A stretch of 64,000 bases of DNA from a virus: IMG/VR virus record IMGVR_UViG_3300008120_000017, positions 34,975-98,974 of that record; one strand, given 5' to 3'. A program made the translations under genes and the position numbers. Position 1 is the stretch's first letter. Each line of letters begins with the position of its first letter. Shown in pieces: positions 1 through 64,000 of the stretch. The notes beneath the pieces are model-generated. The model searched no databases. It was given only the letters and a program-made list of their open reading frames with translations, and was not told where the DNA came from.

Positions 1-80
1 ATAGCTTACCGCTGTCTATTCTATTACTGTTGCTTGTTTCTCTCTTTATAATCAAAACTGTTTTTTGCATAAATATATTA
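1..80. other. Left edge of window
   Basis: AT-rich sequence downstream of the collagen A stop. I see no terminator-like stem or start of another gene here. Confidence 0.4.
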
Positions 81-2192
81 TTAACTGAATTTCGCCTGAC
101 AGCAAGAATTAGCATTTGCGCATCCACCGGGACCTCTTGCACCTACAGTACTCCCGTCAGCGGTTGTACCTGGGTGTCCAGCAGGACCAGTTACTCCAGC
201 AGGACCAGTTACTCCAGCAGGTCCAGAAAGACCAGGAGGTCCAGAAAGACCAGGAGGTCCAGAAAGACCAGGAGGTCCAGTTGGGCCAGGTGGCCCAGAT
301 GGTCCGGCAACTCCTGGGGGACCAGTAGGTCCAGGTGGTCCAGGAGGCCCAGTTGGTCCATCGTATCCAGCCGAGCCAGATGGTCCAGGTGGTCCAGGAG
401 GACCTGTAGGCCCAGGTGGTCCAGTTAAACCGTCCGTACCGGCAGATCCGCTAGGTCCGGCAGGCCCATTTGATCCAGGCGAGCCAGATGGGCCCGCTGG
501 GCCAGGTGAACCGTCTGAACCAGGTGTACCAGATGCCCCAGTTGCTCCTTGTGCCCCAGATGCTCCAGGGGGACCATATGGCCCAGTTTGTCCATCTACG
601 CCATGCGATCCGGTAGGTCCAGGTGGGCCAGTAGGTCCAGGAGTAGTAGATCCAGTTGGACCTGGAGCTCCAGCAGGCCCATTTGATCCAGGCGGCCCTC
701 CTGATCCAGTTGGTCCAGGTGGACCAGCAGGACCAGTAGCTCCCTGAGAGCCAGGTGAACCAGGCGGTGAAGTAGTCGGCCCAGTATTCCCAGTAGGTCC
801 AGGAATAATAGATCCAGTTGGACCTGGAGCTCCAGCAGGCCCATTTGATCCTGATGCTCCAGGAGGTCCAGTTGGACCAGGAGGACCAGGAGTTCCACCC
901 CCAGGAGGACCTGTAGGCCCAGGAGGTCCAGGAAGACTTGAGCCTGGAGTTCCACTGGGTCCAGGAGGACCAGGAGGTCCACTGATTCCAGGAATAATAG
1001 ACCCAGCTGGACCTGGAGCTCCAGCAGGTCCATTTGATCCTGATGTTCCAGGAGGTCCAGTTGGACCAGGAGGACCAGCAAGACCGGATGCACCATCTAC
1101 TGCGTTATTTTGTCCAGGAGGGCCTGTTGGTCCAGGTGGACCAGTAGGACCTGGAGCTCCGTAACCAGCCGGTCCAGGTGGTCCAGGTGGTCCAGACACA
1201 GATATTCCTGGAGCGCCAGGAGCTCCAGCAGGCCCATTTGATCCAGGCGGTCCAGATGGTCCAGCAATTCCAGGCGGTCCAGATTGCCCAGCCAATCCTG
1301 CAGGCCCAGTAGCTCCTGGATTGCCAGGGGCTCCTTGCGGTCCAGCCGCGCCAGTAGCGCCAGGAGGCCCAGGTGGTCCAGTGACACTAACTCCAGGTGG
1401 TCCAGGATTGCCAACCCCTCCGGCTGGCCCTTGGGGTCCAGGTGGACCCTGCGGACCAGGTGTTGTTCCTGGGGGACCAGCAGGACCAGGAGTAGTATTC
1501 GGTGTTCCAGGGGTTCCAGATGGACCAGCAAGACCAGGTGAGCCAGACGCACCAGGAGGACCTACTATGGTTCCTTGTGGACCTTGTTGTCCAGTTGCTC
1601 CCATCGGTCCAACTGGTCCGTCATATCCTTTTTGTCCAGGCGGACCTACGTTTCCTGTTGCGCCCTGCATACCTGTAGCTCCTCTAAGCCCAGGAACCCC
1701 AATAGCCCCAGGTAATCCAGTCGCTCCATTTAATCCTGGCGGTCCATCTTTACCTGGTGGCCCCTGCACACCTGGCAGTCCATCATCTCCATCTGGTCCA
1801 GTATCTCCTTGTAAACCATCTGGTCCAGTGGGGCCTCTGGGTCCTACTGGACCCATTGTATTTACCCCTTTTTTTCCTATTGCCCCAAAAGAACCAGTAG
1901 CTCCTGCATTTCTGCCTGGATCACCCATGGGGCCAGTTACCCCAGTAGATCCTGTTGCTCCAATTAATCCTGTTGCTCCAGTAATTCCAAAAGCACCAGG
2001 AGATCCATTAACTCCTGGTATTCCCTGTTGACCAGATGGACCTGTTGCCCCGAGACACCCGTCTATCGGATCAATTTGAGTATTGATTTCTAAATTGTCT
2101 AATATCTCTGGGGTTTTACATAAATTAATAGGATCTATTAATTTAATGTCACAAGGCTCAATTAGCGGTGGCGTAAAATCACAGTCATTCAT
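81..2192 (-). CDS. Collagen-like fibre protein A
   Basis: A 703-residue protein made almost wholly of Gly-X-Y triplets, mainly [12 protein letters not shown] and GNN-like, from about residue 45 to 688. A short non-collagenous cap precedes it, with cysteines at 4, 14, 25 and 46, and the last 16 residues hold three more cysteines ([10 protein letters not shown]). It is the last of three tandem paralogues at the distal end of the tail operon, where phages keep adhesion fibres. A collagen triple helix of this length would be roughly 180-190 nm, using about 0.29 nm per residue. The caps probably register and lock the trimer by disulfides or metal; that is inference. The main domain has few charged residues, and the first ~110 triplet residues are more irregular. 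Long open frames on the other strand and in other frames here are shadows of the repeat. Confidence 0.93.
220..273. repeat. Three perfect 18-bp tandem repeats in collagen A
   Basis: The unit GGTCCAGAAAGACCAGGA occurs three times without a mismatch and is preceded at 181..216 by two copies of another perfect 18-bp unit. On the coding strand it encodes the near-C-terminal GPPGLS repeats. The same three-copy block occurs at 4483..4536 in collagen C, and a single copy lies in collagen B near 2344. These are coding microrepeats, not a CRISPR: the copies are directly adjacent, with no spacers. Confidence 0.95.
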
Positions 2193-2213
2193 TCAGTGTA
2201 AGTGTATTATATA

Positions 2214-4316
2214 TTAATACCAACTACATGTAACGCAAGAAGTACAGGTATTTCCACCAGGAGGCCCAGGAGGCCCAGGAGTTCCTGGTGGTCCAGTTAC
2301 TCCAGGCGGTCCAGTTACTCCAGGGGGTCCAGTTACTCCAGCAGGTCCAGAAAGACCAGGAGGTCCAGAAACTCCAGCAGGACCAGATACCCCCGGAGGT
2401 CCAGTTACACCAGGTGCACCTACAGCACCACTTGGCCCAGGAGGACCAGCAGGGCCAGTAGGACCTGGCGGACCTGGAACCCCGTTAACAGTGCTAGAAG
2501 AACCAGCAGGGCCAGTAGGACCTGGAGGACCAGGAGGTCCAAAGTTACTATTTGGATTTCCGTTAGGTCCTGGCGGCCCTGCTGGTCCAGTTACTCCATC
2601 TGGTCCAGGTGGTCCAGGAGGCCCAGTTGGTCCATTGTATCCATTCGAGCCAGATGGTCCAGGTGGTCCAGGAGGACCAGGTGATCCAGCAGGACCTTGT
2701 GGTCCAGGAGTAGTATTCGATATTCCAGGAGTTCCAGGAGGGCCAGCAGGACCAGGAGGACCAGTAACACTATATCCAGGAGGACCTGTAGGCCCAGGTG
2801 GTCCAGTTAAACCGTCATTCCCAGGTAGCCCAGGTGGTCCTGTTGGACCAGGAGGCCCAGTTACTCCTTGTATTCCGGGGGTGCCATCATTATTAGGTCC
2901 AGGTGGTCCAGGTGGACCAGTTATACCGTACCCAGGTGGGCCAGGTGGTCCAGTTGGTCCATTATTACCAGGAGTTCCGCTAGGTCCAGGAGGCCCAGGA
3001 GGTCCAGTGCCTCCGCCACTGCCTGAGGGTCCAGGAGGTCCAGGAGGTCCAGGAGGTCCAGGGGTTGCATTAGTTCCTGGATTTCCAGCAGGCCCAACAG
3101 GACCTTGAGATCCAGCAGGTCCTACACCTCCAGGAGGTCCAGTTGGGCCAGGTGGTCCAGTTACTCCAGGGTTTCCAGCAGGTCCAGCAGGTCCACTTGA
3201 TCCAGGCGGCCCAGATACACCTGGATTACCGGAAGTACCACTAGGCCCAGGAGGACCTGTAGGCCCAGTAGGTCCAGGGTTACCAACTCCAGTAGCTCCA
3301 GGTGGACCTTGGTTGCCATTTGGTCCATTGCCCCCTGGGGGACCGGTAGGGCCAGGTGGTCCAGTAACTCCATCGGGTCCAGATGGCCCAGGAGGGCCAG
3401 AAATACCGTTAGTCCCCGCAACACCAGTAGGTCCAGGTGGTCCTGTTGGACCAGGAGGTCCAGCCACACCAATAGATCCTGAGGCACCAGGAGGACCAAC
3501 TGGACCAGGATTACCAATACCACCAGCAGGACCAGCAGGACCAGCTGTGCCTGATGCTCCAGGGGGACCGGGAGGACCTACACCACCAGCAGGACCAGCA
3601 GGACCAGGAGGACCAACTGGTCCATCACTACCCGTTTGGCCAGGTAAGCCAACAGATCCAGTAGAACCAATCGCTCCTGGTGGCCCCATGGGTCCAGGGT
3701 TGCCTGAAGCCCCAACTACCCCAGGAGGTCCTTGATTGCCTGGATTTCCTGTTAATCCCGTCGCTCCCGGACCCCCAGTCAAACCAATTACCCCAGGAGC
3801 CCCAGGTAATCCAGTAGCTCCATTAATCCCAGGAAGACCTCGTACACCATCTGATCCATCTAACCCAGGAACCCCAGGCAATCCTGGAGGACCTGGTATA
3901 CCATCTTTACCTGGGTTTCCTTTGGGACCATCTTCACCTTTCTTGCCTTGATTTCCTATTGGTCCAGTTGGGCCAGGGATAGGATCCCCAGGCGGTCCTG
4001 CGGGCCCAGGCAATCCAATGTTACCAGTTGGACCAGCTAACCCAGTTGCTCCTGTTGCTCCTTTAACTCCTACGGCCCCCGTAATACCGGTTGAACCCAT
4101 CAATCCGGGAGCGCCTGGTGCGCCTGGGCTTCCGTCAAGACCAATTATACCAGGAATTCCAGGAACACCACTACATCCTGGAATTCCAATGGTTAAGTCT
4201 TGTGTGTTTAGTACACTATATACAAAAACAGGAGTTTTACATATTAAATCTGGTAGCTTAACCTGTATCTCACAATCAGACAAAACTGGGGGAATAAATT
4301 TACAATCTTTATCCAT
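2214..4316 (-). CDS. Collagen-like fibre protein B
   Basis: A 700-residue paralogue of its two neighbours. The N-terminal cap has cysteines at 5, 15, 26 and 48, with almost the same spacing as in the other two proteins, and shares the pattern D-C-x-F-x-P-P. A Gly-X-Y domain runs to about residue 685, and the C-terminus carries three cysteines ([14 protein letters not shown]). The triplets are dominated by GPP and GPT. There are occasional helix interruptions, including GISNTTPG and GNPNSNFG. It starts 27 bases after the end of collagen C and ends 21 bases before the start of collagen A, so the three are probably co-transcribed. The likely role is a trimeric tail- or capsid-surface fibre; the attachment site cannot be told from sequence. 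Confidence 0.93.
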
Positions 4317-4343
4317 TGATATAAAAAAAATTTAGTAATAATA

Positions 4344-6503
4344 CTAGCAACTTGGACTTCTCATGTAAAAACATATCTGACAGCTACCACTACAATTCGA
4401 TTGTCCATTTCCGCCAGCTGTTCCAGGTTGTGGTATACTTCCAGGGGGTCCAGTTACCCCAGTGGGTCCAGTTACTCCAGCAGGTCCAGAAAGACCAGGA
4501 GGTCCAGAAAGACCAGGAGGTCCAGAAAGACCAGGAGGTCCAGTTGGGCCAGGGGGCCCAGATACACCAGGTGCACCTACAGCACCACTTGGCCCAGGAG
4601 GACCAACAGGTCCCATAGGGCCAATAAGCCCATCAACACCATTTGATCCAGCAGGTCCAGGTGGACCAATAGGACCTGGAGCTCCAGCAGGCCCATTTGA
4701 TCCTGAGGCTCCAGGAGGACCTGGAGGCCCAGGAGTAGTATTTGGGGTCCCGCTTGCCCCAGATGCACCAGTAGGACCAGGATTATTATTTGGTGTTCCG
4801 CTCGCTCCAGGAGGACCAGGTTGACCATCAGGCCCAGTTATGCCAGGTGGTCCAGGATTTCCTGATGTACCTGGAGTTCCACTAGGCCCAGGAGGACCTG
4901 GAGGCCCAGGCGGTCCAGGTACAGTAGATGGAAGTCCTGGAGGTCCAGGAGGTCCAAAATTAGAATTTGGTGCTCCACTTGGCCCAGGAGGTCCAGGTGG
5001 ACCAGTTGGGCCAGGAGGCCCAGGCGGTCCAGTTAATCCAGGTATATTTGTTCCGGGGGGTCCAGGAGGCCCAGGAAGTCCAGGCACACTTGTTCCAGCA
5101 GGACCAGGAGGTCCAAAATTAGAATTTGGTGCACCAGGTGCTCCTGGTGGCCCAGTTGGCCCTGGGTTTCCGTAACTACCAGAAGCCCCAGGTCCAGGGG
5201 GACCAGGTGGTCCAGTTGGCCCTGGGGACGGATTTCCGTTTGTACCTGTTGCTCCAGGAGGTCCAGTTGGCCCAGGTGGCCCCATAGTGCCACTTGCCCC
5301 AGGAGGACCTGGTAGTCCAAAGTTTAAGTTTGAAGGACCAGGTGGCCCAGCAGGACCAGGTGGCCCAACAGGCCCAACTCCGCCAGGAGTACCAGCAGAA
5401 CCAGGAGTTCCACTAGGTCCAGGAGGTCCAGGAGGACCAGTAGGACCCGGTAAAGAAGTGCCAGGAGGTCCAGTTGGACCAGGAGAACCAGGAGTTCCAC
5501 TAGGTCCAGGAGGTCCAGGAGGACCAAAATTTAAGTTAGGTTGACCTGCAGGTCCAGCAGGACCTTGGGGTCCAGCAGATCCAGATGCTCCTTGCGCACC
5601 AGACGCCCCAGGTGGTCCAGTAACTCCAGGTGGCCCAGGGTTTCCATTTGAGCCAGCAGGACCTTGTGGTCCAGTTGGGCCTGGCCCTCCTGGTGGTCCA
5701 GGTGGCCCAGAAGGGCTTGTACCAGGTGGACCAGTTGGTCCAGGATTTCCTATTGGACCAGGAGGCCCAGCAGGACCAGGTGTACCAGGATTTCCTGGAC
5801 TGCCAGAAGCACCAGGTTGACCAATAGAACCAGAAGCTCCAGGAACGCCAGGTCCTCCAGCGCCACCTGGTGGCCCTACAGGCCCAGGGGGCCCCACAGG
5901 ACCAGATACTCCAGGCAATCCCCTGGATCCAGTTGGGCCAACTCTTCCTTGAGGTCCATCTACTCCAGGAGGCCCAACAGTCCCAGTGCTTCCAGGTAAA
6001 CCAGGTAATCCCACCTTGCCTGTTTTTCCTGGTTGCCCATCTGGTCCAGCGGGACCAGTGCTGCCGTTTTTTCCAGTATCCCCTTTGGGTCCAATAACTC
6101 CTGGTGGGCCAGTAGGCCCTGTTGGACCAGCTGGACCTACTGGTCCAGCGATTCCAGGGGGTCCATCTACTCCAGTTGCTCCAAAACCACCAGGAGGGCC
6201 AGGAGGGCCACTTAAACCTATATCACCAGTTATACCAGTAGAACCAGGGAGTCCTTGTTGGCCAGTTTGCCCAGTAGCCCCAATTGCTCCAACTGCTCCA
6301 GGTATACCGAAACCACCTGGAGTACCTTGTATGCCAGTGGCCCCAACACACCCAGGTATAGCGTATTCTACGCTAAATATGGTTGGTGTAACCTGTTTTG
6401 GAGATGGACACAAAAAAACAAAGTTAGGTATTTTTACTTCACACTCCAAGATATATGGAGGAGTAAACTCACAATCTGTTATTGTATTTTTTACGTCTGG
6501 CAT
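4344..6503 (-). CDS. Collagen-like fibre protein C
   Basis: A 719-residue collagen-like protein, first of the three in transcription order. Cap cysteines are at 11, 21, 32 and 52, and the C-terminal tail is cysteine-rich (four cysteines in the last 20 residues). The Gly-X-Y domain is broken at least six times by interruptions of one type, such as [24 protein letters not shown] and GTPNTTPG, in which two glycines are seven positions apart instead of three or six. The start codon lies 13 bases inside the end of the preceding gene, which indicates translational coupling. Its C-terminal repeat DNA is identical over three 18-bp units to that of collagen A, pointing to recombination between the copies. 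Confidence 0.93.
4483..4536. repeat. Three perfect 18-bp tandem repeats in collagen C
   Basis: The same unit as at 220..273, in three adjacent perfect copies, encoding GPPGLS-type repeats just before the C-terminal cysteine tail. Downstream on the plus strand the two loci stay near-identical (GGTCCAGTTGGGCCAG), so the shared block is longer than the repeat itself. Confidence 0.95.
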
Positions 6504-7336
6504 TTCGCTATTTTTGTTTTTGGATCAATAGCTACCACTATTTTATATTCTTCCGGAAGATTGAATATCAATACGCCATTGTCACCCTCTATCTTAAAGT
6601 TTCCAGATTCATCTGGTGTCACTCCATTTATTGAAAATACTCCATTACAGATATCGTTTTTTTCGTCATTATATCTTTTGCCTGATCCTATATTTGCGGA
6701 TGAATTAATTGTAAACTTTTTATCAGCTTGATAAATATAGGAATTATATCCAGGAGAAACCTTCACATCACCATTTATATTTTTTTTGTGATATCCATCC
6801 TGGTCTACAATATTTAATTCATCGATAACTATATTACCTGAGTAGATTACTTGAGTTGGTTCTATTTTTAATCCTATATCACCTTGGTTGCTAAATAAAT
6901 TTGATGGAAATAAATAATTATCAGGATTTGATGCAATATCCAATACAGAAGAATTTACCAAAGTCCTTAATTCAAACATTTTAATTCCACTAGAATTCCA
7001 CACACTGGATACACCTAAATACGGCCATTGAGAATTGTCTAATGGAATATATACACATATCATCCCATTAAATACATGCTCATTTTCTGGTACCTTGTGT
7101 ACTAAAAAAAATAATGTGCAAAATCCATCTAACAAAAATTGCTTATACTCATTTGGTAAATCTGCTGAATAGTTTGCGACCAAGTATAGGCTGGGGGACT
7201 CATGTGTCTTAAACCTTGTCCAGCATTTAAAATCTATGAAACACGAGTTTTTAACCTTACTAGAAACCGTGTTCTCTACGAAAGGAAAAGATCTATTAGA
7301 GTTTTCAGAGAAAAAAGATGGATAAGAGCTATTCAT
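6491..7336 (-). CDS. Tail-tip/fibre family paralogue 1 (NSxRxFPF family)
   Basis: A 281-residue protein, last of five adjacent genes that share an N-terminal signature, here ENSNRSFPF at residues 11-19, and a second motif towards the C-terminus, [12 protein letters not shown] at about 236-247. The second motif resembles the NGVxPDxNGN turn often seen in phage tail-tip and fibre proteins; the function of this family is not known to me. The centre is beta-rich with no membrane segment. It overlaps the next upstream gene by ATGA (7333-7336) and collagen C by 13 bases. Its place between the baseplate genes and the collagen fibres suggests a connector or receptor-contact role. Confidence 0.75.
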
Positions 7337-8052
7337 TTGGTTAATTCTATTTTTATCCCACCCTCTGACTGATTTATTCTTATAACCTGTCTTTCGTCTA
7401 GTGTGTTAGACGGCTGCCCAACGTCTCTTGGCTTTATATATAAATCTAGCTCCTCTGGAGATATACCATTTATTTTTTTTAATATAATTTGATTTGGATC
7501 ACAGCATTCATCAATTGCATTAGAACTATTTTTGCCTATAGAGTCAAAAACAATTATATTGCTATTTCCATTCATCTCGACCCCTGGTCCTTCATGAAAG
7601 TTTATAAAACCATTTATTCTTTGAGGCCCAATTTTTATTGAAGAAACCTGCTTTGATGGGTACGTAAATAAACAAGTAGGATTTAATAGAATTTGTCTGC
7701 TGTCAAAATTCTTAGAAAAAGATTTTCTATTGTTAGATAAATTCAAAAAATATGTACCAGTAATTATACTACCTACCGAAATACCCCTACTATCCATTAT
7801 TGGTATTAATTTGTATGGGGTAATTTGATCGTTTGATGAAAAAGTGTATTTTCTAGAGCTACCGGACTTTAATTCTCCATAGAATGAATCAACCTTCAAA
7901 GACAGACTAGATAACCATATATCAGTGTCTTCATAGACTACTAAGGAAGCATCAATAAAAATAGTATTATCTATTTCCGAATTATTGTAAGTAAACGGAA
8001 AAGTAGATTCGGAGTTTTGATTTCTCCACTCTTTGTATGTTAATGCTTCCAT
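7333..8052 (-). CDS. Tail-tip/fibre family paralogue 2 (NSxRxFPF family)
   Basis: A 239-residue paralogue with the N-terminal motif NQNSESTFPF (residues 11-20), where Arg of the family motif is replaced by Ser/Thr-type residues. It has a shortened version of the second motif, INGISPEE, followed by DLYIKP. A Cys-Cys pair (ECCDPNQ) sits just ahead of the second motif, as in the sister proteins. It ends in an ATGA overlap with paralogue 1. The protein looks like a soluble beta-structured virion component; no catalytic motif is visible. Confidence 0.72.
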   Translation of the reverse strand: MEALTYKEWRNQNSESTFPFTYNNSEIDNTIFIDASLVVYEDTDIWLSSLSLKVDSFYGELKSGSSRKYTFSSNDQITPYKLIPIMDSRGISVGSIITGTYFLNLSNNRKSFSKNFDSRQILLNPTCLFTYPSKQVSSIKIGPQRINGFINFHEGPGVEMNGNSNIIVFDSIGKNSSNAIDECCDPNQIILKKINGISPEELDLYIKPRDVGQPSNTLDERQVIRINQSEGGIKIELTK

Positions 8053-8054
8053 TT

Positions 8055-8978
8055 TTATATTATAAACTCTTCGCTAGGTAGTCTTCCATCTGGAAATGGT
8101 ATAATTTTAGTGTCTTCACATATTTCTTCGCTATTTTTCTGCAAAGATAAAATTATACCATCAGCAGTATTTTCTATCTCTAATCCACTGGAACTGCTTC
8201 CAACCTCTAATTCAAATTTTCCGTTTTGTTCATTTAATTTAAAATCACCAACCTCAATATTTATATTACCGTTTTGAGGATTAGGTGATACATTATTAAT
8301 TTTTTTAATTGGTGTATGTGGACAATCACATACAGTCCTTGGAGGTTGACATATATCCTCTATGACTGATGGGTCGGATAAATAAAATAAAACATTTGAT
8401 TGATCTATTACTACTTTTTGGGTAACTCCGTTTTGATTTATTTGCCTAATTGTATTATTATTGGAATCTACCATGGTGTTAAGTAAACCAATCGTAGACA
8501 AGTCTATGTCTCCAACTACTTTTCCCATGTTGTACTCAATTGATTTTATTGCGGGCTCTCCAGCACATATATAACAGTAGTTTATTAAAGGTATATTTGT
8601 ATTTGTAAATTTATGCAATCCGCTTAATCTCATGTGATAGAATTTTGTTAAATCACCAAAAGCCACATTCCCAGATACCCCCACATCAGACAACGGAATA
8701 ATTGGAGATGACACAAATTTATTTAAAAGACTTCCTTGAGCCATAAAAATATCTTGATCAAGGATTGAGTCATAAAAAGTTGCTGTAAAAATATTTCCAG
8801 AAAAATGTATTGAAGACAAAGATATTTTAGCATCATTCACATGAACAATTGCCATACAATCAACAATCAATAAATCAGAGAATGTAAAATTCTTGTCTGA
8901 TAATTCATATTTTTTATACTCAAATGGATAAGACCTTAATGAGTTTAAATTATACCAATCTTCAATATCTCCTATCAT
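8055..8978 (-). CDS. Tail-tip/fibre family paralogue 3 (NSxRxFPF family)
   Basis: A 307-residue paralogue with the N-terminal motif DWYNLNSLRSYPF (residues 7-19). The second motif is INNVSPNPQNGNINIE, preceded by a cysteine cluster, CQPPRTVCDCP, that could bind metal or form disulfides. It ends in an acidic low-complexity stretch. It is separated by two bases from paralogue 2 and by four from paralogue 4. The function is unknown; position and shared motifs suggest a tail-tip or baseplate-periphery protein. Confidence 0.72.
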   Translation of the reverse strand: MIGDIEDWYNLNSLRSYPFEYKKYELSDKNFTFSDLLIVDCMAIVHVNDAKISLSSIHFSGNIFTATFYDSILDQDIFMAQGSLLNKFVSSPIIPLSDVGVSGNVAFGDLTKFYHMRLSGLHKFTNTNIPLINYCYICAGEPAIKSIEYNMGKVVGDIDLSTIGLLNTMVDSNNNTIRQINQNGVTQKVVIDQSNVLFYLSDPSVIEDICQPPRTVCDCPHTPIKKINNVSPNPQNGNINIEVGDFKLNEQNGKFELEVGSSSSGLEIENTADGIILSLQKNSEEICEDTKIIPFPDGRLPSEEFII

Positions 8979-8982
8979 ATAA

Positions 8983-10614
8983 TTATTGATCTAATTGTAT
9001 AACTCTATAGGTTTGTCTACTTATCAATTCTCCGCCGCAACTTTTTGACTGCAAAACTGGACCATATTCATATCTAGCTATCCAGACATCTTTCTTGCAT
9101 CCATAAGTTCCTGTCCATACTTGATCGTCGTTAACTGTCCCACCATATATGCCGTTAGATTCACATTTTATTGTAAGGTTATTGTCTTTTAAATCAAATA
9201 CAGGAAAATTAGCAACAAAAGTTATATCTGTATAGCTACCTGGCATTATTGGTTTGATATCTCCATATTCAGAGTTTGATCCAATAACAAAACCTCCGAA
9301 AAATCCGCTAGGTAAATCAGGTGAATTATTGTAATAGTCTTTTGGCGTAGTAGTCAAAGCAGGAAGCTCCTCGATTGAAGAATATATCAAGGGTGGCTTG
9401 TCTGACTCCAGGCTAGGGTCAAATTCTAGTATAGAAAAACTTTGTGGTTCTATGCCAAATCCTCCAACAACACTCAACCTAAAGTCCACATAAATTGGAA
9501 CTGAGCAGGTGTTCTGCACACTAATTCTAAATTGATCTTCAAATACTCTCAGGTTTCTCACCCTACAAATTGGCCGTCTTTCTTTATTTATTTTATTTAC
9601 AGCGTCATTGTACAGCTCGGTGTTTGATGTAACCATTTGCACAAGTAGATCGCACACTTCTTTTAATTTTCTAGACCTTCTCTCTATTGCTGCTGTATAT
9701 GCTCTGTATTTTTCGCACCCGCAACACGGTAAACAATCACTGAGAAGCTGTACAGAATTCAATAACTTTATATCTTGTTGTTCGTCTGGTGAGTCATCAG
9801 AAAATCGTGTTTCTGGTCTCTCTATTTTTGTTAAGCATCCTACAGTATTCAACCTAAATCTACCTGTATCATCTGGGCCAACATTATTAATAAACTTAAT
9901 GTCCGTGTTTAGCGTAGAATCATTACTAGTGGTTGCTACTGGAGTAGCAGAAACAATTATTAGATTGGGGTCTACTAAATCTTTGGAGAAAACTACGTTA
10001 GGCCCAGCTTTTATTTTTTGTATAATCTCCCTGCCCCATTCATTTTCTTCTGGAATAGAGGGGGCTACATAAAAATTAGGATTACTGCTTGTTATATAGT
10101 CTGGAAGTTTTTGTATGAAAACTCTCCTAAAACCCTTGCTTCCTGGATTTATTACCGATGAATCAAGCAACGATGATTCTTTATCAAGGTTGGATAAATT
10201 CTGCAAAGCGTTATCCCAGGAAGAACCAATAGTAAACATGCATACCGCATATTTTGTAGCATATCCAGTTATCTGAGAAAATACAGGATTACTATATTTT
10301 AATGTTATTTGATCTCCTTTTCTGTTTACGCTAGTAGTTATTCCATTTTTCTGTATGCTTCTTCTTCGAGAAATTGATCCAGAAATAATTGCTATTTCTT
10401 CTGTTTGTGAATATTTAAATTCAAGAACGTATGAATCATTTTGCGAGCTATATATAACGCTAGATAAATATATAGAATTGTTTGAATAGTAGTCTGGAAA
10501 AAATTTAAGATCTACGATAAAATCCTTTGGAATTCCATTAGCTGAAATTGTTTTTTCACTGAATGGAAACGCCCTTATTGAATTTTCTTGCTGCCATTCT
10601 TGTATATTTTTCAC
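8983..10614 (-). CDS. Tail-tip/fibre family paralogue 4 (NSxRxFPF family), long form
   Basis: At 543 residues this is the longest of the five paralogues. It has the N-terminal motif QENSIRAFPF (residues 9-18) and the second motif INNVGPDDTGRFRLN in mid-protein. A CLPCCGC cluster follows, then a likely coiled coil (about residues 300-350) and an extra C-terminal beta-rich domain of roughly 190 residues absent from the shorter paralogues. The CxCCGC-plus-helix arrangement is shared with paralogue 5, so these two are the closest pair. Its start overlaps the end of paralogue 5 by ATGA. Confidence 0.73.
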   Translation of the reverse strand: MKNIQEWQQENSIRAFPFSEKTISANGIPKDFIVDLKFFPDYYSNNSIYLSSVIYSSQNDSYVLEFKYSQTEEIAIISGSISRRRSIQKNGITTSVNRKGDQITLKYSNPVFSQITGYATKYAVCMFTIGSSWDNALQNLSNLDKESSLLDSSVINPGSKGFRRVFIQKLPDYITSSNPNFYVAPSIPEENEWGREIIQKIKAGPNVVFSKDLVDPNLIIVSATPVATTSNDSTLNTDIKFINNVGPDDTGRFRLNTVGCLTKIERPETRFSDDSPDEQQDIKLLNSVQLLSDCLPCCGCEKYRAYTAAIERRSRKLKEVCDLLVQMVTSNTELYNDAVNKINKERRPICRVRNLRVFEDQFRISVQNTCSVPIYVDFRLSVVGGFGIEPQSFSILEFDPSLESDKPPLIYSSIEELPALTTTPKDYYNNSPDLPSGFFGGFVIGSNSEYGDIKPIMPGSYTDITFVANFPVFDLKDNNLTIKCESNGIYGGTVNDDQVWTGTYGCKKDVWIARYEYGPVLQSKSCGGELISRQTYRVIQLDQ

Positions 10615-11573
10615 AGATTTGCAATTAAGTTTGCAAGTAACTCACTTTGAGTTCCTTGAGTTGTTAAAACAAGTTCCCTAAGTCTTTCTTCCTGTTGTTT
10701 TAACTGTTCTAATCCTGCAGTCAAAAATTCTAGATCAACACAGCCACAGCAAGAACTTGAACATAAATCGTTAACTTTTATAGAGTTGGCATCTTTGTAC
10801 TCATCAATCCCTATGCATTCCGACTCCTCTATCCAAAAGTTTCCATTTGAGTCTGGCCTAACACCATTAATAGTTTTTATACATGGACTGTAAAAGGCTT
10901 TAGCTGTTTCACACCCGTCTGGTTCTTTTATGACGTTCTCATCTACTATTGCATCTATCTTTACGCAACCATATTGGTCGGTCTCGCCAGTATCTATATT
11001 TATTAATGGGTCGTACGTTATTCTTACGTTTTGTCCAGCTTTTATCTTTAAAACATCAGTGGCTCTATGAATTAATACATTATTTGAATCATATATATCT
11101 ATGTATTGCATAGACGGCATAGAAACAAATCTACAATTTATTTCTAGCTTAGTTGAGGAGCTATCAAAATCGAAATTACCTAGACCCCTGTTTATCGTCT
11201 CTGCTATATCACCTACCGCAATTGCTCCAAGCACTGATGAGTTTTCATTCTGACCAATAAAAGAATGGTAACTAAATTTAGAAAAATTTTTAGTATCTAT
11301 TTCTATTGTTGATATATATGTCGGAGAAATTAAAGTATCTTCAGGTTGATACGATATAGATATCTTAATAACTGGGACAGATACAAATAGACCAGATATA
11401 AAAAATACTCCATCTGCGTACGCTCTTGAATGATTGACCTGTGCAGAGACAATTAGATCGTTCGATATTGTATACGACCCGCTCTTGTCAATTCTAGAGC
11501 AGTTTTCTGCTATTGGGTAATTTCTAACAGAGTTGGAGTTTAGCCACTCAGGGAAAATTATACTTTGTGCCAC
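10611..11573 (-). CDS. Tail-tip/fibre family paralogue 5 (NSxRxFPF family)
   Basis: A 320-residue paralogue, first of the five in transcription order. The N-terminal motif is EWLNSNSVRNYPI (residues 9-21), the second motif is INGVRPDSNGNFWIE, and a CSSSCCGC cluster precedes a C-terminal helix (about 275-320) likely to form a coiled coil. The stop overlaps the start of paralogue 4. One base is shared with the preceding 767-residue gene. The role is inferred only from position and the family motifs. Confidence 0.73.
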   Translation of the reverse strand: MAQSIIFPEWLNSNSVRNYPIAENCSRIDKSGSYTISNDLIVSAQVNHSRAYADGVFFISGLFVSVPVIKISISYQPEDTLISPTYISTIEIDTKNFSKFSYHSFIGQNENSSVLGAIAVGDIAETINRGLGNFDFDSSSTKLEINCRFVSMPSMQYIDIYDSNNVLIHRATDVLKIKAGQNVRITYDPLINIDTGETDQYGCVKIDAIVDENVIKEPDGCETAKAFYSPCIKTINGVRPDSNGNFWIEESECIGIDEYKDANSIKVNDLCSSSCCGCVDLEFLTAGLEQLKQQEERLRELVLTTQGTQSELLANLIANL

Positions 11574-13876
11574 TAGATAACCTCCGTTCTCCAGTTTATA
11601 TCTAAAAAGCTTATATCTCCAGGGTAAGTATCTCCGTCTTCTCCAAACGTAGAAACTCTTTCTATCATAACATAAACAACATCACCTGGTCTTATTTTTT
11701 GTTGATTTATATTGTTTATCTTTCCGTATAAAACAAATAAATCAGTGTTTCCGTTGTTTGATATTATTGAACCCTGTTTAGGGAATTGATTTTTGTCTAC
11801 CGTATAAGCTAAGTAATTGGTTAGTTGAGTTTTCCAGTATTTTATATCAAAAGATACTTCATCACTTGAGTCATCAATGTAATTAAGGTTAAAGTTATTC
11901 CAAGAGGCTCTAGGGGCATTACCAAGTCCTGACGGAAATACATAGTAATTTGCCTTAAATAGTGCATTATATGTATTTGTTTGCGATACAGAGGAGGATC
12001 CAAATACATTTGAAGATAAAAATAATTTTACTCCACTGCTCTCTGGCACGGCCTGATATGGTATTTTTATTTTTGCTACCATCTGGCATTTAGCGGATCC
12101 AGGAGGCAAGAATGTTACACAGGGCATAACTCCATTATGTAAATATTCTTTTGCGTTTTTTAGCGAAACTATAGATACCTCACCAGATGATTGTATTGTT
12201 GTGCTCGATATAATAACCTTACCTGTTTCAGCTGAGTTACCCTGTAAATTCTTGATCTCTATCCCCTGACCCGCAATAACTCTGCTTACGAGGGGGGATG
12301 TTACAAACTTTTGAGTATCTGAATCAATTCTAGAGAAGCACTTGTCCGCATCTGGGCCGTCTGTAGTATTTAAGTCGAGTCTTAGATCAATTGCAAGATT
12401 ACCTGTAGTTGACTCTTCTTTCGTAAAGCAATCAAGTACTTGTATTGCTGGAGTAAAACTTTGAAGTGAAAGCACTAGTGGTCTTGCCGTACTTACGTTT
12501 GCCTTTGAGAAAAACAATTGTAGGTACTTGCTTAGTGATTGATTTGGATCTGGGTCGGTATCAATTCTTCTAGCAATATAGTCATGAGGCCATGGAGAAT
12601 CTGTTTTTTGTTCGTTGTTGCTGAAGGTTCCAGGGACCCAGAATAAGTCTTGTGGAAAACATTTAAAATCTTTCGACTCTATTAAATCTATACCATTATT
12701 GCTTATTGTTACAGATTCTGTCGGAGTAGGAGGCCAAACTGCGTTTACCCTTTTATTGAACTCTCTTAAGTATCTATATTTTGTGCCTACTGTATATCTC
12801 CCATCAAATGAGTTAACGTTTGTCCATCCATTTGTGTCGAACGGATAATAAATGCAAAATTTATCAGCACCGTCCGTAGACATTGCAGTAGTAAAATCTT
12901 GTTGAAGGGTGTTACCCGAATACACGCCATCATGCCTGACGAAAGAAATATCTATACCAGTATTTGGTATTGTGATCCATTTTCCGTAGTCAGGTATGCT
13001 AACCTGAGAGACGACTTCAATTGACCCGCTAGATGGATCATCAAAATCAAGTAATGAACCTCTTCCAAATCTAAATCCAATTTTATTGTCAGTAGTTTTT
13101 ACAATATCAATTCTAAATTGTTCAGCAATAGATGTATATGATCCATTGCCCTTTAAACACATTATAAATGGAGGAACATCTCCTTCTGGCCTGGATGAAG
13201 AGTAAAAATAATCAACATACTTTATACCATTTTTTTCTACGTAACCCTTTCTGGATATGTTTTGGCTTGCAGATGGTTTTGCTTCTAGCGTAAATTTATA
13301 GTGTATATGTGATTCAAATATATCTTTTTGTAGTGGCTGAACAAAAGCATCTTTCTCCGTAAAAAATCCTAATTGTACTAATGGAGCTCCACCCACTGAA
13401 GTCATTTTACCTGGTTTTTTCCTAGATAAATAAAATCTTCCTGGATTAAATTGCTCTGTAGTGTCTTCAAGCATTTGACGCACATTAGCAATTTGAAAGT
13501 CTTTAATGTCATTAATCCAGCCACTCATTAATATTGAACCGAGTGTCTGATTTTTATGTACACATAATCCAACTACAAACGTTCTATCAGAGGCTTTGTA
13601 TTGTTTTGTTTCATTATCGAAAACACCCTCTGCTATAGCCTTTTCATATTTTTGGCTCTCGTTATTAAAGAAAACCCAGTCCCCGACTTCTACATCGTTT
13701 GAAACTCTTACATTCTGTATAACTAGTTTCCCGTTCTGGGAACTAAAATCATTCAGTCTCTCGAACAAGAAATCGGTTCTCTGTTGAAGAGCTCTTATTG
13801 GTCTAGCTTCGGTCTCTTGATTTATAGGCTCTCCATCTATTGGAGGCTTAATTAGTGGAACCCATGTATTAGCCAT
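11573..13876 (-). CDS. Large putative baseplate/tail-periphery protein
   Basis: A 767-residue protein that I do not recognise at family level. The N-terminus (WVPLIKPPIDGEPINQETE, then a predicted helix around 25-45) looks like an assembly anchor of the kind that starts baseplate-attached proteins. The rest is beta-rich, with a segment VGDWVFFNNESQKYEKA near 55-75. It lies directly after the 211-residue gene and before the five paralogues, consistent with a structural link from baseplate wedge to fibres. No enzymatic motif or membrane segment is seen. Confidence 0.6.
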   Translation of the reverse strand: MANTWVPLIKPPIDGEPINQETEARPIRALQQRTDFLFERLNDFSSQNGKLVIQNVRVSNDVEVGDWVFFNNESQKYEKAIAEGVFDNETKQYKASDRTFVVGLCVHKNQTLGSILMSGWINDIKDFQIANVRQMLEDTTEQFNPGRFYLSRKKPGKMTSVGGAPLVQLGFFTEKDAFVQPLQKDIFESHIHYKFTLEAKPSASQNISRKGYVEKNGIKYVDYFYSSSRPEGDVPPFIMCLKGNGSYTSIAEQFRIDIVKTTDNKIGFRFGRGSLLDFDDPSSGSIEVVSQVSIPDYGKWITIPNTGIDISFVRHDGVYSGNTLQQDFTTAMSTDGADKFCIYYPFDTNGWTNVNSFDGRYTVGTKYRYLREFNKRVNAVWPPTPTESVTISNNGIDLIESKDFKCFPQDLFWVPGTFSNNEQKTDSPWPHDYIARRIDTDPDPNQSLSKYLQLFFSKANVSTARPLVLSLQSFTPAIQVLDCFTKEESTTGNLAIDLRLDLNTTDGPDADKCFSRIDSDTQKFVTSPLVSRVIAGQGIEIKNLQGNSAETGKVIISSTTIQSSGEVSIVSLKNAKEYLHNGVMPCVTFLPPGSAKCQMVAKIKIPYQAVPESSGVKLFLSSNVFGSSSVSQTNTYNALFKANYYVFPSGLGNAPRASWNNFNLNYIDDSSDEVSFDIKYWKTQLTNYLAYTVDKNQFPKQGSIISNNGNTDLFVLYGKINNINQQKIRPGDVVYVMIERVSTFGEDGDTYPGDISFLDINWRTEVI

Positions 13877-13893
13877 ATTTTTGGTTTATGTTT

Positions 13894-14529
13894 TTATTTA
13901 AATGCAATAGACCAAAAACAGTCTATGTAGCTATTCTCTTGAACAGTTATTGGGGAAGATAAAGCGAGTCGACTAAACACAATATCTTTATATTTGTTTA
14001 ATGGATCTGGTGAACTAGCTAATGCTACTCCTATTATTTTTGATGGACCATTGTCCCCCGCATAAGCGAAATAATTTGATGGGGATGCATTAGATTCCCC
14101 TTGTTGAGTTGGATGCGAGGCGCTTGTTGCAACAAACGTAGCCATATTTCCACTATATACATTGTTTTGCTCTTCGCCTGGAGCAAAGTCATAGTAAGTA
14201 TCTATTTTTGCTGACGTTAAAATAGGTATCCTTATCCAATCCTCTGTTGTGTTGCCGAGAGTTGAGAAAAAATTTATACCATCAGCTCTACTATTAACCT
14301 CATATAAAGATGGAACCACTGAAGTATTGATATAATGATAATACATATGGGATATAGAGTATCTGTTATCGCCAGATACTAACCTAGACATTATATCTGC
14401 AGCGCCATACATTATTAGATTTTTTTTATGGAAGATTGGGGTAAATGAATTTGTCTTTAAATTCCTATAACCCATAGTTACCGTACCAATACATGATGGT
14501 TCGTAAGTTTCTTTTATAGTATTGCGCAT
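13894..14529 (-). CDS. Putative tail-fibre/baseplate-associated protein
   Basis: A 211-residue protein with the segment KNLIMYGAADIMSRLVSG at about residues 36-53, followed by SISHMYYHYI. This arrangement (a 'no longer undefined' helix then an I-T/S-H-hydrophobic strand) recalls the N-terminal part of several phage fibre-like structural proteins, but the resemblance is weak. It overlaps the upstream 594-residue baseplate gene by 16 bases. In P2-like order this is where the tail fibre gene follows W, J and I, which supports the call. Confidence 0.5.
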   Translation of the reverse strand: MRNTIKETYEPSCIGTVTMGYRNLKTNSFTPIFHKKNLIMYGAADIMSRLVSGDNRYSISHMYYHYINTSVVPSLYEVNSRADGINFFSTLGNTTEDWIRIPILTSAKIDTYYDFAPGEEQNNVYSGNMATFVATSASHPTQQGESNASPSNYFAYAGDNGPSKIIGVALASSPDPLNKYKDIVFSRLALSSPITVQENSYIDCFWSIAFK

Positions 14530-16298
14530 TTTGGTATTTGTTTAAGCTCTATATTTTGCACTAAATTAGTTGTAGATGAAAGATCGAATTTTTCAAGTAA
14601 AAAACCATTACTAGATAAGTTATTGTCATCAAAATTGTTTTTGTAAAATCTTCCAGATTTTTTGTTTTTACTGACATTTACTTCAATAGATATTGCCTCT
14701 ATAACTTCTGGAGTATCAACAAAATTATTCCATTTATCTAGTTCTGGGGTATTATACCCCTGATTAGTTTTATCTGGAAATGAACTAGTGTTTAAATTTA
14801 ATAAATCACTTAAATTGACAGAAGTAGCATAACTTTGCCTATTATCTAAAAGCATTTCGTATTTTTCTATTCCACTTAACTCTAAAAAGAACATCAATAT
14901 AACATTAACCGGCGTGTTATCTTTTATCGGGTTTATAGTAGAAAAGAACACTTCTATGTCATTTATTTTACTTAAATCAATTTTTATCGGTAAGACATTT
15001 CCGTAAAAAAAATCTTCAGAAAAAATTTGAGCAGGATTAACAGAAAACTCTAAATTATTTTCAAAATCTAATTGTGCATCTTGATAATTTGCATATTTTT
15101 TAAATATTTCGTACCCATAATAAATTTGACTTTGCTTAGCCTTTTCAAATACGCGTTTCCAAAAATTTTCTATAGTTTTAGTTTCACCAATTAGGTCAAA
15201 AAAAACTGAAGTGGATAATGTGTTATTGGGGGATATTTTTTTACCGTATTTGATTTTTATATATTTATTAGGAAATGATATATATGTATCAACATTAGTT
15301 GATGATTTTTTAGGCAGCGGAAGTGACGCAAAATTTGCCCACCAATTTTTGTCTTTAGTGTTAACTATATTAACTACATCAACTAGCGGTGTCCCAGATT
15401 TTACGCTAATTCCAATCTTTATGTCATTTGATATTATCTGTTTATCCTGCAGTTTGTATACATTAAAGTCGGTTATAACAAGTGTTGTATCATCGTCTGG
15501 ATTTTTGTGTATATCTTGTATTGTTTCTAGTGGCTCTCTAATCAATGGGCTTCCGGATATAACAGATAAATACGACCTAAGCGCAAATACACTTGGTCCT
15601 TTAGATACTAGTTCAAACAATTTTATGGTTATGTCTTTGTATTGTTCAGACGATGTCCTTAAATTAGTGAACGTATACCCAAATTGTTTGTATATTAAAA
15701 ATTTGTCAATATCTACGTCACATATCCATAGTATTAGCTCTTCGTCTATCTCTACTAGGTCTTTATCTATTATTTTTCTTTTTGGAATTAATGGGTTTAG
15801 AAATGGGTCTTCTTTGAATAGTATACCTCCGCGATAAAGAGAAAAATCAACCCCATTTAGGTATGTAACTGATGGCTCAAACAATCTATTAATTGCAACA
15901 GCTCCTAAGCTTACAATATCCTTGTTTTTTAGCTCTATGTAAAATTTTTTATTTAATGATGATGCAGTACCATACCTGATAATATCACCAGATGAATACT
16001 TTGATTCATTTGGTTGAACACCATAATAAGAGCCATCTCCATATTCTGGATTGTCTATGTTTTTGTAAAAATTATTTTTAGATATGACTACAGGAAATAC
16101 ATTTTGCCTAGAGAATATAGGAACGGTACCAACTGAACACGAATTTATTACATCTACTAGATCTAAATAATTTTGTATTAACGTCTCAGAATATGCACCA
16201 CCAAGTGCCTGAGAAAAGTCACCAGCATCAAATATAGATGACCAAAAAGACCCAAGAAAGTCTGAAAAATTCTTGTTATATGTTAAATCGTCTTTCAA
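14514..16298 (-). CDS. Putative baseplate wedge protein (gp7/P2 I position)
   Basis: A 594-residue protein immediately downstream of the J-like gene, spaced by three bases. Its N-terminal part (DFLGSFWSSIFDAGDFSQAL, residues 13-32) fits a helical baseplate wedge arm. Position after W/gp25-like and J/gp6-like genes matches P2 gpI or T4 gp7 type wedge components, but sequence alone does not prove homology. The overlap with the next gene suggests coupled translation. No catalytic motif is apparent. Confidence 0.5.
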   Translation of the reverse strand: MKDDLTYNKNFSDFLGSFWSSIFDAGDFSQALGGAYSETLIQNYLDLVDVINSCSVGTVPIFSRQNVFPVVISKNNFYKNIDNPEYGDGSYYGVQPNESKYSSGDIIRYGTASSLNKKFYIELKNKDIVSLGAVAINRLFEPSVTYLNGVDFSLYRGGILFKEDPFLNPLIPKRKIIDKDLVEIDEELILWICDVDIDKFLIYKQFGYTFTNLRTSSEQYKDITIKLFELVSKGPSVFALRSYLSVISGSPLIREPLETIQDIHKNPDDDTTLVITDFNVYKLQDKQIISNDIKIGISVKSGTPLVDVVNIVNTKDKNWWANFASLPLPKKSSTNVDTYISFPNKYIKIKYGKKISPNNTLSTSVFFDLIGETKTIENFWKRVFEKAKQSQIYYGYEIFKKYANYQDAQLDFENNLEFSVNPAQIFSEDFFYGNVLPIKIDLSKINDIEVFFSTINPIKDNTPVNVILMFFLELSGIEKYEMLLDNRQSYATSVNLSDLLNLNTSSFPDKTNQGYNTPELDKWNNFVDTPEVIEAISIEVNVSKNKKSGRFYKNNFDDNNLSSNGFLLEKFDLSSTTNLVQNIELKQIPKCAIL

Positions 16299-16301
16299 GT
16301 T

Positions 16302-17987
16302 TTATATTTCTATTAATGTTACAGGAATTCCAGATTTACGAGCAAAGAATCCTATATTGTCCCTTGAGTACCCTAATTGAATGTTTTTTGGTATAACCAA
16401 CGTAGACTCAGAGTACAACTTTATCGTAGTGAAATTTATGTCTGGTGCAAGTATTTCAGCATTTATCATTATCGGTGTATTAACGGATAAAACATTACTG
16501 TCTTGCATTATAGATGAAATAATTTTATCTATTCTGATCTCTTCTTTTCTGGGGTTTACTGAGTTTATATAGTCTATTATATTGTTCTGTATTTTTTCTG
16601 GTGTAGTCGAATTAAGCTTAGTTCTTACAGTTATTTCTGATGTACTTATAAAACATGGTATACACGCTCTGACAAGCGTATCAATTAAAGCTGACTGAGC
16701 TCCAGGCTGATTAACAAATTGTTGTATTCTTTGTATAGAGGGGATCATTTCCGCGAAAACAGTTACAGACATAGTATCTGAATTGTTACCGACTCCGTCA
16801 AATATTATGTCTTGGTATGAATAACTAGAATAAGTTGACTCCTGAGTATTAAATATATAATTATCTACGGTATTAGATACGCTGTATTTATCAAATTTTC
16901 TTCTTACGCTAAGTATATTAAAGCTACTTAATGTAGTGAGTTCTAACTCTTTAGAGAAAACCCTAGTTATTCTATAATTACCAGGTAATTCATTTCTAGA
17001 TAATTTTAGTAAATATTTCCCAAGGTATGGAGCAAGTGAGTTATCTAAGTTAATTATAGATTGCGTTATTTTCTGTGCCACTAAATTTTGTTCAAAAAAC
17101 TCTTCTACGAAAGAAGATGTTTTTACATAAATATCACAAAAACTACCAGATTTTATCCCAAAAATATTATGTGAATTCCTTGACATCAATTCACTGTTTA
17201 CTCCATGAATTGATATTTGCTGTATTTCTGGAAAGTTATCTCTGAGTGTTTGTTCAATCGCAAGAGGAGAGGCAAGGTTTCTAGTAGAAAGAGCTGGAAT
17301 GATTCTATCTATAACTTCTTGATTGGATTCTTTATTCTGCCCTCCAGAAAACTTAGAAAAAGCGTTTGCAGATATTATGCCCGTCCTTGAATTTAATATA
17401 TTTAAAGTTGTATACTGCTCTATATTATATTCCGAGCCTTCTTTTTCCGCAACGAATGGAACTATTACGAATTTTTGGGTACCTGTAGAGTCCGAATATA
17501 TTTTAAGTTGATTAGAGGCAGTTGGAGATACTGACCCTGAAAACGCTCCCGAAGATAAAAATATTAAACCATTATTTGTTTTAAACTTAATTGACTCATC
17601 TATCGAAAAGGACTCAGAAAAGTTAGTAAGATTTATTTTTACAAAACCAGTTGATATGTATCCCTGCCTTCTTTTGATATTAAAATTAGACAATAATGCA
17701 TCAACTATCTTATCACTAGATGATTCAGGCAGCGATAACGCACTATAAATAGTATTTGTTTTAGAGAATTCTTCTATTAATTTTTTTAAAATCAAAAATA
17801 TCTGAGCAAAAGGTCTTATTAACAAATCATTTAAAGATGATAGCTCAGAAAAATCTATATCTTGATAATTATCTGAAATGTATTGCCTTAAAATACTTTG
17901 AGCAGATAGTATCTCATCCTCAGAAAAAGAAGAGTCATTTAAGTTTATACCTTCTACTAAATTGAAATTTTCTATTGGATCAGCCAT
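16302..17987 (-). CDS. Baseplate J-like (gp6-type) wedge protein
   Basis: A 561-residue protein with the layout of baseplate J/gp6 proteins. A helical N-terminus (DEILSAQSILRQYISDN and following) leads into a long helix around the 'lifestyle' DLLIRPFAQIF segment. A beta domain beginning at GYISTGFVKINLT comes next, then a conserved-looking QEVIDRIIPALSTRNLASP region, and a C-terminal domain with a LNSTTPEKIQNNIIDYIN helix before the final strands. In contractile tails this protein forms the ring of wedges that clasps the sheath-triggering machinery. It sits two bases after the gp25-like gene, the classical order. Confidence 0.75.
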   Translation of the reverse strand: MADPIENFNLVEGINLNDSSFSEDEILSAQSILRQYISDNYQDIDFSELSSLNDLLIRPFAQIFLILKKLIEEFSKTNTIYSALSLPESSSDKIVDALLSNFNIKRRQGYISTGFVKINLTNFSESFSIDESIKFKTNNGLIFLSSGAFSGSVSPTASNQLKIYSDSTGTQKFVIVPFVAEKEGSEYNIEQYTTLNILNSRTGIISANAFSKFSGGQNKESNQEVIDRIIPALSTRNLASPLAIEQTLRDNFPEIQQISIHGVNSELMSRNSHNIFGIKSGSFCDIYVKTSSFVEEFFEQNLVAQKITQSIINLDNSLAPYLGKYLLKLSRNELPGNYRITRVFSKELELTTLSSFNILSVRRKFDKYSVSNTVDNYIFNTQESTYSSYSYQDIIFDGVGNNSDTMSVTVFAEMIPSIQRIQQFVNQPGAQSALIDTLVRACIPCFISTSEITVRTKLNSTTPEKIQNNIIDYINSVNPRKEEIRIDKIISSIMQDSNVLSVNTPIMINAEILAPDINFTTIKLYSESTLVIPKNIQLGYSRDNIGFFARKSGIPVTLIEI

Positions 17988-17988
17988 A

Positions 17989-18456
17989 TTAAGTTTTTTG
18001 CCATTTAACTGGTAAGTGAATTTCTGCTGTTTCTCCTGCTTGTGTATACAATTTTATATCTAAAATTATCTGTCCACCTGGTTGTACGCCATAATTAATT
18101 AGTTCTACTTTTTCTATTCTTTCATCTAGGGGGGTTTGATCATTGTATCTTTCTTTTATCCATTTTAAAACCAAAAGATTTTGAGATGAGAATATTTGAT
18201 AAATCTGAACAGGAAAACTTATATTAGTTGTCTTAAAGCTAGAATATAAAGTTGAACCAAATAATTTGTTTTCTTTTCTTTCCCCCACGTCACTTAATAA
18301 AATTCTTATATAATTTTGCGAAGCCTTTAATTTTCCTGTTATGACTAATGGAATAGGCCTAATGCCAAGATTAACTGGAGATTCACTTGTCTTTTCTGGA
18401 AATAAAGACAAGTCTATTAATCTGTTACTATAATTAGTTGTTGTTGGCATATTCAA
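17989..18456 (-). CDS. gp25/W-like baseplate protein
   Basis: A 155-residue protein upstream of the J-like gene. The core ILLSDVGERKENKLFGSTL (about residues 52-70) resembles the I-x-x-L-L-x-x-x-G-E-R-x-x-x-P-x-x-G-S signature of gp25/W/lysozyme-like baseplate proteins, with the usual Pro missing. The following NLLVLKWIKERYNDQTP and PGGQIILDIKLY strands also match the family's C-terminal half. gp25-like proteins sit at the inner baseplate and nucleate sheath assembly. The call rests on this pattern plus gene order. Confidence 0.6.
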   Translation of the reverse strand: MNMPTTTNYSNRLIDLSLFPEKTSESPVNLGIRPIPLVITGKLKASQNYIRILLSDVGERKENKLFGSTLYSSFKTTNISFPVQIYQIFSSQNLLVLKWIKERYNDQTPLDERIEKVELINYGVQPGGQIILDIKLYTQAGETAEIHLPVKWQKT

Positions 18457-18461
18457 ATATT

Positions 18462-18860
18462 TTACTCTTTATATTCCCATGTATGTATAGCCGAATGCAT
18501 TTCTGAAGATATTTTCTTTCTATCAGCTGCCTGCGTAGACTCTGTGGCGTATGCGTTTTTTATATTTGCAAAACCATCTTCGCCATAATTTGCATACCTA
18601 TATCTCATTGCCTTTTCTAGGTGTAAACTATGGAAACCCTCAAGCTTATATGGGGACCAATCCTTGATTGTTACTTCCCCCTTTTTCTTGGAAACTAGTT
18701 TATCTATTACGTCATCTCTATCAACCTTTTCAAAGTAATCATCTATATTATCCCAGAAGGATTCTATTTTAAATCTAGGCATCATTGCCCCCGCCCACGC
18801 AGTTTTCCTAGAATCCTCCCATGAAGAAAATTTACTAGAGTATGAGTTTAAAGCCTTCAT
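18462..18860 (-). CDS. Hypothetical protein between sigma-like and gp25-like genes
   Basis: A 132-residue protein that I do not recognise. It is rich in aromatic and charged residues (WEDSRKTAWAGAMMPRF near the N-terminus, then FWDNIDDYFEKVDRDDVIDKL), mostly helical in appearance, and without cysteines or membrane segments. It overlaps the end of the sigma-like gene by ATGA (18857-18860), so the two are translationally coupled and might act together. A baseplate role is equally possible. Confidence 0.55.
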   Translation of the reverse strand: MKALNSYSSKFSSWEDSRKTAWAGAMMPRFKIESFWDNIDDYFEKVDRDDVIDKLVSKKKGEVTIKDWSPYKLEGFHSLHLEKAMRYRYANYGEDGFANIKNAYATESTQAADRKKISSEMHSAIHTWEYKE

Positions 18861-19570
18861 TGTATTATTTTTTCTCTGGAGTTTACTCCATTCAATATCT
18901 TTTCAGCTATTTTTGCCGACCTAATTGAAACCTCTGACGGGGAAATCTTAAGTTTTATGGCAATGTCATCATTTGACATCACTGGATTACCGTTCCTACC
19001 TAATTTGTAGTCTAATATTTTTTTGCCAAAACTATCTAAATCGTTGTAGACATAATCTGTCCATAAATTTAATCTATTAGACTCCTCGTCTTCATCTAAT
19101 TCTACCCCACCAACTAATTGACTCTCTGGAATCTCATATTTTACTGATTGGTTTAATTTATTTAATTTACCCTTACTTATACCAAGATTATCCATTATTT
19201 CCGAATCGTCTGGTTCTCTTCCGTTTTCCTGAGAGAATTCATTTATAAAATTTATATATTTACCTGTTTCCTCGCTAAAGTGACGAGACAATGGGGATAT
19301 TTCTGTCATGTTTTTAGCGTCTCTGTTCAATGGCCTGAGATAATTATATACATGTGTAGATAATCTTGTCCCCTCAGATGGAGAGTATGTTTTTACTGCT
19401 TGTGAAACTAAAATCTTTGCTCTACTTCTTAATAACGTAGGATTTATTGATTTTTGTTGTCCGATGCTTGTATTTATTAATCCGTCAAAAGCCTTTACAG
19501 TATTTAAAAGATTCTCCGGGGTTGGCTTCTTTTTCCATTCTTGCCAATATTTTTCAGGGTCTTGATCCAT
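18857..19570 (-). CDS. Sigma-70-family-like transcription factor
   Basis: A 237-residue protein with sigma features in order. Region-2-like helices (residues ~20-90) contain TYSPSEGTRLSTHVYNYL, the equivalent of the 'D-P-S-x-G-x-x-F-x-T-Y' core-binding and -10 element segment. A region-3-like helix FSQENGREPDDSEIMDNLGI (112-131) follows. The C-terminal helix-turn-helix has the region 4 pattern SNDDIAIKLKISPSEVSIRS (199-218). Such factors direct core RNA polymerase to promoters. Here it lies inside the baseplate operon, in a genome that also encodes beta and beta-prime pieces, so it may programme that polymerase for late or packaged transcription. Region 1 is absent. A structural role for a recruited sigma fold cannot be ruled out. 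Confidence 0.68.
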   Translation of the reverse strand: MDQDPEKYWQEWKKKPTPENLLNTVKAFDGLINTSIGQQKSINPTLLRSRAKILVSQAVKTYSPSEGTRLSTHVYNYLRPLNRDAKNMTEISPLSRHFSEETGKYINFINEFSQENGREPDDSEIMDNLGISKGKLNKLNQSVKYEIPESQLVGGVELDEDEESNRLNLWTDYVYNDLDSFGKKILDYKLGRNGNPVMSNDDIAIKLKISPSEVSIRSAKIAEKILNGVNSREKIIQ

Positions 19571-19574
19571 AAAA

Positions 19575-20915
19575 TTAATCCCATTTTATCATTTTAGCGT
19601 CTGGAAACAAAGGATGATTACTTAACTTTTTAATACCAGATGATTCTTCTACACATGCCTGAAAATGAAAAATAGTTGTCCATGATTCTACATCCAATAT
19701 GTGTTCAACCTTATAACAATATCCATCAAATTTTTCCTCAAATATATCTATTGGTTGTCCATTGAAATTTTTAACACCTGAAGCAGGAATAAACGTAGCG
19801 CATGTGCCTGGGACGGCTGACCTGCAAATTGGTGTTACTATATTGAATGTTCTGGTTTTATGTGCTTCTCTATATAAAATAGCTTTAGATAGACTGTCCA
19901 TACCTCTTTGAGCTAAATCAGCTCCCTTTTTACTGTCTATATCAGAACACCAGCCTGGAGCAGAAACTAATAATGACCCCCTAGATCCAGGATTTTCGTC
20001 CACTGATTGTGCTACAGCACATCTAGTCGGTTCATTTTTTACGGAATACAAACAAACGTTTGACATTATAACGCATTCCTTTGGGGATCTCTTTATTTGA
20101 CAACTTCTGTCCATTTTTTGTATTATTTCAGATTGGACATCATTTCCAGAAGCTGAGACTCCACAAAAATTAGGTGTCATTATTATTCTTCCGTCAGGCA
20201 TACAAACAAGTGTTGCGTCAAATGACCCTATTATAATGGATAATACATCCCATATATCACTAGATATATGTGATCTTTCAAGAATATTTGAGCAAAATTT
20301 GCAAACCCTATCAATCAGATCAGGAGCAAAAAATTTTCCCATATCAGTTGAATTACTTGCTATCCATGAAAGCATTGATATAGCTTTATCTTTCTCTCCA
20401 GCTCTACTTTTGGGTATTTGAGTGGTTTTAACTGAATTTAGCCAATCTATTATCCCTGTGCATATAGCTTCTGGAAATGGCTTATTTATATCGAATTTTT
20501 GATATGCACCACTTTGCCCCTCCATTATCTTTTTCTTGTCTCTGTATAAAATTGTTTCCATCTCGGCGTTCCCCGATTTGGATACACCAGGAACGACGCT
20601 TGAAGTTTCCTGTAGATCTCTTGCTTTATGTATTATGTCGACGCCAGCACTAATATTACCGCTCATATTAGAGAAATTTACTCCACTTAAATACCCCTTG
20701 AATAAAAGGCCAGCCCCTGGTGTGTTTGATATTTTTAATTGAAGTTCTTGGTCTGGAGATGTATATTTAATCGCATCTTCTGGTTTTATCAATACAGTTG
20801 CAGTGGGTATTTCGCCCACTTGATTTACAACACGAGCCTGAACCACTCTGTCTCCATTTAGAGTTACTTCAGGTTTTACTATGTTGTCTAGAAAAGCGCA
20901 GTATTTTATTGCCAT
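19575..20915 (-). CDS. Putative baseplate hub protein (gpD/gp27-like)
   Basis: About 446 residues from the chosen start MAIKYCAF; a longer reading to 20948 would add eleven residues and overlap the upstream gene by 43 bases. The N-terminal domain has the alternating strands of hub proteins (KPEVTLNGDRVVQARVVNQ, then LLFKGYLSGVNFS). The body contains a helical, cysteine-containing middle and a C-terminal beta domain. In contractile tails such a trimer joins tube, spike and wedges. Position between tape measure and wedge genes supports this. Sequence similarity to characterised hubs is too weak to be certain. Confidence 0.55.
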   Translation of the reverse strand: MAIKYCAFLDNIVKPEVTLNGDRVVQARVVNQVGEIPTATVLIKPEDAIKYTSPDQELQLKISNTPGAGLLFKGYLSGVNFSNMSGNISAGVDIIHKARDLQETSSVVPGVSKSGNAEMETILYRDKKKIMEGQSGAYQKFDINKPFPEAICTGIIDWLNSVKTTQIPKSRAGEKDKAISMLSWIASNSTDMGKFFAPDLIDRVCKFCSNILERSHISSDIWDVLSIIIGSFDATLVCMPDGRIIMTPNFCGVSASGNDVQSEIIQKMDRSCQIKRSPKECVIMSNVCLYSVKNEPTRCAVAQSVDENPGSRGSLLVSAPGWCSDIDSKKGADLAQRGMDSLSKAILYREAHKTRTFNIVTPICRSAVPGTCATFIPASGVKNFNGQPIDIFEEKFDGYCYKVEHILDVESWTTIFHFQACVEESSGIKKLSNHPLFPDAKMIKWD

Positions 20916-21667
20916 TTTAATGAGATAGCGTAAGCAAGCAGTAAACACAACATTTTTTTGTATGGTCTATCTGTTCTTGAATATATATTAAATACTTCTT
21001 CATACGCTTTTTTGTTTATCCATATTAGCTCTTCTACTCCACCAATCTGATTAATATTGTCAATTAAGTTGTTTAAGTTAAAAAAATAAGGATATTTTAT
21101 TTTTATCTGTAGTAAATCAAATGGTATTTGTGAACAATTTGATAAACCAATTCTTATTCTTGTTTCCGGTATATATGAAAAATTAGATATATTACCCTTA
21201 AATGTAAATACTAATTGTTTGTCTGTATTTAAGTTACTATATTTAGACTTAAATGATACCTTCAATATATTGTTAGATATTTTTTTAAGCGATACTGTCT
21301 TATTATAAATTCCGTCTTGAGGTGAAGTTTCTGAGTCCAATTTTATCAATACTCTATCGTCGTAAAAGCTTTGCTTAATTGTAGGTAAAAAATTTGTTTC
21401 GTTTAAGTTTTTTGATGGTATTCGTCTGTTGTCAAAATTCTTGAAAGCTATTTTTGAGAGATCTCTGTCTCTATATATAGCATCAATTATCGTGTCAGCT
21501 CTCCAGACTTGAATTTCCGGCTCAGTCTGGTTATTGCCGATAAGCAAGCAATTTCTAAACTCTGAAAACAGTTTGCTAAGCTTAACGGGAGAATAATTTT
21601 TATCGATATAAGTTATATCAGAAAAACTATTATCGTTTAGTAAGTATGTTCTAATTTCTTCTACCAT
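20906..21667 (-). CDS. Hypothetical baseplate/tail protein
   Basis: A 253-residue protein with no motif that I recognise. It is AT-rich and strand-rich, with a hydrophobic C-terminus (YKKMLCLLLAYAISL) that is amphipathic rather than a clear membrane anchor. It lies one base after the 150-residue tail protein and overlaps the hub gene start by 10 bases. In related tail clusters this slot holds small hub-tube adaptors (P2 X/U or Mu gp43 position), so a hub-proximal role is plausible. Confidence 0.5.
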   Translation of the reverse strand: MVEEIRTYLLNDNSFSDITYIDKNYSPVKLSKLFSEFRNCLLIGNNQTEPEIQVWRADTIIDAIYRDRDLSKIAFKNFDNRRIPSKNLNETNFLPTIKQSFYDDRVLIKLDSETSPQDGIYNKTVSLKKISNNILKVSFKSKYSNLNTDKQLVFTFKGNISNFSYIPETRIRIGLSNCSQIPFDLLQIKIKYPYFFNLNNLIDNINQIGGVEELIWINKKAYEEVFNIYSRTDRPYKKMLCLLLAYAISLKWQ

Positions 21668-21668
21668 T

Positions 21669-22121
21669 TTAGGAGGTTGTTTTAATTATTGAGAAATCTA
21701 AACTAAATTGACCAAAATTAAATTGAGTCATCTGCAAATCTAGTGTCTCTCTTTCTAGATACCCAATCCATGATGCTCCACCAATAGACAAAGTACATGG
21801 ACCACCCTTTGTATACACATTATTTTTGTCATAATACTGATCTACGTTAGCTACCCCATCTCCCTTAGGAGATGCACACTCCATCAAAAATATGTAGCCA
21901 CTAACACGTATTGCTCCAACTCCTTCGCCCCAGGCATATCCGAAAGTTTTGTCGTCAAGAGTTTTTACGTACTGTGTAACCTGGTTTCTGGCTATTGATA
22001 CGTTAGATACAACAAGAATCTCACCCTCTCCAGATATAGATGGGTTAAGACTAGCAATCACAATCCTTTTGTCTTTGCTTTTTATTATATGTCCTCTTTG
22101 CGCAACTAATATATCGCCCAT
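21669..22121 (-). CDS. Putative tube-to-hub adaptor protein
   Basis: A 150-residue beta-rich protein directly after the tape measure gene. A segment with Q-V-T-Q-Y followed by a glycine turn and strand (GEGVGAIRVSGYIFLME) resembles the layout of the two tail-tube paralogues in this genome (Q-x-x-Q-x-F-E-L-G then G-x-L-T-V-G). This would fit a tube-like baseplate adaptor ring such as P2 gpU. The resemblance is structural and loose, and no sequence family is recognised. Confidence 0.45.
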   Translation of the reverse strand: MGDILVAQRGHIIKSKDKRIVIASLNPSISGEGEILVVSNVSIARNQVTQYVKTLDDKTFGYAWGEGVGAIRVSGYIFLMECASPKGDGVANVDQYYDKNNVYTKGGPCTLSIGGASWIGYLERETLDLQMTQFNFGQFSLDFSIIKTTS

Positions 22122-22135
22122 ATTTTATGATTTTA

Positions 22136-25100
22136 TTATTTTGGTCTTGGATCAAATGGGTTCCACCATGATCCATTGTTTTCTGTTTTGCTTTCCGCCC
22201 CACCAGTAGAACTCTTTGAAGAAGCTTTATTCGTCTCAACCCCAAGCTTACCAGCTATTCCCTCTAATGCTGTTAATATTCTATCTAATGCATTTTTGGG
22301 GTCGAAATCATTTTTCTTTTCTTTTTCCGCTTCCTCTCCTTGTAATTTTACTTTTCCGTTTTCAAGTTCTTCGGCTATTTTACTTTTCTTTTCTTCGAAT
22401 ATTTTATTTTCGTATTCTTCAGTGTATTTCTTTTTCGTTTCTTCACTTAATTTTGTACCGCTTTTTTCTATTTTAGCTACTTCCTTTTCTGCTTCTTCAT
22501 GTGCTTCTTGTTTTGCCGTGGAGTGCATCTCGACAAGTTTTCCACCCTTTCCTGTTACTAAATCTAATTGAGCTTCTCCTATTTCCTTTTCTTTGGCTGT
22601 CATTTTGTCGTAATCGCCAAGTTGGCCCTTAGCCGACCTCACAACGCTTTCGAAACTAATTTGCCCGTCCTCATTGCCCTCTTTTTTTAAGTCCTTATAG
22701 ACCTTAGACATCACACCCATTGCCTTTTCTCCTATATTAAAATCCCTGAGTAAGGGACCTCTTGTCTCATTTACATGCTTAACTTCCGCGTCCACTTCCG
22801 CTCTTTCCCTGTTTATATTTGCTATCTCTTTCATTGCCTCTTCACTTCCAGCTACCTTAAATTGATCTACAACATTACCCTGGTTAGATGCGGTACCAAT
22901 TGTCCCTGCAATTTGTTGAATTTGTTCTTGGTTTGCTGTTGGCAATATTTCAGATATTTTTTGTTTTAACTTTTTATCATCTGTAATGTCTTCCTGTGTT
23001 ATTTTGCCATCTGATATAGCTTCCCTTAATTTTGCGGTGCCCTCTTTCCCGACCCCAGTTTCCTCTATCGTACTGGCGTAAATTGAATCATTTCTTGATC
23101 CAAGTATCGTGTCGGCTATGTTCCCGTATACTTGTTTACGGACAAATTCATAATTTTCCCCCGTCAAGTTCTTGAAATAGTCGCCATCCATTCCATATTT
23201 TGACTGTATAAGTTTATAGTCATTTTCTGATACACCACCATTTTTTTCATATTCAGCTGACCTTATAGACATCATCAATTCAGTATTTTTGGATATTCTA
23301 CCGGATGAAATAGCTTGTTCTTTTATTTCTCTGGCTTTTTTGAAGTCTCCTGCGTCCATTGCTTGCTTCATTTCTTGGCCTACTCTACCTTCTTCCCCCT
23401 CTGTCCCAAGAGTAGCAAGTGCAGCAGCTAAATCCTGGTTTTCTGATGATCTAGCCACTCTTCCTTGGTATTCAGCTATTTTAACGGCCATTTCTTCGGT
23501 AGATTCACCTGTATACATTTCACCCTTGGCCTGAGCTTCTTTCTTTCTTGCATCTGTAACGCCTTTTGCAGCGATTAATGCGTTTTGAGCCATATTTGTG
23601 TGATTGCCCCCCTTCACACCCATTCCTTTGTACATCTCATTTGTCACTTCGAAATACCTAGCAATTGCTTCGTTACTCATATCAACAACAACAGCGGTAG
23701 CTTGTATTTTTTGCAGTAAGTCTCTTACCTTTCCTGTAGACATTCCTGATGCCCCCTCGACAAGATCTCCTACCCTATCCATTAGTTCACCTAGACCAGT
23801 ATCTGAACCGAAAACGTTTTGAGCTTCCCTAACCATGCTATTAAGCTCGCTTATATCTTCTACCTGTTTGTCTTGCTCTTTTGCATTCTGTGGAGTTCTT
23901 GTCTCGGATAGAGATTGTAGCCCAGAGCTTGGTATATTTTCGGTTATTTTTTTAGCTTCTTTTATGTCTTTCTCTGAACCGAATTTCTCTATTATATTTT
24001 TTTCGGTATTTCTTGCCTGCTCTACCTTGTCATTATTTTCTCGTACTATAGTGTCTGATTGCTGTCTAAGCTGTCTCACTTCGTTTTCAGTGCCAAGCTT
24101 TAAAGCTATTTTTGAGAATTGATCTAATGTCGCTCTAAGTTTTTCTTCGCCTGTCACAGATACATTGCTTGATTTTTTGTCTGTATCTGTCTTCGTTTTA
24201 GTTTCTTCTTGTTTCTTGGCTTTTGTCAAAGCGTCAACGGCCTCAGTATAAGAGGATATTTCTTCTCTTTCTTTATTTCCTATTCTGCCTTCTTTATCTG
24301 CTCTTTCAACTATTCCCCTAACTAGCTTAGTTGGATCACTTATGTCTATTTCTTTTTCAGAACTAATTGTTGAGTTGCTTTCTTGTATTCCTAGCTTTTT
24401 CTTTACGCTACTTGATTGTTTGGCGAATTCTTTCTTTTCTTGTTCTGTCCCAATAGAATTAACAACCTCTGAAACGTCATCAATCGTTTTAACCAATGAT
24501 TCATCATTTCTTCTTGTGACTGTTCCAGTTTCATCTAATTGCTTGACTAATTTTTCAGCTTCTTTTGCCTTTTCTTGTTTAGCTTTATCGTCTTTAGGTA
24601 ATTCAGATTTTCTCTGCATCACCTGTTTAACTAATTTTGCCGTATCGGTTAAATCAACTGTTGTTGATTCAATTATCTTATTTTTTTGCTCCTCAAAAGT
24701 TTTTTGTTCTTCTGGTGTCCCGTATTTTTTAATAGCAACTTCATATTCAGATAAGTGGCTATCAAGATCCTGTCCAGGCGCTACGTTCACCCTAGAGTTC
24801 CTATCTTTCTCCTTTTGACTTTCCTCCATTGAAGAAAGAGTGTTAATAGCCTCATTTGCGTCAGAGTAATATGAAAGATCTTTCTCGTCTCTCTCAGATA
24901 TAATATTATTTTTTCTGGCCCTATCTACAGCATTTTTTGCTAGAGCAGTAGGTGCGGTTATATCTATCTGCTTTACCTCTTTTTCTCTAAAAGGATTAAG
25001 CTTCGATGAAAATCCTTCGCTTTTCTGCGCTGGAGACTGTCTATCTATCTCCTGCATTTTTTGACTAAATTCTTGCTTTTCTTTTGGTGAATCCAGTTCT

Positions 25101-27559
25101 CCAATTAAATCCAAGCCACCTGTATCAGAATATTTTTGTTGTGATGTTTTATTTTGTTCATAGTTTTGAATATCTTGGACCTTAGATACAAAATTTTGTT
25201 TTTTCTCTTGTGTGTCTAATTTTTCAATTATTTCAGGGAAACTTTCTTTTATTTTGCGTTCTTGTTCCTGTATATTATTTGATCCAAACTCAGTTAAGCC
25301 TTGTATTTTTTGACTAAATTGCTGTTTTTGTTCCTCTGGAAGATTATTGATAATATCAGCAAATTCTTTCTCATGATACTTGGATTGATTATATATATCT
25401 TCTGAATTGCTGCTTTTTTCTGACGCAGATGATTCAGCGAATTTTTTAAATCTATCTTTGATTTGTTGCTGCTCCTCTTTTGGTGTTTCCAGTATTTGAG
25501 GGGTTTCTGAAATTGTTTTGTTTATATTTGAATCCATCTCATTTGTTTTGGATTCACTTATTTTTTTAACACTCTCTATGAACTGCTTTTTCTTTTCTGG
25601 CTCCTGTATTTTACCGATGATGTCAGAAAATTCATTTTCTATTCTAGGAGTTTCCGTACTAGATTTTTCTTCTTTTAATTTTCCCTTATCAGAAAAAGCA
25701 ACTTTTCGTAATTTTTGTCTAAATTCTTCTTTCTTTTCTGGTTGCTCTATCTCGTCTATGATACCCGAAAAATCGGAATCTATTTTTTTGTCTATAGCCT
25801 TTAAGTTTGAACCAGTAAGTTCTTGTACTTTTTGCCTAAAATCTTGTTTTTTTTCCTCTGTAGATAATTGTTCTATCTCGGAAGAGAAATTTGAATTTAT
25901 TTCAGATAATCTATCACTTTCGTTTTTTTGTATTTTTTCTTTTTCAGCTATACTATCGTTTACAAGGATTTTATCTGTTTTACTTATTTTTTGTAGTTCC
26001 TGCTTAAATTTAGTTTTCTCGTCGTCTGTGCCAAATTTTTCTACAATATTAGATAGTTGGTCTAAAGTGCTAGTTGCTTTATTTCTTGATTCTGTGCTTA
26101 CCCTTGGTTGAGTTCCCGGAACCTTACTAATAGCATTGATAATTTTGGGTGACTCTTCTTGTATTTTATTTGCGTCTTGCTCGGTTATTCTTCCCTCTTG
26201 GTCCGCTCTTGACAGTACATCTCTAACTAATTTGGATGGTTCTGTTATATCTACAGATCTTTTAGACTGCTTAAGTATGGTCTCCTTTTGGTTATTAAAA
26301 GTCTCTATCTCTTGTTTAGTCCCATGCTTTTCAATTATTTTTTGTACCTGATTAATAGTTGTATCTAACTTTGGGGTATCATCTATTTCAACTGGCGTTT
26401 CGGGCATTTCTGGGGTGTTTACCCCAACTCTTTCATCTATTTTTTTTATTATTTCTTCTACTTTATCTGTTTTATTTGTAGCGTTTGTGGTATTTGTAGT
26501 ATTGGTAACGTTCTCAGTATTAGTAATATTTTCTTGATTTTCAGTATTCTTAACGTTCTCAGTATTTTGCTGGTTTAATGTATTTATTGCATTAAGAGCT
26601 TCAGAATATTTAGATATTTCCTCTTTATCCTCTACTGTTAGTTTTCCTTCTCTGTCTGCTCTCTCTATAACATCTCTAGCTAGTTTAACTGGTTCTGTTA
26701 CGTTTACCTTTGGAGTTGGTATATCTAACGTCTGGTTAGATAAAATGTTTTGTGCCCTTGCATGATCTTTTCTTGCCTGATCTATTTCCTGTACTCTCTG
26801 TGGGGTTGGACCATAAGGAAGAGATGGCCTTTTTAATACCTCTCCAGCTAATTTAGATAAATTATTATCTTTTGCTTGCTGTGATCGATCAGTTATTTCA
26901 CCAACATAACCACCAAACTTTTTATTAAATGCAGCCATATTCTGGAATGTTTCTGCTCTATTGAAACCGTGAGATTTAAAATAATCCCACTGTCCATCTT
27001 TGTCTGACATTCCATTGCTAACATTCCTAACTATGTTTGCTGCGTGTATGGCATTTGCTTCTGCATTCCTAATACCAGGACCAGCCATATTTTCAGTAAA
27101 ATTCCCCATCACTACGCCGAATGCATCAGTCATACTTCCGCCTGGTGTATATTGGTCCATGAACTCCTGGAACAATCTATTTTGTCCTATGTCGCCTAAT
27201 TCAGCTAACATTGGATTTGCTGCAAGTAGTGATGGTTTAGCTAAGTCAAAAACCCTGTATCTTTCCTGCATTGAGGTTTGCTGATAATCCGATACTGTTG
27301 GCCTCTTAAATGTACCTAGCATTGGCCTTCCACCATTAAACGATGACATCATTAAATTTATCATCGTATCGAACATCGGATTTCCTGTAGCTATTGACGA
27401 AGCTGGTGCAAACCCAGAGTTTGCGGCATTTCTTGCTCTGTCTATAGCTGAGAACGATGGATAACCGTATGGCAAATTAACTCCAGGTGGAATTTCTGGG
27501 TTCACTCCACCACCAAAACCTGGGACCCTTTGGTTATCTAATATGCTATATGGATTCAC
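22136..27559 (-). CDS. Tape measure protein with internal helical repeats
   Basis: At 1807 residues it is the largest gene here, lying between the tail chaperones and the hub genes, which is the tape measure slot. The start is GTG at 27559; the next in-frame Met is about 60 residues on. Residues 86-216 form a globular N-terminal domain that is duplicated in the separate gene 37254..37793. Residues 287-1174 are highly charged repeats. Residues 330-365 are Asn/Thr-rich. The C-terminal ~600 residues are helical and end in a Trp-Trp tail. At roughly 0.15 nm per residue, it would specify a tail near 270 nm. No clear transmembrane segment is seen, which is unusual for tape measures thought to form an ejection channel. 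Confidence 0.85.
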   Translation of the reverse strand: MNPYSILDNQRVPGFGGGVNPEIPPGVNLPYGYPSFSAIDRARNAANSGFAPASSIATGNPMFDTMINLMMSSFNGGRPMLGTFKRPTVSDYQQTSMQERYRVFDLAKPSLLAANPMLAELGDIGQNRLFQEFMDQYTPGGSMTDAFGVVMGNFTENMAGPGIRNAEANAIHAANIVRNVSNGMSDKDGQWDYFKSHGFNRAETFQNMAAFNKKFGGYVGEITDRSQQAKDNNLSKLAGEVLKRPSLPYGPTPQRVQEIDQARKDHARAQNILSNQTLDIPTPKVNVTEPVKLARDVIERADREGKLTVEDKEEISKYSEALNAINTLNQQNTENVKNTENQENITNTENVTNTTNTTNATNKTDKVEEIIKKIDERVGVNTPEMPETPVEIDDTPKLDTTINQVQKIIEKHGTKQEIETFNNQKETILKQSKRSVDITEPSKLVRDVLSRADQEGRITEQDANKIQEESPKIINAISKVPGTQPRVSTESRNKATSTLDQLSNIVEKFGTDDEKTKFKQELQKISKTDKILVNDSIAEKEKIQKNESDRLSEINSNFSSEIEQLSTEEKKQDFRQKVQELTGSNLKAIDKKIDSDFSGIIDEIEQPEKKEEFRQKLRKVAFSDKGKLKEEKSSTETPRIENEFSDIIGKIQEPEKKKQFIESVKKISESKTNEMDSNINKTISETPQILETPKEEQQQIKDRFKKFAESSASEKSSNSEDIYNQSKYHEKEFADIINNLPEEQKQQFSQKIQGLTEFGSNNIQEQERKIKESFPEIIEKLDTQEKKQNFVSKVQDIQNYEQNKTSQQKYSDTGGLDLIGELDSPKEKQEFSQKMQEIDRQSPAQKSEGFSSKLNPFREKEVKQIDITAPTALAKNAVDRARKNNIISERDEKDLSYYSDANEAINTLSSMEESQKEKDRNSRVNVAPGQDLDSHLSEYEVAIKKYGTPEEQKTFEEQKNKIIESTTVDLTDTAKLVKQVMQRKSELPKDDKAKQEKAKEAEKLVKQLDETGTVTRRNDESLVKTIDDVSEVVNSIGTEQEKKEFAKQSSSVKKKLGIQESNSTISSEKEIDISDPTKLVRGIVERADKEGRIGNKEREEISSYTEAVDALTKAKKQEETKTKTDTDKKSSNVSVTGEEKLRATLDQFSKIALKLGTENEVRQLRQQSDTIVRENNDKVEQARNTEKNIIEKFGSEKDIKEAKKITENIPSSGLQSLSETRTPQNAKEQDKQVEDISELNSMVREAQNVFGSDTGLGELMDRVGDLVEGASGMSTGKVRDLLQKIQATAVVVDMSNEAIARYFEVTNEMYKGMGVKGGNHTNMAQNALIAAKGVTDARKKEAQAKGEMYTGESTEEMAVKIAEYQGRVARSSENQDLAAALATLGTEGEEGRVGQEMKQAMDAGDFKKAREIKEQAISSGRISKNTELMMSIRSAEYEKNGGVSENDYKLIQSKYGMDGDYFKNLTGENYEFVRKQVYGNIADTILGSRNDSIYASTIEETGVGKEGTAKLREAISDGKITQEDITDDKKLKQKISEILPTANQEQIQQIAGTIGTASNQGNVVDQFKVAGSEEAMKEIANINRERAEVDAEVKHVNETRGPLLRDFNIGEKAMGVMSKVYKDLKKEGNEDGQISFESVVRSAKGQLGDYDKMTAKEKEIGEAQLDLVTGKGGKLVEMHSTAKQEAHEEAEKEVAKIEKSGTKLSEETKKKYTEEYENKIFEEKKSKIAEELENGKVKLQGEEAEKEKKNDFDPKNALDRILTALEGIAGKLGVETNKASSKSSTGGAESKTENNGSWWNPFDPRPK
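24038..26701 (-). repeat. Modular repeats in the tape measure
   Basis: Five copies of a two-part module occur. Part one resembles TEPxKLVRDVxxRADxEGR, followed by a helix ending in EAxxAINTL. Part two resembles TLDQxxxIxEKxGTxxEK. Copies start near residues 287, 438, 866, 969 and 1072. Between the second and third copies (residues ~557-839, bases 25043..25891) the second part recurs alone six times as FxxIIxxLxxPEKKxxFxQK. The fourth copy is the most diverged. Confidence 0.85.
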
Positions 27560-27616
27560 TATATTACTATATCTTTTATTTATTTAACCAGAAAGACAAA
27601 ATTAATAAACAGTTTA

Positions 27617-27979
27617 TTACTTCATGTCGGGGAACATCTTTTTATATTCTTCTATTAACTCTTCATTTGTTTTCATTTTTTTGGCCTCTGGCTTCGCTAA
27701 TTTTATGTATGGGTAGCAAGACTCTATGAATTTATTGAAGTTTTCAGTTCTATTTGAATTTGCCTTATTTATGTTTTCTGGTGATATAAAATTCATTCCA
27801 CCTAAAACATTTATCTTTGTCTTGAGTATCTCCATGTAATTTTCGTGCTCAAAACCTCCACGAGCCATCTCAAGCCGTATCTTTTCATACAGCAACGGCA
27901 TATCTTCAACAGACTTACTACTACCAGTCAAACCCCGCAAAAAGGCCTGTCTGGTTAGGAACCTTTTGCGGGTTTCGAA
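27617..27979 (-). CDS. Frameshift extension of tail assembly chaperone (GT product)
   Basis: This frame is open from inside the upstream gene to 27617, and its first possible start as a stand-alone gene is a TTG without a ribosome site. A -1 shift at the slippery heptamer 27979..27985 joins the first 178 codons of the upstream gene to these 120, giving a product of about 298 residues. That is the G/GT arrangement of tail assembly chaperones, which hold the tape measure during tube growth. The extension is helical and charged (residues EKIRLEMARGGFEHENYMEI) and ends in a Lys/Glu-rich tail. It lies just before the tape measure gene, as expected. Confidence 0.8.
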   Translation of the reverse strand, partial: FETRKRFLTRQAFLRGLTGSSKSVEDMPLLYEKIRLEMARGGFEHENYMEILKTKINVLGGMNFISPENINKANSNRTENFNKFIESCYPYIKLAKPEAKKMKTNEELIEEYKKMFPDMK

Positions 27980-27985
27980 AAATTT
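27934..27985 (-). promoter_or_regulatory. Programmed -1 frameshift signal
   Basis: On the coding strand the heptamer A AAT TTT, in the zero frame of the chaperone gene, fits X XXY YYZ. Six bases further is a long stem: the strand at 27962..27972 (CCCGCAAAAGG) pairs with 27934..27945 (CCTTTTTGCGGG), with one bulged T and a 16-base loop. The zero-frame stop TAA (27955-27957) lies inside the loop. Slippery site, spacer and stem have the geometry typical of -1 recoding. Confidence 0.83.
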
Positions 27986-28512
27986 ACATCAAATGCTTCT
28001 TTTGCCAAATCGTAAAGTTTTTGGTTAAATTGTGTCATCATCCCCATTAATATATACAAACTTGAAGAGGGAAGAGACCCTACCGGACTTTTATCTATTG
28101 CGGTCAATAAATTAAAGTCTTTCATTTCCCATACGCTGGCTGGATATTCTTTGATTTGTTCTACGCCGTTAATTGACGCCAATTGATAATACAAACAGCC
28201 TAAGTTAAATAAATTTATATATTCTTGGACTGAATATAGTAGTCCATCGTTATATATTTTATCTACCTGTCTTGAGATGATGTCTGTCTCTTTTTTTGTT
28301 TTATCTTTTAGTTCTATATTAATTTTTAACTTAGTGTTTTCAAACTTCTGTCTAAATACGTTTCCAGTAGCTAAACACTCAGCGTAAAGATCTCTATCTT
28401 TATCTGTTATTTCTAGTCTTGGTAGCTTTAGAGAAGAGCTAGTTGTTTCATTACCCTCTATAGTAGGAATAGCTGACTCTTTTATCGATTGTAGTGTTTC
28501 TTTTTGTTCCAT
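27955..28512 (-). CDS. Tail assembly chaperone (G-like)
   Basis: A 185-residue acidic, helical protein, zero-frame product of the chaperone pair. Similar small genes between tube and tape measure genes bind the tape measure and recruit tube subunits. It contains a segment KLPRLEITDKDRDLYAECLA near residues 29-48 and a hydrophobic helix SSLYILMGMMTQFNQKLYD near 149-167. Its 3' end contains the frameshift signal that fuses a fraction of the product to the following frame. The assignment rests on position, size and the recoding signal; I do not recognise the sequence itself. Confidence 0.72.
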   Translation of the reverse strand: MEQKETLQSIKESAIPTIEGNETTSSSLKLPRLEITDKDRDLYAECLATGNVFRQKFENTKLKINIELKDKTKKETDIISRQVDKIYNDGLLYSVQEYINLFNLGCLYYQLASINGVEQIKEYPASVWEMKDFNLLTAIDKSPVGSLPSSSLYILMGMMTQFNQKLYDLAKEAFDVNFSKPAKGS

Positions 28513-28516
28513 ATTT

Positions 28517-30907
28517 TTATGCGTGATATTTTATATCTTGGTATGTTAATTTTTCAAAACTTCCGCCCTCATCTGTTTGTTCCTTATACATTTTTGGCGT
28601 TCCGTCTTCTGATACATTCTTTTCTTTGTATGTTATCCAGCACTGTTTAGATCCATCTAGATATTCTTTTCCTGGCCATGCCATTTCTTTGTACATGTCC
28701 TTATCTGATGAATGGTCCCAAGTTTTAAGATTATCTTTATACTGTCTTTGCCAAAAAGATTCAAACCATAAATGCTCTAGAGTGTTATATTCTTTTATTT
28801 TTCTATACCTCCATGCTATTTCTGGATAATCCTCAGTTACCCATGGTGCTCTACAATCTTCTATGACCTTTACTTGTGGAACCTCCTCAGATATTTCGCC
28901 AAACTTTGCGTATCTTTCATATTCTTCTGGAGGTATCTTAATTGGATCCTTAAGCGGAACAACAAATGGATAATTTCTTTTTGAGCCATGTATTCCATTT
29001 GTAAAAATATGGTCTATAGCAATCAAGCTTTTTTCAGCCATGCAATATCCTTTGGTATATGCAGTTTCCTCAAAAACCCCAAATTGACCGCATTGAACAC
29101 TTCCAGCACCAACCATTACCATACCCTTTCTCTTTGGAGGCGTGCCTGTTTCAGTATACATAAAATGAACTGTATCCGCCCAGTGAAGAGATGCACTAGA
29201 TCTTACTAAAACAAATGGACCAGTACTGTTTTCTGGTCCCATTATAGCGACAGCTACGTCTGCAACAGAATTGATTATAGGCGCTCTGGACAAAACATTT
29301 GTATTAGTTTTTAGCACTATACCTGACGGAATGTATTCATCTCCAGTTTTTCCTATTACATCTACTCCACCGCTATCTAATGCAGTTAATTGTATACTGC
29401 CCTTTTTAGAATCTATTAACGTGTGTTTACCGGATCTAATTCTAATGTTTTGTTCAGTTGTGTGTATTTCTGCTGATTTTTTGCCCTTTAATACTAAGTC
29501 ATTTCCAGCTAGTGCAATTACATTTTTACCTGATATTATTTCTATGTCTTTTACTGAGGTTAAAACAAGCTTTCCTCCTCTTAGCTCTACGCTAGATCCC
29601 CATGCGTCTCTCAGTAAAACTGAACCATCCGGCAATACACCACAAAAAGCTTCACCCTCTCTTGATTGCTGGTAATCGGATAGTCCCTCTACTTCTTGCT
29701 TAATAACGTTAATCTTCCCAAAAGAGCAGTATTGCCCCCCACCCATTTCATTTTTTTTGCCCTCTTTTGGCTCTGGATCTTTCCAGTCTTTTTCGTATTT
29801 CTCGTATCTCTTAAATCTATATCCCCCAGACATTTGCCATGCCGTATAGTCTCTTGCCATACACCCAAAAGCAGCTGGATGTTGATCCTCTGGAGATATT
29901 TTGAATCCCTTCCTTTGTGCAGCGTCAAATATTTCTTTATCCCCTTCGTTATTTAAATCGTCTTCTTGTTTTTGCTGTATAGGAAAATATAGACCATTTA
30001 ATTTTTGCATCCACGCTGAAGAAGTGGTACAGACAGATTGTATGCCTAGTTCGTCAACCCATGTATCTGAATGAGAGGTCCCCTGCTTGACGCTTTTATT
30101 TGTTTCTAGACCGATACCAGATGAAAGCCATCCAGAAGTCATCTTGTTTGTGTGATTGCTTCTTTGATCTTTAACGAACGATTTCAGGTCAGGAGAAAAC
30201 AATATCTCAAGATTGCTTCTTCCATAGTCGCAAAACCCTCTTAACCTAAATGATGAATTATATATTTGAGTATTATGGGCAACTACGTCTAATAGATCAT
30301 CTATTGAATTTAAAGTTATAGAAACAAGATTTCCAGCTTGAGTTCTATAATAATACTTACCCTGTACTCTACCTACATGAGTTTCAGATATAGAAGAAAC
30401 CTCTCCAGGAATAACATCGCTAGGGATAGATGTTTGGTCTGCATTTAATTTTAATTCATCACAATCAAATGTAGATGGCTTGCCTATAGAAAAAAATGTT
30501 TGCTTGTATTCTTTAAATATTGATGGAGTGATTTTAGAGCCTTTAATAGCCTCTCCAGGCATAAGAACAGATGCAATAATTATACCATATGTCGTATCTT
30601 GAGCCTTAGAAACAATAACATGATCACCTATTTGCGGAGAATAAATCTCTGTTACAGCACTTACACTGCCAAATATTGATGCATTATAAACGCATCTAAT
30701 GTATGCATTAAACCCAACGGACACCAATGCAGTATTATGTTCTGGCCAGCTATCAACTACTCTTCCTATCATCACAGAAAACTGTGCATATTGATTAGGT
30801 TCTCTGTCTACATAATCGCTATTAGTTGCATTGATGGGATCAGATGGCGATGGCATACCAGCAGACATCGATCTGTAACTAGGAGATGTTGAATTTCTTT
30901 GTGCCAT
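28517..30907 (-). CDS. Baseplate central spike protein (OB-fold and beta-helix)
   Basis: A 796-residue protein. Residues ~40-115 read as an OB-fold of the gp5/gpV/VgrG kind (FSVMIGRVVDSWPEHNTALV, then IGDHVIVSKAQDTTYGIIIA). Residues ~415-520 are short periodic strands (GSSVELRGGKLVLTSVKDIE, then GNDLVLKGKKSAEIHT) typical of the triple-stranded beta-helix that pierces the outer membrane. A ~150-residue extension after the helix has many Trp and Tyr and may be an enzymatic or chaperone-like tip that I cannot identify. No lysozyme motif is visible. The gene is between the tube and chaperones, earlier than in most myophages, and begins a new unit after the terminator at 30928. Confidence 0.72.
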   Translation of the reverse strand: MAQRNSTSPSYRSMSAGMPSPSDPINATNSDYVDREPNQYAQFSVMIGRVVDSWPEHNTALVSVGFNAYIRCVYNASIFGSVSAVTEIYSPQIGDHVIVSKAQDTTYGIIIASVLMPGEAIKGSKITPSIFKEYKQTFFSIGKPSTFDCDELKLNADQTSIPSDVIPGEVSSISETHVGRVQGKYYYRTQAGNLVSITLNSIDDLLDVVAHNTQIYNSSFRLRGFCDYGRSNLEILFSPDLKSFVKDQRSNHTNKMTSGWLSSGIGLETNKSVKQGTSHSDTWVDELGIQSVCTTSSAWMQKLNGLYFPIQQKQEDDLNNEGDKEIFDAAQRKGFKISPEDQHPAAFGCMARDYTAWQMSGGYRFKRYEKYEKDWKDPEPKEGKKNEMGGGQYCSFGKINVIKQEVEGLSDYQQSREGEAFCGVLPDGSVLLRDAWGSSVELRGGKLVLTSVKDIEIISGKNVIALAGNDLVLKGKKSAEIHTTEQNIRIRSGKHTLIDSKKGSIQLTALDSGGVDVIGKTGDEYIPSGIVLKTNTNVLSRAPIINSVADVAVAIMGPENSTGPFVLVRSSASLHWADTVHFMYTETGTPPKRKGMVMVGAGSVQCGQFGVFEETAYTKGYCMAEKSLIAIDHIFTNGIHGSKRNYPFVVPLKDPIKIPPEEYERYAKFGEISEEVPQVKVIEDCRAPWVTEDYPEIAWRYRKIKEYNTLEHLWFESFWQRQYKDNLKTWDHSSDKDMYKEMAWPGKEYLDGSKQCWITYKEKNVSEDGTPKMYKEQTDEGGSFEKLTYQDIKYHA

Positions 30908-30927
30908 GTAGATTATACTAAATTAAA

Positions 30928-30960
30928 ATAGGCAACGTGCAAAAATCACGTTGCCTATTT
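30928..30960 (-). terminator. Terminator after the tail-tube gene
   Basis: A 12-bp perfect stem ATAGGCAACGTG / CACGTTGCCTAT (extendable to 14) with a 7-base loop lies 45 bases after the tube 1 stop. On the coding strand it is followed by TTTTAATTT. The U-run is weak but the stem is strong, and it separates the tube/sheath unit from the spike/tape measure unit. Confidence 0.7.
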
Positions 30961-31002
30961 ATATTGAATTCTTTTAATGTGTAAAGAATTTTTTAACTAG
31001 TT

Positions 31003-31542
31003 TTAAGCAGCAGCAGCAGCAGCGGCGGCGTTTGCAACAGTTTGAGCTCTCGAAGCAGGATTTACCACTTCGTTAGGGTTTTTGCTTGGAGTAGACTCCT
31101 GCATAGCGACAAACGTAGCAACCAAGTTTTCTCTAATCAAGAGGTCTTGAGTTGTCATAGATACACCATATTGCGTTATAAAAACGCCAGTAAGTGTCTT
31201 ACCTCTAAGTGTAGAAGTTCCTTGTCCATAGCAACCAGAGGAAGCCTGGATAATAACTGTTCCACCACCGGCACAAGAGTTGAACAATGCTCTATCAAAG
31301 TCAATGTTACTGAGGATTTTGCCCACAGTTAATTGACCCTGTGCACGTCCAAGTTGCATGTAAGCCGAATTTGAACCAAGTTCAAACAATTGAGTAACTT
31401 GTTGTTGATAACTGCACTCGACGTTTTGAACTAAAGCTCCAACGCCAGAGGATGTTGTCCCAGACACAGTCATTACTGCCGTATCCGAGGAGTAAACTCC
31501 ACCAACTGGTACCACTGATCTTCCAAAAAGGTCATTAGCCAT
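31003..31542 (-). CDS. Tail tube protein 1
   Basis: A 179-residue paralogue of the following 149-residue gene. Shared features are VVPVGGVYSSDTAVMTVSG near the N-terminus, LFELGSNSAYMQLGRAQGQL (about residues 52-71), a NSCAGG turn, and GVFITQYGVSMTTQDLLIRE (about 122-141), consistent with the beta-sandwich of a tube subunit. This copy has an extra Ala-rich C-terminal tail (nine of its last eleven residues are Ala) absent from copy 2. It lies downstream of the sheath gene, as tube genes do. Codon use favours C-ending codons, as in the sheath and capsid genes, which suggests high expression. Confidence 0.8.
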   Translation of the reverse strand: MANDLFGRSVVPVGGVYSSDTAVMTVSGTTSSGVGALVQNVECSYQQQVTQLFELGSNSAYMQLGRAQGQLTVGKILSNIDFDRALFNSCAGGGTVIIQASSGCYGQGTSTLRGKTLTGVFITQYGVSMTTQDLLIRENLVATFVAMQESTPSKNPNEVVNPASRAQTVANAAAAAAAA

Positions 31543-31575
31543 ATTATTATTTCTTTCTTTATTTTATTTTTGTTT

Positions 31576-32025
31576 TTATGATTCTTGCATCCCCGTGAAC
31601 ATAGCCACGAGGTTTTCTCTTATGAGAAGGTCTTGAGTTGTCATCGAAACTCCATACTGAGTTACAAATACACCCGTAAGTGTTTTACCTTTTAGTTTTG
31701 AGCTGCCTTGCCCCTGACAGCCAGAGGAGGCCTGTATTATACAGGTTGCCCCACCAGCGCAAGAGTTGAACAATGCTTTATCAAAGTTTTGATTGCTAAG
31801 AATTTTTCCTATCGTCAAATTACCTTGTGCACGTCCAAGTTGCATGTAGACCTGATTAGATCCTAGCTCAAATATTTGGTTTACTTGTTGTGTATATGTA
31901 GCTTCAACATTTTGGACCAAGGCACCAGCTCCTGAGCCAGCTGCCCCGGATACGGTCATTACTGCCGTATCCGAGGAGTAAACTCCACCAACTGGTACTA
32001 CTGTTCTTCCAAAGATGTCAGCCAT
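31576..32025 (-). CDS. Tail tube protein 2
   Basis: A 149-residue paralogue of tube 1, close to it along its whole length, including the N-terminal VVPVGGVYSSDTAVMTVSG and LFNSCAGG, but without the Ala-rich C-terminal tail. It sits immediately after the sheath gene. Having two tube-like genes suggests a mixed tube, one subunit for the shaft and one for the terminal or baseplate-proximal ring, or two interchangeable forms. Which is the main tube subunit cannot be decided from sequence. Confidence 0.8.
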   Translation of the reverse strand: MADIFGRTVVPVGGVYSSDTAVMTVSGAAGSGAGALVQNVEATYTQQVNQIFELGSNQVYMQLGRAQGNLTIGKILSNQNFDKALFNSCAGGATCIIQASSGCQGQGSSKLKGKTLTGVFVTQYGVSMTTQDLLIRENLVAMFTGMQES

Positions 32026-32049
32026 GGTGTTTTATTTAGATTTACTAAA

Positions 32050-34803
32050 TTAGATAACAGTAAGTTTAACTTGGATCACGTTGACTGGGTAAGGCAACGT
32101 AAGATTAATGTCAACAAGGACCCTAGTTCTGATCAATGGATCAGTTCCAATGTTTGTTATCTCGAAGTTCAACAACTGAGGACCAGCTTTAACTGTAACA
32201 GCTCTGCCTTGTAAGAAGGTAAGTCTATCAACAAGTCTTGTCTTTAAGAGCTGCTGGAAGAACGGATGGTTATTCCATTGTCCAATAAATTGTCTCAAAT
32301 CTTCTCTGATCAACTTGGAAATCGAGTCAAGATTGGTCGTGATCGATACTTCAGCCATATTGTCATCAGTGTAATCTGTCGTCAATTGGTGTCTATTGAA
32401 TATCTCTCCACCATTTCTGTCTTGGTCGATAATCCATGTTCCACCGCCAGCAACTATGTTGAGGTCGGTCATTGTGAAGTAAGGAGTCGATCTGTCTGCT
32501 CTAGTGAAACCATTAATAACAACGTTTGTGACTGGTTGATGAGGAGCAACACCAGATTTTAATCCAGCAATAGCAGCCCCAGCAAAATAACCAGCAACAG
32601 ATAAATCTCCGTCTCTCAATACATCTGGCCAGACATTAACAACACGTCTATTGCCCAATCTTTCAGAAGACGCAGCTATTTTTTCAGCCTGTTCACGTTT
32701 GGTTAAGTTTCTCACGATTTGAATTCTACGAGGAGAGGATTCAGATCCAACTGGAGAAGCAAATGCAGGAGACTCAAGTCTAAGTGTTTGCTCATCGATA
32801 ACTTCAACAACCTTAAACGATTGATAGACGTCATTACCTAACGCATCAATAGTGAAGTTAGATCTGAAGGTATCCCCAGCTCTAACTCTGTCTGTGAGTA
32901 ACGATGCACCAGGGATCGTGACTCTGTTGTAGACTGCTGGTTCAGTGCCAGGAGCCATTTCAACATAGCCAGTCCATGCAGTCTGACCGTCGGCTAATTT
33001 GTCGTAAATCATTGTAGTTGGCGAGAAAGATTGATTAACGATTGCAATTCTTTCGCGTGCAACCATTTCATCACTCGCACTTACAACGTGAGCCTTAGCA
33101 GCTTGGATCACTCTTTCATCGTTCGACATTGGAACAATGTAGTAAGCAGTAACCTCATTAAGCGTAGAATCAAAAGCTCTTGTATACCCGTCAAGATTGT
33201 CTTCATCAACAGGAACAAAGTAAACTCTGGTTCCACCAGAGTTTTGAAGAGCCTTTAACACACCGTAAGCAATTGGGTTCTCTGGGACCAACTTACCGCA
33301 TTGAGCTGGGATAAGCGATGGTTCGGAGATAGAATTGATTCTAAGTGCATTTTGAAGTTGAAGGGCTTTGTATCCAATAAACACTCTAGCGCTCTTGATC
33401 TCAAGATTCGATAATGCACCGCTCAACTCAGTAAACTGAGAATCGTTGATATATATATCGCTCTGGAGTGTTAAGTTAGCTTCACCAGTTTCATCATCAA
33501 CATCAAGAGACCAAGCGTTGTCACCAGGTCTAGGATAACCAGCACGTGGAATGACTATTGAATCAACATTGTGGCAAAACTCAACCGTAACAGACGATAA
33601 GGGGTTTACAGAAGATGGAATTTTATCAAGCAACTTGATAGTTCTAGCTTCGCCAGCTGTGGAGGCCACAACAGGGATATAAAATATATCACCAGTTCTT
33701 AAGCCTGCATTTGCCATCAGGTTTATCTTGCCGACAAGACCAAGCGAGCCAAGGAAGAATGTCCCATCGGTAGTGTTAAGCTTTTGCGGAGGAAGTGCGT
33801 CAACTGCATTATTGGTCGTAACAACAAGTTCGATGCTTTGACTCCATGTTCCACCTCTGATAACCTCAACCTCATATACAGTGTCATACAACCCTGCATA
33901 ATCTTTGCCTGGGTCGGCGTTATCAATGGATGGGAGACTTTGCTGAAATTGTTTCGCTACCGAGATAACATATGAGTCTCCAATAACGAAATTATTAGTA
34001 GAACTAAAGTCTATGGAAAGTCCATTTGTTCCGACAGCAAGCGAAATGCCAGAGATGGAAGAAACGGAAACATTGTCGCCATTCAAGCTTGTAACAGAAA
34101 ACTTAGCAGCAGATCCACTTCCACCAGCAGTAACTGTAACTGTATAGGTGTCGTCCAATCTACCAGCCCTAAGATCTCCAGAATAATCACTTGAAACACT
34201 TTCTGCGATAGATCTACTCCCAGGAGATGCTTCATTAATTGCAACCGAAAAAGCATTGCTGGAGTAGAATTTATTGCTGATATCAGCAGAAATTGTTCCT
34301 ATTTGAGCGTCAACTCTGTCACGGATAATGTCAAACACTCTTGTTTTAAGTTGTGTGACACCACCCGAAGAAACTACTACAGAGTCACCAACCTTAACGT
34401 CTCTGTTCTTGAAAGCAGCATTTCTGCTTGCGGAAATTTCTGGGTATGCGACGAATCCATCAGCCGAATCGGAAATTTTAAGCAAGTTTTGAACGCTTCC
34501 AACCGAAATTGTTGGAGAAGAAAGTTGAGCGTACTTAGCGGTAACGTTTTTAAGGTTAAGCAAAACGGAATCTCTTTCGAGAAGATCCGAATCTGTGTAT
34601 CCTTTAATTTTATATGTTTGATCGGTAACGCTGTTGTATGCGCCATAATCAACGAAAGATTCGTCTTCTGGATCATTAACGTCTCTGACCAATTTTTGGG
34701 GTCCTACGATCACTGCAATAAGATCTTGGGTAGCGGCTGCTGGGAGCGCCACAAAATCTTGCTGAACGATCACCTGTGGGAGTAAGTATGTTCTTTTAGC
34801 CAT
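32050..34803 (-). CDS. Contractile tail sheath protein
   Basis: A 917-residue sheath protein. The C-terminal third has the family hallmarks: YFAGAAIAGLKSGVAPHQP, NIVAGGGTWIIDQDRNGGE, then HQLTTDYTDDNMAEVSI and the final strand VNVIQVKLTVI that would link to neighbouring subunits. The N-terminal two thirds contain extra beta domains (Ser/Gly/Thr-rich segments around 150-350), making the protein much longer than typical sheaths of 400-660 residues. These probably decorate the outer tail surface. It is encoded just upstream of the two tube genes. Codon use is C-ending and G/C-richer than in the neighbours. Confidence 0.92.
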   Translation of the reverse strand: MAKRTYLLPQVIVQQDFVALPAAATQDLIAVIVGPQKLVRDVNDPEDESFVDYGAYNSVTDQTYKIKGYTDSDLLERDSVLLNLKNVTAKYAQLSSPTISVGSVQNLLKISDSADGFVAYPEISASRNAAFKNRDVKVGDSVVVSSGGVTQLKTRVFDIIRDRVDAQIGTISADISNKFYSSNAFSVAINEASPGSRSIAESVSSDYSGDLRAGRLDDTYTVTVTAGGSGSAAKFSVTSLNGDNVSVSSISGISLAVGTNGLSIDFSSTNNFVIGDSYVISVAKQFQQSLPSIDNADPGKDYAGLYDTVYEVEVIRGGTWSQSIELVVTTNNAVDALPPQKLNTTDGTFFLGSLGLVGKINLMANAGLRTGDIFYIPVVASTAGEARTIKLLDKIPSSVNPLSSVTVEFCHNVDSIVIPRAGYPRPGDNAWSLDVDDETGEANLTLQSDIYINDSQFTELSGALSNLEIKSARVFIGYKALQLQNALRINSISEPSLIPAQCGKLVPENPIAYGVLKALQNSGGTRVYFVPVDEDNLDGYTRAFDSTLNEVTAYYIVPMSNDERVIQAAKAHVVSASDEMVARERIAIVNQSFSPTTMIYDKLADGQTAWTGYVEMAPGTEPAVYNRVTIPGASLLTDRVRAGDTFRSNFTIDALGNDVYQSFKVVEVIDEQTLRLESPAFASPVGSESSPRRIQIVRNLTKREQAEKIAASSERLGNRRVVNVWPDVLRDGDLSVAGYFAGAAIAGLKSGVAPHQPVTNVVINGFTRADRSTPYFTMTDLNIVAGGGTWIIDQDRNGGEIFNRHQLTTDYTDDNMAEVSITTNLDSISKLIREDLRQFIGQWNNHPFFQQLLKTRLVDRLTFLQGRAVTVKAGPQLLNFEITNIGTDPLIRTRVLVDINLTLPYPVNVIQVKLTVI

Positions 34804-34825
34804 AATTTTATTTTTATATTATTTA

Positions 34826-35506
34826 TTAGATTTTCTGTTCTGACAAGATTTTTTTGGCAGAGTCAGAGTAAATTAGGTTTGTAAACACAGATTTAATCCT
34901 AAGGTTTTCTGTTTTTACTCCTAATATCTCTTGATATTTTAACTCACATAAAAAATCTGTCACGAAAAACTCTTTATATTCTTCTATTTTTTGTGTTTCG
35001 GTCATCTGTGACGCTCTGAATTTCTCAAAGCAAAAAGCTTCAGATATTTGATGTCCAAACGCCGATACAAAATATTTTACTTCTGTAGCCAGTTCTAAAC
35101 TGGATAGCATATTCTCTGATATACATCTAAATCTTATTACAGATTCAACTATATTCAACATATAAGTTGTGGAATTTTGTAGATCATGTAAAGAATAATC
35201 ACCTAGTGATTGCTGTGGATATGCTATTTGCTTGATGCCAACAAGTATTGCAGGTCTTTTTCCTATAACAGATCTATTTGCGTTATGCTCTTCGCTTATC
35301 CATACATTTGATTCTGCTTGGTCTTCTTTCCATAAATACTTAGAGAAATCAGTTGATATTCTATTTTCTGTACCAAAAAACTGCTTAAGGGTGGCCACAA
35401 AAACAGATATTGCATATATAGGACTTTTTATTCTGTGTCCTGTGTGCGGCTTTATTGGATAAAGCCTAACTCCATCTGGGGAGATTAAAGTGTCGTTTGC
35501 ATCCAT
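34826..35506 (-). CDS. Putative tail terminator/neck protein
   Basis: A 226-residue protein between the connector genes and the sheath, the usual place of the tail terminator that caps the tube and sheath. The central segment GKRPAILVGIKQIAYPQQ and a helix with VESVIRFRCISENMLSS read like such proteins, with alternating helix and strand, but no definitive motif is present. The start lies two bases downstream of the 257-residue neck gene stop. The function is inferred mainly from gene order. Confidence 0.5.
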   Translation of the reverse strand: MDANDTLISPDGVRLYPIKPHTGHRIKSPIYAISVFVATLKQFFGTENRISTDFSKYLWKEDQAESNVWISEEHNANRSVIGKRPAILVGIKQIAYPQQSLGDYSLHDLQNSTTYMLNIVESVIRFRCISENMLSSLELATEVKYFVSAFGHQISEAFCFEKFRASQMTETQKIEEYKEFFVTDFLCELKYQEILGVKTENLRIKSVFTNLIYSDSAKKILSEQKI

Positions 35507-35508
35507 TT

Positions 35509-36282
35509 TTAAATTTTTATTTTGTGAGCAGGATCAGTCATTGGGAGTCTTGATGCTAAGACTTGTTGTTTTATTGTCATTGTCCTAAATTCTATTTCCT
35601 CAACCTTTCTCACTTCATATCTAGAATTAGTATATGGTGCAATCCAAATATCTTGTGGCTTTATTATAGGGAACGGCATCGCAAAAAATAAAACATTATC
35701 TTGTTCTGTTATTCCTGTCTCCTCAACAGACAATTGTTTCGTTGTAGTCGGTGGAGCATCTGAGTAAGCTACGTACATTTCTATAGCAGGCCAATAGCCA
35801 CCCTTGAATTTTTTACCCAATCCAGATTCATCCTCTGTTCCAATGGGTGAACCCAATATTGGATGCACATTGTCTGCAACCTCACCAAATGTTTTTAACC
35901 TCAACAATAGACCAGGTAACCCAGAAAACTTTTTAAGTTCCATATTCCATCTTCTGAGCATTTCTCTGTACCTTAGAAAATCTTGTTTATTTAAACTATT
36001 GTTATAAAAACTTGGTACGCTTATGTCCTGTATTTTACCGTTTTCTTTTGCAACAGCCCTAAACCATATTGGGTCTGTATTAGACAATAATCTATCAGTA
36101 AACTTGAGGGTAACGTCTGATACATTAATTACAGTCTTTAATGTTTTCCATGGACCACTTTCATTTGGTCCCCACTCTATGTCAAAACTGAATAATCCGT
36201 TCCCTATTCCAAACCATGATATATCATAGCTACCCTGAATAGTAGATGCAGATACGCAAAATTTAGTAAATTTGAACGCCAT
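35509..36282 (-). CDS. Putative neck protein with fibronectin-like N-terminus
   Basis: A 257-residue protein. The first ~85 residues have strands and the phrase WGPNESGPWKTLKTVINVSD, similar to type III-like domains in phage neck and tail proteins ('G-P-x-x-S-G-P-W'). The rest contains a helix FLRYREMLRRWNMELKKFSG and a C-terminal beta part. It lies between a small connector gene and the terminator-like gene and is probably part of the head-tail neck (T4 gp13/gp14 position). Identification is by context. Confidence 0.5.
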   Translation of the reverse strand: MAFKFTKFCVSASTIQGSYDISWFGIGNGLFSFDIEWGPNESGPWKTLKTVINVSDVTLKFTDRLLSNTDPIWFRAVAKENGKIQDISVPSFYNNSLNKQDFLRYREMLRRWNMELKKFSGLPGLLLRLKTFGEVADNVHPILGSPIGTEDESGLGKKFKGGYWPAIEMYVAYSDAPPTTTKQLSVEETGITEQDNVLFFAMPFPIIKPQDIWIAPYTNSRYEVRKVEEIEFRTMTIKQQVLASRLPMTDPAHKIKI

Positions 36283-36283
36283 T

Positions 36284-36739
36284 TTAGAATGGTCTTAAAT
36301 AGCTGTATGGCCCAGAAATAAATCCAAAAGCCTGCTCAGCATTTTTGGTCTTCTTTATTTGTGTAACACGTTGATCAAATTCTTGCATCATTACATTCGC
36401 AATAGATAGGTATTCTCCAGTCTTCTGTTTATCTTGGATAGTTGTTCCATCCTTAGTTGAAAAATCCAACCTATTTCTAGTGTAGTTTATTGACTTTGAC
36501 CTAAGCAGCGATGCAGCTGTTCCGAGCATCATTTCATACCTATACGGAAAATTTTCAACTGTATACACGTCAACCATTGGCAGTGTTGAATTGTATTTAT
36601 CTACTGTCAGCTGCATACCAGAGTGTATTTCCTCATCAGAAAATTCAACTGAATCCAGTAAAAAATTTTCAGAAGCAGTGCGATCCATCATAAAGAATCG
36701 CACATCCTGTGGAGTTACTATCTGGACTTCTGGAATCAT
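36284..36739 (-). CDS. Putative head-tail connector protein
   Basis: A 151-residue, mostly helical protein: a helix DEEIHSGMQLTVDKYNSTLP, then YRYEMMLGTAASLLRSKSIN, and a C-terminal helical hairpin. Small all-helical proteins after the capsid genes are commonly head completion/connector rings (gp6/gp15 of HK97-SPP1 type). Spaced by one base from the neck gene. No catalytic or membrane features. The assignment is by fold appearance and order only. Confidence 0.5.
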   Translation of the reverse strand: MIPEVQIVTPQDVRFFMMDRTASENFLLDSVEFSDEEIHSGMQLTVDKYNSTLPMVDVYTVENFPYRYEMMLGTAASLLRSKSINYTRNRLDFSTKDGTTIQDKQKTGEYLSIANVMMQEFDQRVTQIKKTKNAEQAFGFISGPYSYLRPF

Positions 36740-36747
36740 TATCTTTT

Positions 36748-37239
36748 TTATTGATTCTCTTGATAATATTTCAGCATTTCTCCGAGTTGCTGAACATTCA
36801 TTTGCGGCATACCAGTTGAAAGTACTGCGCTTTGTGTTTGCAACTTACCCTTATTAAGGAAATTTTCAATTTTGCCTTTTATCGAGTCCTTCGGAATATT
36901 TTTGTCTACACTCTTCATTGCCAAATTTTTCCCACCTTCAAGTGTTGCCTGAAACAAGGACGGGATTGCTGCAGCGCCTAGTCCGCCAACAACACCGCCA
37001 GTTGCACCGCCAAGCGCCATGCCCTTTAGGATCTGTTTGACTCTACTTTTTTTATTGCCATCTTTGTCGTACCCTGGATCACCTGCTTGGCTTAATCCGC
37101 CGAGGATTGCACCAATACCAGCTCCACCCGCTGCTGCAGCGGGGAGTCCTTTAACGACTGATTCTACTTGATTAAATGGTTTATACTCATTAATGGATTT
37201 TGATAATGAGTCCATATATGTATTTGCATATTTATTCAT
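36748..37239 (-). CDS. Glycine-zipper putative internal virion protein
   Basis: A 163-residue protein with N-terminus MNKYANTYMDSLSKS, one of six genes in this window sharing M-N-K-Y-x-x-x-Y-x-N/D-x-x. It carries two small-residue hydrophobic segments, PAAAAGGAGIGAILGGL (about 33-49) and MALGGATGGVVGGLGAAAI (about 76-94), of glycine-zipper type that could insert in a membrane. The charged C-terminal half contains a helical NFLNKGKL stretch. It lies between the duplicated tape-measure-domain gene and the connector gene. A packaged protein that helps DNA pass the host membrane is a reasonable guess; nothing proves it. Confidence 0.6.
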   Translation of the reverse strand: MNKYANTYMDSLSKSINEYKPFNQVESVVKGLPAAAAGGAGIGAILGGLSQAGDPGYDKDGNKKSRVKQILKGMALGGATGGVVGGLGAAAIPSLFQATLEGGKNLAMKSVDKNIPKDSIKGKIENFLNKGKLQTQSAVLSTGMPQMNVQQLGEMLKYYQENQ

Positions 37240-37253
37240 AATTTTTATTTATA

Positions 37254-37793
37254 CTATCCAAATTTCTTTTTAAATGCAGCTAAATTATTTACTGTCTCGG
37301 ATCTATTAAATCCATGAGATTTTGAGTAATCCCATTGACCGTCTGAATTAGCCATAGTTGAATCTAGATTATTTAAAAAATTCTTAGATAATTCAGAATT
37401 TATTTCCATATTTTTAATACCGTATCCGCCCAATGAATTTCCTAGGCTTGATTTATATGCATCAACCCTACTTCCACCTGGAGTTATTGCATCAAATAAT
37501 GCTTGAAAAATTGTATTCTTTCCTAGTTCACCAAATATTTTTAAATTTGGGTTTGAAGCTAATATAGACGGAATATTTTTACTAGTTATACGACCCCTAG
37601 CTTTCATTGATTCATAAGCATAATCAGATATATTAGGTCTTCTCATTAACCCAAGTTCTTGCAACTTGGCTTGTAGTGGAGATATTTGTCCATGATTTGC
37701 TGGATTGCCTGCAGATACAAAAGACCTTGAGTGATCCATGTTTAATCCAGATTGAATCAATTTATTTAAATAATTTTCTGAATACTTATTCAT
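37254..37793 (-). CDS. Stand-alone copy of the tape measure N-terminal domain
   Basis: A 179-residue protein in two parts. The N-terminus MNKYSENYLNKLIQS is the tag shared with other putative internal proteins. Residues 52-179 match tape measure residues 86-216 closely, including SDY, NPNL/NPML, ITPGGS/YTPGGS, DGQWDYxKSHGFNRxET and AAFxKKFG. The protein stops at exactly the point where the tape measure continues into its coiled repeats. This looks like duplication of an assembly domain, moved to a different partner. It overlaps the deaminase stop by one base. Confidence 0.8.
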   Translation of the reverse strand: MNKYSENYLNKLIQSGLNMDHSRSFVSAGNPANHGQISPLQAKLQELGLMRRPNISDYAYESMKARGRITSKNIPSILASNPNLKIFGELGKNTIFQALFDAITPGGSRVDAYKSSLGNSLGGYGIKNMEINSELSKNFLNNLDSTMANSDGQWDYSKSHGFNRSETVNNLAAFKKKFG

Positions 37794-38212
37794 TAAATAG
37801 TGTTTATTATATGCTTGTATTCAATATTGTAAAAGTCAAAAATTTTTAAAGCTTCTTCGCTCCTTTGGTATACTTCTTTGTATATAACCTTTTTTATGCC
37901 GTGTGCAGCTATGTTCAAAGCACAAGCTGGACATGGCATTAAAGTGGAAGCCAATAAAAAACCTTCTCCGTTATTTACAAGCGATAATGCATTTGTCTCT
38001 GCATGTATTACCAGCGGCAATCTTTTTTCTCTATCTTCCCAGAAAGCATCTGGAGCTACTTTCCCTGGAGCTAATCCATTGTAGCCAGTTGAAATAACTC
38101 TATTATTTTTGTCTAGAATACATACACCAACCCTTTTCCATGGATCCTCGCTTCTTGTTCTAGCTACTCCTGCTATTTGTAGTGCGTACTCTTCCCAGTT
38201 TATTCTATTCAT
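37793..38212 (-). CDS. Deoxycytidylate (dCMP) deaminase
   Basis: A 139-residue zinc enzyme that converts dCMP to dUMP, feeding thymidylate synthesis. The catalytic HAETNAL (His70, Glu72) and the zinc-binding MPCPAC (Cys94, Cys97) are intact, and the family's N-terminal RTRSEDPWKRVG and GYNGLAPG substrate segments are present. The length fits phage and bacterial ComEB/dCMP deaminases. It sits among structural genes next to a tRNA cluster, so it is probably a later insertion in the late region. It may be expressed with the late genes. Confidence 0.92.
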   Translation of the reverse strand: MNRINWEEYALQIAGVARTRSEDPWKRVGVCILDKNNRVISTGYNGLAPGKVAPDAFWEDREKRLPLVIHAETNALSLVNNGEGFLLASTLMPCPACALNIAAHGIKKVIYKEVYQRSEEALKIFDFYNIEYKHIINTI

Positions 38213-38225
38213 TTTTTATGTTAGT

Positions 38226-38300
38226 TGGCATCTCCAAGGGGATTTGAACCCCTACTATTTCCGTGAAAGGGAAAGGTGCTGACCATTACACTATGGAGAC
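38226..38300 (-). tRNA. tRNA-Glu (TTC)
   Basis: A 75-base tRNA with a complete cloverleaf. The acceptor stem GTCTCCA/TGGAGAT opens with a G-T pair. The anticodon loop is CTTTCAC, reading GAA/GAG codons. The T-arm is GGGGTTCAAATCCCC, and the CCA end is encoded. It is the third of three tandem tRNA genes on the coding strand. Confidence 0.93.
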
Positions 38301-38305
38301 GAGAA

Positions 38306-38380
38306 TGGAGCCGACAGTTGGAATCGAACCAACGACCTGCTGTTTACAAAACAGCAGCTCTACCTCTGAGCTATGTCGGC
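38306..38380 (-). tRNA. tRNA-Thr (TGT)
   Basis: A 75-base tRNA with acceptor GCCGACA/TGTCGGC, anticodon stem GCTGT/ACAGC and loop TTTGTAA, hence anticodon TGT (ACA codon). The T-arm is GTTGGTTCGATTCCAAC and CCA is encoded. Thr is the commonest Y-position residue of the collagen fibre triplets, though ACA supply there is not shown. Confidence 0.93.
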
Positions 38381-38384
38381 GTAA

Positions 38385-38459
38385 TGGTAGCGGGAGTGGG
38401 AATCGAACCCACCTAAAGAGGCTTATGAGACCCCCCAATTCCCAGAATTGTATCCCGCA
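38385..38459 (-). tRNA. tRNA-Met (CAT), initiator-like
   Basis: A 75-base tRNA with anticodon loop CTCATAA, anticodon CAT, T-arm GTGGGTTCGATTCCCAC and encoded CCA. Bases 1 and 72 are T and T, unpaired, and the D-stem holds an A11-T24 pair; both are traits of bacterial initiator tRNA. The anticodon stem has G29-C41 and G30-C40 but a T-G third pair instead of the third G-C. An Ile2 tRNA (CAT modified to lysidine) remains possible. Confidence 0.85.
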
Positions 38460-38465
38460 GTATAT

Positions 38466-38996
38466 TTATTTTAAACCAAATGTATTTTTAAAGCTTTTGT
38501 GACTGTCTTTTAATTTATTTACGGCGTCCTGGAATTTTTTGTCTGCCTGAGTGGCCTGTGGGGCCAAATCTTTCTTTATGTCAGGAGTCATATCTTTAAG
38601 CATATTAGTCATGAATCCAGATGGTTTTTCATCTGAGAACTTTTGGCGTGCGCTCTTGGAATATAGGTATGGAAGAGTAGCGCCACCTAACGCTCCAAGT
38701 ATAGCTCCACTACCTATGCCCATTGGAATACTTACACCCCTCAAATTTGATAACGGATTTTGAATTTCCCTAGCTATTGCAGCTCCTGGAATATCTGGTA
38801 TTCCGCTAGTCATATCTCTAATGGGTCCAGCTAATCCGTAACCAGCGCCTCCACCGATAGCTGCTCCAGCAGCTGTTCCTGTCACGACGTTTCTTAAAAA
38901 AGTTTTAATTTTTTCCTTAAATGATTTAGATTTTTTTTCCTCGCCATTTATAGATTCAGCAATTTTGTTTAAATACAGGCTTGAATATTTACTCAT
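38466..38996 (-). CDS. Glycine-rich putative internal virion protein
   Basis: 176 residues from MSKYSSLYLNKIAES; a longer reading to 39014 adds six hydrophobic residues, and the internal ATG matches the tag family better. It has two small-residue hydrophobic segments, GTAAGAAIGGGAGYGLAG and MGIGSGAILGALGGATLPY, flanked by basic helices. It is the first gene after the capsid terminator and lies upstream of the tRNA genes. By tag and composition it belongs with 36748..37239, 47847..49334 and 49671..50234. The function is unknown; an ejected membrane-active protein is the working idea. Confidence 0.6.
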   Translation of the reverse strand: MSKYSSLYLNKIAESINGEEKKSKSFKEKIKTFLRNVVTGTAAGAAIGGGAGYGLAGPIRDMTSGIPDIPGAAIAREIQNPLSNLRGVSIPMGIGSGAILGALGGATLPYLYSKSARQKFSDEKPSGFMTNMLKDMTPDIKKDLAPQATQADKKFQDAVNKLKDSHKSFKNTFGLK

Positions 38997-39030
38997 ATTA
39001 AAAAATAATAACAAATAACCTTAAGTTGTC

Positions 39031-39069
39031 AAAAAAAAAGAGGCGGCATTTCTGCCGCCTCAGTTTTTA
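39031..39069 (-). terminator. Strong intrinsic terminator after the major capsid gene
   Basis: The stem GAGGCGGCA/TGCCGCCTC with a four-base loop is followed on the coding strand by nine T. It lies 20 bases after the capsid stop. On the plus strand the stem is followed by CAGTTTTT, so it might also stop opposing transcripts. This is the clearest terminator of the window. Confidence 0.93.
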
Positions 39070-39088
39070 TTTACCAGGAGGGAAACTC

Positions 39089-40081
39089 TTAGAAGAATTT
39101 CGCTTTAGCCACGCCGAATGGGTTACCGATAGAGGCACCAATCGAGGAGTAGATAAAGAACTCAACCATGAACGCACGACGATCAACAAACATAGTTGGT
39201 TGTTCGAGTTCGTAGAACTTGCCAAGGAATTGTGGGGCAGCAAAGTAATAAACCTCGCCGTCCTTGACGATGTCGTCCTTCATTGTGAAGAGATGCTTGT
39301 GGCCGAGAAGTGTAGTGGCCGAAAGACCGCCCTTGAACAACTCAGTCGAGAGATCACCGATATTGACGTGTTGGAACTTGAGGTACTCGCGTCCAGTATT
39401 AACGTTCATGACGATGAGGTCAGTGTTAAGACGGATAGGAGTTTGCTCAGCACCAAGTGCAGCACCAGCAGGAGTAAAACCCTTCGAAAGGATTTTTGTA
39501 GATTCTACAAGGGCTTCACGCGTCCAGCCAGTCGAAATACCAAGTGGGTTCTTGGCTGTATTTGTGAAGTCATAGTATTGAACCTTACCTGTGACGGCGC
39601 TCACATTATTACCATTGTTGCCGACGATAGCGTCAACTGTCTGGAAGAATGGAACGTCTTCAGCTGTCATGTGATCTTTAATCGCATTTTCTTTGAACAC
39701 GTTACGGATATCGTAATCGTATTGCTCAAGTCTACGAACGTCTTGGAAGTAGCTTGGGCTAAGGATGCGAGCAAAGTCAACACGATATCTGTCACCCTTC
39801 ATGATACGATTCTTAGGAAGAGTAGCAAAACCAACGCTCATCGAGAGTGGTTGCGAAACTTCTTTGTCAACGATCTTGACTGGCTCATCTGTATCGAGCT
39901 GTTTGTCGAGCTCAGCGGCAGTGATTGTCTGAGGTGGGAGGATTTTACGAAGAAGACCCTCTTCACGGAGAGTTAAACGTGTGAAGTCTGTGGCGACCTC
40001 AGCAGCTTTATTAAGATCGTTCGAGGCGATCTTCTCCATGAATTTATCATTAATAAGTTTAGCTGGAATGTTAGTATTCAT
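39089..40081 (-). CDS. Major capsid protein
   Basis: 330 residues, with the character of HK97-fold capsid subunits. The N-terminal ~35 residues (MNTNIPAKLINDKFMEKIAS) could be a short processed or scaffolding-contact arm. A P-domain-like stretch VPFFQTVDAIVG (about 143-154) and the C-terminal strands YYFAAPQFLGKFYELEQPTMFVD (split here by the usual turn) fit the fold. Gene order is protease, scaffold, small protein, decoration-like, then this gene, which agrees with T4/HK97-type heads. It has C-ending codons for Asn, Ile, Tyr and Phe, an AGGAG-like element far upstream, and a dedicated strong terminator, all consistent with very high expression. Homology is inferred from order and character. 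Confidence 0.82.
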   Translation of the reverse strand: MNTNIPAKLINDKFMEKIASNDLNKAAEVATDFTRLTLREEGLLRKILPPQTITAAELDKQLDTDEPVKIVDKEVSQPLSMSVGFATLPKNRIMKGDRYRVDFARILSPSYFQDVRRLEQYDYDIRNVFKENAIKDHMTAEDVPFFQTVDAIVGNNGNNVSAVTGKVQYYDFTNTAKNPLGISTGWTREALVESTKILSKGFTPAGAALGAEQTPIRLNTDLIVMNVNTGREYLKFQHVNIGDLSTELFKGGLSATTLLGHKHLFTMKDDIVKDGEVYYFAAPQFLGKFYELEQPTMFVDRRAFMVEFFIYSSIGASIGNPFGVAKAKFF

Positions 40082-40098
40082 TTTAAATTATTCTCCAA

Positions 40099-40605
40099 TT
40101 ATTTAGTTCTATTTTCTCTTGGAACAAAAGTAAGATATGTTTTGTTTCCAAGTGTATATGGAGCACGAGTAACTGTTCCAATCACGATTTCACCTGTAGC
40201 GGCGAGTTTCAATTGTCCAGCAACCGTTCCGCCCGATCCCGAACCGACAGCCAATTCAGAGCCAACAGAATAAGAATCAGTGGTTTTGTAATTAGTTGTT
40301 TCGATTTCGAGGGCATTGGTGAATCCAATACCGTGAATAGCGCCATACGCTAATTGACGATAACTGGATGGAATGTGAGATCCACGATTTGTGGATGGGT
40401 CTGTGCTGTCAACCATTATGATAAATGGAAGAGCGCTAAGAGTCATTGTAGTGCCATGAGCTGCTTTAGTCCACTTACCAGTGGAGTCGACAACAGCAAT
40501 ATCACCCTGAAAGAGTGACACGCCAGTGGCCGCAGCAAGGCTTTTCTCAACGACAGAAGGATTTGGCCAACCCTTCACGATATTTACGTTAACTTCGAGA
40601 GACAT
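40099..40605 (-). CDS. Putative capsid decoration protein
   Basis: A 168-residue, beta-rich protein with no cysteine. The arrangement GVSLFQGDIAVVDSTGKWTKA (split at the turn) followed by GIGFTNALEIETTNY, and a GEIVIGTVTRAPYTLG near the C-terminus, matches the small beta-barrel of phage decoration or gpD-like proteins. It directly precedes the major capsid gene (17 bases) and shares its C-ending codon bias. An AAGGAA ribosome-binding site sits seven bases before the start, one of few in the window. The function is inferred. Confidence 0.6.
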   Translation of the reverse strand: MSLEVNVNIVKGWPNPSVVEKSLAAATGVSLFQGDIAVVDSTGKWTKAAHGTTMTLSALPFIIMVDSTDPSTNRGSHIPSSYRQLAYGAIHGIGFTNALEIETTNYKTTDSYSVGSELAVGSGSGGTVAGQLKLAATGEIVIGTVTRAPYTLGNKTYLTFVPRENRTK

Positions 40606-40643
40606 GTTTGTTTCCTTTTTTTTAGTTTTGCTCCTACTTCATA

Positions 40644-40679
40644 CTACTTCTAGTAGCATCGTCTCGTGAGCCTGACGAT
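40644..40679 (-). promoter_or_regulatory. Two hairpins in the leader of the capsid unit
   Basis: In the 146-base gap before the decoration/capsid genes lie CTACT-TCT-AGTAG (40644..40656) and ATCGTC-10-GACGAT (40658..40679), with no T-run after either. They could stabilise the abundant capsid mRNA or be part of a late promoter region. No convincing -10/-35 pair was found. Confidence 0.35.
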
Positions 40680-40751
40680 ATCAATTTAAACTCTTGAATA
40701 AACTGATTTTTAATATTTTGTTATATTAATTAAAAATAATCAATACTTTTA

Positions 40752-41144
40752 TTATCCTTCCATTACTAATTTCTCAAATGGATCTAATTCCGAGAGAGAT
40801 TGCAAGTTGCTTGGCTGACCAAAGCTCTCTGCTTTTAGTTCAGAAGCAACTTTATCTAACACGTTGAAGATTTCAGTTGGGTTATCAGCAATTGAAGAAA
40901 CAAATGCTACTTTATTCGACTCTTCTAAGATACCTCTAGTAACTAAAGTGTCGGCTATTTTATTTAATCCAGATCTAAAGCTTTCTTTTTCGGAAGAAGC
41001 AACTTTTTCAAGTTGTTCAGCTTTTTTAACGGCACTTTCATAAAGTGGCTCTATTTCCTTGAGTTTTTCTTGATCCTTAAACGCTGGTATGGCTTGTTCT
41101 GCAAGCTTTGCAGCGTTTTCGATTAATTCTTTAAAATTGTTCAT
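40752..41144 (-). CDS. Small helical head protein
   Basis: A 130-residue, nearly all-helical and charged protein (MNNFKELIENAAKLAEQ, then EPLYESAVKKAEQLEKVASS). No motif is recognised. It lies between the scaffold and decoration genes, preceded by an AAAGGAG element set rather far (12 bases) from the start. It might be a second scaffold, a core protein or a capsid assembly factor. Confidence 0.5.
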   Translation of the reverse strand: MNNFKELIENAAKLAEQAIPAFKDQEKLKEIEPLYESAVKKAEQLEKVASSEKESFRSGLNKIADTLVTRGILEESNKVAFVSSIADNPTEIFNVLDKVASELKAESFGQPSNLQSLSELDPFEKLVMEG

Positions 41145-41168
41145 ATTTATATTTTACTCCTTTTTTTA

Positions 41169-42863
41169 TTAAGCAGCTTGCGGTGGAACTGGAGCTTGAG
41201 CCTCGGGTGCAGCTGGTGCAGCAGCGGCTTCTTCTCCTCCGCCAGATAAGCCTAATTCTTGTAATACTTGCATAGCTTCTTCTTCGCTGATCTGACCAGA
41301 CTGAAGAAGGGCTTCAAGCGCTTGAAGGATTTGTTGAACTTCTGGAGACACATTGGCCATCTTTTGCTTTCTCTCTTCAGCGACTTTATTTAAGATAGCG
41401 GCCTGGATACTTTCTTGTTCCATTGCGGACTTAATTAATTTAGCGTCCTCAACGGCAGCTTGATTAAGGTATTCAGTTATTTCAGCGTCATTTTTGCCAG
41501 CTTCTTTCAACTCAGCAACTTTATCGCAAACCATTTTATCAATGGCTTTGTTTAATTCATCTTGCTGCTGTGCTGTCTTGAAATATTCCTCGATTTGCTC
41601 AGTCGAATAACCAAGCTCAACAAGTGCTGCAAGCTTTCTGTTATTAGCATCAGCGGCTAATTTTTCTGATTTTTTTTCGTTAATAATTTTCGCATCGTTT
41701 TCAGCAGCTTGCTTAACGAGTTCAGTTATTTCTTTGTCTGTTTTGCCTTCAGAAACCCATTCAGCTACTTTACTATTAATATTAGTCTCAATTTCTTTTA
41801 TTTCTTTTTCAGAAAAAAGAGATGCTGTTTTGGGCTCTTCTTCTTCTGGAGCTTCTTCTGTTGCTTCCTCTGGAGCTTCTTCCTGTTCAGGTGCAGCACC
41901 TTCTGGAGCAGCGCCACCCTCAGTAGCAGATTGAAGTTGCATTAAAACCTGTTGTGCTTGCTCCTCTGATATTTGTCCTTCTTGAACTAATTCTTGTAAT
42001 GCTTGCAATATAAGTTCAATCTCAGATCCTTCAGCCGAACCAGCTTCTGGAGCTTCTTGGGGGGCTACAGCTTCTTCAGCCATTTTATCCTCAAGGGTCT
42101 TAAACAGGAACTTGCCTAATTCATATCCTACAGAGACATTTCTGTAGTGCATTGCAATTTTTTCCGCTAACGCATCTTCGTCTATTTCATTGGAGCTTGC
42201 TTCTTTAACCTCTTCTTTACCCTCTTCTTTACCCTCTTCTGTGTTAACTGTATCTTCTGCAACCTTGGGTTTGTCTTCTTTTCTGAGGGCTTCTAGATCT
42301 TTCGACTCTATTTTGCCATTGGAGTTTAAATCAATTTTTTTTTGAGCCTCTGTTAATTTTTTTTCGGCAGCTTCTTTGTCTTCCTTGTCTTCCTTGTCTT
42401 CTTCCTTTTCATCAGACGACTCTTCTTTTTCTTCAGCAGAATCCTCTTTTTTTTCTTCCACAACCTTCTTTAATTGCTCTGGCATTTCAGCCTGTTTTTC
42501 GAGCTCTTCTGTGGCAAGCTTGATATTACTCAAAAGTTTGTTAACAAGGTCAGCAGCAGAACCATCCTCAGCAATCTTGCTAGATGGCGAACACTCTTTT
42601 CTGGAACGCTCTTCTTGAGTTGGCTCTTTTGTTCCTGGAGCTTTTTCTGTGGCTTCGACACCCATGGACAACCCCTTGTCTGAATTAGAACCGGTTGCTT
42701 TTCCAGAACCAGGAAGAGCTTGATTTACTTCAGAGTCACTAGTGCCCTTTGAGATGGATGTTTCGTTATTTCCTTGGGACTCTTCAGCTGTTTTAGATTC
42801 ACCGATGAATCTGCGAAAGTCTTCAAGGACTGTGTTAAATTTGGGAGCTTTTCTTTTACTCAT
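41169..42863 (-). CDS. Acidic scaffolding/prohead core protein with EF-hand-like loop
   Basis: A 564-residue, very acidic, Glu/Lys/Ala/Gln-rich protein with coiled-coil tracts (~120-175). It lies between the prohead protease and the capsid genes, where scaffolds sit. A loop DLNSNGKIESKD at residues 178-189 matches the EF-hand/dockerin calcium pattern D-x-N-x-N-G-x-I-x-x-x-D. Two internal repeat types are arranged A-B-B-A: ILQALQELVQEGQISEEQA (285-303) with ILQALEALLQSGQISEEEA (512-530), and the VAEWVSEGKTDKEIT (366-380) region with VAELKEAGKNDAEIT (449-463). It ends in a Pro/Ala/Gln tail. The scaffold would be removed by the adjacent protease during maturation. Confidence 0.7.
   Translation of the reverse strand: MSKRKAPKFNTVLEDFRRFIGESKTAEESQGNNETSISKGTSDSEVNQALPGSGKATGSNSDKGLSMGVEATEKAPGTKEPTQEERSRKECSPSSKIAEDGSAADLVNKLLSNIKLATEELEKQAEMPEQLKKVVEEKKEDSAEEKEESSDEKEEDKEDKEDKEAAEKKLTEAQKKIDLNSNGKIESKDLEALRKEDKPKVAEDTVNTEEGKEEGKEEVKEASSNEIDEDALAEKIAMHYRNVSVGYELGKFLFKTLEDKMAEEAVAPQEAPEAGSAEGSEIELILQALQELVQEGQISEEQAQQVLMQLQSATEGGAAPEGAAPEQEEAPEEATEEAPEEEEPKTASLFSEKEIKEIETNINSKVAEWVSEGKTDKEITELVKQAAENDAKIINEKKSEKLAADANNRKLAALVELGYSTEQIEEYFKTAQQQDELNKAIDKMVCDKVAELKEAGKNDAEITEYLNQAAVEDAKLIKSAMEQESIQAAILNKVAEERKQKMANVSPEVQQILQALEALLQSGQISEEEAMQVLQELGLSGGGEEAAAAPAAPEAQAPVPPQAA
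42297..42332 (-). other. EF-hand-like calcium loop in the scaffold gene
   Basis: These bases encode residues 178-189, DLNSNGKIESKD, with acidic or amide residues at positions 1, 3 and 5, Gly at 6, Ile at 8 and Asp at 12, as in a canonical calcium-binding loop. It is single, embedded in an acidic helical region, and has no second partner hand nearby. Confidence 0.55.
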
Positions 42864-42924
42864 AATATTTATATTTTTTGATTTTATTTTGTATTTAGTT
42901 TTGTGTCCACTCTTTTTTTGAATG

Positions 42925-44253
42925 TCAATTCAACATAAAAGCATTGAATATTACATCATCATTAGCGGATATATCATTTAAAGCAGCAACCTTGTAAGCT
43001 AGGTATTGTCTTACCATAGCACGAGACTCTGGCTTTATAGAAGTTTTTTTATCATTTAATTCCTCATTGTAAAGAACTGCTTTTTTTATTTTTTCGTCCT
43101 GAACTTCTGAAGATAAGATAAATTTATTTATTTCGTTTTTTGTGTTTTGTGTAATGGATATATTTCCACTACAAGATGAATCAAAGTCATGGATAGATGC
43201 AATTTGCTCTAAACTGGAAGCCTCTTTAAGTTCAAGTCTTATGCACTCACTTATTACATCTTCTGTTTCGTCTATTAAATTTTTAAAGTCATTATACCTA
43301 GATCCAGAAGCAAGTTTATAAAAAACCCTAAAAGGAAGAATTGATGCATTCTTTGATAAGCAACCAAACATATCTTTTGGATTTTTTTTCTGTAATTCTC
43401 TTATTGCCGATTCAGATAGATCTGTTTTGTCTAAAACATTTTTTGGAGCATTAACGCCAACTGCATCTATGTATTTTTGAATTTTAGAAAGTTTTTCAGC
43501 TATAGCTAGTTTGGGTGTAGATAAAATCCTATTTTCTATTAGCTCTGCTAGTTCAGCTCCCCCCATTGGCTCACTTGGGTCTAACCCAGCGATTTTAGCT
43601 AAATCCATTGCTATCATGTCTGCCCCACGATCAACAAATGATATGTCGTTCCAGTACCCCTCTCTGTTATATACAAAACACTTTCTACCATCTGACAATA
43701 TCTTATTTCTACCAAATGGATGTGGAGCGGCCTTCTTGACGTGAATGCAATATTCAGACGGGGCTTTACTTACATTTCCGCATATAGAGCAAACATCATT
43801 ATCGCAATGCCAGCCCATAGAAAATTTAACATCTCCACCTCTTTCAACTCTGCCAAGCCAGTCAGCACATTTGTCTATATTAGCGGCAATAGCTAACTCA
43901 ACTCTTCCCATTTTTTCATTGTATGCAGATTTAATTACGTCTCCATCTCTCTGCTCATGTGGGACTTTACTATTATGATGCCTGTATAATTTAGCTTTCT
44001 TCACGAAAGTTGGATGAGATTTTTTACAAACCTCCTCCTCAAAAGCATCAAAGTTTAAATTGCTTCCGGTCTTTTCGAATGATCCAAGCGCAATTAAGTG
44101 AATTATTGCGTGATTTTTTATTGGCTCTATGTCCCCCCAGCTATGTCTAACAGACGAAGCTATTTTATCCCTTCTCTGTGGGTCATCAATTATTTTGACC
44201 AGATACTCCGCATCTGGATACTCAAACGAGTCGTTGAAAATTAATTTTCTCAT
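42925..44253 (-). CDS. Prohead (capsid maturation) protease
   Basis: A 442-residue protein whose first ~220 residues resemble herpesvirus-protease-fold prohead proteases: a His-rich YRHHNSKVPHEQRDG (about 90-104), GRVELAIAANI, then the Ser-bearing FSMGW (Ser145) that precedes a cysteine cluster (C150, C155, C158, C169, H171), and ISFVDRGADMIAMDLA at 204-219. His92/93 and Ser145 are the likely catalytic residues. The cysteine cluster may bind zinc. The C-terminal half is helical and has no clear function; it may be a targeting or self-cleaved part. It sits upstream of the scaffold, the standard order. Confidence 0.68.
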   Translation of the reverse strand: MRKLIFNDSFEYPDAEYLVKIIDDPQRRDKIASSVRHSWGDIEPIKNHAIIHLIALGSFEKTGSNLNFDAFEEEVCKKSHPTFVKKAKLYRHHNSKVPHEQRDGDVIKSAYNEKMGRVELAIAANIDKCADWLGRVERGGDVKFSMGWHCDNDVCSICGNVSKAPSEYCIHVKKAAPHPFGRNKILSDGRKCFVYNREGYWNDISFVDRGADMIAMDLAKIAGLDPSEPMGGAELAELIENRILSTPKLAIAEKLSKIQKYIDAVGVNAPKNVLDKTDLSESAIRELQKKNPKDMFGCLSKNASILPFRVFYKLASGSRYNDFKNLIDETEDVISECIRLELKEASSLEQIASIHDFDSSCSGNISITQNTKNEINKFILSSEVQDEKIKKAVLYNEELNDKKTSIKPESRAMVRQYLAYKVAALNDISANDDVIFNAFMLN

Positions 44254-44256
44254 TTA

Positions 44257-45120
44257 TTAAAATGCTGGTTTATCGAAGAATTTGTCCCCAAGATACAATT
44301 CATTTAATGCTGGTAGCGCAGCAGCTCCAGCAACCGGTAATAAAATTTTTCTCTTTAAAGCACTCTTTAATGCCCTCATAATCATTGGGTCTTTTCTAAC
44401 TATAGGAGAACCAAGTCCACCGCCGACCCTTTTTGACATAAATTTCTCTAACTTTTTAAATAAAGCTGTATCAGATCCATATGTGTGGTCTCCTATAGCC
44501 TTTTGAAAAGCTTCTCCACCTTCTTCCCTAGCTTTATTCGTTAGTGTTGCTAAATTATTTTTAGTTAAATAATTATTCAAAAATCCGCCACCACCAAGTC
44601 CCACTGTGCCCAATATAGTATTGGGATTAAGTACGCTCTTAGCTTTATCCTTAATTGTATCTTTTTGGTCACCATCACCAGCAACAATAGATTTAGCTGT
44701 GTTGCCCAAGCCATTTAATATAGATGGTACAGAAGCACCAACAGCACCGCCAGCAACCAACCCACTCAGTGTTGAGTTTCTTTTTCTTCTTTTGAAGTCA
44801 TCATCTGTTTCGAACTCGCCCTTAGATGAAGAAAGATTTCCAAATAGACCACCTAGCGCTGCCCCACCTATGCCACCAGCGATATTTTTTCCTCCTGGGA
44901 TGCTATTAATTTTATCACCAGCGGAATTTAACCCACTCAAAATAAAATCTTTTATTGAATTTAAGTCTGGTGATTGCGCTTGTTTAACTCTTTTTGCTCT
45001 CAAGCAAGTTAGAGCAAGTTCACCCATCTCAGAGTCACACTTTTGCATTGCTAACCCGATTTCGTCATTAGCTAGTTTTTCATGCACTTTTGTCAAAACA
45101 TTTTCTAAAATCATATACAT
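44257..45120 (-). CDS. Glycine-rich putative internal head protein
   Basis: A 287-residue protein with at least four glycine-rich, small-residue segments: IAGGIGGAALGGLFGN, LSGLVAGGAVGASVPSIL, GTVGLGGGGFLNN and LLPVAGAAALPALNELYL. They are separated by charged stretches. A helical N-terminus (VLTKVHEKLANDEIGLAMQ) holds two cysteines. It lies between the protease and a small acidic gene. Composition matches the other putative ejected proteins, but it lacks the M-N-K-Y tag. A second possible start at 45114 would drop two residues. Confidence 0.55.
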   Translation of the reverse strand: MYMILENVLTKVHEKLANDEIGLAMQKCDSEMGELALTCLRAKRVKQAQSPDLNSIKDFILSGLNSAGDKINSIPGGKNIAGGIGGAALGGLFGNLSSSKGEFETDDDFKRRKRNSTLSGLVAGGAVGASVPSILNGLGNTAKSIVAGDGDQKDTIKDKAKSVLNPNTILGTVGLGGGGFLNNYLTKNNLATLTNKAREEGGEAFQKAIGDHTYGSDTALFKKLEKFMSKRVGGGLGSPIVRKDPMIMRALKSALKRKILLPVAGAAALPALNELYLGDKFFDKPAF

Positions 45121-45136
45121 CTTGTAAAATTACTTA

Positions 45137-45517
45137 CTAAATATTTGTTACAGATTCACTAGTGTATGAATCTTGTTGGGACCTGAGAACAGACATAGCA
45201 GATTGTATTCTAGTAACAATCGTCTCGGCTAGATAATTGGCTCTAGTTTGCGCATCAGTAAAGGACCTTTTATCAAAAAAACATACAAATGGCTGAAACC
45301 CCCTTTTGACTTTAATAAATTTATTTGGGAGTATCCAATCAGCTGTTGGGCTTGGGGCTTCCCCAGGCACAGTCTCTTCTCCATACAATCCACCAACATT
45401 TATTTCCGGCTCTCCAAATTTTTGTATCAATTTATTGTCTTCATCAGAGAAATCTTCATTTTTTATCTCTACGAAATATTTTTGATCTGAAATATATTTT
45501 AGGGTTCTTGTTTTCAT
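45137..45517 (-). CDS. Small hypothetical head-region protein
   Basis: A 126-residue mixed alpha/beta protein with the segment NKFIKVKRGFQPFVCFFDKR (about 66-85) and a helix AQTRANYLAETIVTRIQSAM. It shares a 4-base ATGA-like overlap with the preceding gene, so the two are probably coupled. No known family is recognised. Confidence 0.5.
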   Translation of the reverse strand: MKTRTLKYISDQKYFVEIKNEDFSDEDNKLIQKFGEPEINVGGLYGEETVPGEAPSPTADWILPNKFIKVKRGFQPFVCFFDKRSFTDAQTRANYLAETIVTRIQSAMSVLRSQQDSYTSESVTNI

Positions 45518-46929
45518 CTTTGTTGTGGCTGAACTTGACCAAAGTTTTTAGTTTTTAATAAATTGTTTTCTAGTTCAACTAATGAATTAGCAAAATGTGG
45601 GTCTATCACCTGTGCTGTACCCTGTCTGAGTACAGACCTAGCTATATCCTTAATCATACTAGCGTTTGGAGCCAATTGAATAAGTGCATTGTATGAATTT
45701 TCTATTTCCGATGGGTCTTGCTGAGATATGATGTCGTCGTTCATCAATTCTCTCAAGATAGCCTCTCTTTTGATGTTTTCTATCTCTTGCTTATCTATCT
45801 GTTGTTTTTTAGGGCTTTCAATTCCTCTTACCTTTAATGAATATCCTTTTGCGGCGTCACCAGCCATGCCAGAATCTGAAGAAGTTATCTTAGACTTAAA
45901 ATTATCTGCAAGCTGGTTCATTACAGCCGCTGTTGGATTAAGCATGTCAGCTACTTTTATTGACTTAATTGTGTTTTTTTTTGAGTCACCAAAAACAATT
46001 TGATCAAAGTCAGATATTAAGTCGAATGGAAATTCTGCAAATTTTTGAGTAGAAACTAAATTTCCTCTTCCTGGGCTCCACAAGTAATTCGATGCAGTAG
46101 CTTCTTTATTTATACCACTTGCCTCACAGATTAAATTTCTTAATTCAGCTTCTTTGGTTGAGCAATCTCTAACCAATGAATTAAATCCTTTTACGCTGTC
46201 AGTATATGCAGACTCAGAATCAACTAGGCCGGAGAAGCATCTCAAAAATTTATTGTCGCTATAATTTATGTCGCCAGATAAGTTTTCAGACAAATCATCT
46301 ATTGTTATCTTTGCGACTTTAGCTATCAACCCAAGTATTCTTCCAGCTGGTTTATTGTCTTGATACTCGTAAAAAATTTGAGCAGCGTAATCGGCTATTT
46401 TCTCTCTTTCTTCAGTAAACTCTAATATTTCTGAAGCTTCTTTCATCCCCTTATAGAAAGCCTCTCTGCTGTCTATTAGGTAATCTCTCTTTTCGCTTAA
46501 TTCTCTGTTCTGTTCATTTATAGCGAAGAATGCTGTTTTGATCCTTGATTCTAGGGGGATAGACGAGGTGCTTGCAATATTAAACTCTTCTTCCGAAGCA
46601 GTCTTAGATACTTCTTCAGTAGCAAGAAAATCATTCAAGTCCTCTTTCATTTCTGAAACAACAGAATTAGCAGGAATTTGAGCTTCGTTGAATACACTAT
46701 TTATTACTGTTTTTTTATCCGCTATGTCAAAATCAGCTGATTTATCTTTTGCTACTTTAACATAAGCTTTTGTCTTAGCAGTATTGAAAGCTTCGATGAC
46801 TCTATTAATAGTCTCTGGGTTAAGTTCATGTTCTCTAGCTACTTTTATAATACTATCATTTGCATTTGTTCCAGAGTTATGGAGTTTGATAGCAGAATTA
46901 AGTGCTTTTTCAATACGCTCGTAAATCAT
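45514..46929 (-). CDS. Hypothetical helical head-region protein
   Basis: A 471-residue, predominantly helical, acidic protein. The first 60 residues contain a helix-turn-helix-looking repeat of RIEKALNSAIKLHN and INRVIEAFNTAKTK. A conserved-looking ASNYLWSPGRGNLVSTQKFA lies in the centre, and a Gln-rich tail ends FGQVQPQQR. Placed between the protease cluster and internal-protein genes, it could be a core protein, an internal protein or a diverged portal. It lacks the patterns by which I would recognise a portal. Function left open. Confidence 0.5.
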   Translation of the reverse strand: MIYERIEKALNSAIKLHNSGTNANDSIIKVAREHELNPETINRVIEAFNTAKTKAYVKVAKDKSADFDIADKKTVINSVFNEAQIPANSVVSEMKEDLNDFLATEEVSKTASEEEFNIASTSSIPLESRIKTAFFAINEQNRELSEKRDYLIDSREAFYKGMKEASEILEFTEEREKIADYAAQIFYEYQDNKPAGRILGLIAKVAKITIDDLSENLSGDINYSDNKFLRCFSGLVDSESAYTDSVKGFNSLVRDCSTKEAELRNLICEASGINKEATASNYLWSPGRGNLVSTQKFAEFPFDLISDFDQIVFGDSKKNTIKSIKVADMLNPTAAVMNQLADNFKSKITSSDSGMAGDAAKGYSLKVRGIESPKKQQIDKQEIENIKREAILRELMNDDIISQQDPSEIENSYNALIQLAPNASMIKDIARSVLRQGTAQVIDPHFANSLVELENNLLKTKNFGQVQPQQR

Positions 46930-46953
46930 AAGTGTTTATTATATTAAGATAAA

Positions 46954-47850
46954 TTATAATGGTTGTGGAGAAAAATATGTCAATTCTTTAATTTCTTTTT
47001 TGTCTACTCCTCTTGATTCTCTTTCTTTGTCACCGATTATTTTTCTAACTGGATCATCGTAGCTAAGCGTCGATGACACCTCTGTTATGCTTTCCCAAAG
47101 TGCTTTTCTAAATAAATCTGAATTTAAATTTTCGTCTCCTTGTTTTGTCTGCTCAGATAGACTTAATGCATTCGTGTAAGATATATGTCTATCGAAGTCA
47201 CTTGGTCTAGCGTGATTTATCAATCTAACCCCAAGTATATATTCACTTGCCTGAAGCTCCAAGCAATTCTTCATAGAATTTACTAGCTTAGAAGCAATAC
47301 TATCGTTCACATTAATTCTTCTTTGTAGTATATATTTTGCTGTCTCCCAGCCAAACGCATAGGAAATGCCCATCCATATTGAGCTTGCCACTACGTCTTG
47401 TGGAGTCTCTTTCCACCTATCATATGGTGAAATAATTGAATAAACAAAATTTTCACTATCCAGATACCTAGACACATCGAAAAATAATTTTAAGTAACAC
47501 TCAATATTTTGCTCTTTTGTTTTAAATTCTGAAGAGATTTCCTTAAGTGTCTTTTTGCCAAGAAGCATGGATTGTATTTGTGTGCCAAATCCTCTTGTGT
47601 GATTACTTACAAAACAAGAATGTGCGTATTTGACTTCTGGGAATCTGCAGGCCCCATGAACTAAATATGAAAAATAATCTATTATGTATTGATCGTCCTC
47701 GTCCTCTGGGATCACAACAAAATCTTCTTCCCCTCTAGTAAGCAATTCCCTGTGGACCCTTCTATATTCGAATGCTTGGTTAGCCCTCCAAGAAGGAGAG
47801 TAATCTGGATCGTCACTAAAATCTCTTGAAAATCTTTTTATATTACTCAT
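46954..47850 (-). CDS. Hypothetical protein, helical
   Basis: A 298-residue soluble protein, alpha-helical with several aromatic clusters (SWRANQAFEYRRVHRELLTR; DDQYIIDYFSYLVHGACRF). A short region LGKKTLKEISSEFKTKEQNI could be a helix-turn-helix. It overlaps the 495-residue internal protein gene by ATGA. No family is recognised; a packaging-associated or transcription-associated protein is possible but unsupported. Confidence 0.5.
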   Translation of the reverse strand: MSNIKRFSRDFSDDPDYSPSWRANQAFEYRRVHRELLTRGEEDFVVIPEDEDDQYIIDYFSYLVHGACRFPEVKYAHSCFVSNHTRGFGTQIQSMLLGKKTLKEISSEFKTKEQNIECYLKLFFDVSRYLDSENFVYSIISPYDRWKETPQDVVASSIWMGISYAFGWETAKYILQRRINVNDSIASKLVNSMKNCLELQASEYILGVRLINHARPSDFDRHISYTNALSLSEQTKQGDENLNSDLFRKALWESITEVSSTLSYDDPVRKIIGDKERESRGVDKKEIKELTYFSPQPL

Positions 47851-49334
47851 GAATTTGTCCAGTCGCCTAGAACTCTTTCTGGAATGTCTGTTTTGTTTTT
47901 GAGGTGCTGGAATACTCTTAATTTATCCTTTGAGGATAGTCCAGATATTTCTTCTGTTAAGTCTTTTCCTATTATATCACTAAAAACACTACTATTCAGC
48001 ATTGAATCCATTTGGCCACTTGGGCTATATGAGTACATTAATGAGCCTGCTCCAGATAATCCTAGACCCGCTCCTAAGGTGGGTGCACTATTGACCACAC
48101 CCTTCATTGTGTTTCCACTTAACCTTAATAAGTTAGATGGTTGTAAAAATTTTTGACCAGCTTGGGGCTTTGTATATTTAAATATATTTTTGTTTCCCGT
48201 TAATACTCCCAATACTGGGGTCTTTCCCAGAATTGCTTTTGGTGCCCTTAAAAACTTTGAAGAAACAGCTCCAGCTCTATTAATCTTACTTGCGGCATTA
48301 GTCAATTTTAAGGCTTTTGCACCAGCTCCGGTAATTTTACTTAATAGCCTAATTCCCTTTCCTGCCACCCCAAGAGCAGGGACAAATGAAGATCCCGTCA
48401 ATAAAGCGTTGCCAACTCCAGAAAGAAACTTACCTCCAGCGCCAGCATGATCACCAGAATATGCTAGGTTTGCTGATGACGATAAATCTTTTACAGCGTC
48501 TACAGGTGGATCTAATACTATTTCCTTTGTTAATTGACCTAAAAATCCAGGAGTGCTTTGACTTCCTGTAATTGATTGATCGTTGCCACTCTTCTCATAA
48601 CTTTTTGCCTCAACCATTTTTCCTAATCTAGATCCAACAGCCGTTCCTATAGAAGAAGAGATTAACGCCTTAATTAATATTTTTTGAACCTGCTTTTTGG
48701 AAGTAGGTAATATGCCCTTAGACATTAAAAAATCTGATTTTTTATTTATCACCCTTCTTACCTGTACCATTCCATCTGTTGTCTGCATCTTTGGCGATGT
48801 ATTGCTATCTTTTGGTAAAAATCCAGGAGCATCATTTATTGCGGAATTTATATTTGCCTGGTTCTGAGTATTATATTGCTGTGTAGCTTTTTCTACTACT
48901 GAGCTGCCTGAATTTCCACCGAGAAAAGAAACAGAACCAGATGGTATATTTTTCATTAAGCTACCCTTGCTGGCAGAAGATTCTGCAACTGGTAGATCAT
49001 TTTTTAAATAGTTGGTTCTTTTATTTAACCTAGACTGCTCAAGATCCATGACAGCATTTGCAGCAGATTGTGTGGGGCTTTCTTTTCCTAACATATTATA
49101 TGCAGTGTCTCTTGCTCTACCCAGCATTGTGTCTGTTCCGGTCAGCTGATTGTAAGCTCCTGCGCCTCCGACTCCAGTTGCGGCAAGACCTCCCATTAAT
49201 TTAGGGCTGGTTGCAAAACCTTTTACAGAATTAATTGCTGTAGATGCAAAGGGTTTAGCAATGTTCATAGCGGAACTAAAAACATTCGCTTCTTTTGATA
49301 TAGAGTTTCTATATATATCTGTGTATCTGTTCAT
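47847..49334 (-). CDS. Tagged glycine-rich internal virion protein
   Basis: A 495-residue protein with the tag MNRYTDIYRNSISKEANVF. It has Gly/Ala segments GGLAATGVGGAGAYNQL (about 49-65), SSSIGTAVGSRLGKM (about 230-244), GVGNALLTGSSFVPALGVAG and LGAGLGLSGAGSLMYSYS, with basic linkers. No enzyme motif is visible. Its neighbours at 49337 and 49671 share the tag, making a tandem trio. The combination of a shared N-terminal signature, many glycine-rich amphipathic segments and head-region position suggests a protein packaged inside the capsid and delivered into or across the host membrane. Confidence 0.6.
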   Translation of the reverse strand: MNRYTDIYRNSISKEANVFSSAMNIAKPFASTAINSVKGFATSPKLMGGLAATGVGGAGAYNQLTGTDTMLGRARDTAYNMLGKESPTQSAANAVMDLEQSRLNKRTNYLKNDLPVAESSASKGSLMKNIPSGSVSFLGGNSGSSVVEKATQQYNTQNQANINSAINDAPGFLPKDSNTSPKMQTTDGMVQVRRVINKKSDFLMSKGILPTSKKQVQKILIKALISSSIGTAVGSRLGKMVEAKSYEKSGNDQSITGSQSTPGFLGQLTKEIVLDPPVDAVKDLSSSANLAYSGDHAGAGGKFLSGVGNALLTGSSFVPALGVAGKGIRLLSKITGAGAKALKLTNAASKINRAGAVSSKFLRAPKAILGKTPVLGVLTGNKNIFKYTKPQAGQKFLQPSNLLRLSGNTMKGVVNSAPTLGAGLGLSGAGSLMYSYSPSGQMDSMLNSSVFSDIIGKDLTEEISGLSSKDKLRVFQHLKNKTDIPERVLGDWTNS

Positions 49335-49336
49335 AA

Positions 49337-49669
49337 TTAATTCAATATGGGGTTAGTTAAGCTATTTAATTCCTGTAATCTATCCCTAAGTAGTCTGGTA
49401 TAATCAGACTGAAGAGAACGAGTAAATACAGGATCTTTTTTTATTCCCTGATTTTTTATCATATCTTTCAATACTCCAGCTGTTCCAGTTATTTTTTCTA
49501 TTGGCTTTCTTAGGTCGATCATTTTTCCCTGAGCTTTTGAGAAAATAGTTTGTGGAGTATTTTTCATAGCTCTAGTTGCCATACCTATAAGTTTGATAGC
49601 CATTTCACCTCTTCCAGCAGTTTTATCAAGTTCTATAGCTATCTTATTTAAATATATTTTTGTATACAT
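49337..49669 (-). CDS. Tagged small internal virion protein
   Basis: A 110-residue basic helical protein with N-terminus MYTKIYLNKIAIELDK, a short form of the Y-x-x-Y-L-N-K-I tag. Ala/Gly/Met-rich middle, basic helices (GVLKDMIKNQGIKKDPV), and no glycine zipper. It is separated by two bases from the 495-residue gene and one from the 187-residue gene. Confidence 0.55.
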   Translation of the reverse strand: MYTKIYLNKIAIELDKTAGRGEMAIKLIGMATRAMKNTPQTIFSKAQGKMIDLRKPIEKITGTAGVLKDMIKNQGIKKDPVFTRSLQSDYTRLLRDRLQELNSLTNPILN

Positions 49670-49670
49670 T

Positions 49671-50234
49671 TTATCTATATTTAATGCTTCCTCTGTTTAT
49701 GTCACTCCATAAATCATTTTGAGTTTCGTCTTGATTTTGTGGCTGATCTCCAAATGCCGAATCAATACCTGTATCAATAGCGTTATTGATAGCCAATCCA
49801 GGTGTTGCAACACCAAATACGGTTCCAATATCTTTAGCAGATATATTCTTGATTCCTCCCCTTTCCTTCGCTATTGCAGTGGCTGTGTTCCATGGCTGAG
49901 TAAATGTATTACTCATTATCGACATTGCCTTATTTTTAATTGGCTGATTTGATTCTAATATGCCCCTATACCCTCTTGCCATTGATCCAATGCCTCCTGT
50001 AATTCCACTACTTAGATTGCCAACGCTTTTTATTGTTTTTTGCGTTAATGGCTTTGCTGCACTAACGCCTTTTTGAATTGCGCTAGAAACTATTGGCTTG
50101 GCTGTATTTAATAAATTTTTTACACCAGCGGAAACAATTGGTTTTGCTACAGAAAATGCGGCCCTGGCGGCTGGCACCACAAATGCATTTTTTTGATTTA
50201 ATTCATTAAAATAGATTTTTGAGTATTTATTCAT
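49671..50234 (-). CDS. Tagged repetitive internal virion protein
   Basis: A 187-residue protein with the tag MNKYSKIYFNELNQKNAFV. The next ~80 residues are four loose repeats around AxPIVSAGVKNLLNTAKP, PIVSSAIQKGVSAAKP and PLTQKTIKSVG. This yields an amphipathic, Lys/Ala/Val-rich array. It ends in an acidic Gln-rich tail. The repeats could form a membrane-active or nucleic-acid-binding helix bundle. It is the first gene of the tagged trio in transcription order. Confidence 0.55.
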   Translation of the reverse strand: MNKYSKIYFNELNQKNAFVVPAARAAFSVAKPIVSAGVKNLLNTAKPIVSSAIQKGVSAAKPLTQKTIKSVGNLSSGITGGIGSMARGYRGILESNQPIKNKAMSIMSNTFTQPWNTATAIAKERGGIKNISAKDIGTVFGVATPGLAINNAIDTGIDSAFGDQPQNQDETQNDLWSDINRGSIKYR

Positions 50235-50288
50235 AATTTATTTTATTTCACTATAAATTAAACTATTAGGTATTCAATTATCTATTCA

Positions 50289-52496
50289 CTACTGAAGCAC
50301 ATCTGTTTGGCTGGCTGAACTTTCTACGGCTCTTTGCTTCAAGAATAAAACAACTTTAGCTGTCGATTTTATCGTAGATAAGATTAAGTCCTCAAAATCT
50401 GCCATTTCATCAATTCCATATTCTTCGGCAAAATCAGAATTATGCCAGTAAAATAAAAGAAGCAATCTGCACATTCTGTCTAAGTTATCAACCAGTTCAG
50501 GAATATATTCCTGGACAATGGACTGAGACCTAGATGTCCTTACAATAACTCCTATCATTGCTGGATCAAAAACCTGGCGAGAATTACTGTCACTTGCTCT
50601 TTCGAGGAACTTCAAATCTTCGTCAGTAATCTGATTCCACAGACCAATATCCATATCTGTAGCTGGTCTAGGTCCAGGACTAGATTCAGTCATTTGAGTC
50701 CTTAATTGCTGTTCAGTTTGAACTGGCGTGCCATCCCTGTTGACACCCGCTGCGCCATCTGGAGTAACAAAAGATGGGAAAGCTAATTTTTTATTTGTTC
50801 TTGGTAAATACCACCCAGAAACCCTAGCTTTCTTTTGTTCAAATATCTCGTACGCCACTTTTTCTGAGTCTTGCTGATTCAATCCAGCTCTACTCATCAA
50901 GTCGACTACTACTTCACTCTTGTCTCTAAAAGATAAAGAAGATCCATCAACAAATACATTAATGTCAAATGCAGCAGATTTTTCGACTAAAATTTCTCCT
51001 GCACCTCTGCCAGTTAGTAACGATTGAAGAGTTTTATCGTCGCCAGGTTTAATATCGTTTACGGCGGTAGAGTCGAAATCTGGTGTTTTAACTTCAATTA
51101 CCTTACAGCACTTAGGAACAAACACTACATTACCCTTGGTGAACTCAGGTAAACCATGTTCTTTGTCGATTGACCTAAGATAACCTTTTGATCCCCAGCA
51201 GTGCCCACAACATCCAGAAGACAAACAAGAAGAATTTCCGCCATCAGTCAAGAAATTGCTATTGCTGAATGGAACGTAATCTTGCTCTACAAGTATAGTG
51301 GTTTTTTTGTTTTCTGTTATCTTGTTTGTTACATTAAATGGACCATAAACACTTAATTCATGATCAACTAAAAAGTATTTCTTTCCAACAGAACACGAGC
51401 TAAGTTCTTTTCCGGTATCTTTGAGTATTTCGTCTTTCTCTTCTTTTGTTAGCTCCTGTGTAGTCCCTGAATTAGATTTATAATAAACGGGTTGTTTTGC
51501 CCATTCCATTTTACCGCTGCTTGGGTCAACAACGACCTGCGGGGAATAAGCTTTGCCCATCGAATGCATGGACTGGTCATTTGACCCAGTAGTGATTCCC
51601 CTTGCAGAAACAAAAACCATCGCCTTAACAATTTCGCCATTATGATTTAGAATATCATATAGACCAGTTTCAGTAACTTGACCAAATTCTTTTCTATAAT
51701 CTCCTAAGTATAAATCGCTTTTATCTTTTTCATCCCTGTTGTCGTCAATTCTATATCCATTTTTAATTATTTCAGTTTTTTCTTCTGTGGAAAGATTTGA
51801 CAGCTTGAGCAGAGCGTCACCAGACTTAATCAACGTTATTGGATCTTTTGTGTCTTCTTGCTTTGCCTCTTTTTTAGACTCAAAAGTTATCTTAAGGTCA
51901 TCCAGGTCATAAAACTTAGATATATATGAAAATATTTCTGGAGTCTCAAGAGCGTATTTTATGAAATTATCATAATTCTCTTTTCCAGACTTTTGAAGAA
52001 AATCGATTAAATCACTATCAGTTTCAGATAGTGCCATTTTTGTATCAATAAAGTCATCAACAGTTATGTCATAAAAATTCTCCAAAGATGCAGCTTTGCT
52101 GTTTGCACTAGCTGGTGGCCTTGAAAATATTCTTAATGTGTTACTCGTTTCCCCATCTATTACAGGACTTTGTTTGGCTGGTTCACCAATGTCTTCTGGG
52201 TTTTGACCGGATAGATAGTTAACCCATTGTTCGTTGTTTGCTACAAATGTATCAGAATTTTTTAGATACATAACCTCCATTCCCTTTACCTTTCCATTAA
52301 GGAAAAATACTGGAATGTAGATTAGTTGTCCGCCTAACTTGAAGCCCATTATACCAGCGGCTCTTGTGCCATCATCATTTTTGTCTATGATGTCAAAACC
52401 CAAGTAGTGGTTCAATAAGTTGGGGTTTTTTTCTGATATTTTAGCTACTGCTATTTCGGATAAATTTTGTTCAACCTGTTGTAATGGAGTCGGCAT
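50289..52496 (-). CDS. Large unidentified head-region protein
   Basis: A 735-residue protein, first gene of the head unit after the terminator at 52566. The N-terminal region (LLNHYLGFDIIDKNDDGTRA, then KLGGQLIYIPVFFLNGKVKG) is beta-rich and looks like a conserved virion protein. A cysteine cluster with SSGCCGHCWGSKGYL (about residues 422-436), then PKCCKV, suggests a metal site. The C-terminal 110 residues are helical with a conserved RTSRSQSIVQEYIPELVDNL. I considered portal, but typical portal features were not evident. The role is unknown; its size and place suggest a major structural or ejection component. Confidence 0.55.
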   Translation of the reverse strand: MPTPLQQVEQNLSEIAVAKISEKNPNLLNHYLGFDIIDKNDDGTRAAGIMGFKLGGQLIYIPVFFLNGKVKGMEVMYLKNSDTFVANNEQWVNYLSGQNPEDIGEPAKQSPVIDGETSNTLRIFSRPPASANSKAASLENFYDITVDDFIDTKMALSETDSDLIDFLQKSGKENYDNFIKYALETPEIFSYISKFYDLDDLKITFESKKEAKQEDTKDPITLIKSGDALLKLSNLSTEEKTEIIKNGYRIDDNRDEKDKSDLYLGDYRKEFGQVTETGLYDILNHNGEIVKAMVFVSARGITTGSNDQSMHSMGKAYSPQVVVDPSSGKMEWAKQPVYYKSNSGTTQELTKEEKDEILKDTGKELSSCSVGKKYFLVDHELSVYGPFNVTNKITENKKTTILVEQDYVPFSNSNFLTDGGNSSCLSSGCCGHCWGSKGYLRSIDKEHGLPEFTKGNVVFVPKCCKVIEVKTPDFDSTAVNDIKPGDDKTLQSLLTGRGAGEILVEKSAAFDINVFVDGSSLSFRDKSEVVVDLMSRAGLNQQDSEKVAYEIFEQKKARVSGWYLPRTNKKLAFPSFVTPDGAAGVNRDGTPVQTEQQLRTQMTESSPGPRPATDMDIGLWNQITDEDLKFLERASDSNSRQVFDPAMIGVIVRTSRSQSIVQEYIPELVDNLDRMCRLLLLFYWHNSDFAEEYGIDEMADFEDLILSTIKSTAKVVLFLKQRAVESSASQTDVLQ

Positions 52497-52552
52497 ATTT
52501 TTAGTTATTCTTACTGATAATCTTCACAAAAGAAAGAAGTTTTTTGTAATTA

Positions 52553-52567
52553 TTAGCTAGTAGCTAA
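52553..52567. promoter_or_regulatory. Perfect 15-bp palindrome upstream of the head unit
   Basis: TTAGCTA-G-TAGCTAA is a perfect inverted repeat 57-71 bases upstream of the 735-residue gene start and abutting the terminator. It could be an operator for a dimeric regulator or part of the promoter. No other perfect copy was noted near other units. Confidence 0.35.
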
Positions 52568-52602
52568 AAAAAAGCGAGAACATTTTGTGTTCTCGCTTTT
52601 TT
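52566..52602 (-). terminator. Bidirectional intrinsic terminator
   Basis: The stem AAAGCGAGAACA/TGTTCTCGCTTT with a 5-base loop has A-rich and T-rich flanks on both sides, so it ends with a T-run on either strand. It lies just past the 116-residue gene, so it ends the small-protein unit. Confidence 0.92.
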
Positions 52603-52605
52603 CGT

Positions 52606-52956
52606 TTAAAACATAGAAGCAATTGGATTTGCTTCTATGTTTCGTTTTCTTATGTTTCGTACCTTATCTTTTATTGTTAAGATACTGTCTGGTTTTATTC
52701 CTAAGTTTATACATCTCATCGTTGCTGCCTCCTCTGCAAGAAACCATTGGTCCTCTGAGAGTACTACATTACTAAGCTCATTGATTAGAGTGAACAGGAA
52801 GACTAATATCTCCTTGTCTAATGAGCTCAATGATTCTTGACCTTTCTGTATTGAAGAGTGGTTGACAGCATCCAGCTCCAAAAGCTGGATAGATCTCCCA
52901 GTCTGGTACACTTTGCTTAATTTTTTGGTAATTTCCGCATTCATATACGGTAACAT
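52606..52956 (-). CDS. Small protein overlapping the cysteine-rich gene
   Basis: A 116-residue reading from MLPYMNAEITKK. Its first ~59 codons overlap the end of the cysteine-rich gene in another frame, an unusually long overlap of 179 bases. A later start is possible: an AAGGAG lies inside at about 52813 but no ATG follows promptly, and the only later Met is too far in. The C-terminal part (QWFLAEEAATMRCINLGI, then IKDKVRNIRKRNIEANPI) is helical and basic. The function is unknown. The 3' part beyond 52778 is surely coding-like; the true start is uncertain. Confidence 0.5.
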   Translation of the reverse strand: MLPYMNAEITKKLSKVYQTGRSIQLLELDAVNHSSIQKGQESLSSLDKEILVFLFTLINELSNVVLSEDQWFLAEEAATMRCINLGIKPDSILTIKDKVRNIRKRNIEANPIASMF

Positions 52957-53065
52957 TTTTTATGTGATGTTTTACTTTGAGATGTTTGCATTTTGTTTTA
53001 TCATTATTCCATTCGCCGTAAGCGCATGGAATCCGACAACAATGGCCGGATCCCAGGCAACTCAT
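52778..53065 (-). CDS. Cysteine-rich metal-cluster protein
   Basis: A 95-residue protein with cysteines in the pattern SGHCCRIPCAYGEW (9, 10, 14), KCKHL (26), YECGNY (43), and AFGAGCCQPLFN (66, 67). This spacing resembles small phage and bacterial proteins that bind an iron-sulfur or zinc centre; the exact role of the family is not known to me. Start and stop overlap the upstream membrane gene by ATGA. It lies in a small unit with membrane proteins. Confidence 0.68.
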   Translation of the reverse strand: MSCLGSGHCCRIPCAYGEWNNDKTKCKHLKVKHHIKNVTVYECGNYQKIKQSVPDWEIYPAFGAGCCQPLFNTERSRIIELIRQGDISLPVHSNQ

Positions 53066-53250
53066 TTTGGTATTTCTCCTGGCATTCTAGCACTATTCAT
53101 CATTGCGCTATTACAGACTGGACACTTATATATTCCAGGCCATGTATAGCTCTGAACTATTCTATCAATTGGGCAATAATATATGTATATTATTGATGCC
53201 ATGCAAGCACTTGTTGATAATGCTATTACACTTAATATAAATGTTTTCAT
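53062..53250 (-). CDS. Small membrane or lipoprotein with CxxC
   Basis: 62 residues from MKTFILSVIALSTSAC; the longer reading to 53316 would overlap the upstream membrane gene. The start is followed by a signal-like hydrophobic stretch ending in STSAC, which could be a lipobox (Thr at -3 is atypical), or else a single membrane segment reaching IIYIYYC. A CPVC pair follows at about 47-50. In a phage next to a second membrane protein, a spanin-like lysis role is conceivable but unproved. Confidence 0.55.
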   Translation of the reverse strand: MKTFILSVIALSTSACMASIIYIYYCPIDRIVQSYTWPGIYKCPVCNSAMMNSARMPGEIPK

Positions 53251-53257
53251 ATTAATA

Positions 53258-53455
53258 TTAATTTTTGTTGTTATCTTTTTCAGTAATAAATAAAGTAAAT
53301 CCATAAATTGCTGCAAGCACCAATGCCCAGAATATCAATGGTAAAGCTAAACTTATTACTTTTATTAAAGCCTTTATAGCTATAACTATTATTAAAGCAA
53401 TAAATGCAATTTTTGAAATTGCCTTTATTACTGTGATCACTTCTTCTTTTTTCAT
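53258..53455 (-). CDS. Small integral membrane protein
   Basis: A 65-residue protein with two hydrophobic segments (IAFIALIIVIAIKALIKVI and LALPLIFWALVLAAIYGFTL) and a short charged tail (EKDNNKN). The shape fits small holins or phage-encoded membrane modifiers; there is no signature to decide. It is followed at once by the small lipoprotein-like gene, as holin-spanin pairs are, but an endolysin was not seen nearby. Confidence 0.55.
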   Translation of the reverse strand: MKKEEVITVIKAISKIAFIALIIVIAIKALIKVISLALPLIFWALVLAAIYGFTLFITEKDNNKN

Positions 53456-53541
53456 AGGATTTATGATTTATAGAATGGGGTACATCCTACAATATATTAT
53501 GGCTTTTATTTGTGTTGTTTTAGGTACCCATACATAAACAT

Positions 53542-53575
53542 AAAACACAACCACAATAAACATGGTTGTGTTTTA
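53542..53575 (-). terminator. Terminator after the hydroxylase gene
   Basis: The stem AAAACACAACCA/TGGTTGTGTTTT with a 9-base loop lies 24 bases after the hydroxylase stop. The T-run is only four on the coding strand. It closes the polymerase-hydroxylase unit. Confidence 0.75.
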
Positions 53576-53597
53576 CTTTGGAGGGAAATTTATTTTA

Positions 53598-54188
53598 TTA
53601 CCTAAAATGATTGCCGCCGACCCATAAAACTAAGCTCTTTCTTGTACCAGAAATTACTGGGGTAACTCTATGTAAAATGTATGAAGGGAATAAAATAACT
53701 GAACCCCTGTCTTTGGGCAAGTCTTGAGGATTTGATCCCTTCATAACCTGAAGAGTCCCCCCCTCATACTCAACCGGATCAGACAATTGAACTACTATGC
53801 TTAATTTTCTTTTTGAAGTCATTCCTGGGCCAACATCAAGATGCCAACCAAAGTGTCCTCCACCACCTAAATACTTGGTGTACTGTATTGACTCATTAAT
53901 GCTATTAAGATCAAAATTCCATAAGTCTTTGTTTGCTCTTACTGATAAGTCTATCAATTTATCGTATAGCCAACTAAATTCAGAATTTTCTTGGTGGAGC
54001 CAACTTATTTTACTGTCCCTGTGACCAAGGTTTGGTTTATCAGCACCATACGTAACCGCCTCTTTTAATTCTAACTTAGAAGCAGATTCATCAATTTTCT
54101 GTATTTCATCAAAATTAAAAGCTGATTTATACCAATACCAATTTGATACGTCTCTTTCCTCTTGCGGAAAAATAATTCTTTTATCCAT
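53598..54188 (-). CDS. 2-oxoglutarate/Fe(II) prolyl-4-hydroxylase-like oxygenase
   Basis: 196 residues from MDKRIIFP (a longer reading to 54242 adds 18 residues that look non-coding). The double-stranded beta-helix motif is complete: HLD at His116-Asp118 as the first iron ligands, EGGTLQV (142-148), His173 in ILHRVTPV as the distal iron ligand, and Arg183 in GTRKSLVLWV to bind 2-oxoglutarate. This is the PKHD/P4H type that hydroxylates proline and related residues, releasing succinate and CO2. The three collagen-like fibres with GPP triplets are an obvious candidate substrate in the same genome. It follows the beta-prime C-terminal gene by 78 bases. Confidence 0.9.
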   Translation of the reverse strand: MDKRIIFPQEERDVSNWYWYKSAFNFDEIQKIDESASKLELKEAVTYGADKPNLGHRDSKISWLHQENSEFSWLYDKLIDLSVRANKDLWNFDLNSINESIQYTKYLGGGGHFGWHLDVGPGMTSKRKLSIVVQLSDPVEYEGGTLQVMKGSNPQDLPKDRGSVILFPSYILHRVTPVISGTRKSLVLWVGGNHFR

Positions 54189-54266
54189 AATTATAATTGT
54201 TGTGCTTTGTCTGTGACCTACTATCTGATTAAATAGATACACTAAAATAAACTTTAATCAAGTATT

Positions 54267-56123
54267 TTAATAACCAATTGTATTCTTTGGTGGTCTACCA
54301 AATTCTTTTCCATATGCTAGTGCTGGAAGTGGATTGGTACCATGAATATTAGATGTTACATCACCTCTAATTACGTTTTTCTTTAAGTTTTTTTGCACAT
54401 AAGACGTACCAAGTTGAGACATCCAATCTTTGTCATGAGAAGGATTCTCCATTAATCTGACCATATTAGGTTTAAAACTAGGTTCATGGTCGGAAACCAA
54501 AACTTGTTTCTCTTCCATCTCATTTAACTCTTTTACAACACTTGGTGTAACTCTTGTACCAATGCTATAATGTAGTACAGGCGACTCTAAAAATTTCCCG
54601 ATAGCTTTATTTGGCTCTAGATTTAATGAGTCTGGCCTTGGCACATAGCTTTTACTGAAAGAACTGTACTCGACTATATCGTCAGGTAAATAATGGCTAG
54701 ATTCATCAGCATCAGTTACCGTAACATGATCTACAACGGCTCTGGCAACCAATTCGGCATTTCTCCTGGACACGTCTATTCCGTTGTCTTTAAATGTGTC
54801 TTGTATTTGCTTTAATAAGCTCAACCTTCCTGCTCCTATACCCTTTAATCTCACTACATCAGCTGGGTTCATCAAACCACTAGATAGTCTGTCTCCTGAT
54901 TCTATTTTGTCGCCTCTTTTTACCAATATTTCATGTTCTGGAGATATATAGTGTTCTTTTCCACCTATGACAACACTTGAACCCCCCTGAGGCAATTTAT
55001 CTATACTGTCAACGACACCATCAGCTTCAGATAAAGAAGCTTTATCTGGAAACGTTTCAGGAACCTGAAACAATGCATTTATTGCTTTAAATCCAGTAAC
55101 CTTTGCTACGTTTGCTACACCAGCTGAGTGCTTAGTGGAAAGCAAACTCTGGCTAAGAGGTTCTGTTAGAGCGCTTGCTGCTGCAAGCCCAACCGCATCT
55201 GATAATCCAGGTAGTGTTCCGCGTTCTCTTACCCCACAGCATCTTGAGCATACTCCATTATGTGCTGCGCATGTCATTGGAGACCTAACTAATAATTTAC
55301 TTTTTCCACGCTTTTGTATATCCCTTATTACTTTTGTATTAAGTAAGGTTCCAGCGGGATACCCAGCAACCCCTTTAGCCAAGACAGATCCAACGTTGTC
55401 TTTATCCTCAATTGAAACGGGAATACCTGAAGAGGACTTACAGTCATCTTCAGTTACCAATAAGTCCATTGCGGCTGCATTGATTTGTTTTGCTAGGAAT
55501 CCAGAGTTTTGTGTAGAAAATTTTGTAGCTATCAATCCAGCCCTGGTTCCATAACTCGCTGCAAAATATTCAGCTGGATTCATTCCCTGTGTATATGAGC
55601 TTTTTATTCCTATAGGGACTGGAGTATTTGTTTGGTCCATCACCAAGAAGTCTGCACCTATATTACTATTTAATTGGCTTTTATTTCCTCTGGCTCCTGA
55701 TGCAACCATTTTTGCTAGATTTGACCCCTTCTTTAGGGATGCATCAAATATCATGTCAGGCATCTTTGAAGAATACCTATTATAAAGTTTTACAAGTTTT
55801 TCTTCTTTTTGTTCTTGAGTCAAAGTTTCGTCGGAAAAAATATTATTTTCTTCCGTCGAAACTTGATCCATCAAAGTTTTTTTATCTATTGGGGACTCAA
55901 GATCTTTCATAGAAAAAGAGCTGCCTGTTTCGACAGCCCCTTTTGATCCAAGTCTTAGTAGCTTAAAAGATATATCTTTATATTTTTCTGGGTCAGTCTC
56001 CGCTATTCTTTGTAATACATCTTTGACTTCTTTGCTCCCTATGGGCCTGTCGTTTGGAATATCATTCCTTACTCCCTCTGGGACAATTGAATTAAAAATT
56101 AATCTAGCTACTGTAGTAGTCAT
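54267..56123 (-). CDS. RNA polymerase beta-prime, C-terminal half
   Basis: 618 residues, equivalent to roughly E. coli beta-prime from 615 on. Seen: ASGARGNKSQLNSNIG (141-156), the bridge-helix motif YGTRAGLIATKFSTQNSGFL (191-210), four zinc-binding cysteines (C228, C285, C292, C295), and a trigger loop with EPLSQSLLSTKHSAGVA (321-337), whose AGV end is nearer archaeal/eukaryotic enzymes than bacterial IGG. Clamp and C-terminal pieces follow (GRLSLLKQIQDTFKDNGID). The polymerase active centre is completed only together with the beta/beta-prime fusion protein. It lies 3.3 kb downstream of that gene in transcription direction. Confidence 0.93.
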   Translation of the reverse strand: MTTTVARLIFNSIVPEGVRNDIPNDRPIGSKEVKDVLQRIAETDPEKYKDISFKLLRLGSKGAVETGSSFSMKDLESPIDKKTLMDQVSTEENNIFSDETLTQEQKEEKLVKLYNRYSSKMPDMIFDASLKKGSNLAKMVASGARGNKSQLNSNIGADFLVMDQTNTPVPIGIKSSYTQGMNPAEYFAASYGTRAGLIATKFSTQNSGFLAKQINAAAMDLLVTEDDCKSSSGIPVSIEDKDNVGSVLAKGVAGYPAGTLLNTKVIRDIQKRGKSKLLVRSPMTCAAHNGVCSRCCGVRERGTLPGLSDAVGLAAASALTEPLSQSLLSTKHSAGVANVAKVTGFKAINALFQVPETFPDKASLSEADGVVDSIDKLPQGGSSVVIGGKEHYISPEHEILVKRGDKIESGDRLSSGLMNPADVVRLKGIGAGRLSLLKQIQDTFKDNGIDVSRRNAELVARAVVDHVTVTDADESSHYLPDDIVEYSSFSKSYVPRPDSLNLEPNKAIGKFLESPVLHYSIGTRVTPSVVKELNEMEEKQVLVSDHEPSFKPNMVRLMENPSHDKDWMSQLGTSYVQKNLKKNVIRGDVTSNIHGTNPLPALAYGKEFGRPPKNTIGY

Positions 56124-56132
56124 TTAAAATAA

Positions 56133-57434
56133 CTATACCCTATGATAATAGATACACTCAAGTCCCTTATTTTTGTCATACAAAAAAGCCTGGGCACATC
56201 TATTAGAGGTAACATATCCAGAATTGCTATGCCATGCGTCAGGTGGAGATAGACTAGGTATAACTCTTGCTATTACCCCTCCTTCCTCTATTGAGGACTC
56301 TCTGTGCAAATGTCCAAGGTGCCACTCACAATAAACGGTCTTACCCCATAACTCTCTTTGCTCTACTTGTGCTATTCTAGTGAGTTGGTTTAATTTTATT
56401 TTATCTCCATGAGTAAAACAAAGTAATGTATTTCCTACTGCGTGGTATTTTCTTGCTGTGGCAGCGTTATCTATGGACACAGTCTTAAACCCCTTAAAGA
56501 AGGCTCCAAGGAATTCTCCCAAATAAAAGGTCCTTTCTATGTCATGATTACCAGGAACTATAATAACCTTTACAGGAGCAACTGAATTACATTGATTGAT
56601 AGCCCACGTGGATAATTCGCAACCCCTCCTAAATGATTTTTGCCATCTACTGTCTTCGTTCTGAGGAGTTCCATTTCCAGTAGTATTTTCTTTATTGTTT
56701 ACATTAAAAAAATCATTACCTATTGGAAGAATTATCTCTGATATTTTCTCATTCTTAACTTTGTCTAAAAAGTCCAACAAAGCTGATTTGAATCTTACAA
56801 TGGCTTCACCTGAGTTATAATTACTGTGCCCAGTTTCTTCTTCCCAGGCTAATTTACCTAAGTGTAAATCTGGGATAGAAATCTCAAAAACCTTTCCACC
56901 TGAAATATTGTGTTTCTTTGTTGAAGTTATAGAGCTTTTTATACCAGAGATGCAGCTATTAAAAATGTCTGAAATTTTTTCTTGAGTTAGCTGGTTTCTC
57001 TTTAGTTGGGCCTTAACTTGATACAAGTTTTTGGTTATAACATCGCCGTCTTTTGATTTCATTCCAACTGGCCATGTGTTTGCAGTCCATCGTTCAATTT
57101 GCCACTTTTTAAGATCTATGTTACACGCGCCAATCAAATCTTCTAATGTTTTAATATCTTCAGTGACTGATTCAGCCTCCATCTCATTTTCGTTGCCTAC
57201 ACACCTAGTCTTATTTTGTTTTTTGTCTACAGGCAACACCTCTTTAGCGTACTCAAGTGAATCCGTAAATTTATCAAATAGATTAGATGATGGTCTAAGT
57301 GCATGCTCCACCGAGCTAAAGCTGCGCATTAATTTTTTTGCGATCTGGTCGTATGTCAGACCATTGTTTTTATAGTCACAAGCTTTCTGAAATTCGTTTT
57401 TTGTCCAAGACGTGTTGTTTTTTTTATTTGTCAT
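56133..57434 (-). CDS. Metallophosphoesterase with DNA-binding-like N-terminus
   Basis: A 433-residue protein. Residues 8-46 (SWTKNEFQKACDYKNNGLTY, then IAKKLMRSFSSVEHAL) form a helix-turn-helix/SANT-like domain. A helical linker follows. The calcineurin-type phosphoesterase has all metal motifs: DLHLGK (Asp189, His191), GND (239-241), GNHD (295-298), His342 in THGD and GHLH (374-377). Such enzymes act on nucleic acids or phosphoproteins. It sits between the beta-prime C-terminal gene and structural genes, ten bases after its neighbour, so it may be expressed with the polymerase. The substrate is unknown; a nuclease or RNA end-processing role is likely. Confidence 0.85.
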   Translation of the reverse strand: MTNKKNNTSWTKNEFQKACDYKNNGLTYDQIAKKLMRSFSSVEHALRPSSNLFDKFTDSLEYAKEVLPVDKKQNKTRCVGNENEMEAESVTEDIKTLEDLIGACNIDLKKWQIERWTANTWPVGMKSKDGDVITKNLYQVKAQLKRNQLTQEKISDIFNSCISGIKSSITSTKKHNISGGKVFEISIPDLHLGKLAWEEETGHSNYNSGEAIVRFKSALLDFLDKVKNEKISEIILPIGNDFFNVNNKENTTGNGTPQNEDSRWQKSFRRGCELSTWAINQCNSVAPVKVIIVPGNHDIERTFYLGEFLGAFFKGFKTVSIDNAATARKYHAVGNTLLCFTHGDKIKLNQLTRIAQVEQRELWGKTVYCEWHLGHLHRESSIEEGGVIARVIPSLSPPDAWHSNSGYVTSNRCAQAFLYDKNKGLECIYYHRV

Positions 57435-57438
57435 TTTA

Positions 57439-57660
57439 TTACTCTGTTATTTTTATTCCCAGATTTTTCGCTACTTGATCAAAGTCTTCTTGATCGTCTC
57501 TTGAGATAATCATTACAGGACTAGGTGGCATTAACAATATTAATGCAACAAGGGTATTTGTGTTATCCCTTATTTCTATTGTCTTGACACTTTTTGTGTC
57601 TAGCAGCGGTTCTTCTAAAGGGTTATTTTTAGCAATAACTCTTAAGGAATAATCTGGCAT
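57439..57660 (-). CDS. Small hypothetical protein
   Basis: A 73-residue alpha/beta protein: a strand-helix-strand pattern (YSLRVIAKN, SVKTIEIRDNTNTLVALILL, then PPSPVMIISRDDQEDFDQVAK). No motif is recognised. It lies between the phosphoesterase and a Gln-rich gene, with 4 and 6 bases to spare. Confidence 0.5.
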   Translation of the reverse strand: MPDYSLRVIAKNNPLEEPLLDTKSVKTIEIRDNTNTLVALILLMPPSPVMIISRDDQEDFDQVAKNLGIKITE

Positions 57661-57666
57661 TTTTTT

Positions 57667-58131
57667 TTATTGTGCTGGTTGGCCCTCAGGAGCAGCTTGA
57701 GCCTGTTGATCGGCTGGAGGAGCTTGCGGCTCCTGCTGGGCTGCGGCCTGTTGTTGCTGTGGGTCTGCACCAGTTATTTGTGCCATCATTTGCTCTATTT
57801 GGTCAAGTCTTTCTTGAACACTTTTTTTCTTTTCTCCCTTTCCTCCCATTTTCATTGCTTGCAGCTCCATACCGATTTGCTGAACAATCTGCATTGTTTG
57901 CTGCTGCATTTGTGCCAACTGCTCTAGTCCACCTTGGACTAATTGTGCAAGCTCTGGGAAACCTATCTGTGGCTGAGCATCAGTTCCTGGGGCTGGTGGA
58001 GGCGGTGGAGCAATCGAACCATCCTGCTGAGCTTGCGCTATTGCTTGTTGAGTCTGAGGAGAAGAGACAAAAGCTTTTTTATCTATCTTATTTAATATTT
58101 CGTTCAGTAACTCAGTATTGAAATTTAACAT
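57667..58131 (-). CDS. Gln/Ala/Pro-rich putative internal virion protein
   Basis: A 154-residue low-complexity protein. The N-terminal LLNEILNKIDKKAFVSS resembles the tag of the internal proteins. A helical middle (ELAQLVQGGLEQLAQMQQQT, then QIGMELQAMKMGGKGEKKK) and a Gln/Ala/Pro tail follow. There is a typical AAGGAAC upstream of the start. Similar Gln-rich proteins occur among phage internal or scaffold-like proteins, with no specific function known to me. Confidence 0.5.
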   Translation of the reverse strand: MLNFNTELLNEILNKIDKKAFVSSPQTQQAIAQAQQDGSIAPPPPPAPGTDAQPQIGFPELAQLVQGGLEQLAQMQQQTMQIVQQIGMELQAMKMGGKGEKKKSVQERLDQIEQMMAQITGADPQQQQAAAQQEPQAPPADQQAQAAPEGQPAQ

Positions 58132-58142
58132 ATGTTTGTTCC

Positions 58143-58760
58143 TTATCTAAAAAGTAATCTACAGGTCATAAACTCCCCAGGGGATGTATTAGCTACAGAT
58201 ATCACCTTAAGTCTTATTTGATCCTGTGGGAAAAATTCTTTCTCTTTAGTGAAAATTTCGTAATAAAATAATTTACCATCTTCTATGATGGTTTCATTAA
58301 TCATTGAATTGGTGCTCTCTTCTTTTAGCTGTATAACAGTGGAGTCACCAACTGGACTCATAAAAAAACTTACCTGCATGCCATAGCAAATCAAAGATTG
58401 TGTACCAGGTACATCAAAATAGCCAAACGTCTTTCCAGCAAAAAGCGTTCCTGGAAAATAAAAATCAACAAACCCTGGGGCTGCAGCCGAACCAGACGTA
58501 GTGCCTGGCCCAGCACTTAATGTTACCAAAGAGTTAATAGGTCTCCATACCACATTTCCATTTAAGTCTAGTGTTGGAACCCAACCCTCAGTAGCTAAAG
58601 AAGATGGTTGGCTTATGAACTCTTTCCAGTTTTTACCACCATCTTTTGTGTACTGGATAGATAAAGAGCCAGAAGAAGCGTCTCTATAAAATCTAGTTTT
58701 TTGGCTGTCAACCAGTGGATTTGGAATAAAATGTTGGTCTCCTAAAATTGGATCTGGCAT
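58143..58760 (-). CDS. Putative virion surface or fibre protein
   Basis: A 205-residue, beta-rich protein. The N-terminal ~60 residues have the pattern of repeats that display on fibres (RDASSGSLSIQYTKDGGKNW), followed by a glycine-rich TLSAGPGTTSGSAAAPG hinge and a C-terminal jelly-roll-like domain ending EFMTCRLLF. No enzyme motif. It could be a head fibre or a decoration protein. Confidence 0.5.
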   Translation of the reverse strand: MPDPILGDQHFIPNPLVDSQKTRFYRDASSGSLSIQYTKDGGKNWKEFISQPSSLATEGWVPTLDLNGNVVWRPINSLVTLSAGPGTTSGSAAAPGFVDFYFPGTLFAGKTFGYFDVPGTQSLICYGMQVSFFMSPVGDSTVIQLKEESTNSMINETIIEDGKLFYYEIFTKEKEFFPQDQIRLKVISVANTSPGEFMTCRLLFR

Positions 58761-58763
58761 ACA

Positions 58764-59387
58764 TTAAATATTAAATAATTTTTTAATCAAACCCTTTGGT
58801 TTTTCTTCTTGTTGGCTTGACTCTTCTTTTTCCTCTTCTGGTAGGTCTACTACCCCAACGTTCAAGTCAGTATCTTGATTTGGCCTTTTTCTTAAGCTTG
58901 TACTAACCCTAATAGATTTTCCTTCACCGACCCTTTTAGCTGCTCTACTCATATTCAATATCATTGGAATTAATGCAGCTGTACCAACTACTCCTGCACC
59001 ACCCAAAATTGTTTTCTCTGTGGGAGACAGTTTATCTAAAAATGGCTTTCTTATGTATTCTTGAGTTTTTGCAATTTCGTCTTGGGATTTCTGTAACCCA
59101 TGCAATGCAGGAATCGCAGCTAGTGCGACGTCTTTTGTCGGAGCAAGTAAAACGGTCCCAAGGCCTTTGGTGACTTCACCTTTGTTTATTAAGTTTCCCC
59201 CAAGAGCACCAGTGAGCAAATTAACTAATCCGAGTCCAACTCTACTTGGGGTGACGTCCCCATAATTGTCTTTATTTTGTAGGTAGTCTAATCCACCAGC
59301 AGTTATGCCACCAGTAACTAATGGAGCTAACAAGCTTTTAGCTATAGAAGCCTCTTTTCCGAATAATACTGAAGGAACCTCATTCAT
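58764..59387 (-). CDS. Putative internal virion protein
   Basis: 207 residues from MNEVPSVLFGKEASIAK; a longer reading to 59411 would overlap the polymerase gene by 17 bases. Glycine-rich hydrophobic segments (LLAPLVTGGITAGGLDYL; GLGLVNLLTGALGGN; GAGVVGTAALIPMIL) alternate with charged ones, and the tail is acidic then Lys-rich. It follows the beta/beta-prime gene by seven bases. The character matches the other putative packaged membrane-active proteins, but it lacks the M-N-K-Y start. Confidence 0.55.
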   Translation of the reverse strand: MNEVPSVLFGKEASIAKSLLAPLVTGGITAGGLDYLQNKDNYGDVTPSRVGLGLVNLLTGALGGNLINKGEVTKGLGTVLLAPTKDVALAAIPALHGLQKSQDEIAKTQEYIRKPFLDKLSPTEKTILGGAGVVGTAALIPMILNMSRAAKRVGEGKSIRVSTSLRKRPNQDTDLNVGVVDLPEEEKEESSQQEEKPKGLIKKLFNI

Positions 59388-59394
59388 TTTAATA

Positions 59395-62300
59395 TTATGC
59401 ACTAATTTCAACTGGTGTGTCGATTGATATTTCTCCTCTTCTGTACGCAGCTATAACATCCGAAGCATCTTTAAATTTTACTGAAGGTTTATTTTTGTCT
59501 ATATTTGTAGTATTGTAAAGACCTAAAACAAACTCCTGTGAAGGAGTGTAAAATATCTTTTTGTCTTTGATAGATAGTAGATTCTTTGACGGCATCAATT
59601 TTTTCTTTGCCTCATCAACGGCGTCATCAGATACTGGCACATGGACATTCATTTGGTCTCCGTCAAAATCCAGGTTAAACCCCTTAACGATTAATGGACT
59701 CACCTGAATCGAATCACCAGTCACAAGCCTTGGTGTTGCAGCCATTATATTAAATCTATGCAATGCTGGAGCTCTATTGTAGAGTACTGGTCTTTCTGAC
59801 ATTTCGTCTAGCAAGAATTTTTTAGCGTAATCACTCTTTCTTTCTACGTTCAATGCAGCCTGAGTCGATGGCATACCATTTTTAACCATTCTACGCATAA
59901 CGAATGGAGCATATAATTTCCATGCCATTTTTGCTGGAACCCCTATACTGTCCATATCTAAATCATCACTAGGTATGGTTACCCCTCTTCCAACAGTATT
60001 TACAGTATGTCCAATAACTTTTGACAAAAACATACCAGTCTTTGGTCCACCTGATCCAGCCAGTGACTTTATAAAACCTTTTATTCCCTTTTGCTGTAGT
60101 TTAGGATGAAGAGGATCACCAAGGCCCATTACAGCGGTTAACGCATCATATACCGCAAGCCTCTCCTCTCCTGCTTCTGCATCGCCAAATGTGTCTTTTG
60201 ATTCTCTATGTAAATCCCTAGCGGTCATTAAGTCTTTATATAAATAATTAGAATCAGCACTTAACATCATTTTACCGGCCATTGACACTGGTCTATAGCT
60301 AGGAGGTAAAACAGGAACCCTTGTCATAAAGAAATCATCTTTATCCAATCCTTGCTTCCTGATTCCAGATAGAATATTTAATTTTTTTACTGCATCATTT
60401 CTAGATGTCTTTGATCCATTTCTTATTGCAGACCTTAGGTCTTCATCCATTCTATTAAAATCAATTGATTGATATGCATCAATTAACGCCTGTGGGCCGG
60501 TTTTCCCGTTGATCATCTCCTTACCGGATAGAACATCCCTCATCTTGTTTTCAGTTAATCCCAGGATTTTTCTAAGAGGCTCCTCTAGTATTGGGTTCGG
60601 CGTAGGCTCGTCCAATGAAATGAAGCTCCAGTTTCTTCCATCTATACCGTGCAATGACTGATCCATTAATCCACCTTTTACTGGTTCTCCAGTTCTAGGG
60701 TCTATTGTATCTGAGTTATTTAATTCCCTGTCTCCGACTAATGAGTCTATATCGCTTCTTCTTAGTGCTTTTATTGTTATATTGGATCCCTTTTTATCTG
60801 GATTAATACCAGCTGCTTTTAGGGTGTTTGTAAATTTTTCATAAATAAAAGGAGTCTTTGGTGCAGGAAGTGACATGCCCATTTTTATAGATCTCCACAT
60901 ATCCACGTTTGCACCCGTCCTATAATTCTGAATATCGAATAAATTTTTAACAGCACCATGAGAAAGTAATGCCATTGTATCTAGCATACCTATTCTTTTT
61001 GCGCTTTCTGATCCACCTGGTTTGCCTGGTTGTTCGTTTAGATCTGGATTACCCTCATCTATCGCGCTAAGCTTTGCGTCTGCTGTATGCTCTAGTTTTA
61101 GAAAATTTTGTATACCAGTAAGAACTTTTGGTATTACTTTATTTGTTTCTGGGTCCAGTAAGTCTTCTGTATCTGAGACCTGATTAAGGTCTAATTCATT
61201 TTTTACGAAGTCGTGAAACGAGTCAGAAGAAAAGGATGGAAGTGTATATCTTTTTCCAGTCTTTGTGGCGACTTTTCCTAACAATGCTTCATATACCATT
61301 CCTGGGTTAACTCTTCCAATCATGGCAGCTGGATTAATCAATATGTCCACTGTGTTTCCGTCTTTATCTTTAAACATTTTATCATCAGGAATTATTCGAC
61401 CAATAACTCCCTTAGCAGCAAATCTAGATGATATTTTATCACCAGGCTTTGCTGGAAAATTTGCTGATATGTTTACAGACAAACCTCTTCTTGTTTCTAT
61501 GGCATCTATAACGTTACCATTTACGTTTTTTTCCCATGTTTGGCTTTTATCTATAAAAGATTTTTTGAGAATTTTATGGAGATTGCCTTTAGCTCTGTCT
61601 TCTGCCCTTAGAATCCTAGGAGCAACAGATAAAAATACTGGATCACCAGGATTTATTTCTGCACCTGATTTAATCATTCCATTGTCGTCTATCTTGCTTA
61701 GCTGTTCCTTTGTGTATTTATTTGGGAACAATTGTATAAATTTATTTTTACTGGAAACTACTCCGTCCTTATTCTCTACATCAAATCCATATAAATGCGA
61801 TGACGTAAGTTTAGATGCAGCGCCCTCACTAATTGTAATAGAGTCCTCAAACGTACCACCCTGTTTTCCTGGCATAAAAGCTACCCTAAGATTCTTGCCT
61901 ATAGATAGTTCTCCGTCTTTATTTACATAATTTGAATGAGCTAATGCTTGTCCGGTTTTGACTTGATCACCTGGCTTAACTAATGGAGTGTCTGTAGTAA
62001 ATGTTTTTCTGTTGTGTGGATAAAAATATCTTAACTCCATGTCCACATCTTTTTTGTCTAACCCAGTTATTGTTATTCTATCGTTTGTTATTTTTTTAAC
62101 TACCCCGTCAGTTGGGGACGCGACAACTCCTATTTTAGACCCTATGGTCTTTTCTAATGGTTGTTCATTGTCTTCGTCTAATGACATTACAAGAGGTGGC
62201 TCTGGTTGTGCCATCGGTAAAGCTTGCGTAAAATACTTGCCAGCCATAAATGCTCTAGCCCCTTTCATTGTACTAAACATTGGGGCTAGATTAATAGAGT

Positions 62301-62487
62301 CTGTATACACGTGCGAAGGGGACAATATTTTGTATTCCACTTCGTCTGGGGTAGCATAAGTTAACTTACCCTTTTTCATTGCTGGAACTGGGTAAGACGA
62401 TTTTGATCCGTTAGGATCTATTACTTGTGGTAACGCATTCTTCTGGACAAAGTCTGGAAAAAGCTCTGAAAACAAATCTTTTTTCAT
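59395..62487 (-). CDS. RNA polymerase fused beta C-terminal half / beta-prime N-terminal half
   Basis: 1030 residues. Residues ~45-562 match the C-terminal half of beta (from E. coli ~650): DEVEYKILSPS, IGKNLRVAFMPGKQGGTFED (196-215), GDKISSRFAAKGVIGR (349-364) with the catalytic-region Lys359 kept and the second Lys replaced by Arg, and the beta clamp GGSESAKRIGMLDTMALL. From ~600 it becomes beta-prime N-terminal half: EPLRKILGLTENKM, VPVLPPSYRPV, RPVLYNRAPALHRFNI, then NLDFDGDQM with the catalytic Asp triad in DFDGD (940-944), and it ends at E. coli ~545. The beta-prime N-terminal zinc ribbon is not visible. The first half of beta is absent. It pairs with 54267..56123 to complete beta-prime. 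Confidence 0.92.
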   Translation of the reverse strand: MKKDLFSELFPDFVQKNALPQVIDPNGSKSSYPVPAMKKGKLTYATPDEVEYKILSPSHVYTDSINLAPMFSTMKGARAFMAGKYFTQALPMAQPEPPLVMSLDEDNEQPLEKTIGSKIGVVASPTDGVVKKITNDRITITGLDKKDVDMELRYFYPHNRKTFTTDTPLVKPGDQVKTGQALAHSNYVNKDGELSIGKNLRVAFMPGKQGGTFEDSITISEGAASKLTSSHLYGFDVENKDGVVSSKNKFIQLFPNKYTKEQLSKIDDNGMIKSGAEINPGDPVFLSVAPRILRAEDRAKGNLHKILKKSFIDKSQTWEKNVNGNVIDAIETRRGLSVNISANFPAKPGDKISSRFAAKGVIGRIIPDDKMFKDKDGNTVDILINPAAMIGRVNPGMVYEALLGKVATKTGKRYTLPSFSSDSFHDFVKNELDLNQVSDTEDLLDPETNKVIPKVLTGIQNFLKLEHTADAKLSAIDEGNPDLNEQPGKPGGSESAKRIGMLDTMALLSHGAVKNLFDIQNYRTGANVDMWRSIKMGMSLPAPKTPFIYEKFTNTLKAAGINPDKKGSNITIKALRRSDIDSLVGDRELNNSDTIDPRTGEPVKGGLMDQSLHGIDGRNWSFISLDEPTPNPILEEPLRKILGLTENKMRDVLSGKEMINGKTGPQALIDAYQSIDFNRMDEDLRSAIRNGSKTSRNDAVKKLNILSGIRKQGLDKDDFFMTRVPVLPPSYRPVSMAGKMMLSADSNYLYKDLMTARDLHRESKDTFGDAEAGEERLAVYDALTAVMGLGDPLHPKLQQKGIKGFIKSLAGSGGPKTGMFLSKVIGHTVNTVGRGVTIPSDDLDMDSIGVPAKMAWKLYAPFVMRRMVKNGMPSTQAALNVERKSDYAKKFLLDEMSERPVLYNRAPALHRFNIMAATPRLVTGDSIQVSPLIVKGFNLDFDGDQMNVHVPVSDDAVDEAKKKLMPSKNLLSIKDKKIFYTPSQEFVLGLYNTTNIDKNKPSVKFKDASDVIAAYRRGEISIDTPVEISA

Positions 62488-62490
62488 GTA

Positions 62491-63096
62491 TTAATAAATT
62501 AAATATCTACGTATAAACATATTTACGTAATTCAATCCTCTTTCGGTCTTATATATCAAGTAACTTATATATCTCCAAAAATGTTTCCAGCCAACTTTAT
62601 TTAGCAACCTCTTAAATCTATTTATTAGTTTATTTTCTTTTTCCTTTTGCTCTTTCATTAGCCTATCAAAGCTAATTGAATGTTTTTCGGTTGTTTTTAC
62701 CTCAACTAATAAAATCTTATCTAATTTTCCGTAAATAAAGTATGCATCAAAATCCATCCAGGTTTCCTCTGTGTCGGATGAGTCTATGCTACTATAAAAT
62801 GTTATTTTACCGTGATAGTCTATTTTCTTTGTGTATCTATCTTTCTCTATTACTTCTTTCCAAATATTCCACGGTCTAACTTCTTTACTTTTTCTCTCTT
62901 CCTCAGAGAATGGTATGTATTCTCTTTCTACTATCTCTTCTACTAGATCTCCAGTTTCTGTTATGAAGTATTGACTCAAACAATTATCTAGGTCTTTTGT
63001 TTGAAAATTTATTTCACTCCAATTAATTGAATGTTTCTTTAATTCGTCATTAAGTGGTAATTCTACACTGACTTTAATTTCATCGAACATTCCCAT
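62491..63096 (-). CDS. Hypothetical protein of the MGMFDE phage family
   Basis: A 201-residue protein starting MGMFDEIKVSVELPLNDELK, followed by FQTKDLDNCLSQYFIT at about 51-66, a combination seen in small phage proteins of unknown function. The C-terminus is basic and Tyr/Phe-rich. It ends four bases before the start of the beta/beta-prime gene, so it may be co-transcribed with it. No motif points to a function. Confidence 0.6.
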   Translation of the reverse strand: MGMFDEIKVSVELPLNDELKKHSINWSEINFQTKDLDNCLSQYFITETGDLVEEIVEREYIPFSEEERKSKEVRPWNIWKEVIEKDRYTKKIDYHGKITFYSSIDSSDTEETWMDFDAYFIYGKLDKILLVEVKTTEKHSISFDRLMKEQKEKENKLINRFKRLLNKVGWKHFWRYISYLIYKTERGLNYVNMFIRRYLIY

Positions 63097-63101
63097 ATGT
63101 A

Positions 63102-64000
63102 TTAAGTTATATTTGCTGTGTTTATTGAATTATTGGAAACATTCTTAAATGCATCTGGATTCCTAATTATAGCGTCTATTATTGTTTTTTTAGGAACTTT
63201 GTTTCTCAGAGAATTTAAGTATGGATCTGGATTTTGCTGAGCTTTTCTTGCTACAGTTCTTGCAAGGAACCCAGGAACGCCTGGTATTTTCCAATCGTGT
63301 TTTATAGCGTTATTAAAGAATTGGTCAACGTTTAAATTTTTAGACAAAATTCTTTTGTATAATCCCTCTGGTGTTTCATTTGGAATACTGGTCTGGAGCT
63401 GTGGCAACTGAACGTTAGATTTTTTCTGGAACGGTTGTCCAACTGGCTGAAATTGATTTGCCTGTTGAGGTATTTGCTTTATAGGAACAGATACATTAGA
63501 TGGAATACCTGGTCCAGTGGATGTAGCGCTAGATGTATAAGTTGGTGTATAATTTTGATTTATCTGTCCAGGATTACGCGCAGCTTCGTCCATGGAGTTT
63601 TGGACATTAAGCTTACCTAGCTCCCCTAACATTTGTCCTGTACCTGCTATGGTCTTAATAGGGTTAGCAAATCCATGCCAAGCTCTACCCACAACACCTT
63701 TATTTGCAACTTGTTGAGTTTCTGCTAAATTTTTTGCAGGATCCATTGCGACATCTACCCCTTGCAACGCCATATTTCCAGCCCATGCAAATGGTGCCGC
63801 TTTAGACGCAAATCCCAATGCTTTACCAGCCACTCCAGCTGCGTTAGATGATTGAGTCATCGCTCCAATTGAGTTATTCATTCTAGGAGCAACCTTTGAC
63901 AAGTGATGACGTCCTTCGTGCAACAAACTGCTGGCTCCCGTACCGCCTTCAGCAACACTAAATGCTTGATGTAGTCCATGCCCGTGTCCAGTGTTTGCTA
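63102..64000 (-). CDS. Putative internal virion protein, 5' end outside the window
   Basis: The frame stays open to the last base of the window, so the N-terminus is not visible; the readable part is nearly 300 residues. Segments include EGRHHLSKVAPRMNN, glycine- and alanine-rich KALGFASKAAPFAWAGN, a Gln/Pro/Thr/Ser-rich linker and a C-terminal helical domain with LYKRILSKNLNVDQFFNNA. It has the look of an internal or ejected protein or peptidase-linked protein. The HEGRHH could be metal-binding, but the context is too short to say. Confidence 0.55.
   Translation of the reverse strand, partial: ANTGHGHGLHQAFSVAEGGTGASSLLHEGRHHLSKVAPRMNNSIGAMTQSSNAAGVAGKALGFASKAAPFAWAGNMALQGVDVAMDPAKNLAETQQVANKGVVGRAWHGFANPIKTIAGTGQMLGELGKLNVQNSMDEAARNPGQINQNYTPTYTSSATSTGPGIPSNVSVPIKQIPQQANQFQPVGQPFQKKSNVQLPQLQTSIPNETPEGLYKRILSKNLNVDQFFNNAIKHDWKIPGVPGFLARTVARKAQQNPDPYLNSLRNKVPKKTIIDAIIRNPDAFKNVSNNSINTANIT

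What the first reader, a model, noticed from the sequence alone, without database searches (positions are those of the whole stretch)
54267..62487. Rearranged RNA polymerase: beta C-half fused to beta-prime N-half, beta-prime C-half split off 3.3 kb away
The 1030-residue protein runs from the beta C-terminal half straight into the beta-prime N-terminal half with DFDGD. The rest of beta-prime is a separate gene, with five unrelated genes between. The beta-prime break falls just after the DFDGD domain. Known phage multisubunit polymerases split beta and beta-prime, but a single polypeptide joining these two halves with a separate tail is a distinctive arrangement. The beta N-terminal half must be elsewhere.
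Basis: partly seen in the sequence, partly recalled or inferred. Interest (0 to 1): 0.88.

Follow-up and report, generated by a model that had tools for sequence, protein, structure and literature searches.

The report
Phage RNA polymerase in three pieces
This phage carries a bacterial-type RNA polymerase whose two big subunits appear to have been joined into one chain in an ancestor and later cut twice at new places, so the enzyme now comes as three proteins; relatives with one, two and three pieces survive, which lets the order of events be read.

Summary
Window 59395-62487(-) encodes 1030 aa: the C-half of RNAP beta running directly into the N-half of beta' (both catalytic barrels, K351/K359, DFDGD 940-944). 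Window 54267-56123(-) encodes beta' from about E. coli residue 570 onward. Five ORFs lie between. It is not an assembly error: the layout recurs in independent contigs, and two (IMG/VR 3300023174_000414, 3300030044_000016) carry all three genes, including a separate beta N-half. The window's 99-kb contig lacks the beta N-half because it stops about 1.5 kb upstream of the 1030-aa gene; relative L102 places it about 5 kb upstream. About 140 distinct relatives fall into three states: single-chain beta-beta' (49 complete), beta+beta'N with separate beta'C (66 with both genes seen), and this three-piece form (six records). On a tree rooted with bacterial RNAP the states nest with the minimum number of changes: one fusion, then fission of beta', then fission of beta. 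Activity, assembly and promoter use are inferred. It is a new variant within the deep-branching phage multisubunit RNAP lineage (most likely mReC), not a new kind of enzyme.

The parts
59395..62487 (-). 1030-aa beta C-half + beta' N-half fusion protein (central piece of the RNAP)
   Evidence: AlphaFold2 model pLDDT 87, pTM 0.76; Foldseek hits to bacterial beta, prob 1.00
60985..62388 (-). beta C-half segment (aa 34-501), E. coli beta about 634-1272
   Evidence: segment HMM and alignment
61411..61437 (-). active-site lysines K351 and K359 (aligned with E. coli beta K1065, K1073)
   Evidence: invariant in 44 relatives; alignment
59398..60765 (-). beta' N-half segment (aa about 575-1030), E. coli beta' about 7-569, without the N-terminal zinc-binding domain
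59656..59670 (-). DFDGD catalytic Mg2+-binding motif (aa 940-944), here NLDFDGD
54267..56123 (-). 618-aa beta' C-half (bridge helix, trigger loop, jaw side)
   Evidence: AlphaFold2 model pLDDT 84; Foldseek hits to bacterial beta'
55470..55577 (-). bridge helix (aa 183-218 in the model)
   Evidence: helix; alignment with bacterial beta'
55065..55193 (-). trigger-loop region with H332 (aligned with E. coli beta' H936)
58764..59411 (-). intervening gene, 215 aa, unknown; conserved at this place in L002/L011/L106/L107; TTG start overlaps the end of the 1030-aa gene
58143..58760 (-). intervening gene, 205 aa, unknown, conserved at this place
57667..58131 (-). intervening gene, 154 aa, Q/P-rich, conserved at this place
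57439..57660 (-). intervening ORF, 73 aa, unknown
56133..57434 (-). intervening gene, 433 aa, phage exonuclease/metallophosphatase (phrog_704)
62491..63096 (-). 201-aa gene just upstream of the fusion; 90% identical to the last gene of the L102 contig, which carries the beta N-half upstream
63102..63998 (-). gene cut by the contig end (298+ aa); homologues lie between the beta N-half gene and the fusion gene in L002, L011, L102

Best explanation
The two genes encode two of the three large subunits of a phage-encoded, bacterial-type two-barrel RNA polymerase. The third, a beta N-half of about 480-490 aa, lies just beyond the contig end. The enzyme descends from a phage RNAP in which beta and beta' had become one polypeptide of about 2050 aa. 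First the chain was cut in beta' after the DFDGD barrel domain, giving beta-beta'N plus beta'C. Later, in the window's clade, the beta part was cut after its N-terminal lobe region, leaving beta-N / beta-C-beta'-N / beta'-C. The three proteins most likely reassemble into an alpha- and omega-less core: the 1030-aa piece carries both catalytic barrels and the metal- and RNA-binding active-site residues in cis, beta'C brings bridge helix and trigger loop, beta-N brings the lobes. It most likely transcribes the phage's own, mainly late, genes. Shown: gene structure, homology, conservation of catalytic residues, recurrence in independent contigs, nesting of states on the tree. Inferred: assembly, activity, absence of alpha/omega, timing, promoter recognition.
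For: Domain and sequence homology. Both pieces modelled with good confidence and matched to bacterial beta and beta' folds. Catalytic K351, K359 and D940/D942/D944, and beta'C K331 and H332, are invariant across relatives. Three-piece form in the window, L002, L011, L106, L103+L107 and L004 (beta'C not seen for L004); all three genes on one contig in L002 and in L103/L107. Beta N-half predicted off the contig end: L102 carries beta-N and ends in genes 52% and 90% identical to the two genes that begin the window's contig. 49 complete single-chain and 66 two-gene relatives, among them the cultured Salmonella phage Arash and Vibrio phage D69. Tree with bacterial outgroup: 3 state changes over 4 states, the minimum; shuffled mean 32; the split forms are one clade (SH-aLRT 99) and the three-piece forms one clade (100) nested in it. 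At the beta' break the sequence continues without loss in several single-chain relatives, and in L010 the two genes abut at stop/start.
Against: The AU test does not reject at 5% a tree in which all single-chain forms are one clade (p 0.08), so paraphyly of the single-chain forms is favoured, not proven; only three bacterial outgroups were used, and the model was LG+G4 without mixture. The window's own beta-N is not seen. No transcript, protein or activity data. Sigma70 region 2 was found in only 2 of 20 related records, so promoter recognition is unexplained for most members. The separate-subunit phages GN1/YerA41-like and Carin-5 (L112, L113) fall inside the phage clade on a long, poorly filled branch, which would need a re-separation or a second fusion if real.
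Confidence: 0.82

Rival explanations
1. The pieces were ancestral and separate (as in phiKZ-type phages or archaeal B''/B'/A'/A''), and neighbouring pieces fused step by step, ending in the single chain.
For: Iyer et al. 2021 propose that split phage RNAPs are ancestral (PMC7824862); archaeal-like gene order would allow B'-A' fusion (own knowledge); AU test p 0.08 leaves some freedom.
Against: Three-piece forms are one clade nested inside two-piece forms, which nest among single-chain forms when rooted with bacteria; whole beta and beta' are the outgroup state; at the beta' break L010 shows bare stop/start abutment, as after a simple cut.
Confidence: 0.1
2. Assembly or sequencing error, or a decayed pseudogene.
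For: Metagenomic contig; two other loci (L094, L132) do show apparent extra breaks caused by a frameshift and an in-frame TGA.
Against: Same two break points in six records at 47-80% identity; catalytic residues kept; clean start and stop codons with no residual coding beyond.
Confidence: 0.02
3. The fragments are rejoined after translation by a split intein or trans-splicing, so the working enzyme is again one chain.
For: Inteins are frequent in these RNAP genes (L007, L073, L076, L107).
Against: No intein domain in the window's proteins or in L002 beta-N; the breaks do not fall at the intein sites, which lie at other positions; beta'N and beta'C termini are seamless with no Hint remnants.
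Confidence: 0.03
4. A variant of the best explanation: the enzyme is packaged in the virion and injected to transcribe early genes (vRNAP-like) instead of working late.
For: The genes sit beside the structural block: the 735-aa neighbour resembles a protein annotated as structural in phage Arash, with head protease and major-head-protein matches further on; mReC RNAP genes are reported to be surrounded by phage hallmark genes (PMC7481178).
Against: Position in a late block fits late expression equally; no virion proteomics seen.
Confidence: 0.35

Closest known systems
mReC RNAPs (multi-subunit RNAP-encoding Caudovirales, Weinheimer & Aylward 2020, PMC7481178)
   Same: Deep-branching, bacterial-like beta/beta' RNAP in tailed phages from IMG/VR, beside structural genes
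   Different: That paper's main text does not describe beta-beta' fusion in mReC, the two fissions or inteins; it screened for NADxDGD, whereas the window and three of its closest kin have NLDFDGD; identity with the published set was not tested
phiKZ/AR9-type nvRNAP and vRNAP
   Same: beta and beta' each cut in two or more; the beta' break follows the DFDGD barrel domain, within roughly 40 residues of the break here
   Different: There all pieces are separate; here beta-C and beta'-N are one chain; sequence is far closer to bacterial RNAP than to phiKZ families
Yeast killer-plasmid (VLE) RNAP K2ORF6p/K2ORF7p (PMC6211774)
   Same: beta fused to most of beta', with the beta' C-part as a separate small subunit: the same plan as the two-piece phage relatives
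   Different: Poxvirus-like eukaryotic origin; beta N-half not separate; beta' break compared by its authors with the archaeal one, not after the barrel
Cyanobacterial rpoC1/rpoC2 split of beta'
   Same: beta' cut in the same neighbourhood; the cyanobacterial break maps about 20-65 residues further on
   Different: beta is whole and not fused to gamma
Helicobacter-type rpoBC fusion (own knowledge)
   Same: beta and beta' in one polypeptide, like the single-chain phage relatives
   Different: No later fission; cellular enzyme with alpha and omega
crAss-like gp66 / P23-45 / YonO single-subunit two-barrel RNAPs
   Same: Phage enzymes with both barrels on one chain
   Different: Placed in the other, highly divergent clade of two-barrel RNAPs (PMC10770324)

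Membership tests
Two-barrel (bacterial-type) multisubunit RNAP | Both double-psi barrels with DxDxD triad and paired lysines | tested here: met
   Rpb2_6 and Rpb1_2 hits, invariant K351/K359 and D940/942/944
Two-barrel (bacterial-type) multisubunit RNAP | Bridge helix and trigger loop in beta' | tested here: met
   618-aa protein, Rpb1_5, helix 183-218, H332
Two-barrel (bacterial-type) multisubunit RNAP | Catalytic activity | not testable with these tools
   needs purified protein
mReC | beta and beta' homologues recognisable by cellular models, in a tailed phage | tested here: met
   (tail sheath, head proteins)
mReC | RNAP clade separate from bacteria and outside cellular diversity | tested here: inconclusive
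   Phage rows form one side of a 100 branch against three bacteria; archaea and published mReC rows not included
mReC | NADxDGD motif (screening criterion of the paper) | tested here: not met
   NLDFDGD in window, L002, L011, L106; NADFDGD in L004 and many relatives
mReC | Major capsid protein of Pfam PF07068 and terminase of PF03237 | tested here: not met
   No Pfam hit at E<=0.001 for the candidate head protein or the 571-aa terminase-like protein; the paper itself found these in only a minority of contigs
phiKZ-type nvRNAP | beta-C and beta'-N as separate polypeptides | tested here: not met
   one 1030-aa chain
phiKZ-type nvRNAP | beta' break after the DFDGD barrel | tested here: met
   PMC7598289
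Yeast VLE RNAP | whole beta fused to beta'-N, beta'-C separate | tested here: not met
   beta N-half is a separate gene in this clade; met by the two-piece relatives
Split-intein joined protein | Hint/intein domain at the new termini | tested here: not met
   no such domain in window proteins or L002 beta-N

The most novel reading that the evidence does not exclude
Fusion followed by stepwise fission is a general route in phage RNAPs: the multi-piece jumbo-phage (phiKZ-type) enzymes also arose by cutting a single-chain ancestor rather than being ancestral fragments or cyanobacterial inheritance, and the shared beta' break after the catalytic barrel marks a structurally permissive site used repeatedly.
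Probability: 0.15. Interest if true: 0.85.

Novelty: new variant of a known kind. Interest (0 to 1): 0.62.

Why it matters
How phage RNA polymerases came to be in many pieces is an open question: intron loss, cyanobacterial origin and pre-LUCA fragments have all been proposed (PMC7598289, PMC7824862). Here one lineage preserves the steps (one, two and three chains) in living members, so the order can be read directly. It shows that a beta' break close to the cyanobacterial and phiKZ one can arise anew inside a lineage of single-chain enzymes, which weakens that break as evidence of common origin. It also gives a natural test of which parts of RNAP tolerate being cut: a central piece of 1030 aa carries both catalytic barrels in cis. 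Cultured phages with the two-piece version (Salmonella phage Arash, Vibrio phage D69) make it testable.

Tried and rejected
Beta-N elsewhere on the contig: not found with relatives' N-halves, segment HMMs or whole-record protein search. Intein-driven fission: intein sites do not coincide with the breaks. Apparent further splits: L094 (frameshift next to an intein), L132 (in-frame TGA), L160 (two in-frame TGA, one at a Trp column), L190 (ORF start inside the domain next to an intein) were not counted as real three-piece cases. Sigma factor: Sigma70_r2 absent from the own contig and most relatives, present as annotation in Arash and D69. Paper searches for an earlier description of the fused/split arrangement found none in the held library; subscription journals and supplements could not be searched. 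AU test of the single-chain forms as one clade was not decisive.

Full report
OBSERVATION. The 1030-aa ORF (59395-62487, minus) and the 618-aa ORF (54267-56123, minus) are present as described, 3.27 kb apart with five ORFs between. Pfam finds Rpb2_6, then Rpb1_1 and Rpb1_2 in the first, and Rpb1_5 in the second. Sequence comparison with solved structures gives beta from about residue 591 and beta' to about 540 for the first, and beta' from 572 for the second. A joint alignment places the beta break between E. coli beta 620 and 634 and the beta' break at about beta' 550-570. There is no coding remnant beyond the stop of the first gene or before the start of the second.

ANATOMY. In the 1030-aa protein, residues 34-501 are beta-C and about 575-1030 beta'-N. 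The beta C-terminus passes into beta' with no long linker, and the beta' N-terminal zinc-binding domain is missing in the phage relatives aligned (and reading of the sequences). K351/K359 and the DFDGD aspartates are invariant in 44 relatives. The 618-aa protein holds the bridge helix, the trigger loop with an invariant K-H pair, and cysteines at the place of the second zinc site (C228, C285, C292, C295/C296; read from the sequence, alignment). AlphaFold2 models are confident (pLDDT 87 and 84); Foldseek finds bacterial beta and beta'. No single PDB chain among the best hits spans both halves of the 1030-aa protein.

THE MISSING PIECE. The window ends at the contig end. Beta-N is not on the 99-kb contig, while the same kind of query finds it in the relatives. 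In L102 (88.6-kb contig) the beta-N gene is followed, some 3.7 kb later, by homologues of the two genes that begin the window's contig (52% and 90% identical), and the L102 contig ends there. So the two contigs are complementary, and beta-N should lie about 5 kb upstream of the fusion gene. In L002 and in the L103/L107 contig all three genes lie on one contig in the same direction.

RELATIVES AND STATES. Four segment models (beta-N, beta-C, beta'-N, beta'-C) were run on all loci. Counting distinct beta-C sequences: 49 complete single chains (most 2.0-2.2 thousand aa, the longest 3591 aa; inteins were identified by Pfam in several RNAP genes of the set); 66 loci with a beta-beta'N gene (median 1482 aa) and a separate beta'C gene (median 626 aa; gap 0 to 6.5 kb), plus 17 with only the large gene seen; and six three-piece records. 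Cultured two-piece members are Salmonella phage Arash (gp206, gp216) and Vibrio phage D69, with D148 and D181 alike by match positions.

ORDER OF EVENTS. A tree of 82 rows and 1885 columns rooted with three bacterial RNAPs, and one of 80 rows without the poorly filled GN1/Carin-5 rows, give the same picture: single-chain forms as a grade, split forms as one clade (SH-aLRT 99), three-piece forms as one clade (100) inside it. The four states need three changes, the minimum. The AU test does not exclude at 5% that the single-chain forms are one clade (p 0.08). Even then, fusion first needs fewer events than a route through re-fusion (inference). In L010 the beta' break is a bare stop/start abutment, and in several single-chain relatives the sequence runs through the break without a gap.

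MECHANISM. Most likely the three chains assemble into a core that lacks alpha and omega, as in jumbo-phage nvRNAP, where split subunits without alpha or omega form an active enzyme (PMC7598289, PMC7618050). The central chain carries both barrels, so the active site is formed in cis; the two outer chains supply the lobes and the mobile elements. Location beside head and tail genes suggests late expression or packaging; the choice between these is open. Promoter recognition is unknown for most members: sigma70 region 2 in 2 of 20 records, sigma factors annotated in Arash and D69.

COMPARISON. Closest in lineage: mReC (PMC7481178), whose main text does not mention fusion or fission in mReC; its NADxDGD screen would miss the window's subgroup. 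Membership is not claimed formally: the motif screen and the capsid/terminase Pfam matches were tested and not met, and the published rows were not available. Closest in plan: yeast VLE RNAP for the two-piece state and phiKZ RNAP for the positions of cuts. The phiKZ and cyanobacterial beta' breaks lie within about 20-65 residues of this one. Since here the break arose inside a single-chain lineage, such coincidence need not mean common origin.

LIMITS. No experiment, no reads, no supplement of the mReC paper; completeness of the contigs is unknown; the tree used a simple model and few outgroups.

Noticed in passing
L004 4149-6518 (beta-N, 789 aa): An inorganic pyrophosphatase domain (PF18823, E 2.6e-49) is inserted in the beta-N lobe of the RNAP; it could remove the pyrophosphate made by transcription. 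Other relatives have different inserts at the same place (2H phosphoesterase-like in L073 and L085; unidentified in L044, L067).
   Followed up: partly
L160 9659-9661 and 11471-11473 (IMGVR_UViG_3300000172_000001): Two in-frame TGA codons interrupt an otherwise single-chain RNAP; the second lies at a Trp position of relatives, so this phage probably reads TGA as Trp.
   Followed up: partly
L107 1300-6312 and 9995-12355; L007, L073, L076: Inteins in the RNAP genes, including one right after DFDGD and one in the trigger loop, the most conserved sites of the enzyme.
   Followed up: partly
L016 16055-19000 (contig region running into the start of the window): Very long collagen-like Gly-X-Y repeat proteins.
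   Followed up: no
L015 9593-11224: 543-aa reverse-transcriptase-like protein (motif YADDLSFT) on the same phage contig.
   Followed up: no
L112, L113 (Yersinia phage GN1, Cobetia phage Carin-5): Phages with separate, unsplit beta and beta' that branch near the base of the phage clade on a long branch; Carin-5 has a sigma factor gene next to them.
   Followed up: partly
window 38226-38459: Three tRNA genes (Glu, Thr, Met) in tandem in the structural block.
   Followed up: no
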